Source of the DNA: an uncultured Oscillospiraceae bacterium
GTDB lineage: Bacteria > Bacillota > Clostridia > Oscillospirales > Oscillospiraceae
Direction: 5' to 3'
Length of the DNA: 42,422 nucleotides
Assembly: GCA_947626265.1 (NCBI GenBank)
Contig: CANQRM010000024.1
Location: 1 to 42,422, forward strand
Shown: positions 1 through 42,422 of the stretch, piece by piece
Layout: each line of letters starts with the position of its first letter
Position numbering within the stretch: the first letter of the stretch is position 1
The notes under the pieces: generated by a model
The model's database searches: none
What the model was told of the DNA's origin: nothing
Seen by the model: only the letters and a program-made list of their open reading frames with translations
Translations under genes and position numbers: made by a program

Positions 1-1023
1 GAGGGCGACCCGCTGTTCACCTACGATATGGAGAAGATGCAGCTGGACCTGGAGAAGCTGTATCTGGACAAAGAGGGCTACGAGAACACCATCGCCGCGG
101 CCAACAACTCCATCGCTGAGCTGGAAAAGGAGCGGGACAAGGCCAAGGAGGGCGACAAGCTCAGCTATACCCTGGAGATAGACTCCCGCAAGGCGGAGAT
201 ACGGGAGGCCCAGTACAATATCTCCATGAAGGAGCGGGATATCGCCTCCATGGAGGCGTCCATGGAGGACGCAGTGGTCTACTCCCCCATCGCCGGCCGG
301 GTCATGACCGTGGACGAGACCGGCAGCAGCTATGTGGACCCCTACAGCTACTACGGCGGCGGGGATAACGGCGGCGACACCAGCGTGGGGTTCATCACCG
401 TCACCGACGTGACCCGCCTGCGGGTCCAGGGGAACATCAACGAGATGAACGCCTACGCCCTCACCGAGGGCATGCCCATGCGCATCCGCTCCCGGGTGGA
501 TTCGGAGCAGACCTGGACCGGGAGCCTTTCCATGATAGACTGGGAGAACCCGGTGAAAAACGACAACAACAGCATGTACGTCATGTCCTCCTCCGGCTCC
601 GACGAGATGACCCAGTCCAGCAAGTATCCCTTCTACATAGAGCTGGACAGCACCGACGGGCTCATCCTGGGCCAGCACGTGTACATAGAGCCGGATAACG
701 GCGAGGAAGAAGAGGCAGAGCCCCTTGGGCCCATGCTGCCCATGTACTTCGTGGCCTATGAGGAGGACGGCTCCGCTTACGTCTGGGCGGACAACGGCAA
801 GGGCAGGCTGGAAAAGCGGGCCGTGACCCTGGGCGAGATGGACGAGATGACAGGAGCCTGTGAAATAGCAGAGGGCCTATCCGAGGACGATTACATCGCC
901 ATGCCCGAGGAGGGTCTGGAAGAGGGCCGTGCCGCGGAGAAGTATGACCCGGAGGCCGCGGCCGAAGAGGCGGCCATGAACGGCGAGGCCGGCGGCGAGA
1001 TGATGGCCGGGGCCGGTTTCTGA
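1..1023 (+). CDS. HlyD/MacA-type efflux adaptor, 5' partial
   Basis: The reading frame is open from base 1 to the TGA at 1021-1023, so the N-terminus (membrane anchor and first lipoyl half) lies outside the window; 340 residues are visible. The first about 85 residues are a charged coiled coil rich in Glu, Lys and Leu. The second lipoyl half follows (VYSPIAGRVM), then beta-barrel and membrane-proximal sections. Family role: the adaptor links an inner-membrane ABC exporter to the envelope. The acidic tail ends in an Ala/Glu/Gly-rich stretch with no known domain. It is 12 bp upstream of an ABC ATPase and starts a four-gene export operon that encodes two different adaptors. Family assignment is firm; substrate unknown. 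Confidence 0.85.
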   Translation, partial: EGDPLFTYDMEKMQLDLEKLYLDKEGYENTIAAANNSIAELEKERDKAKEGDKLSYTLEIDSRKAEIREAQYNISMKERDIASMEASMEDAVVYSPIAGRVMTVDETGSSYVDPYSYYGGGDNGGDTSVGFITVTDVTRLRVQGNINEMNAYALTEGMPMRIRSRVDSEQTWTGSLSMIDWENPVKNDNNSMYVMSSSGSDEMTQSSKYPFYIELDSTDGLILGQHVYIEPDNGEEEEAEPLGPMLPMYFVAYEEDGSAYVWADNGKGRLEKRAVTLGEMDEMTGACEIAEGLSEDDYIAMPEEGLEEGRAAEKYDPEAAAEEAAMNGEAGGEMMAGAGF

Positions 1024-1035
1024 CGGGGTAGTGCC

Positions 1036-1731
1036 ATGCTGCTTGAGATGAAGGACATATGCAAGGACTATCCCCAGGGCCGGGAAGTGGTCAAGATCTT
1101 GAAGGATGTGAACCTGACCATCGGCGAGGGGGACTACCTTGCCATCATGGGGCCGTCCGGGTCGGGAAAGACCACCCTGATGAACATCATCGGGTGCCTG
1201 GACGTGCCCACGTCGGGGAGCTACTCCCTCAACGGGGAGGATATCTCCCGGGCCTCGGAAAACCACCTGGCGGATGTGCGCAACTCCACGCTGGGCTTTG
1301 TGTTCCAGAGCTTTTACCTGCTGCCAAAGCTCTCGGCCCGGGACAACGTGGCCCTGCCCCTTTTATACGCGGGCGTGAAGAAGCGGGAGCGGTCCCGCCG
1401 GGCGGAAAAGGCCCTGGAGATGGTGGGCCTGGGAGACCGGGTGGACTTTATGCCCAACCAGCTCTCCGGCGGCCAGCAGCAGCGGGTCGCCATCGCCCGC
1501 GCCATGATAAACGAACCGAAAATACTGCTGGCCGACGAGCCCACGGGCGCGCTGGACAGCACCTCCGGCCATCAGGTCATGGACCTTTTTGACCAGCTGA
1601 ACGCCGCTGGCACCACCATCGTGCTCATCACCCATGAGCCCGCCGTGGGCCAGCGGGCCAAGCGCGTGCGCCGTATCTTGGACGGACGGCTGATGGCGGA
1701 GGGAGAAGGAGGAGTAGGAGATGCCTGGTAA
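1036..1731 (+). CDS. ABC transporter ATP-binding protein (MacB/LolD-like)
   Basis: 231-residue ATPase of the MacB/LolD/FtsE type, which powers FtsX-like permeases. Visible motifs are Walker [10 protein letters not shown], the Q-loop VFQSFYLLP, signature LSGGQQQR, Walker [13 protein letters not shown] and the switch His in LITHEP. Length is normal for a stand-alone nucleotide-binding subunit. The ATG at 1036 follows the upstream stop by 12 bp and has only a weak ribosome site, which suggests translational coupling. Its end overlaps the next adaptor gene by 11 bp, so the genes are co-transcribed. It probably pairs with the permease at 3918. The exported molecule (peptide, lipoprotein or drug) cannot be told from the sequence. 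Confidence 0.93.
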
Positions 1732-3901
1732 ACATGCCGCGGCGGCGGGAGGGCCGCCCAAAAAGAAAGGAAAGGGACGCAAGGCGGTGGCCGTCGTCCT
1801 GGTGTGCCTCATTCTGTTCGGCGCAGCAGGGGGCGGCGTATATTACTATTTGCAGCACCGCACCTCGGGCCAGACGGTGAACGTGTACCCGGTCAGCCAG
1901 ATGGGCTACACCAACGACTGGGCCGAGCGGGTCCAGACCGGCGGCACCGTCCGGGCGGACAAGATGCAGGCCGTGTATCTGAGCAGCACCCAGACCGTCA
2001 CGGAGATATTCGTGGAGGAGGGCCAGCAGGTGGAGGTGGGAGATAAGATTCTCGCCTTCGACACCACCCTCAGCGAGGTGGAGCTGGAAAAGGCCCGCAT
2101 CGAGATCGAGAAGAAGAAGCTGGATATCCAGGACGTCCAGAAGGAACTGGACGAGATAGCCACCTATAAGATCGGTTCCGGCGGGGGCGGATACTATGTG
2201 CCGCCCGTCACGTCGGAGCCCATACCCGAGCCCCTGATCCCCGTGCCCGTCCCCTGCTTCCAGGGGGGCAGCGGCACCCGGATAGACCCCTACGTGTTCG
2301 TGTGGGAGGAGGGCCGGCTCATCAACGACGCCACTATCCGCAATCTGTTGACCATGGCCCTGCCCACCCCCTCCCCGGAGCCCACCTTTGCCCCGGCGGA
2401 GGACAATGGGGGCGGCCAGATGCCCGACGTGCCCCTCATCAGCAGCGAGCCGGATAACGCCGCGCCGATGGCGCCCGTGGCCCTGGCGGCCCGGCCCACG
2501 CCGGTCAGCGCCGGCCAGGGCTACGCGGTGCGGGCGCTCCTGGCCCCCGCCCGCCGGGGGAGCATGATCCTGCGGGCCGAGGGCGAGGGCGGCGAACCGC
2601 CCATAGAGAGCCAGCCTACGGACGCGCCGGTGACGGACGCGCCCGTGACGGAGGCGCCTGCCACCGAGGTCCCCGTGACGGAGGCGCCGGCGACGGACGC
2701 GCCCTTCGTGCCCCTGGAGACCCCGGAGCCGCCTGTGGCGGATGAGCCCTGGGCCCAGGATACCCCGGAGCCGGATGTGACCCCGCAGCAGGCCACGCCT
2801 ACCCCCACCCCCACCCCGTCCCCCTCGCCCAGCGAGAGCCCGGAGCCCAGCGAGAGCCCCGACCCGGACGCTTCCCCCGACCCCGACGCCACCCCCGGCG
2901 CGGCGGCCACCGACGGCCCCAGCGGCGCGGAGTATTACATCGTCTTTGAGATGCGGGACGGAAACTCCATGCAGGGGGACGTGCTGCGGGCCTTTGAGCT
3001 GCGGCTGGTGCTGGTCCACGGCCGGTGGAGCTTTGAGGTGGTGCCCACCGCCTATGAGCCCTACATCCCCGAGTCGGATGAGCCGGAGGACTTCGGCTCC
3101 TTCTACGGCGGCTACTCCGGCCAGTACTTCACCGCCGAGGAGATCGCCCAGATGCGCAAGGACGCCAACCAGCGGCTGCTGGACCTGAACCTGTCCCTGC
3201 GGGTGGCAGAGCAGGAGCTGAAGGAGAAGGAATTTGAGCTCTCCAACGGCGAGGTGCTGTGCACCACCGCGGGCGTGGTCAAGAGCGTCATCACCCCGGA
3301 GGAGGCCTTGGCCAGCGAGCAGCCGGTGGTCATGATCTCCGGCGGCGGCGGGTACTTCGTCAGCTGCTACATGAGCGAGTTTGACCTCACGTACATGAAC
3401 GTGGGCGACACGGTGACCGTGGAGGACTACCGCAGCGGCAATACCCTGGACGGGACCATCACGGAGATATCCCAGTACCCCGCCGGGTCCTCCAACGACA
3501 CCAACTATTACTACGAAAACGGCAACAACAACGTCTCCACCTACCCCTTCACCATCGAGGTGGGGGAGGACGCGGACCTGCGGGAGGGCTACGGCGTGAG
3601 CGTGTACTACGCCCCCTCGGAGAAGGTCCAGCAGGAGATGGATATGACCACCTTCTTCCAGATGGACAACATGTTCATCCGCCAGGAGAACGGCCAGAGC
3701 TATGTCTACGCCATGGGGGACAACGGCCTTCTGGAGAAGCGGTATATCACCACCGCCGGCGGCGACAGCTGGTCCACCCGCATCACCGGCGGGCTGGATA
3801 TGGACACGGATTACGTGGCGTTCCCCTACGGCCGAGCCGTGAAGGAGGGCGCCAGGGCAGTGAAGCAGGAGGATATAAGCACGCTGTATAACGGCTACTG
3901 A
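1721..3901 (+). CDS. HlyD/MacA-type adaptor with long disordered insertion
   Basis: 726 residues, far longer than a usual adaptor of about 350-450. A Lys-rich N-terminus precedes one membrane segment (about residues 26-44). The first lipoyl half (VEEGQQVEVGDKI) leads into a coiled-coil helix (about 115-150). Then comes an insertion of about 300 residues, very rich in Pro, Glu, Thr and Ser, with tandem T-D/E-A-P units encoded near 2620-2710. The returning coiled-coil helix (about 475-505), second lipoyl half (CTTAGVVKSVI) and barrel domain follow. The insertion therefore sits at or near the tip of the coiled-coil hairpin, where adaptors contact the outer partner. The start overlaps the ATPase gene by 11 bp. 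Confidence 0.85.
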   Translation: MPGKHAAAAGGPPKKKGKGRKAVAVVLVCLILFGAAGGGVYYYLQHRTSGQTVNVYPVSQMGYTNDWAERVQTGGTVRADKMQAVYLSSTQTVTEIFVEEGQQVEVGDKILAFDTTLSEVELEKARIEIEKKKLDIQDVQKELDEIATYKIGSGGGGYYVPPVTSEPIPEPLIPVPVPCFQGGSGTRIDPYVFVWEEGRLINDATIRNLLTMALPTPSPEPTFAPAEDNGGGQMPDVPLISSEPDNAAPMAPVALAARPTPVSAGQGYAVRALLAPARRGSMILRAEGEGGEPPIESQPTDAPVTDAPVTEAPATEVPVTEAPATDAPFVPLETPEPPVADEPWAQDTPEPDVTPQQATPTPTPTPSPSPSESPEPSESPDPDASPDPDATPGAAATDGPSGAEYYIVFEMRDGNSMQGDVLRAFELRLVLVHGRWSFEVVPTAYEPYIPESDEPEDFGSFYGGYSGQYFTAEEIAQMRKDANQRLLDLNLSLRVAEQELKEKEFELSNGEVLCTTAGVVKSVITPEEALASEQPVVMISGGGGYFVSCYMSEFDLTYMNVGDTVTVEDYRSGNTLDGTITEISQYPAGSSNDTNYYYENGNNNVSTYPFTIEVGEDADLREGYGVSVYYAPSEKVQQEMDMTTFFQMDNMFIRQENGQSYVYAMGDNGLLEKRYITTAGGDSWSTRITGGLDMDTDYVAFPYGRAVKEGARAVKQEDISTLYNGY

Positions 3902-3917
3902 CGCAGGAGGCAGGACC

Positions 3918-5183
3918 GTGTTCGAGAATATTTCCCTGGCGTTCCAGGGCATCTGGGGCCATAAGATGCGGTCGTTTCTGACCATGCTGGGCATCATCAT
4001 CGGCATCGCCGCCATCATCACCATCGTGTCCACCATCAAGGGCACCAACGACCAGATCAAGGAGAGCCTCATAGGCTCCGGCACCAACGCCGTGACGGTG
4101 CAGCTATACCAGGATAACTACGCCTATACCATCTCCAACTGGAACCCCGCCCCGGAGGGGGTGCTGCCCGTGTCGGAGGAGACGAAGGAGAAGCTGCAGG
4201 CGCTGGACAACGTGGTGTCCGTCAGCCTCTACTGCTCCCGGCGGGTGGACAGCTACGACGGGGACGTGTGCTACGGCAACAAGTCCTATTCCGGCGAGAT
4301 ATACGGCGTGGATGAGCACTACTTCGACGCCGCCGGCTACCGGCTGCGAAACGGCCGGGGATTCCTGGCCGAGGACTTTGACAGCTTCCGCAAGGTGGCC
4401 ATCGTGGACGAGGGGACCGTCACCCGCCTCTTTGGCGGGGCGGACCCGGTGGGCCAGATCCTGGAGATCAAAAACGAGCCCTTCACCGTGGTGGGCGTGG
4501 TCAGCGAGAGCACGAAGAGCGACTACGCCATCGAGACCTACCGGGACTACACCATGTACGCCCAGAATACCGGCGGGCGGGTGTTCATCCCCCTGGCCGA
4601 CTGGCCCATCGCCTACGCTTTCGACGAGCCCCAGACGGTGATACTGAAGGCCGCCAGCACCGACGACATGACGGCCATCGGCCAGCAGGCAGAGGACATC
4701 CTCACCGACAGCCAGATCACCACCAATCAGGGCAGTTTCTCCTACAAGAGCGACGACCTGATGGGCCAGGCGGCCCAGCTGCAGGAATTCTCCAACGCCA
4801 CCAACAACCAGCTTCTCTGGATCGCGGGCATAAGCCTTCTGGTGGGCGGCATCGGCGTGATGAACATCATGCTGGTGACGGTCACGGAGCGGACCCGGGA
4901 GATCGGCCTCAAAAAGGCCATCGGCGCCCGGAAGCGGCGCATCCTGTGGCAATTTCTCACGGAGGCGGCGGCCCTCACCAGCATCGGCGGGATACTGGGC
5001 GTGGCGGCGGGCCTGGGCCTGAGCCGGTTCATCGCCTCGGCCATGGGCACGCCCTCCGCCGTGAGCTACCCGGCCATCGCGGTGGCGGTGCTGTTCTCCA
5101 TGCTCATCGGCGTGGTGTTCGGCATGATACCGGCGGTAAAGGCGGCAAATCTGAATCCTATAGATGCGTTAAGGAGAGAATAA
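3918..5183 (+). CDS. ABC transporter permease, MacB/FtsX type
   Basis: 421 residues with the MacB_PCD/FtsX arrangement. One N-terminal membrane helix (about 18-40, after the MRSFLTML motif) is followed by a periplasmic-type domain of about 230 residues. Three C-terminal helices end in the conserved ...PAVKAANLNPIDALR. The segment GGIGVMNIMLVTVTERTREIG is typical of the family. The start is GTG at 3918, supported by AGGAGG at 3905-3910. It is the last gene of the export operon, 16 bp after the adaptor, and is followed at once by a terminator. It is expected to form a tripartite exporter with the upstream ATPase and adaptor(s). Confidence 0.92.
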   Translation: MFENISLAFQGIWGHKMRSFLTMLGIIIGIAAIITIVSTIKGTNDQIKESLIGSGTNAVTVQLYQDNYAYTISNWNPAPEGVLPVSEETKEKLQALDNVVSVSLYCSRRVDSYDGDVCYGNKSYSGEIYGVDEHYFDAAGYRLRNGRGFLAEDFDSFRKVAIVDEGTVTRLFGGADPVGQILEIKNEPFTVVGVVSESTKSDYAIETYRDYTMYAQNTGGRVFIPLADWPIAYAFDEPQTVILKAASTDDMTAIGQQAEDILTDSQITTNQGSFSYKSDDLMGQAAQLQEFSNATNNQLLWIAGISLLVGGIGVMNIMLVTVTERTREIGLKKAIGARKRRILWQFLTEAAALTSIGGILGVAAGLGLSRFIASAMGTPSAVSYPAIAVAVLFSMLIGVVFGMIPAVKAANLNPIDALRRE

Positions 5184-5190
5184 AAAATAA

Positions 5191-5220
5191 GGACCTGCTG
5201 AAAAGCAGGTCCTTCACTTT
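5191..5220 (+). terminator. Rho-independent terminator of the export operon
   Basis: A perfect 9-bp stem (GGACCTGCT / AGCAGGTCC) with a GAAA loop, followed by a TTCACTTT tract, lies 8 bp after the permease stop. Confidence 0.85.
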
Positions 5221-5223
5221 ATG

Positions 5224-5332
5224 TGCCTCCCCTGTGCAAGGGGAGGTGGGCGGCGTCAGCCGCTCGGAGGGGTTGTCAGACAATCCCTCAGTCAGCGCTT
5301 TGCGCTGCCAGCCCCCTTTGCACAAGGGGGCC
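5224..5332. repeat. Multi-hairpin intergenic repeat (MITE/REP-like)
   Basis: The 109-bp stretch folds as a chain of palindromes: CCTCCCC/GGGGAGG, GGCGGC/GCCGC, GAGGGGTTGTC/CAATCCCTC, AGCGC/GCGCT and CCCCCTT/AAGGGGG, the last followed by CTTTTT. The two outer hairpins have related sequences. This style is known from repetitive non-coding elements in gut Clostridia. No ORF fits it. The last hairpin could also act as a + strand terminator. Copy number cannot be judged from one window. Confidence 0.6.
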
Positions 5333-5341
5333 TTTTTACGC

Positions 5342-5992
5342 CTACAGTTGGCTGGCGAACCACTCGAATATGGCCGCGCCGTCCACGGTGTCGGGGCGGG
5401 CGTGGGCGAAGGCCATGCGCTCGGGGTGGAACTGGACGCCCAGGATGGGGAGGGACTCATGCTCGATGGCCTCTATGACCCCGTCGGGGGCGTAGGCCGT
5501 GGCGCGCAGGCCCGCGCCCACGCGGTCCAGGCCCTGGTGATGGGCGCTGTTGACAGGAGCGGTATCGCCGTAGAGGCGGTGCAATAAGCTCCCCGGGGCG
5601 AGGGCGGCGGAATGGAGGCGGTCGTCATGCTCCGTCGCCATGTGGGTGAGCGCGGTGGGCAGGTCCTGGATGAGGTCCCCGCCGAAGTATATGTTCAATA
5701 CCTGGTGGCCCCGGCATATGCCGAGAATGGGTTTTCCCGCCTTCACGAACAGGTCAAGGGCGGTGAGCTGGGCCTCGTCCAGGGGAAGGTCTATGTCCTG
5801 GGAGCCCCGGTCCGGCTGGCCGAAGCGGGCAGGGTCCACGTCCCCGCCGCCGGGGAGCAGCAGCCCCGCGCAGCCGGCCGCCTCCGCCGGGGAGAGGGTG
5901 ACGAGGGGCTCCACGCCCACGGCCTGCAGGGCGGCGATATAGTTTCCTACGCGCTCAGCGTAGCCCAAGATGGCGGCCCTCACAGGTCGCAC
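5342..5992 (-). CDS. Class I glutamine amidotransferase, peptidase C26 (PuuD-like)
   Basis: 216 residues of the gamma-glutamyl-gamma-aminobutyrate hydrolase family, which cleaves gamma-glutamyl amide bonds. Visible motifs are LLLPGGGDVDP (about 45-54), the nucleophile elbow GICRGHQ with Cys93, and GVQFHPE with His189 and Glu191 completing the triad. The start is a GTG whose reading frame overlaps the end of lysA by 13 bp, so translation is probably coupled. A second GTG three codons later is possible. The link with lysA hints at diamino acid or gamma-glutamyl compound metabolism, but the true substrate is not shown by the sequence. Confidence 0.85.
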   Translation of the reverse strand: MRPVRAAILGYAERVGNYIAALQAVGVEPLVTLSPAEAAGCAGLLLPGGGDVDPARFGQPDRGSQDIDLPLDEAQLTALDLFVKAGKPILGICRGHQVLNIYFGGDLIQDLPTALTHMATEHDDRLHSAALAPGSLLHRLYGDTAPVNSAHHQGLDRVGAGLRATAYAPDGVIEAIEHESLPILGVQFHPERMAFAHARPDTVDGAAIFEWFASQL

Positions 5993-7278
5993 CCCACTAT
6001 GTCCGCCAGGGTCTCCCGGCGGACGATGAGCCTGTCTTCTCCGCCCCGCAGAGCCGCGATGGGCGGCCGGGGGACGCGGTTATAGTTGGAGGCCATGGAG
6101 TAGTTGTAGGCCCCCGTCACCAGCACCGCCAGGACGTCGCCGGCGCGGGCGGCCTGCAGGGGCATGTCCTCCCCCAGAAGGTCCCCGCTTTCGCAGCAGC
6201 GGCCCGCGAGGGTGACCCGCTCCGTCTGAGGCTCGTCCGCCCTGTCCGCGATGAGGGCGGTATAGCGGGCGCCGTAGAGGGCGTAGCGGGGGTCGTCCGT
6301 CATGCCCCCGTCCAGGGCCACGTAGCAGGCCCTGCCGGGGACGGATTTCACGTTCTGCACGGTGTAGAGAGTTACCCCCGCCGCCGCCACGATGCCCCGG
6401 CCCGGCTCTAGGATGATGCGGGGCAGGGGGTAGTCATATTGGGCAAAGTTCTCCCTGAGCCTCCCGGCCAGGGCGGCGATCATCCCGGCGCAGTCAGGGG
6501 CGGCGTCGGCCTCGGCGTAGGCCACGGCGAAACCGCCACCCAGGTCCAGGACCGGGGCAATATAGCCCGTCTGGCGGCGCACGTCGGACAGAAACGCCGC
6601 CATCACGTCCGCTTCCAACAGGAAGGGGTCGGCGTCGAATATCTGAGAGCCCACGTGGCAGTGGAAGCCCTCCAGAATGATGTTGGACAGGGCCAGGGCC
6701 GTCTTCGTCACGGCCAGGGCCTGGCCCGTGGGGATGGGCACACCGAACTTCACGTCGATGACGCCGGTGTTCACGGCAGCGAAGGTGTGGGGGTCGATGC
6801 CCGGCGTCACCCGCAGCAGCACCCTCTGGCGCACGCCCATCTCCCCGGCCACGGCGTCGATGCGGTATAGCTCCTCCTCCCCGTCCGCGGCGATGAGGCC
6901 CACGCCGCTCTCCACGGCGTAGCGGATATCCTCCACAGTCTTGGCGTTGCCGTGAAGGCAGATGTCCTCCGCCGGGAAACCGGCGGCGAGAGCGGTATAG
7001 AGCTCGCCGGAGGATACCGCGTCCAGGCCCATGCCCTCCTCCTTCGCCCAGCGGCACAGCTCCTTGCAGCACAGGGCCTTGGAGGCATAGTAGGGGCGGC
7101 TGCCGGCGGGGAGATGGGCGGCCATGGCGGAGGCATAGAGCCCCATCCGGGCGCGGACCATGTCCTCGTCTAAAAGGTACAGGGGCGTGCCGTATTTCTC
7201 CGCCAGGGCGACGGCGTCGATGCCGCCGACGCAGAGATGGCCGGCGTTGTTCACGGTCAGGTTCGGCTGTTTCAGCAT
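5980..7278 (-). CDS. lysA: Diaminopimelate decarboxylase
   Basis: 432-residue fold-type III PLP enzyme that converts meso-diaminopimelate to L-lysine, the last step of lysine synthesis. The PLP Lys67 lies in YYASKAL, followed by HVGSQ (His208), the phosphate loop DLGGGF (about 245-250), EPGRGIVA (about 291) and CESGD (Cys362) from the partner active site. The frame is open to a TTG at 7296, but the ATG at 7278 has AGAAGGGA about 7 nt upstream and is the better start. It overlaps the amidotransferase gene downstream. Confidence 0.95.
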   Translation of the reverse strand: MLKQPNLTVNNAGHLCVGGIDAVALAEKYGTPLYLLDEDMVRARMGLYASAMAAHLPAGSRPYYASKALCCKELCRWAKEEGMGLDAVSSGELYTALAAGFPAEDICLHGNAKTVEDIRYAVESGVGLIAADGEEELYRIDAVAGEMGVRQRVLLRVTPGIDPHTFAAVNTGVIDVKFGVPIPTGQALAVTKTALALSNIILEGFHCHVGSQIFDADPFLLEADVMAAFLSDVRRQTGYIAPVLDLGGGFAVAYAEADAAPDCAGMIAALAGRLRENFAQYDYPLPRIILEPGRGIVAAAGVTLYTVQNVKSVPGRACYVALDGGMTDDPRYALYGARYTALIADRADEPQTERVTLAGRCCESGDLLGEDMPLQAARAGDVLAVLVTGAYNYSMASNYNRVPRPPIAALRGGEDRLIVRRETLADIVGCDL

Positions 7279-7297
7279 GGGATGGTCCCTTCTCAAA

Positions 7298-7367
7298 TAA
7301 AACGGGCCCTGCCGTAGACGGACAGGGCGAAAAATGGTATACTCCTATCGTGATCTGTCGCTGTCAA
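7298..7367 (-). promoter_or_regulatory. Putative lysA promoter and leader hairpin
   Basis: On the minus strand TTGACA (7367-7362) is followed by TATACC (7341-7336) with a 20-nt spacer, longer than ideal. The short leader contains a GCCCTG...CAGGGC hairpin (7328-7306) followed by CCGTTTTATTT just before the ribosome site. It could be an attenuator, but the T-run is broken and no leader peptide was found. The leader is too short for an L-box lysine riboswitch. Confidence 0.35.
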
Positions 7368-7425
7368 TATATTACAGCCATCCCGCCGCCATTGCAAGGG
7401 TTTTGCGGCGGGGAAGGGAGAAGAT

Positions 7426-8181
7426 ATGAATACGCCCAAAGAGATAGCGGCCTCCTACGTGGAGACCGGGTACAACAAGGCAACGATGCCCAAGGGGCGG
7501 ATGTTCCTGCTGGCGGTGCTGGCGGGGGCGTTCATCGCCTTCGCCGGAGCGGCCTCGACCATCGGCTCCGCCGCCGCGGGAAAGCTGGCGGGGGCCTGCA
7601 TCTTCCCGGCGGGGCTGGCCATGGTGGTCATCGTGGGCAGCGAGCTCTTCACCGGCAACAACCTCATGGTCATCTCCCTGTGGGAAAAGCGCATTACCCC
7701 GGGGCAGATGCTCCTGGCCTGGGCCGTCGTGTACATAGGCAACTTTGCGGGCTCTCTGCTCATCGCGGCGCTGGCGGTGTACGGCGGGGCCTTCGGGGCC
7801 TGGTATGAGCCCCTCGTCGCCACGGCGGTGACGAAGGTGTCCATCCCCTTCGGCGAGGCGGTCATGCGGGGCGTGCTGTGCAACATCCTGGTCTGCGCGG
7901 CGGTGTGGATGGGCATGGCGGCGAAGGACGCCGGGGGGAAGGTCATCTGCCTCTACTTCCCTGTCATGGTGTTCGTGCTGTGCGGCTACGAGCACTCCAT
8001 TGCCAATATGTTCTTCATCCCCGCGGGGCTCTTCGCCGCCGGGCGGTACGGCGCGGCGGCGGAGGGGCTCACCTGGGGGGCCATGTTCCTCAAAAACCTC
8101 CTGCCCGTCACCCTGGGCAACATCCTGGGCGGCGCGGGGCTGGGGACGGTCCTCTGGGCAGTAAACAGGCCGAAGAAGTAA
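7426..8181 (+). CDS. Formate/nitrite transporter family channel
   Basis: 251-residue FocA/NirC-type pentameric inner-membrane channel for small monovalent anions such as formate, nitrite or hydrosulfide. It has six hydrophobic segments, with the family patterns GAFIAFAG in the first helix, SELFTGNN in the second and CGYEHSIANMFFIP near helix 5. The ATG is preceded by GGGAAGGGAG. It is a single-gene unit between divergent lysA and convergent yhhQ-like genes. In a fermentative anaerobe formate transport is the most likely role, but the substrate is not determined by sequence alone. Confidence 0.92.
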   Translation: MNTPKEIAASYVETGYNKATMPKGRMFLLAVLAGAFIAFAGAASTIGSAAAGKLAGACIFPAGLAMVVIVGSELFTGNNLMVISLWEKRITPGQMLLAWAVVYIGNFAGSLLIAALAVYGGAFGAWYEPLVATAVTKVSIPFGEAVMRGVLCNILVCAAVWMGMAAKDAGGKVICLYFPVMVFVLCGYEHSIANMFFIPAGLFAAGRYGAAAEGLTWGAMFLKNLLPVTLGNILGGAGLGTVLWAVNRPKK

Positions 8182-8183
8182 GG

Positions 8184-8222
8184 ATAAAAATGGCCGGGCG
8201 GAAAGTAAATTCCCGTCCGGCC
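8184..8222 (-). terminator. Terminator of the QueT/YhhQ-type gene
   Basis: On the minus strand a 10-bp GC stem (GGCCGGACGG / CCGCCCGGCC) is followed by ATTTTTATCC. It lies just past the stop at 8233. Confidence 0.75.
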
Positions 8223-8232
8223 TGTCCGCCGG

Positions 8233-8946
8233 TCACGCTCCCCTGAGCGTGGCTTTTTTGTCGTGTATCTTCCGGGCGATGTACACCGCCGGGGTGTCCA
8301 GAAGGCTGGTCACCACGTAGATGGCATAGCCGGAGAGGATGATGCTGGTGAGGAGCCGGGGGGTGTAGCCCTCCACGCCCGCGAAGGCGGCCAGGTTAAA
8401 GAGCACCGTGTTCACCAGCTGGCTTATGAGGGTGGAGCCGTTGTTGCGAAGCCACAGGAACTTCCGGTGGTCGCCGCATTTCTTGTCCGTCAGGTCCCAC
8501 CACTTGTGGTAGAGCCACACATCCAGAAACTGGCTCACGGCGTACACCGACATGCTGGCCAGCACCATGCGGGGGGTGGTGGAGAAGATGGCCCGGATGG
8601 AGGGCATGGCCCAGTCGCTCTCCGCCGGGACATACAGCATCCAGCTGTAGGTGAGCAGCGCGAAGAACACCGACGCGCATATGCCCAGAAATACCGCCCG
8701 GTTGGCGGCCTTTTTGCCGGAATTTTCGCTCAAAATGTCCGTGATGAGAAACGTCGCCGCAAAGAGGACATTGCCCAATGTCTGCTCCATGCCGAAGGCC
8801 ACCACCAAGATCAGGACCTCGATGTTGGACAGAATGGTCACCGTCACCGTCATGCCATACAGGCCCACGTCGCCAAAAAGCCGGTAGGCCAGCAGCACGG
8901 CCCCGAAGATGAACACCACGGATACCGCCAGGATAAGCTCGTTCAT
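8233..8946 (-). CDS. Queuosine precursor transporter (YhhQ/VUT family)
   Basis: 237-residue membrane protein of the DUF165/YhhQ family, which imports queuosine precursors (preQ0/preQ1) for tRNA modification. About six hydrophobic helices are visible. Family patterns include LSNIEVLILV, FLITDILSE(N), the central VSQFLDVWLYH and LRNNGSTLISQLVNTVLF. The ATG at 8946 is supported by GGGAAGGA. It has its own strong promoter and a leader of about 155 nt with pseudoknot-like potential, which agrees with preQ1-dependent control. Family assignment is strong. The exact precursor imported is inference. Confidence 0.9.
   Translation of the reverse strand: MNELILAVSVVFIFGAVLLAYRLFGDVGLYGMTVTVTILSNIEVLILVVAFGMEQTLGNVLFAATFLITDILSENSGKKAANRAVFLGICASVFFALLTYSWMLYVPAESDWAMPSIRAIFSTTPRMVLASMSVYAVSQFLDVWLYHKWWDLTDKKCGDHRKFLWLRNNGSTLISQLVNTVLFNLAAFAGVEGYTPRLLTSIILSGYAIYVVTSLLDTPAVYIARKIHDKKATLRGA
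8234..8259 (+). terminator. Terminator of the formate/nitrite channel gene
   Basis: The stem CACGCTC / GAGCGTG with a CCCT loop is followed by GCTTTTTTG. It overlaps the last codons of the convergent gene. Confidence 0.7.
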
Positions 8947-9103
8947 TCAATTTTCCTTCCCGGAGACGCAACAAGGGAGCGCTACCGCGCTCCCCATGAC
9001 ATGAAATGCTGGTCTCCTCGCCGTAGTTTTGATTTTACGCCGGTCTCCCGGCGTAGGGCAGGATGGTCACGAACTGCCCAGTTAGCCTCTATGAAATTGG
9101 CTG
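8947..9103 (-). promoter_or_regulatory. Structured leader, candidate preQ1-type riboswitch
   Basis: Reading the minus strand from the predicted start near 9103, a stem GGGCAG/CTGCCC closes a loop beginning TTCGTG. A GNRA-capped hairpin ACGCCGG-GAGA-CCGGCGT, an A-rich stretch (AAAATCAAAA) and CTACGG follow. CGTG in the loop can pair with TACG after the A-rich stretch, giving an H-type pseudoknot as in preQ1-I aptamers but with an inserted hairpin. Further on, GGAGAC/GTCTCC encloses GGGAGCGC/GCGCTCCC next to the ribosome site. No consensus search was possible. Class assignment is tentative. Confidence 0.45.
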
Positions 9104-9109
9104 TTTCAT

Positions 9110-9138
9110 ACTATACATTACGAAAGTGCCGTTGTCAA
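9110..9138 (-). promoter_or_regulatory. Promoter of the QueT/YhhQ-type gene
   Basis: TTGACA (9138-9133), 17-nt spacer, TATAGT (9115-9110) on the minus strand; near-consensus sigma-A type. The -35 box overlaps the stop codon of the small ORF upstream. Confidence 0.85.
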
Positions 9139-9251
9139 GAGTCTTCTTCCTCGTTTTCCAGGTATTCGTAGTACTCCGCCTCGCTGGCGAAGAGCATGTA
9201 CCGGCCGTCCACCAGGCCATAGAATCCGGCAGGAGTGAAATATCCGCGCAT
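9135..9251 (-). CDS. Small 38-residue protein, function unknown
   Basis: A short frame starts MRGYFTPAGFYGL, continues with VDGRYMLFASEAEYYEYL and ends in an acidic tail. The ATG at 9251 has an excellent ribosome site (AAGGAGG, 8 nt away). Composition is rich in Tyr, Phe, Gly and Glu with no membrane segment. The good start signals and compact protein-like sequence make it a believable gene. It lies directly upstream of the queuosine transporter promoter on the same strand. I recall similar tiny proteins in gut Clostridia but cannot name a family. Confidence 0.6.
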   Translation of the reverse strand: MRGYFTPAGFYGLVDGRYMLFASEAEYYEYLENEEEDS

Positions 9252-9337
9252 CGTGCTGTCCTCCTTGAAGTGTTATTTGTTTTTTCTGACTGTATGATAC
9301 CGGAGAGGAAGTCCCATAAACCGGACAGCAAAGGGGC

Positions 9338-9366
9338 TTTACGAAATGGGCAGGATGAAGTATAAT
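9338..9366 (+). promoter_or_regulatory. Promoter of the lipid kinase gene
   Basis: TTTACG (9338-9343), 17-nt spacer, perfect TATAAT (9361-9366), about 41 bp upstream of the ATG at 9407. Confidence 0.7.
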
Positions 9367-9406
9367 CAATCAAGGAATCTTATATTATCGGAGAGAGAGA
9401 AAGACG

Positions 9407-10291
9407 ATGATATACATCCTCTACAATCCCCTTGCCAACAACGGTAAGGGCACCGAGGGCCTGGACGGGGTCATCGCCGCCGCGGGCGAGCGGCACAAGG
9501 CGGAGACGCCTGAGCTGGTGGACGTGACGAAGGAGGACGAGGCGGCCCTTCTGATGGCCATGGGCCGGGGGGACGAGGCCATTTTATGCGGGGGCGATGG
9601 CACGCTCCATTATCTCGTGAACGCCCTGGACGGGCGGGTGCCGGAAGCGCCGCTGTACTTATGGCGGATGGGCACGGGCAACGACTTTCTCCGGGACGTG
9701 CTGGGCAAGAAAAAGCAGCAGATGGTGCTTTTAAATCCCTATCTGGAGAACATCCCCGCGGCGGAGGTGGGCGGCCAGCGCCGCCGGTTCATCAATAACG
9801 TCAGCTTCGGCCTGGACGGCCAGACCTGCGAGCAGGCGGAGCAGGAGAAGGCCCGGCTGGGCCGGCCCGCCAACTATATCATGGTGGCACTGCGGCTGCT
9901 TTTGAAGGACTACCAGCCCGCCAAGGCCTCCGTCACCGTGGACGGGGTCACGAAGGACTATGAGCAGGTGTGGGTGGCCTCCGCCTTCAACGGCCGGTAC
10001 GTGGGCGGCGGCATGATGCTGGCCCCGGGGCAGGACCGGAAGAGCGATAAGCTCTGCTGCGTGGTGCTCCACAGCCTGAGCAGGCCCCGGGCGCTGGCGA
10101 ATATCGCAAAGGTCCTGTGGGGCGGGCACGTGAAGATGAAGGAGTGCGACGTGCGCTTCGGCCACGAGATCGAGATCACCTTCGACCGGCCCATGGGCAA
10201 CAACCTGGACGGGGAGCCCACGGAGCGGGTGACCCAGTTCAAGGCGGCGAAAACGGTCCCGGCGCTTGCGCATTCCGGGCAGGTATGTTAA
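9407..10291 (+). CDS. Diacylglycerol kinase-family lipid kinase (YegS/DgkB-like)
   Basis: 294 residues of the DAGK catalytic family, which phosphorylates lipid hydroxyls such as diacylglycerol. N-terminal NPLANNGKG replaces the glycine-rich loop, CGGDGTLHYLVNAL (about 61-74) is the GGDGT signature and GTGNDFLRDVL (about 89-99) the second motif. NNVSFGLDG and GGGMMLAPGQD (about 201-211) are late metal and lipid-site motifs. Length is usual. GGAGAGAG precedes the ATG. It sits 39 bp upstream of an XRE regulator that has its own weak promoter. Lipid substrate not determined. Confidence 0.9.
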   Translation: MIYILYNPLANNGKGTEGLDGVIAAAGERHKAETPELVDVTKEDEAALLMAMGRGDEAILCGGDGTLHYLVNALDGRVPEAPLYLWRMGTGNDFLRDVLGKKKQQMVLLNPYLENIPAAEVGGQRRRFINNVSFGLDGQTCEQAEQEKARLGRPANYIMVALRLLLKDYQPAKASVTVDGVTKDYEQVWVASAFNGRYVGGGMMLAPGQDRKSDKLCCVVLHSLSRPRALANIAKVLWGGHVKMKECDVRFGHEIEITFDRPMGNNLDGEPTERVTQFKAAKTVPALAHSGQVC

Positions 10292-10294
10292 AAT
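10266..10294 (+). promoter_or_regulatory. Possible promoter of the XRE regulator
   Basis: TTGCGC (10266-10271), 17-nt spacer, TAAAAT (10289-10294). The -10 is good and the -35 weak. It overlaps the end of the lipid kinase gene. Confidence 0.45.
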
Positions 10295-10330
10295 AAAGAC
10301 GACCATTCCACAGGGAGAGGAGGCGTATCC

Positions 10331-10933
10331 ATGGACGAGCTGAAGCTGGTGGTGGCCAGCAACCTGATCAAGCTGCGCCAGAAGGCGGGCATGACCCAGG
10401 CGGAGCTGGGGGAAAAGCTCAACTACTCCGACAAGACCGTGTCCAAATGGGAGCGGGGCGAGTCCATGCCCGACGCCTACAGCCTCACCCGCCTGGCGGA
10501 GATATACGGCCTGACCGTGGACGAGCTATTGCACGACGACACGGCCTGGCAGGACCCGGTGGAAAAGGCCAAAGCGGCGGAAAAAGCCGCGGCCCCCACA
10601 TTCTCAAGCCGGGTGGTCACCATGGTGGCCATCGTGGGCATATGGACCATGGCGGTCATCATGTTCGTGGTGTTCTGGCTGGTGATGGACGCGCGGCTGT
10701 GGATCATCTTCGCCTGCGCCGTGCCCGTGAGCCTCATCACGCTGCTGGTGCTGAATTCGGTGTGGAACAAGGGCCGGCACAATATGATCATCGTCATGGC
10801 GCTGGTGGCCACCATCATCACGCTCATCTTTTTATTCCTGCGGCGGTATACGCCCTGGCAGCTTTTTTTGATACTCATACCGGCGGAGATACTGGTGGTG
10901 CTGTGTTTCCACATACAGGGGCGCAGGGCCTGA
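10331..10933 (+). CDS. XRE-family regulator with C-terminal membrane domain
   Basis: 200 residues. An N-terminal helix-turn-helix (about 8-62) carries LRQKAGMTQAELGEKL and the recognition stretch SDKTVSKWERGESMPD, then LTVDELL. A charged linker of about 20 residues leads to three hydrophobic segments (about 97-118, 122-143, 152-196), so the DNA-binding part is probably tethered to the membrane. AGAGGAGG precedes the ATG. Such proteins are common in Clostridia; ligand and target are unknown. A strong terminator follows. Confidence 0.88.
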   Translation: MDELKLVVASNLIKLRQKAGMTQAELGEKLNYSDKTVSKWERGESMPDAYSLTRLAEIYGLTVDELLHDDTAWQDPVEKAKAAEKAAAPTFSSRVVTMVAIVGIWTMAVIMFVVFWLVMDARLWIIFACAVPVSLITLLVLNSVWNKGRHNMIIVMALVATIITLIFLFLRRYTPWQLFLILIPAEILVVLCFHIQGRRA

Positions 10934-10969
10934 AAACAGGGGCATTCTCCGTATCGTAGAATAAAAATA

Positions 10970-11008
10970 GCCGGAGCGGAGAGCGATTCTCCGCCCCGGC
11001 GTTTTTTT
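10970..11008 (+). terminator. Terminator after the XRE gene
   Basis: Stem GCCGG-A-GCGGAG / CTCCGC-C-CCGGC with one mismatch, followed by seven T (11002-11008). Confidence 0.85.
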
Positions 11009-11033
11009 GAGAGGCCGTTTTCGGCGGTTTAGG

Positions 11034-11063
11034 TTGCCTTTTGGAAAAAAGAGGGACTATAAT
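11034..11063 (+). promoter_or_regulatory. Promoter of the degV-like gene
   Basis: TTGCCT (11034-11039), 18-nt spacer, TATAAT (11058-11063), 36 bp before the ATG at 11100. Confidence 0.7.
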
Positions 11064-11099
11064 AGGCGCCGGAAACGGACCCTTACAAGGAGGAACTCC

Positions 11100-11987
11100 A
11101 TGAGCGATTATATTTTGAGCTGCTGCTCCACCGCGGATCTGAGCCGGGAGCACCTTCAGCGCCGGGATATCCAGTGCGTGTTTTTCCACTACTTCCTGGA
11201 CGGGAAGGAGTATATGGACGACCTGGGGCAGAGCATGCCTCTGGACAAGTTCTATAAGGCCATGGCCGACGGGGCCATGACCAAGACCGCCCAGGTGAAT
11301 ATATCCGAGTACCTGGACTTCTTCACCCCCTTCCTGGAGCAGGGGAAGGATATATTGCACCTCACCCTGTCCACGGGCATATCGGGGACCTATAACTCCG
11401 CCCAGAACGCCGCCGCCATCGCGCGGGAGCGGTTTCCCGAGCGGAAGATATACGTGGTGGACTCCCTGGCCGCCTCCTCCGGCTATGGCCTTCTCATGGA
11501 CGCCCTGGCCGACAGGCGGGACGAGGGAATGGGCATCGACGAGCTGAAGACATGGGCGGAGGAGAATCGCCTGCGGCTGCACCACTGGTTCTTCTCCACG
11601 GACCTCACCTTCTTCGTCCGGGGCGGACGCATCTCCAAGGCGGCGGGGGTGTTCGGCGGGGCCTTAAAGATATGCCCGCTGATGAACGTGGACTTCCAGG
11701 GCCGGCTCATCCCCCGGGAGAAGATACGCACCAAGCCCAAGGTGATAAAGGCCATCGTGGACAAGATGGAAAAGTGCGCCGACAAAGGGCTGGGGTACGA
11801 CGGCAAGTGCTATATGTCCAACTCCGCCTGCCTCGCCGACGCTCAGGAGGTGGCCCGGCTGGTAGAGGAGCGGTTCCCCAAGCTGGACGGAAAGGTGCTC
11901 ATCAACGACATTGGTACCGTCATCGGCTCCCACACGGGGCCCGGCACTGTGGCGCTGTTCTTCTGGGGCAAAAAGCGGGAGGACTGA
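11100..11987 (+). CDS. DegV family fatty-acid-binding protein
   Basis: 295 residues. DegV/FakB-type proteins hold a fatty acid between two alpha/beta domains and present it to the FakA kinase. The N-terminus SDYILSCCSTADLS is the usual beta-strand and loop, the LSTGISGTYNSAQNAA motif (about 85-100) contacts the carboxylate, and VVDSLAASSGYGLL follows. The C-terminal domain ends IGSHTGPGTVALFFWG, the conserved His-Thr-Gly-Pro-Gly motif. The frame is open further upstream, but the ATG at 11100 has AAGGAGG six nt before it and lies after the promoter. Single-gene unit with its own terminator. Confidence 0.93.
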   Translation: MSDYILSCCSTADLSREHLQRRDIQCVFFHYFLDGKEYMDDLGQSMPLDKFYKAMADGAMTKTAQVNISEYLDFFTPFLEQGKDILHLTLSTGISGTYNSAQNAAAIARERFPERKIYVVDSLAASSGYGLLMDALADRRDEGMGIDELKTWAEENRLRLHHWFFSTDLTFFVRGGRISKAAGVFGGALKICPLMNVDFQGRLIPREKIRTKPKVIKAIVDKMEKCADKGLGYDGKCYMSNSACLADAQEVARLVEERFPKLDGKVLINDIGTVIGSHTGPGTVALFFWGKKRED

Positions 11988-11996
11988 GAGAAAATG

Positions 11997-12028
11997 ACCG
12001 CCCGGAGGGAACGCCTCCGGGCGGTTTT
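11997..12028 (+). terminator. Terminator after the degV-like gene
   Basis: A perfect 12-bp stem (ACCGCCCGGAGG / CCTCCGGGCGGT) with a GAACG loop is followed by TTTTGCTT. Confidence 0.85.
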
Positions 12029-12030
12029 GC

Positions 12031-12060
12031 TTGACAGGGCATAGGCGGAAAAGGTATAGT
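12031..12060 (+). promoter_or_regulatory. Promoter of tRNA-Pro
   Basis: TTGACA (12031-12036), 18-nt spacer, TATAGT (12055-12060), 25 bp upstream of the tRNA. It begins right after the terminator T-run. Confidence 0.8.
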
Positions 12061-12084
12061 ATATAGGCCGCGAGGGCGGCATAT

Positions 12085-12157
12085 CCGGGTGTAGCGCAGT
12101 TGGCAGCGCGGGTGGTTTGGGACCACCAGGCCGCAGGTTCGAACCCTGTCACTCGGA
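12085..12157 (+). tRNA. tRNA-Pro (UGG)
   Basis: Full cloverleaf: acceptor CCGGGTG / CACTCGG, D-arm GCGC...GCGC, anticodon stem GGTGG/CCACC with loop TTTGGGA (anticodon TGG), T-arm GCAGG-TTCGAAC-CCTGT and discriminator A. The 3' CCA is not encoded (ACAGCG follows). Confidence 0.95.
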
Positions 12158-12160
12158 CAG

Positions 12161-12195
12161 CGAAAAAAGGACAGCCAAAAGGCTGTCCTTTTTCC
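12161..12195. terminator. Bidirectional terminator between tRNA-Pro and the purine permease
   Basis: An 11-bp stem AAAGGACAGCC / GGCTGTCCTTT with an AAAA loop. T-rich tails are present on both strands (TTTTTCC forward, TTTTTTCGC reverse). Confidence 0.85.
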
Positions 12196-12296
12196 TTTAT
12201 CCGGACGCAGAGCCGGCGGCATCCTTTCGCGGTTCCGGCGCACATCGGGCCGGCCTGCGCTCAATGCCCTGGTCCGGTCCCAATGCAAATTCTCTC

Positions 12297-13709
12297 TCAA
12301 TGCGTCACGAAGAACATGACGGCAAAGAGCGCCGCGATCACCCATGTACCCGCCTTTACGTTCTTTGCCTTTCCGGTAAACACGCTGATGAGCGTATAGG
12401 AGATCACGCCGAAGGCGATACCGTAGGAGATATTGTAAGTCATAGGCATGATCGCCAGCGTCAGGAACGCCGGGACCGCGTCCTCCGTTTTCAGCCAGTC
12501 TATGCTCCTGGCGCAGTTCATCATCATGATACCCACATAGATGAGCGCCGCCGCTGTGGCGCATCCCGGCACCAGCTTCGCGATGGGGCTCAAAAACATG
12601 CTGAGGAAAAACAGCGCCCCCGTCACCATGGCGGCCATGCCTGTCCGCCCGCCCTCCGCGATGCCTGTGGAGGCCTCCACATAAGAGCTCACCGTGGAGG
12701 TGCCGCAGACCGCGCCGCAGGTGGTGGCTATGGCGTCGGCCAGCATCGCCCTGTCCATGTTGGGCACCTCTCCCTCTTCGGTCAGAAGATTACCCCGGGC
12801 ACAGGCTCCGTACAGGGTGCCGATGGTATCGAACATATCCACCAGACAGAACGCCAGCGCCGTCGTCGCGATCAGTATGGCGAGCTCTACCCCGCTGTGA
12901 CCGGCCAGATAGGCCGAAAAATCAAAGCCCTCCGTAAAGACTTTGCCAAAGGCGTACCTGCCAAAGTCCTCAAATGCCGCCAGCGGGTTGAAGTTCAAAT
13001 TGCCCGTGAACCCCCCCCCGCCATAAAATCCGGGGACCGTAAGACCGAGAAGGTAATACAGCGCCGTTCCCCCCAGGATGCCCCAGAGCACAGCGCCCTT
13101 TACTTTCCTGCACGTCAGGACCGCGATGGCGATCAGCGCGGCGATCGTGACGAGCATGGGCATAATGTCCTTCCACGCCACCTTTCCGGAGAGAAGGTTG
13201 AAGGAGGCAAGGCCCACATAGGTGGACGGGTCCGCCACCACGATCCCGGAATCCTTCAGCCCGATGAAGGCGATGAACAGCCCCACGCCCGCGGGGATCG
13301 CCACCCTTACCGACGCCGGGATCGCCTCAAATACCTTCTTCCGCAGTCCTGTCACCGTGAGCAGTATGAACAGGATCCCGTCCATCAAAACGAGCACCAG
13401 GGCGTTGGCATAGCTGAGCCCAAAGCCCAGGCACACCGTATAGACAAAGAAGGCGTTGGCGCCCATGGCGGAGGCCTGGGCCAGCGGGATATTCGCCAGA
13501 AGGCCAATGAGCACCGTCCCGATGCAGGCGGAGATCGCGGTCGCGATATAGATCGCGTTGTAGGAGACCCCCGGCAGCTCCGCGAACATACTGGAATTGA
13601 CCATGAGGATATAGGCCATGGTCATAAAGGTCGTGACCCCTGCCAGGACCTCCGTTTTGACGGTAGAGCCGGCTTCTTTTATATGGAATAATCTTTCCGG
13701 TGACAGCAT
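12297..13709 (-). CDS. NCS2/AzgA-type purine permease
   Basis: 470 residues with about 12-14 hydrophobic segments. This is the adenine/guanine/hypoxanthine permease branch (AzgA/PbuG). The N-terminal VKTEVLAGVTTFMTMAYILMVN, the helix-3 QASAMGANAFFVYTV and the helix-8 SYVEASTGIAEGGRTG are hallmark segments. It imports purine bases with protons. The ATG at 13709 follows GAGGCGGGG. It is last in a minus-strand transporter block, 90 bp after a DAACS-like gene, with a weak TATAGA box in the gap, so it may be partly independent. A run of nine G in the coding strand (complement of 13011-13019) encodes Gly-rich GGGGF and could slip during replication. No purine riboswitch was seen. Confidence 0.9.
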   Translation of the reverse strand: MLSPERLFHIKEAGSTVKTEVLAGVTTFMTMAYILMVNSSMFAELPGVSYNAIYIATAISACIGTVLIGLLANIPLAQASAMGANAFFVYTVCLGFGLSYANALVLVLMDGILFILLTVTGLRKKVFEAIPASVRVAIPAGVGLFIAFIGLKDSGIVVADPSTYVGLASFNLLSGKVAWKDIMPMLVTIAALIAIAVLTCRKVKGAVLWGILGGTALYYLLGLTVPGFYGGGGFTGNLNFNPLAAFEDFGRYAFGKVFTEGFDFSAYLAGHSGVELAILIATTALAFCLVDMFDTIGTLYGACARGNLLTEEGEVPNMDRAMLADAIATTCGAVCGTSTVSSYVEASTGIAEGGRTGMAAMVTGALFFLSMFLSPIAKLVPGCATAAALIYVGIMMMNCARSIDWLKTEDAVPAFLTLAIMPMTYNISYGIAFGVISYTLISVFTGKAKNVKAGTWVIAALFAVMFFVTH

Positions 13710-13799
13710 TCGTCCCCGCCTCTCTTTCTTTTTTTGTTCTATAGTGTGATCGTCAGATCAGATACCGGAGAAATGTCGCCGCCTCCCGCGTTTTCTGTT

Positions 13800-15386
13800 T
13801 CATGTCCGGCTTCTCAGAGTATCCATGTCCAGCATATCCAGCGAGCCGCCCAGGTCCGTCAGCGCCATCTGCAGGCAGAACAGGTCCGACGACGTGGCGA
13901 TGAATTCCAATATCACGTTCAGGGCCGTCATGATGGCCACGCCCTCCATGGGTATGCCCAGCTGAGTGAACAGCAGCGTGTAGCACGTCAGCGCCGATCC
14001 CGGCACCGGCGGGCACGCGATGGCCAGCATCACGCAGATGAAAAGCGCCGTCAGCAGCCACGCCGGCGTTATGGCCACGCCGTATACCTCCGCCATGCAA
14101 AGGGCTGCCACCAGGAACATCACCACCCCGCCGGGCATGTAGATGACCTGCCCCAACGGGATGCCGAAGCGGGTGATCTTTTCGCTTATGCCCAGCTGCT
14201 TTTCGCAGCACTCCTGGTTGGTGGGAAAGGCCGCCACAGAGGACGCGGTGGTCAGGCCGATGAGGAAGGTGGGCATGGTCTTTTTCAGCATCGTCATAGG
14301 TCCCACCTTCCACCGCAGGCACACCGGGGCCAGGCTGCACGCCATCATCACCGCCGTGCCCAGGACCATGATGAGGATGATCTTATAGGACTGGGCCAGG
14401 AGCCGGAACTCGTCTCCCAGGAACATCTTGAAGACGCTGCCGAACACGAACACAGGGACCAAAGAGCTGATCGCCTCCATGATGAGCTGCACCACATAGT
14501 TGGACTGCTCCACGAACGTGGCCGTCACGGAGACCTTCTCCCCCAAAACCAGCAGGGCCATGCCGATGAGCACTGCCACGAATATGATCTGCAAAGGGTT
14601 GCCCTCCGTGAAGGGAGTAAAAAAGTTGGCGGGCACGATGTCCAGCACCATGTCCAGCAGCTCCGACGGATCGAAGGCCTGACCGCCCCCCGCGGCCAGG
14701 GGGAAGAAGGGCACCACGGCCGCCCCCGAGATGATCCCCAATACGACGGTGAGAAGGATGAGCTTGGCGATCAGCCGTTTGCCGATGCGGCCGAAGGAGG
14801 CCACGTCCCCCATGCAGCAGATGCCCCAGGTGACCGAGAGGAATATCATGGGCCCGGATATGGCGGTGAGCAAGCCCATAAAGGTGTCGAAAAGGGGCGT
14901 GACCAGCTTATCCGACAACACGAGACGCACCGTCTCCGGCAAAAGTCTGCACAGATAGCCCAGCGCCACCGCCAGCACCAGGGCGATGGCCAGAGAGACC
15001 ATGAGGGAGCGCTTTTTCCGCTTGGGGGTGAACAGGACCCGGTTGACCCCGTCCTTGTGCTGCCACAGAGGCGCGAGACCCATCTGGGCCATCATGCCCG
15101 TCAGGGCGCCGCTGTCGGGCTGATCCTCCTCCGAAAAGGGGTCCAGGGACGGGCCGGGCACGGTAAGCTCCACCCGCGGGGCGCGGAAACGCCGGCGGCA
15201 GCGGAGGGTGAACTCCTCCGCCGTCCCCTCGTCCCGATAGCGCAGCAGCGCCTCCTCCAAGGCCAGACGGACCCGGAGGGCGTCCTTCCGCTCCACCTTG
15301 TCCGCCGTGAGGAATTCATAGGCCTCCTCTCCGGCGGCGTCGATGCTAAGGCCTGTCAGGGCATATCTTTCTTCCACGCTTTCCAT
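13800..15386 (-). CDS. SLC1/DAACS-like carrier with N-terminal RsbW-like domain (copy 1)
   Basis: 528 residues. Residues 1-125 resemble a degenerate GHKL/RsbW ATPase-fold domain: LALEEAL (41-47) in place of the N-box, VPGPSLDPF (76-84) at the D-x-G position, and DGVNRVLF (112-119) as the last strand. Residues 127-510 are an SLC1 (GltP/DctA-type) transport core. Hairpin 1 is TASSVAAFPTN (380-390) and hairpin 2 ACPPVPGSAL (457-466). The usual helix-7 NMDGT is replaced by YMPGG, and the helix-8 Asp and Arg that bind acidic substrates are replaced. The frame opens at GTG 15395, but ATG 15386 has AAGGAG 8 nt upstream and matches its paralog. It probably carries a non-acidic substrate; that is inference. 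Confidence 0.82.
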   Translation of the reverse strand: MESVEERYALTGLSIDAAGEEAYEFLTADKVERKDALRVRLALEEALLRYRDEGTAEEFTLRCRRRFRAPRVELTVPGPSLDPFSEEDQPDSGALTGMMAQMGLAPLWQHKDGVNRVLFTPKRKKRSLMVSLAIALVLAVALGYLCRLLPETVRLVLSDKLVTPLFDTFMGLLTAISGPMIFLSVTWGICCMGDVASFGRIGKRLIAKLILLTVVLGIISGAAVVPFFPLAAGGGQAFDPSELLDMVLDIVPANFFTPFTEGNPLQIIFVAVLIGMALLVLGEKVSVTATFVEQSNYVVQLIMEAISSLVPVFVFGSVFKMFLGDEFRLLAQSYKIILIMVLGTAVMMACSLAPVCLRWKVGPMTMLKKTMPTFLIGLTTASSVAAFPTNQECCEKQLGISEKITRFGIPLGQVIYMPGGVVMFLVAALCMAEVYGVAITPAWLLTALFICVMLAIACPPVPGSALTCYTLLFTQLGIPMEGVAIMTALNVILEFIATSSDLFCLQMALTDLGGSLDMLDMDTLRSRT

Positions 15387-15433
15387 GGGGATCACTCCTT
15401 AAAATACGAAGCCGATCAGCGTGTCTTTCTTTT

Positions 15434-17020
15434 TCACTTCTTGCTTCGCAGGGTATCGATATCCAGCATCTCCAGCGAGCCGCCCAGGTCCGTCAGCGCC
15501 AGCTGCAGGCCGAACAGGTTCAGCGCCGTGGCGACAAACTCCAGTATCACGTTCAGGGCCGTCATGATGGCCACCGCCTCCATGGGCATGCCCAGCTGGG
15601 TGAACAGCAGCGTATAGCAGGTGAGCGCCGCCCCCGGCACCGGCGGCGCCGCGATGGCCAGCATCACGGATATGAACAGCAGTGTCAGCAGCCACGCCGG
15701 CGTGATGGCCACGCCGTACGTCTCCGCCATGCACTGGCCCCCTACCAGAAACAGCACCGACGCGCCGGGCATGTATATGACCTGCCCCAGAGGGATGCCG
15801 AATCTGGTTATTTTTTCACTTATGCCCAGCTGCCGTTCGCAGCAATTCTGGTTGGTGGGATAGGCCGCCACGGCAGAGGCCGTGCTCAGGCCGATGAGGA
15901 AGGTGGGCATGGTCTTTTTAAGTATGGTCATGGGTCTCACCTTCCACCGGACACACACCAGGGCCAGGCTGCACACCATCACCACCGCCGTGCCCAGGAC
16001 CATGATGAGGATGATCTTATAGGACTGGGCCAGGAGCCGGAACTCGTCTCCCAGGAACATCTTGAAGACGCTGCCGAACACGAATACGGGGACCAGGGTG
16101 CTGATCGCCTCCATGATGAGCTGGACCACGTAGTTGGACTGCTCCACGAAGGTGGCCGTCACGGAGACCTTCTCTCCCAAAACCAGCAGCGCCATGCCGA
16201 TGAGCACCGCCACGAAAATGATCTGCAAAGGGTTGCCTTCTGTGAAGGGCGTGAAGAAGTTAGCCGGCACGATGTCCAGCACCATGTCCATCAGCTCCGT
16301 CGGGTCGAAGGCCTGGCCGCCCCCCGCGGCTATGGAAAAGAAGGGCACCACGGCCGCTCCCGCGATGACCGTAAATATGACGGTATACAGGATGAACTTG
16401 GCGATCATCCGCTTGCCGATGCGGCCGAAGGAGGCCACGTCGCCGATGCAGCAGATGCCCCATGTCACCGAGAGGAATATCATGGGCCCGGATACGGCGG
16501 TGAGAAGACCAACGAATGTGTTGAAAAGGGGCGAGACCAGCTTATCCGAGAGCGCGAGGCGGGCAGTCTCCGGCATGAGCCTGCACAGATAGCCCAGCGC
16601 CACCGCTACTACCAGGGCGATGGCCAAAGAGACCATGAGGGAGCGCTTTTTCCGCTTGGGGGTAAAGAGAACACGGTTGACCCCGTCCTTGTACTGCCAC
16701 AGGGGCGCCAGGCCCATCTGGGCCATCATGCCCGTCAGCGCGCCGCTGTCAGGCCGGTCGGGTTCCGCCAGAGGGTCCAGGGACGGGCCGGGCACATTAA
16801 GCTCCACCCGCGGGGCACGGAAACGCCGGCGGCAGCGCAGGGTGAACCCCTCCGCCGTCCCCTCGTCCCGGTAGCGCAGCAGCGCCTCCTCCAGGGCCAG
16901 CCGGACCCGGAGGGCGTCCTTCCGCTCCACCTTGTCCGCCGTGAGGAACTCATAGGCGGCCTCCCCGGCGTCGTCGATGCCGGGACCTGTCAGGGCATAC
17001 TTCTCTTCTGCGTTTTCCAT
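15434..17020 (-). CDS. SLC1/DAACS-like carrier with N-terminal RsbW-like domain (copy 2)
   Basis: 528 residues, the same length as the downstream copy and nearly identical over most of its sequence, a clear tandem duplicate. RsbW-like part: LALEEAL (41-47), VPGPSLDPL (76-84), DGVNRVLF (112-119). Transport core: hairpin 1 TASAVAAYPTN, helix 7 YMPGA and hairpin 2 APPVPGAAL. In helix 8 the Asp that ligates sodium in GltPh is Asn here (ALNLF) whereas copy 1 keeps Asp, so the duplicates may differ in coupling. The ATG at 17020 follows AAGGAG. A nine-G run lies about 50 bp upstream in the leader. Confidence 0.82.
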   Translation of the reverse strand: MENAEEKYALTGPGIDDAGEAAYEFLTADKVERKDALRVRLALEEALLRYRDEGTAEGFTLRCRRRFRAPRVELNVPGPSLDPLAEPDRPDSGALTGMMAQMGLAPLWQYKDGVNRVLFTPKRKKRSLMVSLAIALVVAVALGYLCRLMPETARLALSDKLVSPLFNTFVGLLTAVSGPMIFLSVTWGICCIGDVASFGRIGKRMIAKFILYTVIFTVIAGAAVVPFFSIAAGGGQAFDPTELMDMVLDIVPANFFTPFTEGNPLQIIFVAVLIGMALLVLGEKVSVTATFVEQSNYVVQLIMEAISTLVPVFVFGSVFKMFLGDEFRLLAQSYKIILIMVLGTAVVMVCSLALVCVRWKVRPMTILKKTMPTFLIGLSTASAVAAYPTNQNCCERQLGISEKITRFGIPLGQVIYMPGASVLFLVGGQCMAETYGVAITPAWLLTLLFISVMLAIAAPPVPGAALTCYTLLFTQLGMPMEAVAIMTALNVILEFVATALNLFGLQLALTDLGGSLEMLDIDTLRSKK

Positions 17021-17154
17021 GGGGTGTTTCTCCTTGTGTGAGTATTATCTTATAAGACCCCCCCCCGCAGGATTTTTGCCGCTCACCAAGGAGAACAAAA
17101 TGCCATGCGCAGAACAGTCTGAAAAGAACAGATGTTTCTTGCCAGGAATTCGTA
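17021..17154 (-). promoter_or_regulatory. 134-bp intergenic leader with nine-G tract
   Basis: On the minus strand a run of nine G (complement of 17058-17066) is followed by TCTTATAAGATAAT, a plausible -10 region, then AAGGAG and the ATG of copy 2. A convincing -35 box was not found. No hairpin terminator follows the ABC fusion gene, so read-through is also possible. Length change in the G-run could alter promoter spacing. Confidence 0.4.
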
Positions 17155-20100
17155 TCAGAATACAACGGTCACCGTATTGACCCCGTCGGCATAGGCGTGA
17201 GCGCTGCTCTTGGTCTTGCTGAGAGCCAGCGCCCTGCTCAGCTCATCTCCCTGGGTCAGCGGGTCGAACTCCTCCCCGCTCCAGCGGATGACGGCTTCGC
17301 ACTCGCTCCCGTCCTCACTGCAGAGGGCGTCGAAGCTCAGGCTGCACCCATCGTCCGGCAGGGCCGGCAGGATGCTCGTCACGCACAGCTCCTCAAATAT
17401 CTGCTGATACTTGAGGGACTGGGGCGCGCCCAGCAGCTGCTTGCGGGCAAAGCGATCGATGTCGCCCGCCGCGCCGATGAAGTCAAACTCCTTGGAGGCG
17501 ATATCCAGATGGAAGGTCTTCAGGCGATTGACGAATGCCCGGCAGCGGTCTGTCTTCGGATGATCGTACACCTGCTCCGGCGTCCCCTCCTCGTAAACGA
17601 CGCCTTCATCCATATAAAACACCCGCGTGGATACATCCCGGGCAAATTTCATCTCATGGGTAACGATAAGCATGGTCAGGCCCTGCTCGGCCAGACTGCG
17701 GATGACCGCCAGCACCTCTCCCACCATGGTGGGGTCCAGGGCGCTGGTGGGCTCGTCAAAGAGGATGATCTCCGGCTGCATGCCCAGGGTACGGGCAATG
17801 GCGACACGCTGCTTCTGGCCGCCGGAGAGCTCGTCGGGGTAGTTGAGCCCCTTCTCCGCCAGTCCCACCTTGGCCAGCAGGCGCATGCCCCGCTCATAGG
17901 CCTCCTGCCGGGTGCAGCCCAGCAGCTCCACCGGCCCCAGCATGATATTTTCGATCACGGTCAGATGGGGGAACAGGTTGAAGCTCTGGAACACCATGCC
18001 CATGCGGCGGCGCACGGCGCTAAGCTGCGCAGGCTTCACGCCGGTCACCGGCTGGCCGAACACCTTGATCTCGCCCTCCGTGGGCGTCTCAAGGCGGTTG
18101 ATGCAGCGCAGGAAGGTGCTCTTGCCCGTGCCGGAGGGGCCGATGATGGAGATGACGTCCCCCTGGTCAATGACGGCGTTCACGTCCTTCAGGGGCGTGG
18201 CGTTGGGATATACCTTCTTCAGATGGGAAACGGTGATGACCGGGCCCTCACCCCGGGCAGTCTTCTGCTCTTCCGGGGCGTCCGTAATGGCGGCGCTCCG
18301 GTCCACGCCCTTGGGCTCACGGCGACGGCGGCGGGGGTCGATCTTCCTCTCCACCAGGCCCAGCAGCGAGGTCAGGCACCACGCCAGCAGGAAATACAGC
18401 ACCGCCGTCAGTATCAGCGGGAAGAACGCCTCAAAGGTACGGCTGCGGATAAGGTCGGTGACCTTGGTCAGGTCCTGCACCGCGATATACCCCACCACAG
18501 AGGTCATTTTCACCATGGAGATGAACTCGCCCCTGTACACCGGCAGGATATGCCGCGCCGCCTGGGGCGCGATGATCTTCGTGAAGGTCTTGACCCGGCC
18601 GAAGCCCATGGCGGACGCCGCCTCCCACTGGCCCACGTCCACGGCGTCGATGCCGGTGCGGATCATCTCGGAGACATAGACGCCGAAGTTGACGGTGAAG
18701 CCGATGATGGCCACGACGATGCCGTCCAGTCTCGCCCTGGCGAAGACCACGTAGAACAGCACCATCAGCAGCACCAGCACAGGGACGCCCTGTATCAGCC
18801 GGATAAAGGCCGCCGTGATGCCGGAGGCGATCTTATTGTGGCTGCGGCGCACGAGGCACAGGCCAAAGCCCAGCACCGTGCCGAACAGAGCCGCGAAGAT
18901 CGATATGATGAACGTGACGCCCAGGCCGGAGAGGATCATCTGCCACCGGTTCTCCTGGATGAAGTTCTTATAAAAGCTGTCCTTGAGCCCGGCCCAGAAG
19001 CCCGTTTCTTCCTCCTGAATGGCCACGCCCATATCCTCGGCCCGGACGACGAGGGTCAGGCCGCCCACATAGTGGGTGATGGGGAAATCGATGCTCTGCT
19101 TCCGCTCGTCGGTGATGCTCATGGCGCCGGAGACGATGTCCGCCCGGCCGCTGCTCAGCATCTGTATCAGCGAGCCGAAAGTGCTCTGGGTGATCTCCAG
19201 CTCCATCCCCAGCTCCTTGGCGATGAGGGAGACAAGCTCCACCTCATAGCCAAGGGACTGGCCGTTCCCGCCCACATAGCTCATGGGCTCCAGCGTGGAG
19301 TCATGGGCATACCGCAGGACGCCGTTGGGCGCGTCATACTCCCCCACGTCGATGGTCTTTTTGCTGTCGTCGGCGCCCAGCCATTTCTCCCGCAGGGCGT
19401 CCAGGGTACCGTCCTCTGTATATCTCTCGATGATGGCGCTGATCTTATCCGTCAGGGGGCTGTCCTTTTGTAGGCCCAGGCCGTAGGTGTCCGGCGCCAC
19501 TATCTCGGGGAACATGGCCAGATCCGGCTGCCGGGCCACCGCCAGCTGGGCCACGGGCATATCGTGGGCCACGGCGTCCAGCGTGCCCGACTGCAGCGCC
19601 AGAAGCAGCGCGGAGGCGTCGTCGTAATACTGAAATTCGCAGCCGCTGACCACCGCGCTCACAAGCTGATCGGAGATGCTGCCCGCCATGACGCCTATGG
19701 TCGTACCGGCAAAGTCCTGCAGCGTCTGGAAGCGGGCAGCGTTCTGTCCGTGGTTCGCGACCACCGCCACCACGCCGCCGGTGTAATCCGGGTCGGCGAA
19801 GTTCACGCTCTCCGCCCGTTCCTCCGTCACGGTCAGGCCGGTGGCCGACACGTCGTACATACCGGTGGCAAGGCCCGCGAAAATAGACGATATCTCCACG
19901 CTGCTCATTTCCAGCCCGTAGCCATAGGCCTTGCAGAAGCGGACCATGATATCGACGTCGTATCCGACGATCTGGCCGTCCTTGATATAGCAGAATGGCG
20001 CAATGTCCGTTTTTTCCGCCATGCGGATGACGCCGTTGTCCGCCGGGAAGGCCGTCCAGTCCTCTACCACCTTTTTGCTCTCGTCGGCGCCCAGCCAGAT

Positions 20101-20586
20101 GCCGTCGATCTCCTCCAGGGTACCGTCCGCCTTGATCTGCGCCAAAAATTCGTTATACTCGTCCCGCAGCGCCGCGCCCCGCTCGGTCTTTGAAAAAGCG
20201 GCGGCGTAGCTCTCCTCCACCAGCACATCGGGCAGATAGGTCACCGCCGGGTTTTCCAGGCACAGGATACGGGCGACGGGCTCGTCCATCAAAAACCCTG
20301 CGATCTTCCCCTGCTCCACCGCCAGGGCCAGATCCGGGACCTTGTCGTAATACTGCTTGTCCGCGTCCTCGATCAGTTCGTCGGTATGGACGTCGAAGCT
20401 GGAGCCGGTCAGCACGCCGATGGCCTGTCCGTCCAGCTGGCGGACGTCGGTTATCTGCTCGGTTTCCCCGCCGCCGCTCTTCGCGCACCCGCCAAGAAGC
20501 AGGCATATGAGAACGATCACCAGGGACAGGCAAAGACAGAATTTCCAATTAAACCGTATCGCCGTTTTCATTTTGTTTTCCATCAT
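17155..20586 (-). CDS. Amino-acid ABC importer in one chain: binding lobes, permease, ATPase and RsbW-like tail
   Basis: 1143 residues. A lipoprotein signal (lipobox LLGGC, Cys34) is followed by four SBP3-type lobes in order lobe 2 (45-172), lobe 1 (185-278), lobe 2 (287-408), lobe 1 (421-515). A HisM-type permease follows (about 545-750, with the EAASAMGFG coupling loop). The ATPase is 783-1020: Walker [10 protein letters not shown], signature LSGGQKQR, Walker [12 protein letters not shown], His 977. A tail of about 120 residues (1025-1143) has [15 protein letters not shown] and [10 protein letters not shown], matching the RsbW-like domain of the neighbouring carriers. All parts of a polar amino-acid importer are thus fused. 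The first ATG overlaps the upstream stop (ATGA) and has AAGGAG. Confidence 0.88.
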
Positions 20587-22223
20587 GACATGCTCCTTTT
20601 CAGCTTATTTTCGTCAAGCATTCCAACACTTTTCGCCGCGAGCGTCACCTGCACCTGCAGGCAGGCAACGCCGGCGGCCGTCATAAAGAAGTCCAATATC
20701 GCGTTACCCGCGACCGCCAGGGCCAGCGCCTCGCCGGGGATGCCAAGCTGTGCATACATGATGGTAAATACGGAGAGGGCCCCGCCGGGGATCGGCGGCA
20801 GCGCCATGGACAGAAGCCCCGTCGTCAAGACCGACGTGAAGAGGAACATCGGCGTGATGGGGATGCCATAGGATTCCGCCATGCACAGGCCCAGAGCGAA
20901 AAGGCCCACCACAAAGCCCGGCTTGTAAAGGACCTGTCCCAGCGGGATGCCAAAATCCGCCACCTTTTTGGGGATGCCCAGTTCCTTTACGCACGTCTCC
21001 AGATTCGTCGCGAGGGCGGCGGCCGAGGAGGCCGTCGTCAGGGCGATCAGAAAAGTCGGCAGCATCTTCCTTATCAGAAGGATGGGGCTTACCTTCAGCC
21101 GCACCGCCGCCACAAAGACATAAAACAGTGTCAGGATAAAGCACACCGGTATCGTGATCGCGAACACCTTGAACAGACTGGAAAATCCGCTGTCAAAATC
21201 GGACAGGATGAGGTTGAACAGGCTCAAAAACACGAACAGCGGAATGATCTTTCCCAATACGCTCATCAGGAACCCTACGGCCTCGTTCACCTGCAGCAGG
21301 GTATTCTGGGCTGCCGATACCCGCTCGCCCAAAATCAAAAAGGCGGCGCCCACGCATGTCCCCAGAAAAACGAGCTGCAGCGCGTTTCCGTTCAAAAACG
21401 GCGAGACGATATCCGAGGGCACGATATCCAGCACCATCTGATAGATCGCCGAATAATTTCCTTTGATCTCACCCCCCGCTTCCGAAGCGATCGGGAACAG
21501 CAGGCAGCCCGCCAATGCCATGACCACCGCCAAAACAAATGTCCCCGCGACCATTCTTAAGATCAGCTTTTTGCCCACTCTGCCTACCATCGTCAGATCG
21601 CCGATGCTCACGATGCCGCAGCAGACGGCCAGGAACACCAGCGGGGACGAGACCGCCCGGAGCGCCCCCAAAATCATATTGAACAGGGGCTCCGTGACCG
21701 AAAGGGCCGCTGTCTGCATGGACGGGGCCCGCCTCAGGGCGAAACCCAGGAACGCCGCCAGGAAAACCGCGCCTAAAAGCCACGCCAGCTGTCCCATGGA
21801 CGACTTTTTCTTCCTGGGATTGCAGACCAGGCAGTTTTTTCCGTCTTTATAGGCGTATGTAAACGAAAGCCCAGCCTGGGAGAGCATACGGCTGCTGAGC
21901 ACCAATGTCTCGTCATTCCATGGGTCTATGGTCGGACCGTCTACGCTTACTCTCAAATAAGCCCGTCCAAATTTCTGCCCGCAGTCCACATGGACCATAG
22001 CGCCCGCCAAAGGCTCAAGCCAGACGCCCAGTATCTCCTCCAGCGACAGGCGGACACGGATGATATCCTTTTTATCCGCTCCTGCCTCCGTAAGCGCCTG
22101 CACGCATATCCCGGACACCGTGTCGATCGTCTTCGGGGACAGGGGGTAGTTTTCGCTGCGGCTGTGCACCTTTAACCCTCCCCCGGGCCTGATCGTTCCG
22201 ATCGTTATCCTTTGCATGTTCAT
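20583..22223 (-). CDS. SLC1/DAACS-like carrier with N-terminal RsbW-like domain (divergent copy 3)
   Basis: 546 residues, built like the two downstream copies but clearly diverged. Degenerate GHKL/RsbW-like part: LSLEEIL (59-65), [10 protein letters not shown] (93-102), DGKNCLVC (127-134). A Lys-rich linker and the SLC1 core follow, with hairpin 1 [11 protein letters not shown], helix 7 YKPGF in place of NMDGT, and hairpin 2 LPPIPGGAL. In helix 8 the family Asp is replaced (FMTAAG). GGAGG lies 7-8 nt before the ATG at 22223. It is 33 bp after the binding-protein gene and overlaps the ABC fusion gene by 4 bp, so the three are one operon. Confidence 0.82.
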
Positions 22224-22256
22224 GGTCTTGCCTCCATATCAGACCGATAGGTGTTC

Positions 22257-23378
22257 TTACTGCTGATCAAGGGCCGCGTCCATCCAGTCGCAGGACGGCA
22301 TAAAGCTGCTGTCCGTATAGGCGCCCGCCGCCACATCCGAAAGAGTTTCCACTGTGATATCCTGTCCGGACATGACCTGCTCCTGGGTCACCACCACGGA
22401 CGGGATCTCCATCCACATCCCCGGGCTCTCATAATAGCTGGAGGCCGCCTTGATGTCGTCATACTGTCCGGCCATCTCCAGGGCCAGCACCCGGCAGGCG
22501 AACTCTCCGTTCAGCATCCAGTTGGTGGTGGCGCAGGCCTTCCAGTTTTCGCCCTCCGCCATGAGCCGGATATCCTCGTCGCAGATATCCACCGACACCA
22601 TGGGGATATCGCTGCCCAACGCCCGCAGGGCTTTATATACGCCCCGGGCATAGGCGTCATAGCAGCACCATATGGCGTCTATCTCACCGTCACCGTATTT
22701 CCCGATGATCTCCTCCGCCGCGTCCTGCATGGAAGCTTCGGGGTCCAGATGATCCGCCGGGGCCATCTGCTCCAGCGTCCTGATCTTTCCCGCTGTTTCA
22801 TAGGGCTCATAACCGATCTGGCGGCGGTCAAAGGCAATGATGTAGTTCTCCTCCTGTACCTGCAGGATATTGACCGGTTCCTTATTTGCCGCTTTGTCCG
22901 GATACATGGCCAGGATCTCCTCCACCAGGGCCGCCGCAAGCCCGGCGTCCTGCTGGAACAGCTGGACCACGCCGTCGATCGTTTTCGTCTTCCCGTCCTC
23001 ATCCCTGAAAGAGGTGTCAAAGGCCGCTATTTTCAGCTCCGGGTATTCTTCCAGAACGCCCGACAGAAACGCCCAGGCGTAATCCACGCCCCCATGGGAC
23101 ACCAGAAGTCCGTCATAGCCCTCCTCTGCGCACTGCAGAATTCTGTTTTTCCATTCCTCGCCGCTGTCATTGCAGAAAAAGGTATCCGCCTCCATGCCCA
23201 GGGCTTCCGCCGTCTTTGTAAAGGACTCCGACCATAGCTCAAAAATGGGCGACGAGGACATGTACATGATATACGCGACCTTTTTCCCTTCTACCGGGCT
23301 GGTCCTCCCGGGGGCAGAGCCCGCCGCGCAGGTAACTGTCATGACCGCCGCCATAAGCAGTGTAATGATTTTCCGCAC
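22257..23378 (-). CDS. Periplasmic binding protein, type 1 (RbsB-like)
   Basis: 373 residues. Secretion signal (residues 1-24, ending TVTCAAGSA; the Cys may be a weak lipobox). Then the sugar/nucleoside-type binding fold: KKVAYIMYMSSSPIFELW at the first strand, a middle ...DGLLVSHGG segment, and DAIWCCYDAYARGVYKAL and PMVSVDICDE in the second lobe. The frame is open for 99 codons upstream, but the GTG at 23378 with GGAGGAGA nearby starts exactly at the signal peptide, and the upstream part covers the promoter region. First gene of the operon behind a LytTR-type repeat. It may deliver ligand to the importer or act as co-sensor for the kinase. Ligand unknown. Confidence 0.85.
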   Translation of the reverse strand: MRKIITLLMAAVMTVTCAAGSAPGRTSPVEGKKVAYIMYMSSSPIFELWSESFTKTAEALGMEADTFFCNDSGEEWKNRILQCAEEGYDGLLVSHGGVDYAWAFLSGVLEEYPELKIAAFDTSFRDEDGKTKTIDGVVQLFQQDAGLAAALVEEILAMYPDKAANKEPVNILQVQEENYIIAFDRRQIGYEPYETAGKIRTLEQMAPADHLDPEASMQDAAEEIIGKYGDGEIDAIWCCYDAYARGVYKALRALGSDIPMVSVDICDEDIRLMAEGENWKACATTNWMLNGEFACRVLALEMAGQYDDIKAASSYYESPGMWMEIPSVVVTQEQVMSGQDITVETLSDVAAGAYTDSSFMPSCDWMDAALDQQ

Positions 23379-23510
23379 TTCTGATCTCCTCCGTAGTCCT
23401 TTATGACTTCTTATAATATCCATCCATGTTGAGCAGATTTTCGCTCTTTGCAACGATCGTGCTGACGGCCACATCTCCCAGACAGTTGCTCTATGATTCT
23501 TAAAATTAAC

Positions 23511-23550
23511 ATATTGTAACTTAATATATATAATACAATGATTTAAAGGA
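23511..23550 (-). promoter_or_regulatory. AT-rich promoter region of the transporter operon
   Basis: The minus strand has overlapping -10-like boxes (TATTAT, TATATA, TATATT) in an A/T-only stretch about 130-170 nt before the GTG of the binding protein. No good -35 box is present, as expected of an activator-dependent promoter. The LytTR-type repeat lies directly upstream. Confidence 0.5.
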
Positions 23551-23562
23551 TAGGGATAAATA

Positions 23563-23594
23563 CCGAAATTGGTCGTTTTGATTCCGAAATTGGT
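23563..23594. promoter_or_regulatory. Direct repeat, probable LytTR response-regulator site
   Basis: CCGAAATTGGT occurs at 23563-23573 and again at 23584-23594, start-to-start 21 bp, identical over 11 bp. AgrA/ComE/LytTR regulators bind two about 9-bp direct repeats with 21-22-bp periodicity upstream of weak promoters. The site lies between the LytTR regulator operon and the transporter operon promoter. Confidence 0.6.
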
Positions 23595-23599
23595 CTCCG

Positions 23600-23632
23600 G
23601 CAGAAAAGGAAAAGCCGTCCGAAGACGGCTTT
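23600..23632 (-). terminator. Terminator of the two-component operon
   Basis: Minus strand: AAAGCCGTC-TTCG-GACGGCTTT, a 9-bp stem with UUCG tetraloop, then TCCTTTTC. It lies just past the kinase stop at 23645. Confidence 0.8.
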
Positions 23633-23644
23633 CAAAACGAAATT

Positions 23645-24925
23645 CTACGGATTCAGTATCACACAGGCGGTACAAATACCCTCCTGGACCTCATAGTTGA
23701 TCTCACCATGATACTTGACGGACGAGGAAATAATACTGTCGATCCCGATATCCCGCGCGGCCGGCAGTCCGTTTTCCAGCTTCAGATCCGGACTGCAGGG
23801 ATTGCTGACGGCGATCACCGTTTTATTCCCCACATTTCTGATATGGACCTGAATGGGACCGGGGCTTTTCCGCGCAGCGCAGGCGTTCAGCGCGTTTTCC
23901 AGAAGGTTGGCAAGGATCGCCACAAAGTCCACGTCGGCGACCGGCGACTGCGCCGGGGTATCCGCCTGCGCGATATATTCTACGCCCGCCTCTTTTGCCT
24001 TCCCCGCGTAAGAGCCCAGGATGCCGTTGACCGTGACGTTGGAGCACCACGCGGGAAAGCTCTCCGACGCCTCTCTGTTCTGCCCCAGATAGGCCAGGAT
24101 CCCCTCCGTGTTGCCCTCCCGGGCCATAGCCGCGATCTGCTCGTCGTGATGGCGCAGATCGTGACGGATACGCCGGTTCTCCTGCTCAGTCTTCCGCGCA
24201 TTTTCCACATAGGATATCAGGTACTCAACGTTTTGCCTTACCAGTTCGTCCCTTGCTTCCTTTCGCATCTGATGGATGTTGCTGATGATCAGGATGCTGG
24301 CCATGGCAAAAGAACACACGAGCAGCGAGAAAAGAAGTACGGTGTCTGAGTTGACCCCGTTGTCAGCGCTGATTCTTGACAAAAGTATCACGAAAGCGAC
24401 AAAATATATCATGGAGACGAGGCTCAGCGACATCCAGCTTTTTGTACGGAATCCGCTGATCTCGCGCACGACCGGTCTGCCGTATTTATAGTACACAATA
24501 AAGATCACAAAGCAAATGACGCTATAGATCACGCCTCGTATAAAATACACAAACGTCTCTGACCCGTCGGGCATAAGTACATAGCATCCAAGAAACGAAC
24601 TGGACAGGGAAATACAGAAAACGCAGCCATATGTGATCCATAGATAGCATTTTTTCCAAAACCCGTCTGCCGACACATGTATATAAATTCCCCAAAAGTA
24701 TAGATACGAAAGCGTCAGGGCAACCGGCATTCTCCATGGCTTTGACAGAAAAAGAAAGCTGAAATAACAATCCAGGAAAAGGAATATACCCGCCGATCCC
24801 CACAGCAGCGCCGTCTTTTTTACCGGGTATTTTCCCACCTGCAGCAAAAGTCCCGCCGTCAGATGCGTTGCGAAAAACACCAGGCTGACAAAAAAGGCGA
24901 TTATGATTATTTTACTCCCCCACAT
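23645..24925 (-). CDS. GHKL sensor histidine kinase (AgrC/NatK-like)
   Basis: 426 residues. Six or seven hydrophobic segments fill residues 1-218. A dimerisation helix carries the phospho-acceptor His255 in RIRHDLRHHDEQ, as in AgrC/NatK kinases. The GHKL ATPase domain has the N-box NLLENALNAC (Asn344), G1-like SNPCSPD (about 374-380) and the G2 stretch DIGIDSI (392-398). It has no large extracellular domain, so an external ligand may be sensed by the membrane part or through a partner such as the nearby binding protein. The ATG overlaps the regulator stop by one base. Base composition looks lower in GC than the flanking genes. Confidence 0.9.
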   Translation of the reverse strand: MWGSKIIIIAFFVSLVFFATHLTAGLLLQVGKYPVKKTALLWGSAGIFLFLDCYFSFLFLSKPWRMPVALTLSYLYFWGIYIHVSADGFWKKCYLWITYGCVFCISLSSSFLGCYVLMPDGSETFVYFIRGVIYSVICFVIFIVYYKYGRPVVREISGFRTKSWMSLSLVSMIYFVAFVILLSRISADNGVNSDTVLLFSLLVCSFAMASILIISNIHQMRKEARDELVRQNVEYLISYVENARKTEQENRRIRHDLRHHDEQIAAMAREGNTEGILAYLGQNREASESFPAWCSNVTVNGILGSYAGKAKEAGVEYIAQADTPAQSPVADVDFVAILANLLENALNACAARKSPGPIQVHIRNVGNKTVIAVSNPCSPDLKLENGLPAARDIGIDSIISSSVKYHGEINYEVQEGICTACVILNP

Positions 24926-25650
24926 CAGTTTCTTGCCTCATTTAAGTAAAAATCAAAGTACGCCTGCTTCATCTCAGCGCGGCACCGCCTTGGAACAGGG
25001 ATAAGGGTCCCGTCATCCATAACGAGGTCCGTGCCGGAAAAGCAGCGGACATGATTCAGATTGACGATAAAGGAACTGCCGCACATCGTCATGCCTTTTT
25101 TGCCCATGACGGATTCCTGCAGCTTGGCCGGCAGTGACCACACAGAGAGCTTCCTCCCGGAGGCGAGGGAGAACACGCGCCGTTTGTCCTTGGTCTCAAT
25201 GTACAGAATATCTTCCAGCGCGATGCGGTGCAGCTCCCCCTCGCAGCGGAGAAGGACCCACGTTCTCTGCTCCCGCCTGGCGATGACCCGTTCCAGGGCC
25301 GCGTTGAACTGTTCCTGCGTGTAGGGCTTGCAGATATAGTCCGCGGCATGTATGGAAAAGGCGTCGACCGCATAATCCGGGCTGGTCGTCAAAAAGATGA
25401 TGTCGGTATTCTTGCTGAAACGGAGGATATCCCGCGCCAATTCCGTTCCCAGCATGCCGGGCATGCAGATATCCAAAAGCGCGATATCAGCCGCGCCCGA
25501 TCTTTCAAATGCCTCCAGCATTTCGATCGCGGACGGATACACGTCAAATTCGACGCCGTGCTCACCGTGCGCCGCTGTGTAGGCCCGGAGATTATCCGCG
25601 ATCTTTTGCCTCTCTTCGGCCTCATCGTCACAAACCGATATTTTAAGCAT
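24925..25650 (-). CDS. LytTR-family response regulator
   Basis: 241 residues. Receiver domain (1-120) with acidic pair Asp8/Asp9, phospho-acceptor Asp60 in LLDICMPG, Thr88/Thr89 and Lys108 in CKPY. LytTR DNA-binding domain (about 130-235) with RCEGELHRIALEDILYIET and a late SFIVNLNHVRCF segment. It is co-transcribed with the kinase (one-base overlap). AAGGAAGG precedes the ATG. The likely target is the direct repeat at 23563-23594 upstream of the transporter operon; autoregulation is also possible. Confidence 0.93.
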   Translation of the reverse strand: MLKISVCDDEAEERQKIADNLRAYTAAHGEHGVEFDVYPSAIEMLEAFERSGAADIALLDICMPGMLGTELARDILRFSKNTDIIFLTTSPDYAVDAFSIHAADYICKPYTQEQFNAALERVIARREQRTWVLLRCEGELHRIALEDILYIETKDKRRVFSLASGRKLSVWSLPAKLQESVMGKKGMTMCGSSFIVNLNHVRCFSGTDLVMDDGTLIPVPRRCRAEMKQAYFDFYLNEARN

Positions 25651-25703
25651 GGTTCAGCTTCCTTCCTTGGGACACCGGGGGTCAGTTGGTTTTCGCGGTA
25701 TAT

Positions 25704-25732
25704 AGGATATCACAGAAGCACGCATTTTCCAA
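25704..25732 (-). promoter_or_regulatory. Putative promoter of the two-component operon
   Basis: Minus strand TTGGAA (25732-25727), 17-nt spacer, TATCCT (25709-25704), about 55 nt upstream of the regulator ATG. Moderate match. Confidence 0.5.
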
Positions 25733-25765
25733 GAGTCTTCATGGGCGGGCTTCCCCTATACAAAG

Positions 25766-25797
25766 CCCCAGGGAGCGGCGTCAGCTGCTCCCTGGGG
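25766..25797 (-). terminator. Hairpin terminator after the Lar-like gene
   Basis: An 11-bp stem CCCCAGGGAGC / GCTCCCTGGGG lies just past the minus-strand stop at 25815. The minus-strand tail is only CTTTG. The plus side has TCTCATTTTT, so the hairpin may act in both directions. Confidence 0.65.
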
Positions 25798-25814
25798 TCT
25801 CATTTTTGCTCCCG

Positions 25815-26039
25815 TCACTCCCCCGGGTTGGGGCGGATGACCTTCTGGAAGTTCCAGGTCATGGCGGCGCGGCGGGCGGCGTCCCGGCGCTCCTCCTCGG
25901 TCTTATAGCTGAGCTCCGCGGTATGGGCGCCGCAGTCCAGGCACTGGACGTACACGCACCATCCGCCCTCCTCCTCGATGCATCCCACGCCGCCGCAGGC
26001 GGGGCAGGCTGCCAGGTCGATATCGTCAAATTGGTCCAT
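25815..26039 (-). CDS. Lar-like restriction-alleviation family zinc-ribbon protein
   Basis: 74 residues. CPACGG (about 12-17) and VQCLDCGAHT (about 33-42) form a four-Cys zinc ribbon, followed by a helix ending AARRAAMTWNFQK, the Ala-rich then Trp-Asn pattern of the Lar family. Prototype Lar from the Rac prophage relieves type I restriction. Most chromosomal members have no tested role and many are phage-derived. The ATG at 26039 is chosen for AAGGAGA 8 nt upstream; the frame is open further. It has its own consensus-like promoter and a terminator. No restriction or phage genes are nearby. Confidence 0.7.
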   Translation of the reverse strand: MDQFDDIDLAACPACGGVGCIEEEGGWCVYVQCLDCGAHTAELSYKTEEERRDAARRAAMTWNFQKVIRPNPGE

Positions 26040-26082
26040 ACGGGGTCTCTCCTTCATATCACATTCTGCGGTGTTCCCCCTG

Positions 26083-26111
26083 ATTTTATACGACCGCCGC
26101 CTCTTTGTCAA
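26083..26111 (-). promoter_or_regulatory. Promoter of the Lar-like gene
   Basis: Minus strand TTGACA (26111-26106), 17-nt spacer, TAAAAT (26088-26083), 44 nt before the ATG. Confidence 0.75.
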
Positions 26112-26163
26112 TCGCCCATGACGCACGAACGCCCCGCCTCCCGGCGGGGTGTTTAACTTTATT

Positions 26164-26297
26164 GGCCGCCCTATGCCAGTCTGACGCCCGGCGGGAGCCG
26201 GCAGTGTGCCGGATGCGGTTGGTGAGCGAAGCGAACTTTAGCAGCAGGCATACTGCCGGGCCCGTCCGGGCTATACTGACATTGTTCTTGGGCGGCC
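26164..26297. repeat. Imperfect palindromic element with 8-bp inverted ends
   Basis: GGCCGCCC (26164-26171) and GGGCGGCC (26290-26297) bound a 134-bp stretch whose arms also mirror each other (CAGT...GCCCGG against CCGGGC...CTGA). Smaller internal hairpins (CCGGCA/TGCCGG) flank a GTGAGCGAAGCGAAC core. No ORF fits. The layout suggests a MITE- or REP-like element or a structured RNA. A CCTCCCTC/GAGGGAGG hairpin follows at about 26305-26324. Confidence 0.5.
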
Positions 26298-26335
26298 GCG
26301 CCACCTCCCTCGTCAGAGGGAGGCTTATTACCGCC

Positions 26336-27181
26336 TTACGCGCTTTCCCACCCCACGACCAGCTGCTCTTCCTCCATCTGCCGCTCCAGGGCCTGGTCCA
26401 CGAGCATGGCGATATTGTCCTCGATGGCCTTGCGCCCGGCCAGATACAGCCGCCGCAGGCACCGGGGGCTTCCCTTCTCCACGCTCACCTGCGCCAGGGC
26501 GCACAGGTCCCGTATGGACGCGGTGACAGAGGACCGGTTCATGGCCGCGCCCTCCCGGGTGCGGAACACCGGCCCGCGGTATATGCCATTTCTCTCGGCG
26601 AAGGCGAGCATCTCCTCACAGAGGCACCGGGGCAGGCGGATATTTTTCCGGCTCTTCCCCTCGCCCACGGTCACCTGGCCGGTCTTCACGGCCTCCACGG
26701 TGACCTTCTCCAGCTCCTGCACGGGCAGGTCCGCGCTGGCGAACAGCTTCACCAGCAGATACGTCTTCTCCCGGTCCAGCAGCCGCGCCACCTGCAGAAG
26801 GTGCTTATACTCGGCCCGCGTCAGCTCCGGCGGCAGCTTTTCCTCCGCCGGGAGGGTGTCCCGGGCCTGATACTCCCTGTGGCCCATATACGCCACGTAG
26901 GAGTTGGCGGCGGAGACGGTGACGTTCACGCTCCGGGGGGCGCATCCAGCCTTGATGAGCGCGTCCCGGCACTGCTCCAGGGTGCCCCGGCGTATCCGCC
27001 CGTCCTCGGGCAGGACCTCTGCCAGGCGCTCCAGGCTCCGCCGGTAGCGCTCCACGGTCTCCGGGGCCCGGCCTCTGGCCGTCATATCCGCCAGAAAGCC
27101 CTCCATGTCCCCGGCAGTCATGGCGACGCCTATATCATGCTGTCCGGCCCTGGGGGCACGTCTGATCTCCATCGTATCCAT
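26336..27181 (-). CDS. Degenerate tyrosine recombinase-like protein, catalytic residues lost
   Basis: 281 residues, homologous along most of its length to the complete recombinase at 30716-31552. Both share ELTRAEYKHLL against ELKRWEYEKLV, and RGPVFRTREG against SGPVFLSRQG. The N-terminal core-binding domain (about 20-105) is intact. The catalytic domain has Pro153 where the first Arg should be, R240-C-L-R243 in place of HxxR, and no GH...Y tail; it ends QLVVGWESA. It cannot be an active recombinase but may still bind DNA or the active paralog. It lies just downstream of the surface-protein gene behind a terminator. The ATG at 27181 has only a modest AAAGGCGG. Confidence 0.8.
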   Translation of the reverse strand: MDTMEIRRAPRAGQHDIGVAMTAGDMEGFLADMTARGRAPETVERYRRSLERLAEVLPEDGRIRRGTLEQCRDALIKAGCAPRSVNVTVSAANSYVAYMGHREYQARDTLPAEEKLPPELTRAEYKHLLQVARLLDREKTYLLVKLFASADLPVQELEKVTVEAVKTGQVTVGEGKSRKNIRLPRCLCEEMLAFAERNGIYRGPVFRTREGAAMNRSSVTASIRDLCALAQVSVEKGSPRCLRRLYLAGRKAIEDNIAMLVDQALERQMEEEQLVVGWESA

Positions 27182-27198
27182 GACTTCACCGCCTTTCT

Positions 27199-27229
27199 AA
27201 AAAAGGAGGGCAGGGGATATCCCCTGCCC
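27199..27229 (-). terminator. Terminator of the surface-protein gene
   Basis: Minus strand: GGGCAGGGG-ATAT-CCCCTGCCC perfect 9-bp stem, then TCCTTTTTTAG. Confidence 0.88.
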
Positions 27230-27262
27230 CCCGTTGGGTATTGCTATTGAGTTTGGTCTAAC

Positions 27263-30200
27263 TTACTTGACCCAAGTGGTGCCGTTCCAGTTGCCCAGCA
27301 GCTTGGACCAAGTGCACTTACCGGACTCGCCGTTCTTCTTGCTGAAGTAGCACTCGCCGTACTGGCCGCCGACCCACTGGTAGCCGGTCAGCATCTTGCC
27401 GATCTCACCCTTGGTGTTGGTGGGCTGCAGGAAGTACCAGCCGTAGCCGCCGTGCAGGTCGTCGATGTACTGCATGCCGGTCAGCATCTTGCCGTCCGCG
27501 CCCACATAGTACCAGTTGCTGTCCCACTGAGAGGCGCCGTCGATCTTGCCGACCCAGTAGTTGGAGACCAGCTTGCCGTTCTTGAAGAAGTACCACTCGT
27601 TGTTGTAGTAGTTCCAGCCAGTGCCGGAGGCAGGAGCCTTCGGGCCTTCGGGCTCATCAGGCTTGACCTTGACCAGTTTCGCGAGAGCCGCGTCCAGAGC
27701 GGCCTTAGCGGCATCCACAGCGGCCTGGGTAGCATCCTCGTTGGCAGCCACGGTCTTGGCAGCCGCAAGGGCAGTGTCGATAGCGGTCTTGTTGGCGGCC
27801 CAGGACTCGGGCGTGTAGTCAGCCTCGACCAGAGCCTTCGCGTCGGCGATGGCCTTGTTCAGGGCAGTCTTATCGACCTCGCCCTCCTTGGTCAGGCCGT
27901 TGAGGGCCGCCTGCAGCTTTGCCACGTAGGCATCGACCTCGGACTGCAGAGAGGCGTCGGTGGGCTTGGAGGTGCTGTTGTAGATGTCGTCCAGAGCCCA
28001 GTAGGAATCGAAGGTGTACTCATCGTCGCCCTCGGCCAGCTTATCCTTCGCCTGGTTCAGCAGCGTGTTCATCGTGGTCAGATCGGCAGTCTTCGTCTGC
28101 AGATAGCCGCAGACCTCGAGCATGCCCTTCAGAGTGTCGATGACGTACTGCTGGTTGTACTTGGAGTTGGCATAGGTGGAGCCGGTGAGATAGGTCCTAA
28201 TGGTGCTGATGTCGGCATTGATGGTTTGGAAAGCCTTCGCGACGGACTCAACGTCGTTACGGTTGTTCTTCACCTTGTCGTAGTCGCTCTGCACCAGGTC
28301 CTCGGCCAGGTCGAGCCAGGCGTTGATGGCCGCAACGGACTTCCAGGAGGACAGAGGTTTGACCTCCAGCATGACGGAGTGCTGCTCCACATAGTCGGTC
28401 TCATGTCCAGAGTAACTATTAGAGTTGACGGTGTTGACCATCAGCGCCACCTTCACAGTGCTGCCGGCCACCAGATACTCGTCGTTGGACGGGGTGATCG
28501 TCACGTCATTAGCAGCGGAAGCCGCGCTGCTGCCGATCTCTTTCTTGTTGGAGCCGGACACGATGACCATGTTTTTAGCATAGTTGGTCATGTCGCCGGA
28601 CATCTTGACCGTGATCGTCGCATCACCGGGATTGGTCGCAGTAAGAGAGATCGGGGAAGAGAGGTTCGTCAGCTTCTGGTTGTAAGTGGGAGCGGTAACG
28701 CTGCCGTCGGGATAATCGCTGACCTTGGCCTCCTTGATGATGGGGCCGTTGTACTCTTTGCTGACAGTGATGGTCTGGCTGGTGAAGTAATGATCCTCGC
28801 CACTCACATAGAGGTAGACGGTGATCTTCTCCTTGTTGGCCCACTCACTCCTGGCAGTGCCGTCCTTGCTGCCGAACTCACCAAGGGTGTAAGTGTTGAT
28901 GTACTTGTTGGGATACTTCGTCTGATCGGCGCCAGTCCAAGTGGCGTTCAGACTTACTTTCGTCGCAGTGGTCTCGCTGGCTTTGTTGGTCTCGCCGGAG
29001 TTATACCACTCGTCGCCGCACTTGAAGGTGACCTCGTACTGGTTGCCGTCGAGGTTGGTCCCGTCGGCCGTGAGACTGCTAGTCTTGTCGCCTTCAACGT
29101 TCAGTACGGAGAAAATGATATCAAGATCGCCGTCACTATTCAGCGTCCAGCTCTCGATCTTCAGGGTCTCGTCCTTGCGGACAAGGGCGTTCTCCAGGTC
29201 TTCGATAGCATTGGCGCAGGCATAATTAGTCGCGCTGGTCTTGAAACCGTTCAGGCCCTGGCCCCTATCCTTCAGGCCGTTGGCCACGCCGATGAGCGCC
29301 TGGATCTGAGCGCTGGTCTTCTTCAGTGCATAATTATCGGCCTTATAATTGCCGGCAAGAGCGCTCTCAGCGTTGGCAATGGCACGGTTCAGAGCGGTCA
29401 AGTCGGACTCCGCAGGACGGGAGGCCTTCGCCTCCATCTCCAGCGCGTCGAGCACAGCCGTCAGAGCGGCGCTGTACTGCGCATAAGTGTCGCCGGTGGA
29501 AGGATAGCTGTTCACCAAGTCGATGGCCTTCTTCAGCGCGGTCAGGTACTCGGTCTTGTAGGCCTTCGTCCAGGCGGCGTTCTTGGTCACGTCGATGCTG
29601 GCGGTAAAAATCGTACTCGCGCTAAGAGCGGCGCTCGCAGTGGTGTCGCTCGTATAGCTGTGCGCAGCATTGTTCGTGATCAGAGCCTTCAGAATGGTAT
29701 CGGTCATGTTGGTGCCGCCGGCAGCCTTGGTGAGCTGATTAGAATTGGTGGCGGTGCCATCTGCCTTGGGCATGACATTCGACAGCGCGGTCGCAGCATT
29801 CTGGACTTCGGAAGTGGTCACATCGTAATTCACTACCTTGCCGTCCACAGCTTCCAGCATCTCTTTGGCCGCGTCGTACTTCTCCAGGAAGTCCTTAGTA
29901 GCGCCCTCAAGAGGATCCTCGTCGGGATCGTACTTGTCCCAATCGATGGCGCTGGTAGTGGCATAACCATCCCAATCCTTATCGGTGTACACGCCGGCCT
30001 TCACGTCGTCCATGATCTTGTCGGCCTTCTGCACGGCGTCATACAGATCCCAGTGGGCTTCCTTGGACACGACGCCCAGCTTTACCAGCAGGGGCAGGTC
30101 CTCGGCGTCCTCGGGCAGGATGGAGGCCATCTCGGGCTCGTCTTCGACGGCCTCGGGAGCCTCCTCGGCGGCGGGCTCGTCAACGACGGGCTCCTCCGCG

Positions 30201-30364
30201 GGTTCCTCAGCCTCGGGAGCTACAGGAGCTTCAGGGGCCTCGGGTGCCTGCTCCTCAACTTCGGTCACAGCCTCTGCCGCGAAATCGTCAGCCGCAAGGG
30301 CCGGGACGCACAGAGACAGAGTCATGACCAGCGCCAGAAGCAGGCTGAGCATACGTTTCGTCAT
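27263..30364 (-). CDS. Large secreted cell-surface protein with FIVAR-like and cell-wall-binding repeats
   Basis: 1033 residues. Sec signal (1-24, cleavage after PALA). A Glu/Pro/Ala-rich spacer (about 25-80) precedes a long mixed region with Ala-rich helical FIVAR-like stretches (about 280-400 and 720-915, e.g. ALNKAIADAKALVEADYTP) and Ser/Thr-rich beta-type segments in the middle. The C-terminal about 110 residues are aromatic choline/glucan-binding-type repeats (NEWYFFKNGKLV, NWYYVGADGKMLTG, YGWYFLQP) that attach proteins non-covalently to the cell wall. There is no LPXTG motif. TTAGGAGG lies 10 nt before the ATG. No promoter lies between the ATG and the invertible segment, so expression should depend on that segment's orientation. 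Confidence 0.85.
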   Translation of the reverse strand: MTKRMLSLLLALVMTLSLCVPALAADDFAAEAVTEVEEQAPEAPEAPVAPEAEEPAEEPVVDEPAAEEAPEAVEDEPEMASILPEDAEDLPLLVKLGVVSKEAHWDLYDAVQKADKIMDDVKAGVYTDKDWDGYATTSAIDWDKYDPDEDPLEGATKDFLEKYDAAKEMLEAVDGKVVNYDVTTSEVQNAATALSNVMPKADGTATNSNQLTKAAGGTNMTDTILKALITNNAAHSYTSDTTASAALSASTIFTASIDVTKNAAWTKAYKTEYLTALKKAIDLVNSYPSTGDTYAQYSAALTAVLDALEMEAKASRPAESDLTALNRAIANAESALAGNYKADNYALKKTSAQIQALIGVANGLKDRGQGLNGFKTSATNYACANAIEDLENALVRKDETLKIESWTLNSDGDLDIIFSVLNVEGDKTSSLTADGTNLDGNQYEVTFKCGDEWYNSGETNKASETTATKVSLNATWTGADQTKYPNKYINTYTLGEFGSKDGTARSEWANKEKITVYLYVSGEDHYFTSQTITVSKEYNGPIIKEAKVSDYPDGSVTAPTYNQKLTNLSSPISLTATNPGDATITVKMSGDMTNYAKNMVIVSGSNKKEIGSSAASAANDVTITPSNDEYLVAGSTVKVALMVNTVNSNSYSGHETDYVEQHSVMLEVKPLSSWKSVAAINAWLDLAEDLVQSDYDKVKNNRNDVESVAKAFQTINADISTIRTYLTGSTYANSKYNQQYVIDTLKGMLEVCGYLQTKTADLTTMNTLLNQAKDKLAEGDDEYTFDSYWALDDIYNSTSKPTDASLQSEVDAYVAKLQAALNGLTKEGEVDKTALNKAIADAKALVEADYTPESWAANKTAIDTALAAAKTVAANEDATQAAVDAAKAALDAALAKLVKVKPDEPEGPKAPASGTGWNYYNNEWYFFKNGKLVSNYWVGKIDGASQWDSNWYYVGADGKMLTGMQYIDDLHGGYGWYFLQPTNTKGEIGKMLTGYQWVGGQYGECYFSKKNGESGKCTWSKLLGNWNGTTWVK

Positions 30365-30409
30365 TGTCTCTTATCCTCCTAAGATAAATATTTTCGAGCC
30401 CTCCATCGC

Positions 30410-30429
30410 ACCACAGACTTCACATTCTG
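30410..30429 (+). repeat. Left inverted repeat of the switch
   Basis: ACCACAGACTTCACATTCTG. It matches the reverse complement of the right repeat at 19 of 20 positions, the exception being C at position 9. It is also imperfectly palindromic internally (CAGA...TCTG). Confidence 0.85.
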
Positions 30430-30456
30430 CATGCCATCGGCCCTCGCCGGACCCGG

Positions 30457-30483
30457 AAAAAGGGCGATAAACGCGTGATCGCC
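30457..30483 (-). terminator. Terminator-like hairpin inside the switch, facing the surface gene
   Basis: Minus strand: GGCGAT-CACGCGTTT-ATCGCC followed by CTTTTTCC. In the present orientation it would block read-through into the surface-protein gene. Confidence 0.55.
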
Positions 30484-30599
30484 GGGAAACCGCCTCTTTC
30501 CGGCCCTCCAAAAGGGCATGGCAAAGCCGCCTGCGGCCCCAAATCGGGGTTACAGGCTGCTCCGCTATGTAAAAAAATAAAGTTTTTTTGAATTTCCTC

Positions 30600-30628
30600 T
30601 TGCTTTTTTCGCCCCGGGAGCTTATAAT
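30600..30628 (+). promoter_or_regulatory. Promoter inside the invertible segment, pointing away from the surface gene
   Basis: TTGCTT (30600-30605), 17-nt spacer, perfect TATAAT (30623-30628). After inversion it would face the gene at 30364. Confidence 0.75.
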
Positions 30629-30672
30629 CGTCAACGTAAAGTTGGGCTCAAAGGAAGTTTCTTCCGGGTTCG

Positions 30673-30709
30673 TACCACAGAATGTGAATTCTGTGGTATC
30701 TTTGTTTTT
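30673..30709 (+). terminator. Perfect palindrome and T-run at the right switch edge
   Basis: TACCACAGAAT-GTGA-ATTCTGTGGTA followed by TCTTTGTTTTT. The palindrome contains the right inverted repeat, while the T-run lies outside the segment. It should therefore terminate rightward transcription now but would lose its T-run partner for the promoter after inversion. Confidence 0.7.
30678..30697 (-). repeat. Right inverted repeat of the switch
   Basis: The reverse complement reads ACCACAGAATTCACATTCTG, 19/20 identical to the left repeat. The short arms and central spacer resemble tyrosine-recombinase core sites. Confidence 0.85.
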
Positions 30710-30715
30710 ATACCT

Positions 30716-31552
30716 TTATAATAAAAGCGGCAGGGCCTCCATCTGCGCCCGCTGTTCGGTGAAGGAGCGGATGGTGTAGATGCGCGTCGTCTCGATGCTG
30801 CTGTGGCCCAGGATGTCCGCCAGGCGCAGAAGGTCCTTGTATACCTTATAATATGTCCGGGCGAACAGGTGCCGCAGGTTGTGGGGAAACACCTTCCCCG
30901 GCGCCACCCCCGCCCGCTTTGCCAGCCGTTTCATGGCCTTCCAGATGTTGCTCCGGTCCATGGGCCCGCCCTGACGGCTCAAAAATACCGGTCCGGACGC
31001 GATATTCATCTTTTTGCAGTATTTCAGGAGCGTTTTGCATAATTTTCCGGGCAAAACGATGGTCCGGCGCTTTCCTTTGCATATTATTTCAGCCTGTCCG
31101 GCCCGCAAACTTTCCGCCGTGATGGCGGAAACTTCGCTCACACGCACCCCCGTGGCCGCCAAAGTTTGCAGCAGCAGCGCCAGCCGCTCGTCCCCCTCCG
31201 CGAGAGCTTTATGCACGAGCTTTTCATACTCCCACCGCTTGAGTTCCCGGCTCGGGTCCGCGAAATTCCGGCGCTGTACCCGCAGGAACCGCAAACGCCA
31301 TTCATCGTATCCACAAAAATGCAAAAACATATTCACCGCCGCCAGGACCCCGTTTACGGTCCCGGCGGCCCGCTTTTCCGCCCCCAATGCCTCCTTGAAG
31401 GCCAGGAGCGTGGTCTTGTCATGGACCTCGCCCCCGGCGAAGGCGAGGAGCCTGTCCACCGCCCGGGCGTATTTGGCGACGGTGGCGGGCCCCAGCTCCC
31501 GTTCTATCATGTGGTCGCGGAACGCCTCCGCCGCGTGTTTGTCGATGTTCAT
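30716..31552 (-). CDS. Tyrosine recombinase/integrase, catalytically complete
   Basis: 278 residues. N-terminal core-binding domain (about 5-95) and catalytic domain (about 100-278). The full catalytic set is visible: Arg137 in ATGVRVSEV, Lys near 159-161 in CKGKRR, His224/Arg227 in PHNLRHLF, His250 in GHSS, nucleophile Tyr259 in TTRIYT. The frame is open to 31636, but the ATG at 31552 is preceded by AAAGGAGG. No excision partner, relaxase or phage genes are nearby, so it looks like a local DNA-inversion enzyme such as RecV/FimB types. It is separated by 19 bp from the inverted-repeat segment, its likely substrate. A homologous but dead copy lies beyond the surface gene. Confidence 0.92.
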   Translation of the reverse strand: MNIDKHAAEAFRDHMIERELGPATVAKYARAVDRLLAFAGGEVHDKTTLLAFKEALGAEKRAAGTVNGVLAAVNMFLHFCGYDEWRLRFLRVQRRNFADPSRELKRWEYEKLVHKALAEGDERLALLLQTLAATGVRVSEVSAITAESLRAGQAEIICKGKRRTIVLPGKLCKTLLKYCKKMNIASGPVFLSRQGGPMDRSNIWKAMKRLAKRAGVAPGKVFPHNLRHLFARTYYKVYKDLLRLADILGHSSIETTRIYTIRSFTEQRAQMEALPLLL

Positions 31553-31616
31553 TCGTATTCCCTCCTTTTTTCCCATATTGTCCACACCGGGCGGAGATAA
31601 TACAAATTTGGCGACA

Positions 31617-31648
31617 TAAAACCGCCTCCCCATCAAAGGGGAGGCGGT
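31617..31648 (-). terminator. Terminator after the GH51 gene
   Basis: An 11-bp stem ACCGCCTCCCC / GGGGAGGCGGT with a six-base loop and TTTTATG on the minus-strand side. Confidence 0.75.
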
Positions 31649-31669
31649 ATATTCATTTGACGGGCGGCC

Positions 31670-33214
<1,545 letters not shown>

Positions 33215-33220
33215 TTAGCG

Positions 33221-33254
33221 AAAACCCCGCGATCCGTTGGGATCACGGGGTTTT
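33221..33254 (-). terminator. Terminator of the tRNA-Asp/tRNA-Thr unit
   Basis: AAAACCCCG-C-GATC / GATC-A-CGGGGTTTT stem with one mismatch, beginning 4 bp past the tRNA-Thr CCA. Four T at each end. Confidence 0.85.
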
Positions 33255-33258
33255 CTTT

Positions 33259-33334
33259 TGGAGCTGCTGGGCAGATTCGGACTGCCGACCTCGTCATTAC
33301 CAATGACGCGCTCTACCGACTGAGCTACAGCAGC
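33259..33334 (-). tRNA. tRNA-Thr (GGU)
   Basis: Acceptor GCTGCTG / CAGCAGC, D-arm GCTC...GAGC, anticodon stem CGTCA/TGACG with loop TTGGTAA (anticodon GGT), T-arm with TTCGAATC-like loop (read here as TCCGAAT), discriminator T and encoded CCA. Its 5' end directly abuts the CCA of tRNA-Asp. Confidence 0.95.
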
Positions 33335-33411
33335 TGGCGACCGAGAAGGGACTTGAACCCTCGACCTCCGGCGTGACAGGCCGGCGTTCTAACCGACTGA
33401 ACTACCCGGCC
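33335..33411 (-). tRNA. tRNA-Asp (GUC)
   Basis: Acceptor GGCCGGG / CTCGGTC, D-arm GTTC...GAAC, anticodon stem CCGGC/GCCGG with loop CTGTCAC (anticodon GTC), T-arm GAGGG-TTCAAGT-CCCTT, discriminator G and encoded CCA. Confidence 0.95.
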
Positions 33412-33441
33412 GCGAAACATCGCTTGCTCGCGAGCTTTTTG

Positions 33442-33470
33442 ATTATACAGATTTCTGCCCGGCCTGTCAA
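33442..33470 (-). promoter_or_regulatory. Promoter of the tRNA-Asp/tRNA-Thr unit
   Basis: Minus strand TTGACA (33470-33465), 17-nt spacer, TATAAT (33447-33442): a perfect sigma-A consensus, 30 nt before tRNA-Asp. Confidence 0.92.
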
Positions 33471-33561
33471 GACTATTTTCGCCCCAGGCCCGTTTTTTCT
33501 TGCCAAAACCGCCCCCGCCGGGGCCAATGGTTAACCAATTCTTAATATTCGTAATTTTTTG

Positions 33562-33590
33562 TTGCCTTTTCACGGGAAATCATATATAAT
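33562..33590 (+). promoter_or_regulatory. Promoter of the membrane-anchored Pro/Thr-rich protein
   Basis: TTGCCT (33562-33567), 17-nt spacer, TATAAT (33585-33590), 32 bp before the ATG at 33623. Confidence 0.75.
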
Positions 33591-33622
33591 GAGGAAAATC
33601 CAAATGATAAGGTAGTGATCAT

Positions 33623-35896
33623 ATGGCTGGAAGTCATCTGGCACCGAGTTCCTCGTCCAGATCCAACAAGAATACCTCCCGTTCCGCCGAGACTGAGCGC
33701 CGGGCGCGCAGCCGCGCCGCGGAGCGGGACTATGAGCGCGACTACGACCCCGACCTGGGCGGCGGCTACGACGACCGGGACGAGGACTATACCCCCCGCC
33801 GGACTGCCCACACCCCTGAGCGCAGCGCCGGCCGTGATACCGGCCGCGCCCCCCGGCAGAGGGACTATGACTATGACGACTATGACCGCGGCGGCAATGG
33901 CGGCGGCGGAGGCGGCGGCTGGAAGACCGCCGTGCTGATCGTGCTGCTCATCGTGGTGCTGGCGGCCATCGGCTTCCTTGTCTGGAAGCTCTTCGGCGCG
34001 CAGATCATGGGCCTCTTTGGCGGCGGCGGCAAGGACTCTCCTCCTCCCGCGGCCAGCGTCGCCCCGGGCATCACCACCCAGGTCACCGCGGAATATGAAA
34101 ACGGCAAGAGCGTCTCCGGCAATATGGCCATCTCCCAGGGCACCCAGCGGCTGCCCGATGAGCTGGCCGGCAGCACCACCGCCCAGGTGCTGGATGTGAC
34201 CTGGGCCGACGGCAAGGAGCCGGAGGAGCCGGTGTACGTCACCGTGTCCGACCCCAGCTTCCCCAACGACGAGGGCCTGGCGGTCTATAACTACGTGGAG
34301 GACGAGCTCATCCCCGGCGAGGGCCAGTGGAATCTGGTGGGTACATACGCCATCCGCGACAACTCCGTCACCTTCCTGTCGGACACCCCCTCCGCCATCG
34401 CCCTGGAGGTCATCAGCGCCAATCCCGCCACGCCCACCCCGGCGCCCAGCACGGAGCCCGCGCTGACCCCCACCCCCATGCCCACGCCCTCTCCCACCCC
34501 CGCACCCATCATGGCGGTGGATTACGGCGCCTACGGCCAGGTTCAGTCCGGCGTATACGCCCAGGTGGATGAGATCGAGGATGACCAGGTCTACATCGTG
34601 GCCCTGGTGCGGGATATGCCCACCGACGCCGACGAGCAGCCTGAGGACACCGCCGACGCCGATACCGCGGACGAGGCCGACACCGCCGAGGACGGCGGCA
34701 TGACCATCTCCTATGTGGACGCCGGCACCGGCGCCGATGTGCCCGTGCCGGACACCTCCGCTCCCGCGGAGGCCTATACCGGCCCCACCGCCTCCGTGCT
34801 CATGAACCTGGACGGCGTCAATATGCGCACGGTGGAGATGAACATGTTCCAGACCGACGACGGCACATGGTGCCTGGACGGCGACATCACCGCGGGCATG
34901 CTCTGGACCGCCAACCGGGACTACTATAACGGCGGCTACCGCTACTCCCTGGGCAACAACGAGGTGTTCATCAACCTGGCCGACGACGGCACCAACATGA
35001 CCCTCAACGACAACCACGTGAAGACCCGCTTCCTCATCGAGGACGCGGAGATGGCCGACGGCTCCACGGTCCAGACCCTGACCTACGCCGACAACGGCCG
35101 GCACTATATCAACAACATGCAGATGATCGCCGACGCGGTCACCCCCGACGACTTCCCCGCCACCGGCAATACCAGCGGCGACGACGTCCAGGGCCAGGTC
35201 ATCCCCAGCGGCCACGTGCTGTATCTGGGCAGCGGTCTGATGCCCGAGAGCGACGCCGTGGCCCGGGAGGTGCTGCAGTTCACCGTCTCCGACAATGAGG
35301 CCGACGCCCTGCAGGTGATGCTCTTCAAGCTGGACAGCTCCATCGCCGCGCCCGCTTCCAGCACCGCCCCCGCCGCCAGCCGCATCGTGGTCCCCACGGT
35401 GGACGAGACCACGAACCTGAGCTTCCTGGAGGTCCGGGACGGCGACAAGATCCTGCAGAACGGCGTGGACTACACTGTGAACGCCCGCGTCTATAACGAC
35501 ACCGTGGTGGTGGTCGTCCGGTTCATGGGCGACTACACCGGCCAGGTGGTCCGGACCTATCCGGGCACGAAGGTGCTGTGCAACGACGTGTTCACGGAGG
35601 CTTCCCCCTCCCCGTCCACCAGCCCCTCCCCCAGCCCCACGCCTGCCGTGACGCCGGAGGGCCAGGCCACAGCCGCGCCCACCGCAACGCCGCCCACGAC
35701 CGGCCAGGAACCCGGTCCGGTGCAGCCCACGGATAACCCCGCGACCAACACCCCCGAGCCGCCTCCCTCTACCGTCACGGAGGCGCCCAACATCACCGAC
35801 GCGCCTCAGACCAATCCGCCCAGCACCGACCCTGAAAGCAGTACGAATACCGGCTCCAGCGGCGGCAGCTCCGGCAGCAGCGACACCAACACTTGA
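33623..35896 (+). CDS. Membrane-anchored extracellular protein with Pro/Thr-rich linkers, function unknown
   Basis: 757 residues, family not recognised. The N-terminal about 100 residues are cytoplasm-like and very rich in Arg, Asp, Tyr and Ser, ending in a Gly run. One membrane helix (102-124) follows, so the rest faces outside. The outside part has two folded-looking segments (about 150-265 and 395-645) separated by Pro/Thr/Ala- and Asp/Ala/Glu-rich linkers. It ends in a tail of about 100 residues of Pro, Thr and Ser with a Gly/Ser-rich tip. The repeat-like linker style matches the adaptor at 1721. The ATG follows a weak AAGG. A role in the envelope is inferred from topology only. Confidence 0.8.
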   Translation: MAGSHLAPSSSSRSNKNTSRSAETERRARSRAAERDYERDYDPDLGGGYDDRDEDYTPRRTAHTPERSAGRDTGRAPRQRDYDYDDYDRGGNGGGGGGGWKTAVLIVLLIVVLAAIGFLVWKLFGAQIMGLFGGGGKDSPPPAASVAPGITTQVTAEYENGKSVSGNMAISQGTQRLPDELAGSTTAQVLDVTWADGKEPEEPVYVTVSDPSFPNDEGLAVYNYVEDELIPGEGQWNLVGTYAIRDNSVTFLSDTPSAIALEVISANPATPTPAPSTEPALTPTPMPTPSPTPAPIMAVDYGAYGQVQSGVYAQVDEIEDDQVYIVALVRDMPTDADEQPEDTADADTADEADTAEDGGMTISYVDAGTGADVPVPDTSAPAEAYTGPTASVLMNLDGVNMRTVEMNMFQTDDGTWCLDGDITAGMLWTANRDYYNGGYRYSLGNNEVFINLADDGTNMTLNDNHVKTRFLIEDAEMADGSTVQTLTYADNGRHYINNMQMIADAVTPDDFPATGNTSGDDVQGQVIPSGHVLYLGSGLMPESDAVAREVLQFTVSDNEADALQVMLFKLDSSIAAPASSTAPAASRIVVPTVDETTNLSFLEVRDGDKILQNGVDYTVNARVYNDTVVVVVRFMGDYTGQVVRTYPGTKVLCNDVFTEASPSPSTSPSPSPTPAVTPEGQATAAPTATPPTTGQEPGPVQPTDNPATNTPEPPPSTVTEAPNITDAPQTNPPSTDPESSTNTGSSGGSSGSSDTNT

Positions 35897-35905
35897 TACG
35901 CATAA

Positions 35906-35937
35906 AAATACCGCACCGTGAACACGGTGCGGTATTT
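35906..35937. terminator. Bidirectional terminator between convergent genes
   Basis: A 15-bp perfect stem AAATACCGCACCGTG / CACGGTGCGGTATTT with a two-base centre. A T-rich tract follows on the + strand (TTTGTCTTTTTTT) and TTTTATG on the minus side. Confidence 0.88.
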
Positions 35938-35950
35938 GCTTTGTCTTTTT

Positions 35951-37237
35951 TTATTCCTCCGGGGTCTCTAAAAGCCCCCAGACCACCCACAGCATGGGCT
36001 CGGTGAGGCTCAGGCCCAGGCCGAAAAAGTCCTGGATGAGGAAACACAAAAACGCCGCCCCCAGGGCCGGATACAGAGCGTTCTCTTTCCGCCGCCTTAT
36101 CCATGTCACCAGGGAGCACACGATGGCGGCCAGGTACAGCCCCGCGCCGACGACGCCGGTATTCATGAGATAGCCCAGGTACACGTTGTGGGGGTTGGCC
36201 ACATTGGCGGTGGAGTTTCGGACCTCGCTGTACCAGTGGATGTCGAACCGCAGGCCCGTGGTGCCCGGCCCCGCGCCCAGCCAGGGCTTTTCCCTGAAAA
36301 GCGCCCAGCCCTGCTTCCATATCTGCCCCCGGTGGGAGCCGAACTCATCCGCCAGATGCCCGTGGAGCACCTGGCTCATCTCATAGATGGTCCCGCTCTT
36401 CCCCGGCCAGAACCACAGCGTCCCCAGGCCCAGGGCCGTGACCCCGCCGCTGACGGCGCCGGCGAGCCGGGCCGTCCGGTCCCGCCGGATGCACACCGGG
36501 ATGGCGACGAGGGCGCACCCCGCCACCGCCACCAGCCCCGCGTCCACGTCGCAGGAGGCGATGACGCCAAAGGATAAGGCCGCGGGCAGGAAAAGGAGCT
36601 TATCCCACTTTTCCTCCGACAGCGCCGCGAAGGCGGCCAGCAGGGGCCCGGCAATGCACAGGTACGCCGACAGCAGCCCCGTGTTGCCGATGGTGCCCAG
36701 AAAGGCGCTGTTGTAGGCCACGTACTTATCATAATAGTTGGTCCCCTCAGGGTAGAACCAGAAGGGGTCCAGACCGAACAGCTGCAGCACCGCGATGACG
36801 CAGCACACCGCCGACGAAAATCCCAGCGCCCAGGCATACCGCCGCCGGGGCCGGGCCAGGGCCGACACCCCGAAAAAGCAGGCGGCGTACATCACCGTGG
36901 TGAGGTACCCGTCGTTCCTGTCCGCCCCCATGAGACAGGCGGCGCCGTAGTCGGAGAGCATGGCGGACACGCCCCCCGCCGCCAGGAACGCCCCCATCAG
37001 AAGATGGGCGGGGCGCACCCTGGGCCGGTACCGCTCGCCCTGGATAAGGCCGACGAGCAGCAGCGCAGCCACGCACCCCAGCCAGAGCCCCACGGCCCAG
37101 GCGAAGAACCGGTACTTGGAGCCGGTGATGTCGTCGTAGCCCTGGAAGCCCACGAACAGGGGAAACACCCCCAGCATGGCCAATATGAACTTGTCCGTGA
37201 CCCACCGGGCCCTTTGAAGCTGTTTCATAGGCCTCAT
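35951..37237 (-). CDS. O-antigen ligase/polymerase-like membrane protein (Wzy/WaaL family)
   Basis: 428 residues with about 10-11 hydrophobic helices. The large late loop carries GSHRGQIWKQGWALF, KPWLGAGPGT and NPHNVYLGYLMNTG, the signature loop and conserved His of the O-antigen ligase superfamily (WaaL, Wzy, PglL relatives). These move or polymerise lipid-linked glycans at the outer face of the membrane. A single gene without glycosyltransferases alongside, so the glycan is unknown; in a Gram-positive-type cell it may attach or polymerise a surface polysaccharide. The start is ATG 37237; ATG at codon 4 is an alternative, and neither has a strong ribosome site. Confidence 0.85.
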   Translation of the reverse strand: MRPMKQLQRARWVTDKFILAMLGVFPLFVGFQGYDDITGSKYRFFAWAVGLWLGCVAALLLVGLIQGERYRPRVRPAHLLMGAFLAAGGVSAMLSDYGAACLMGADRNDGYLTTVMYAACFFGVSALARPRRRYAWALGFSSAVCCVIAVLQLFGLDPFWFYPEGTNYYDKYVAYNSAFLGTIGNTGLLSAYLCIAGPLLAAFAALSEEKWDKLLFLPAALSFGVIASCDVDAGLVAVAGCALVAIPVCIRRDRTARLAGAVSGGVTALGLGTLWFWPGKSGTIYEMSQVLHGHLADEFGSHRGQIWKQGWALFREKPWLGAGPGTTGLRFDIHWYSEVRNSTANVANPHNVYLGYLMNTGVVGAGLYLAAIVCSLVTWIRRRKENALYPALGAAFLCFLIQDFFGLGLSLTEPMLWVVWGLLETPEE

Positions 37238-37268
37238 TATAGACCAGGAGGCGCCATTTCACAAGGCA

Positions 37269-37297
37269 TTGAAAAGTTGGAAATAATATGATATAGT
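37269..37297 (+). promoter_or_regulatory. Promoter of the yfbR-glyQS operon
   Basis: TTGAAA (37269-37274), 17-nt spacer, TATAGT (37292-37297). It shows that an in-frame GTG at 37296 cannot be the start of the next gene. Confidence 0.8.
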
Positions 37298-37334
37298 GAG
37301 TGATACTTTAGCGGAGAGGGGGCATAAGCGGCGC

Positions 37335-37940
37335 ATGGAGAATTTTTACGCCCTCATCGCCCGGATGAAGAACATCGACCGCTGGGCCCTGATGCGCTCG
37401 GTGACCCGTGAAAATGTCCAGGAGCACAGCCACATGGTGGCGGTGCTGGCCCACGCCCTGGCGGTGATACGCCGGGACGTGTTCGGCCTGGACTGCGACG
37501 TGAACGCCGCGGCGGCCGCGGCCCTCTTCCACGACGCGGGGGAGATATTGACCGGGGACCTTCCCACTCCCATCAAGTACCGCAACCCGGACATCATGAC
37601 CGCCTACCGGCAGGTGGAGGCCGAGGCGGCGGAAAAGCTTCTGGCCATGCTGCCGGAAGCCCTGCGCCCGGCCTACGAGCCCCTGCTTGCCGAGCCGGAC
37701 CCGGAGCTGAAACCCCTGGTGAAGGCCGCCGACAAGCTGTCCGCCTACATCAAGTGCATCGAGGAGCGCCGGGCAGGGAACGACGAGTTTTTGCAGGCGG
37801 AGCAAAAGACCCTGGACGCCCTGCGGGGGTATGGCCTTCCCGAAGTGGACTACTTCCTGGAGCACTTCATCCCCGCCTTCGAGCTCACATTGGATGAGCT
37901 GGGGACCATGGACTACCGGGAGCCGGAGCTGAATAAGTAA
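37335..37940 (+). CDS. yfbR: HD-domain 5'-deoxynucleotidase (YfbR-like)
   Basis: 201 residues. YfbR removes phosphate from deoxynucleoside 5'-monophosphates. The HD motif is complete: His in NVQEHSHMVA (about 32-34), His-Asp in ALFHDAGEI (about 67-68) and a late Asp in KAADKLSAYIK (about 136). The RWALMRSVTRENVQEHS and TGDLPTPIKY stretches match the YfbR subfamily closely. The ATG at 37335 with GGAGAGGGGG upstream is preferred over the in-frame GTG inside the promoter. First gene of an operon with glycyl-tRNA synthetase 27 bp downstream. Confidence 0.9.
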   Translation: MENFYALIARMKNIDRWALMRSVTRENVQEHSHMVAVLAHALAVIRRDVFGLDCDVNAAAAAALFHDAGEILTGDLPTPIKYRNPDIMTAYRQVEAEAAEKLLAMLPEALRPAYEPLLAEPDPELKPLVKAADKLSAYIKCIEERRAGNDEFLQAEQKTLDALRGYGLPEVDYFLEHFIPAFELTLDELGTMDYREPELNK

Positions 37941-37967
37941 TAAACTGTCTCAAAGGAGATCAACGAT

Positions 37968-39404
37968 ATGCGTATGCACGCCGAAGACAAGACCATGGAA
38001 AAGATCGTGGCCCTGTGCAAGAACAGGGGCTTCATCTTCGCCGGCTCCGAGATATACGGGGGCCTGGCCAACTCCTGGGACTACGGGCCCCTGGGCGTTC
38101 TGATGAAGCAGAACGTGAAGAACGCCTGGTGGAAGAAGTTCGTCCAGGAGAGCCCCTACAACGTAGGGCTCGACGCCGGTATCCTCATGAACCCCCGGGT
38201 GTGGGAGGCCTCCGGCCATGTCACCAACTTCAACGACCCCCTCATCGACTGCAAGGCCTGCAAGCGCCGTCACCGCGCCGACAAGCTCATCGAGGAGTGG
38301 GCCAAGGAGACGGACACGGACATCAACGTGGAGGCCCTGACCAACGACGAGATGGTGGACTATATCCGGGAGAAGAAGATCCCCTGCCCCGGCTGCGGCG
38401 CCACGGATTTTTCCGACATCAAGAAGTTCAACCTGATGTTCAAGACCCACCAGGGCGTCACCCAGGAGTCCGGCACGGACGTGTATCTCCGCCCCGAGAC
38501 CGCCCAGGGCATATTCGTGGACTACAAGAGCGTGCTGCGCACCACCCGGAAAAAGCTGCCCTTCGGCATCTGCCAGATCGGCAAGAGCTTCCGCAACGAG
38601 ATCACCCCGGGCAACTTCACCTTCCGCATCCTGGAGTTCGAGCAGATGGAGCTGGAGTTCTTCTGCGAGCCGGGCAGCGACCTGGAGTGGTTCCAGTACT
38701 GGCGTGAGTTCTGCCACAAGTGGCTCCTGGAGCTGGGCATGACGGATGAATATCTCCGCCTTCGCGACCACACCCCCGAGGAGCTGAGCTTCTACTCCAA
38801 GGCCACCACGGACTTTGAGTACCTCTTCCCCTTCGGCTGGGGCGAGCTCTGGGGCATCGCGGACCGCACCGACTACGACCTGACCCAGCACCAGACCTTC
38901 TCCGGCGAGAAGATGGAATATAAGGAGGAGGGCATGGCCGAGGGCTTCATCCCCTACGTCATCGAGCCCTCCCTCGGCGCCGACCGGGTCATGCTGGCCT
39001 TCCTCATCGACGCCTACGACGAGGAGCAGGTGGGCGTGGACAAGAAGGGCAGCCCCGACGTGCGCACGGTGCTGCACCTGCACCCGCAGCTGGCGCCCTA
39101 CAAGTGCGCGGTACTGCCGCTCAGCAAGAAGGACGTGCTCGCGGGCCCGGCCAAGGAGCTCTATGCCCAGCTTTCCAAGGAGTTCTCCTGCGACTATGAC
39201 GAGACCGGCTCCATCGGCAAGCGCTACCGCCGCCAGGACGAGGTGGGCACCCCCTTCTGCGTCACCCTGGACTTCCAGACCGTGGGCGATGGGGAGATCC
39301 CTGCCGACAACTGCGTCACCGTCCGGGAGCGGGACAGCATGGAGCAGGTCCGCATCCCCATGAGCGAGGTAGCGGACTACATCGCCCAGCGCATCAAGTA
39401 TTAA
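37968..39404 (+). CDS. glyQS: Glycyl-tRNA synthetase, single-chain class II
   Basis: 478 residues, alpha2-type enzyme as in Gram-positives and archaea; it charges tRNA-Gly. N-terminal [13 protein letters not shown] and SWDYGPLG are typical. Two Cys pairs (CKACKRRHR and CPGCG) frame a zinc-binding insertion. Motif 2 is [19 protein letters not shown] and motif 3 [11 protein letters not shown]. The C-terminal anticodon-binding domain starts near residue 370. AAAGGAG precedes the ATG. The gap to yfbR is only 27 bp, so no T-box leader is possible here. Confidence 0.96.
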
Positions 39405-39407
39405 GAC

Positions 39408-39776
39408 GTGAACGGGGAACAACGGCCCACGGAGGGGAAGCCCGCCGCGGGCCAGGCCTTCGTAAAGAGCATCCGCCCGGCGGGCTGCGCGCTGTTCCTT
39501 ATCCTGGCCGTGCTGGTGACGGCGATATGCCTCACCGCGGGCCGGGACCCCATCCCGGGCTATACGCCCCCGGAGCGGGCCAGCTATGAAAACGATCTGA
39601 GCCGGCTGGAACAGGTACTGGAGGAGCAGGTGTTCCCGAAGCTGCCCCAGTACGGCCTGGACGCCGAGGTCACCGGGGACACGGTCACCGTCACGGTGAC
39701 CGGGAACCTGGCCGCCGCCCGGTCCGCCATTTTGCGCTACTTCCCGGAGGACCTGATCACCTTTGAAAGGGGCTGA
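39408..39776 (+). CDS. Small membrane protein, function unknown
   Basis: 122 residues from GTG 39408, three bases after the synthetase stop. A short N-terminal tail, one membrane helix (about 24-43, CALFLILAVLVTAICL), then a soluble part of about 75 residues with a charged helix (ENDLSRLEQVLEEQVFPKL) and a beta pattern (TVTVTVTG). No family recognised. The tight spacing to both neighbours supports co-translation within the operon. The ribosome site is weak. Confidence 0.65.
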   Translation: MNGEQRPTEGKPAAGQAFVKSIRPAGCALFLILAVLVTAICLTAGRDPIPGYTPPERASYENDLSRLEQVLEEQVFPKLPQYGLDAEVTGDTVTVTVTGNLAAARSAILRYFPEDLITFERG

Positions 39777-39782
39777 ACATCG

Positions 39783-40979
39783 GTGAAGATAAAGCTCGCC
39801 GCCGCCGCGCCGGAGATTCTCCCCGGCCAGCCGGGGCGGAACATGGCCAACGTCCTGGCCGCCATCAGCCGCGCCAGGGACGACGGCTGCTCCATCCTGG
39901 TGCTGCCCGCGGACCTGCCGGAGGACATGAACCGGGGCGCCATCGAGCGCCAGGCCGGGAAGATGACGGTCTACCCCCTCATGGAGCCGTCCCTGCCCCG
40001 GGAGGAACTGCTGCACCACCACGATCTGGACATCATGTGCTGCTCCTCCTCCACCGCCGCCACCGTGGCCTCCCACTATGAAAACGTGAACCTGGCGGGC
40101 CTTGCCAGCCACGAGAACATGTCCGTGGTGGTCATGGCCTGCCCCATGGGCGGCGACGGGGGCACCCTCTACACCGGCCAGTGCATCATCGCCCAGAACG
40201 GCGCCATTCTGGAGAACGCTGACGGCTACGTGATGGCCCGGGTGTCCATCCCCAGCCGGGAGACGAAGGCCCCAGTGGAGGAACTGGTCTCCGACCAGCC
40301 CCACACGCCATGGACCCCCCTGCCGGAGCTGCTGCCCCGGGTGCTGAAGCTGCAGAGCGAGGGCCTGGCCCGGCGGATGATGTCCGTAGGCGCCACCCAG
40401 CTGACCGTGAGCATCGGCCGCACCGCCTCCTCCCTGCTGGCCCTGGCGGCCTGCGTACAGGCGGTGGATAAGCTGAAGCTGTCCCGGAAGAACATCCACG
40501 TCACCGCCGACGGCAACCGGGCCAACGCCATCGCCGCGGCCCTGGGCGTGACGGTGGGCGGCCAGGGCGGCCTCACCGTGGACGGCACGGACCTGACCGT
40601 CCGGGTGTTGGACGGCACAGAGCCCGCCGGCTACGCCGTGAACGCCACGGTGCCCCGGAGCGTGGCGGGTCTCGTCATGCGCCATTACGCCAACACCTGC
40701 GGGGACATGGCATTGTCGGTGCCCATCCGGTCCATCTGCCTGGACGACACCGCCCGGCCCTGGAAGCTCTATGACTTCCTGCTCCACTTCTCCCTGGTCT
40801 ATGACCTGCCCAAGTGGAGCCAGGCCCGGCTTTTGGAGGACACCTTCGAGGAGGAATACGACCTGGAGACCATCCAGAAGGTGCTGGATGAGTTTTTCGA
40901 CGTGTACCGCCGGCCCGCGCCCTGCGACGGCCCCGCGGTGTTCTCCCTGGACGTGCATCCCCCGGTGACCAACGTATGA
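39783..40979 (+). CDS. Degenerate NAD-synthetase-like protein (nitrilase plus NadE-like halves)
   Basis: 398 residues against about 640 for glutamine-dependent NadE. The first half resembles a cut-down nitrilase amidase domain (ENMSVVVMACPMGGDGG, QCIIAQNGAIL), but the catalytic Glu, Lys and Cys are not found. The second half follows NadE order: QLTVSIGRTASSLLAL at the ATP-loop position, lacking SGGxDS; ADGNRANAIAAALGV; and a tail FFDVYRRPAPCDGP like the family's FF...DGPK segment. It is probably inactive as NAD synthetase and may bind a ligand or a partner. GTG start, 6 bp after the small membrane protein, last gene of the glyQS operon. Confidence 0.7.
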   Translation: MKIKLAAAAPEILPGQPGRNMANVLAAISRARDDGCSILVLPADLPEDMNRGAIERQAGKMTVYPLMEPSLPREELLHHHDLDIMCCSSSTAATVASHYENVNLAGLASHENMSVVVMACPMGGDGGTLYTGQCIIAQNGAILENADGYVMARVSIPSRETKAPVEELVSDQPHTPWTPLPELLPRVLKLQSEGLARRMMSVGATQLTVSIGRTASSLLALAACVQAVDKLKLSRKNIHVTADGNRANAIAAALGVTVGGQGGLTVDGTDLTVRVLDGTEPAGYAVNATVPRSVAGLVMRHYANTCGDMALSVPIRSICLDDTARPWKLYDFLLHFSLVYDLPKWSQARLLEDTFEEEYDLETIQKVLDEFFDVYRRPAPCDGPAVFSLDVHPPVTNV

Positions 40980-40987
40980 ATATACCG

Positions 40988-41026
40988 CTCCCGCCCGCCT
41001 GCCGGCGGACGGGAGTTTTCTTTTTT
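40988..41026 (+). terminator. Terminator of the yfbR-glyQS operon
   Basis: Stem CTCCCG-C-CCGCC / GGCGG-A-CGGGAG with one mismatch and a TGCC loop, followed by TTTTCTTTTTT. Confidence 0.9.
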
Positions 41027-41079
41027 AAGACCGATTTCGCGGCCCTGTCGTGATAAAGTGAAGAAAAAAGGAGACAAAC

Positions 41080-42321
41080 ATGCTCCAAAGCCGAAAATAC
41101 AACCTATACGCCCTGGGGACCGTGCTGGTGTGCCTGGGCTGCATGGGCCTGGCCGCGGCGCTGGACAGCGCGGCGAGGCTCCTGGCCGCCCAGTTCGCCG
41201 CCCCGGCGGCGGGCTGGACAGAGGACATGCTCCGCCGGCCCGCGGCGGCTGCTGACTGGCTGACGGCGGCCGGGGCTCTGCTGGGGGCGCTGCTCCTCTA
41301 TAAGGGTGGGCCCCGGGCGTCTCTGGCCGCGGGGGCTGCCCTGGGGGCCGTGGGGTGCATGGCCCTGGCCGCCTGCCATAGCGGGGCCTATATCCTCTAC
41401 CTGATAGGTGAATATCTGCTGCCCGTGGGAGCGGCGGGCCTGCGTCTGGGCGGTTTTGCCCTCTGCATGAACTGGTTCGTCCGGCTCCGGGGCCGGGCCA
41501 TGGGCGCGGCCGCCCTGGGCGGGACGGTATACCTGGCCCTGGGGGCCGGGGCCATAGGGCAATTCATCGCCACCCGCCTGAGCGGCGTGTTCACGCCCCT
41601 GGCCGGGGGCGCGGCGGCGGCATTGGGCCTGCTGGCCCTGGCGGCCTGCCTTCTCCGGGACGAGCCGGAGGACATAGGCATGTACCCCGACGGGGCGGGC
41701 ACGCCGCCCGCTGGTGAGACGGAGGAGGAACTCATACCCCTTGGAAAAGCCCTCTCCCAGCCCCGGCTGTGGCTGGCATTGGTGTGCCTGGGCGCCCTCG
41801 CGGCGGCCGCCGCCGGGTGGACGGCCTTCCTGGCGCCCCGGCTCATGGCCCGGCACGGGGGCGGGGACGCCCTGGTGGTCCAGGCGGGGCCCTGGCTGGC
41901 GCTGGGGGCCATCCTGGCCCTGCCCGCCGGGTACCTGTTCGGGTGGCTGTGCGATAGCCTCGGCGCCATGAACGGCGTGCGTGTCCTGGCCCTGGGCGAG
42001 ATGGCCGCGGCGGCGCTCCTGTGGGCCTTCCCCAAGGAGCTGGGCGCCTCGGAGGGCATCCTTATCGCCCTGTGCGAGGCGCTTTTGATCGGCGGCGGGC
42101 CTGTGGCGCTGCCCTGCGCCATGGCCCAGGTCTACGGCCGGCGGCAGGTGTTCTCCGCCGGGCGGGTGCTGTTTCCCGCCCTCTACCTGGCCGCGGCCCT
42201 CATGGGCCCCGTGGGGGCTCTCCTTGGCGGCGGGGCGCGGGCGCGGCTCTACATCGTCCTCCTGGCCCTGGCCGGGGTGGGATTTTTGCTCTCCTTCTTC
42301 CTGCGGCCAGAAAAGAAATAA
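41080..42321 (+). CDS. Major facilitator superfamily transporter
   Basis: 413 residues with about 12 hydrophobic segments, strongly Ala/Gly/Leu-rich. The central loop after helix 6 has EPEDIGMYPDG, a pattern frequent in oxalate/formate-antiporter-like and related MFS carriers. The sixth helix is followed by a hydrophilic Glu-rich linker (GETEEELIPLG), as expected between the two six-helix bundles. AAAAGGAG lies 7 nt before the ATG. Single gene between terminators. Substrate not predictable. Confidence 0.88.
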   Translation: MLQSRKYNLYALGTVLVCLGCMGLAAALDSAARLLAAQFAAPAAGWTEDMLRRPAAAADWLTAAGALLGALLLYKGGPRASLAAGAALGAVGCMALAACHSGAYILYLIGEYLLPVGAAGLRLGGFALCMNWFVRLRGRAMGAAALGGTVYLALGAGAIGQFIATRLSGVFTPLAGGAAAALGLLALAACLLRDEPEDIGMYPDGAGTPPAGETEEELIPLGKALSQPRLWLALVCLGALAAAAAGWTAFLAPRLMARHGGGDALVVQAGPWLALGAILALPAGYLFGWLCDSLGAMNGVRVLALGEMAAAALLWAFPKELGASEGILIALCEALLIGGGPVALPCAMAQVYGRRQVFSAGRVLFPALYLAAALMGPVGALLGGGARARLYIVLLALAGVGFLLSFFLRPEKK

Positions 42322-42360
42322 GAAGACGAAAAAGCCTCCCTCATTGTGCAGTAGTAAGAT

Positions 42361-42401
42361 AAAGGTAGACACATGGGAAACAACCATGTGCCTACCTTTT
42401 T
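42361..42401 (+). terminator. Terminator after the MFS gene
   Basis: A long stem AAAGGTAG-A-CACATGG / CCATGTG-C-CTACCTTT with one mismatch and a seven-base loop, ending in CTTTTTC. Confidence 0.85.
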
Positions 42402-42422
42402 CATTATGCTAAAATATGAAGG

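Follow-up and report, generated by a model that had tools for sequence, protein, structure and literature searches.

A candidate self-contained promoter-inversion cassette with dif-like sites and a catalytically dead recombinase paralog in an uncultured Oscillospiraceae bacterium

The locus lies in a 42,422-nt stretch of DNA, the whole of which was analysed and is called the window here. The minus strand reads, in order, an intact tyrosine recombinase gene, a short segment bounded by inverted repeats, a gene for a secreted surface protein, and a paralog of the recombinase that lacks catalytic residues (Table 1). We label the intact recombinase RecA-type and the paralog RecB-type; these labels are our own, and the former does not denote the RecA of homologous recombination. 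The preliminary description of this DNA had reported 20-bp inverted repeats with 19 of 20 positions matching, 248 bp apart, and we recovered the same coordinates and match. It had also placed a complete tyrosine recombinase gene 19 bp away; the reading frame is indeed intact, running on the minus strand from an ATG at 31552 to a stop codon at 30716–30718, and the gap to the right arm is 18 nt. The right arm is a real repeat, but its earlier account was incomplete, as the arm belongs to a 24-bp palindromic site and to a terminator-like hairpin with a T-rich tail. This site has a dif-like layout, in which palindromic 10-bp arms flank an asymmetric 4-bp spacer. In the gene-side site the last four bases of the inner half, GTGG, are missing, which could lower the activity of that site. 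No known structured RNA was found in the leader or the OFF transcript, the region 26000–33500 holding only two tRNAs, and neither the surface protein nor either recombinase in the window gave a PADLOC defence match.

Table 1 Features of the candidate inversion cassette in the window
Feature	Position	Strand	Description
RecB-type gene	26336..27181	-	281-aa paralog of the tyrosine recombinase, lacking the catalytic His and Tyr; predicted fold of a tyrosine recombinase
Terminator-like hairpin, gap between surface gene and RecB-type gene	27205..27232	-	Similar one, by eye, in 12/12 gaps of other cassettes
Surface protein gene	27263..30364	-	1033 aa, secreted; conserved signal peptide, variable middle, FIVAR-like domain
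Ribosome-binding site of surface gene	30375..30380	-	AGGAGG, 10 nt upstream of start 30364
Left arm / right arm	30410-30429 / 30678-30697	inverted	19/20 match, 248 nt between
Gene-side site	30410..30433		Same spacer in inverted orientation; part of the inner half degenerate
Putative invertible segment	30430..30677		248 bp, bounded by 20-nt arms
Predicted promoter	30600..30628	+	TTGCTT 30600-30605, 17-nt spacer, TATAAT 30623-30628; OFF orientation
Terminator-like hairpin, site plus T-rich tract beside recombinase gene	30672..30709	+	12-bp stem, -16.6 kcal/mol, z -5.3
Recombinase-side site	30674..30697		24 bp, ACCACAGAAT-TCAC-ATTCTGTGGT on minus strand, 0 mismatches to family pattern
RecA-type gene	30719..31552	-	Xer-like tyrosine recombinase, 278 aa; Pfam Phage_integrase E 8.5e-25

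The RecA-type protein carries the complete catalytic set of Arg, Lys, His-x-x-Arg, His and Tyr. Specifically, R137, K159, H224, R227, H250 and Y259, which we take to fill these catalytic roles from what is known of the family, are invariant among 14 aligned relatives. The protein is closest to the Xer models (XerA, XerD), with a best score of 127.2 bits against a cut-off of 220, and stays below the curated cut-offs of the named equivalogs XerC, XerD and XerA.

The cassette recurs within the same genome. In its 3.2 Mb and 77 contigs (genome G000 in the contig names below), we found seven RecA-type genes, that of the window included, with E values below 1e-78. Contigs C17 and C36 repeat the architecture of the window with related surface proteins, the C36 promoter pointing toward its gene. 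C23 shows the same design with a TTGACA-17-TATAAT promoter, a 2074-aa DUF7601/Cna_B protein and a recombinase interrupted by one in-frame stop, and the C60 contig ends just ahead of its gene's start codon. Five cassettes of this genome account for all 7 sites matching the 24-bp pattern, each beside such a recombinase; the sites of C12 and C6/C11, also adjacent to a recombinase, have diverged too far for the pattern to detect. A search of this genome for orphan invertons without a recombinase, run with the 24-bp pattern at up to three mismatches, returned recombinase-linked sites only, more diverged sites escaping such a search. By eye, the C36 locus (L007, G000:C36, 2004-6392) stands beside conjugation-like genes, among them those for an 808-aa VirB4-like ATPase and a 648-aa protein; judging by these neighbours, the cassette may sit on an integrative element.

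Relatives carry the same arrangement. Within the genus a relative at E <= 1e-60 is present in 20 of 35 genomes, the own genome included, and in a class-wide draw of 291 genomes from 181 genera, 47 and 35, respectively, had the recombinase (E <= 1e-75). A repeat pair matching at 18 or more of 20 positions within 500 nt downstream of the recombinase was found in 39/56 genus records (the other 17/56 having no such pair), 65/76 records of the genome_contigs set and 24/26 class loci, the class set comprising 29 fetched loci of which three had short flanks. The same search upstream of the recombinase, used as a control, gave 0/7, 0/77 and 0/28, and dinucleotide shuffles of the genus and genome_contigs sets gave 0/660. 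The arrangement is thus beyond chance, since it is absent both upstream and in the 660 shuffles. These sets are not fully separate: genus contigs reappear as nine of the genome_contigs records, and of the 24 class pairs 20 are distinct, the other four having segments already counted. The nine repeated records were kept in the repeat-pair and RecB-type counts and left out of the T-tract, promoter and consensus counts. Viral contigs added 18 loci with RecA-type relatives and one with a RecB-type relative; on the contig of the latter (L252, IMGVR_UViG_2831971958_000011), a RecA-type and a RecB-type gene lie about 430 nt apart and are followed by a 412-aa ORF. The host probably inhabits the animal gut, as the names of related records suggest.

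For the analysis of the sites, we assembled 113 distinct cassettes with arms of at least 18/20, having dropped the three short-flank class loci, identical inner segments and cassettes below 18/20. Their consensus site reads ACCACATAAT-NNNN-ATTATGTGGT, and the core CATAAT-4-ATTATG is found within two mismatches in 29/36 genus, 41/57 genome_contigs and 18/20 class cassettes; the letters of the site presumably resemble those of E. coli dif. None of the 113 cassettes has a palindromic spacer, and in 100 the two sites share the same one. Its asymmetry (113/113) and its identity at both sites (100/113) are as strand exchange between inverted sites requires. Insulation of paralogs by different spacers was considered as well, and gave no clear signal, identical spacers being found in 2/65 within-genome and 24/565 between-genome pairs.

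The preliminary description had named a TTGCTT-N17-TATAAT promoter inside the segment, and this motif is read on the plus strand between the arms. A consensus promoter scan of 30300-31700 gave no match, because it needs four of six bases in each hexamer and TTGCTT matches TTGACA at three. As the surface gene lies on the minus strand and the promoter on the plus strand, the promoter is directed away from the gene; it faces the recombinase gene, in agreement with the OFF state previously assigned to the assembled sequence. No other promoter is apparent for the neighbouring surface protein. Among relatives, a promoter-like match lies inside the segment in 36/36 genus, 47/57 genome_contigs (absent in 10/57) and 20/20 class cassettes, compared with 37/360, 128/570 and 72/200 shuffles; matches at 11 or more of 12 consensus bases were found in 18, 21 and 13 segments and in 1, 4 and 5 shuffles, respectively.

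The T-tract adjoining the recombinase-side site lies outside the invertible segment. In the genus, at least five T in 10 nt were found outside the recombinase-side site in 30/42 cassettes and outside the gene-side site in 0/42, whereas the same count in the genome_contigs set gave 27/59 and 11/59, an asymmetry much weaker outside the genus. In the window's genus, therefore, the recombination site appears, to judge from its sequence, to double as a terminator of the OFF transcript that would spare the recombinase gene. The leader hairpin of the ON state would be without such a T-tract.

The surface protein had been described as a 1033-residue secreted wall-binding protein with a ribosome site. 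Its length, its signal peptide and the AGGAGG motif bear this out; the wall-binding assignment fares less well, with choline-binding repeats at 16.9 bits against a Pfam gathering score of 27, a FIVAR-like domain at 24.9 bits, under the Pfam cut-off of 29.2, and a weak match to a major autolysin chain (E 0.0092). Thirteen surface proteins of the same type, C36 being left out of the comparison, share 62–97% of the first 40 residues with that of the window and 18–41% of the middle, and the C-terminus is 84–88% identical in C17 and G020:C10 and 32–42% identical in the other eleven. At other segments, the first gene, as picked by a simple ribosome-site rule and annotated for ten hand-chosen proteins, encodes SLH proteins, GGDEF/EAL enzymes, a response regulator, a BTAD regulator, an acyltransferase or a ResIII/HA helicase. 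The helicase case is L143 (1572-3953), where a similar promoter segment precedes a ResIII helicase with HA domains; by eye, the first genes of G032:C1b, G011:C6 and G032:C2 resemble it. The L143 helicase, the only one of its kind scanned, weakly resembles type IV restriction and PbeA in PADLOC, a hint that cassettes of this type might serve phase-variable defence.

Both orientations of a related segment exist between related loci. We compared 13 hand-chosen colinear locus pairs, 12 of them chosen for opposite promoter orientation; 11 aligned best when one inner segment was flipped, and the pair of the window and G011:C14, both OFF, aligned best in the same orientation, as expected. The identity of the window's inner segment to that of G020:C10 is 0.72 flipped and 0.49 in the same orientation, with flanks of 0.83 and 0.89; G020:C10, from the same genus, corresponds to CANQMW010000010.1 of an uncultured Oscillospiraceae bacterium (a 2-kb stretch is identical). 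The window's own paralog G000:C17 gives 0.87 flipped and 0.53 same against G020:C10 (flanks 0.89 and 0.91). The values are 1.00 and 0.58 for G012:C43 against G022:C5, where the upstream side alone was compared and its flank is 0.97, and 0.86 and 0.56 for G011:C1 against G011:C28 within a single genome; these last three pairs are the strongest cases. G012:C5 and G028:C15 are near-equal at 0.58 flipped and 0.57 same. Overall, both promoter orientations occur, those scored - and + numbering 25 and 11 in the genus set, 35 and 12 in the genome_contigs set, and 10 and 10 in the class set.

Assembly breaks at sister or related loci give a second line of observation. A de Bruijn assembler stops where two orientations diverge if both are in the sample, and an assembly made from reads of the two would be expected to leave contig breaks at such points. 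The end of G025:C23 and the start of G025:C5 share a 77-mer that stops exactly where the two arms start to differ. The three paralogous cassettes compared all lack this exact 77-mer, each departing from it at one or two positions, which means that a repeat shared with these paralogs does not account for the branch. Similarly, G012:C43 ends at the last base common to the two outer flanks, the gene-side flank being taken from G022:C5. In the own genome, contigs C6 (with the recombinase) and C11 (with the RecB-type gene) both end in ...AATTGAACT, nine letters that equal the edge in paralog C12, the comparison being made through C12 as the segment itself is missing. Altogether, 6 of the 14 contig ends inspected stop in or at a site and 8 elsewhere. 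For some nearby breaks, near-identical paralogs are the better explanation: G032:C14b, G032:C10 and G024:C40 end a few bases from the recombinase match, where paralog repeats fit better, and were not counted; nor were L285 and L165, which end in or at a site with the other arm unseen.

These flipped inner segments, the recurrence and the assembly breaks uphold the invertible promoter, adjacent recombinase, surface target and OFF state proposed in the preliminary description. Its interpretation stands overall, and it left out the terminator role of the site, the repetition of the cassette and the dead paralog. Inversion at the window locus is strongly supported, its own copy being judged from its relatives. 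We thus put at roughly 90% the probability that the locus is a self-contained phase-variation cassette, in which the neighbouring recombinase flips the 248-bp promoter segment and switches the surface protein ON and OFF. The Xer-type recombinase made from its own gene would pair the two inverted dif-like sites, and strand exchange within their common asymmetric 4-bp spacer would flip the segment. When OFF, the promoter would fire toward the 3' end of the recombinase gene and its transcript would be stopped at the site hairpin and T-tract. When ON, transcription would run into the surface gene through the other site, where a T-tract is lacking, and some read-through would reach the catalytically dead paralog downstream, presumably in this state only.

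The missing GTGG of the gene-side inner half would also suit a relic, that is, a former inversion switch whose copy is now locked OFF through that degenerate site, and decayed or deleted relatives do exist. In seven C60-type sister cassettes (L009, G000:C60, 7791-8240; G020:C3a; L149; G025:C2; G026:C28; G024:C25; G027:C13), the recombinase-side arm is degraded and all promoters, by eye, point toward the gene, so that these copies look as if locked ON. Just past the recombinase gene of G003:C231 (L137), a single chimeric site stands without a promoter segment and resembles, in comparison with G002:C62, the outer halves of two sites, possibly the scar of a site-specific deletion. For the window, however, the recombinase frame is intact with its conserved residues, the spacer is identical in both sites, the surface gene, its ribosome site and the paralog are all intact, and the relative G020:C10 has the flipped form; we consider a relic quite improbable. 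Less probable still is that the repeats are a terminator or attenuator with a chance half copy and no inversion takes place. The right arm does form a good hairpin followed by T-rich sequence, but this leaves aside the second site with its identical spacer, the 113 cassettes with paired sites and the contig breaks at the arms, and the flipped segments of orthologous and paralogous loci already contradict it.

Inversion might instead depend on another recombinase of the genome acting in trans, in the manner of RecV, with the neighbour not being the relevant enzyme; the seven similar recombinases in the genome and the common consensus of the sites are in line with this. Yet the sites found adjoin their own recombinases, as do the diverged sites of C6/C11 and C12, and the linkage of recombinase and repeats holds class-wide. 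Site and recombinase sequences also co-vary, the distances between RecA-type proteins and those between sites giving a Mantel r of 0.196, with 0/1000 permutations as high. An enzyme acting in trans is accordingly unlikely, and the adjacent recombinase is the preferred one; cross-talk among the paralogous recombinases may occur.

The RecB-type paralog is a recurrent companion of this surface-protein type. The positions of H224, H250 and Y259 are lost in 9/9 aligned members and that of the first Arg in 7/9. AlphaFold2 models built from eight sequences have a mean pLDDT of 85.1 and a pTM of 0.55; the best PDB match by E-value is XerA (4.4e-9, with a TM-score near 0.4 and a large rmsd), and the TM-score to lambda integrase reaches 0.59. 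As modelled, the protein keeps the recombinase fold. Of ten pairs, nine have a dN/dS ratio of 0.06-0.46 and one is saturated, so the family is not decaying. The gene stands behind the surface gene in 17/19 comparable genus records of the window's signal-peptide type; G025:C2 and G020:C3a, both with degraded arms, have none within 2.6-2.7 kb past the surface gene. Overall it is present in 40/145 records, a count in which many records are short, nine are repeated and one match is weak (28.5 bits), and none was found in the helicase or Cna_B-type cassettes of this survey. In another branch, the RecB-type gene follows soon after the recombinase and a gap of promoter-segment size, partly as tandem fusions. 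In L034 (C12), L035 (C11), L122 and L128, the recombinase and such a gap are followed immediately by an open frame of about 460-750 aa in which a RecB-type stretch occurs more than once; that of C11 lies at a contig end. At L232 (G022:C3) and L233 (G016:C2), RecB-type genes stand, by eye, beside an oxaloacetate decarboxylase subunit-like gene, with no RecA-type gene in 1.5 kb on either side.

No promoter-like match was found in the gap between the surface gene and the RecB-type gene of the window. We hypothesize that ON-state read-through yields the RecB-type protein and that this protein tunes inversion. More specifically, and tentatively, the dead paralog, without an evident promoter of its own and behind a leaky terminator, might be made mainly in ON, bind the sites or join mixed tetramers with the active enzyme, and so set the ON-to-OFF rate; we hold this fuller scheme possible but doubtful. 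If true, this would add a new kind of component, a dead recombinase that is conserved and regulates inversion in an orientation-coupled way. We found no description of a dead tyrosine recombinase partner in the open-access literature. Conserved beside one type of surface protein, the paralog makes the setting of inversion bias directly testable. More broadly, the recombinase, dif-like site pair and promoter look like a portable module placed before surface, SLH, c-di-GMP, regulator and helicase genes, whose sequence signature would allow ON/OFF genes to be predicted in uncultured bacteria.

Promoter inversion is a textbook phenomenon, and among Clostridia phase variation has been studied best in C. 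difficile. The fim switch uses two active recombinases, FimB and FimE, whereas the window has one intact recombinase and one dead paralog downstream of the target gene. E. coli fimS resembles the window in having its promoter inside the segment and in using tyrosine recombinases (PMC2784873). The same source describes C. difficile cwpV, a cell-wall protein gene with 21-bp imperfect inverted repeats, a 195-bp segment and a tyrosine recombinase, and proposes a terminator in its OFF transcript (PMC2784873). It is thus like the window in its imperfect inverted repeats, tyrosine recombinase, surface target and proposed OFF terminator; in cwpV, however, the promoter is not within the segment and it is the gene's own transcript that the terminator blocks, whereas here the promoter lies inside and a misdirected OFF transcript would be caught (PMC2784873). 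Its recombinase, RecV, acts at several C. difficile switches (PMC5903667), and here there is one recombinase per cassette.

Also close in kind is Clostridia inverton group 139 with invertase group 35, described, in the sections of the source devoted to it, as 33 invertons, 32 of them from Clostridia, nearly all near a tyrosine-type recombinase of one group (PMC11892184). Read-level orientation shifts are given there, including for Intestinimonas butyriciproducens DSM-26588, whose repeats lie about 227 nt apart, against 248 here; those sections mention neither a dead recombinase partner nor a terminator role of the site (PMC11892184). The window's family may be this same group. In two Intestinimonas genomes, neither of them DSM-26588, the published group 139 coordinates were not matched, and the open-access literature held no joint description of inverton, Oscillospiraceae and recombinase. 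With Xer/dif the window shares an Xer-nearest recombinase and a site core, CATAAT-4-ATTATG, in the 6-4-6 palindrome layout given for dif in the relevant part of the source (PMC3025954). The window's family differs in that each cassette has two inverted sites, a genome carries several cassettes, and the predicted outcome is inversion in place of dimer resolution. Compared with these systems, the switch is apparently real and of a known kind, and its new parts are apparently the dead partner and the terminator-coupled site.
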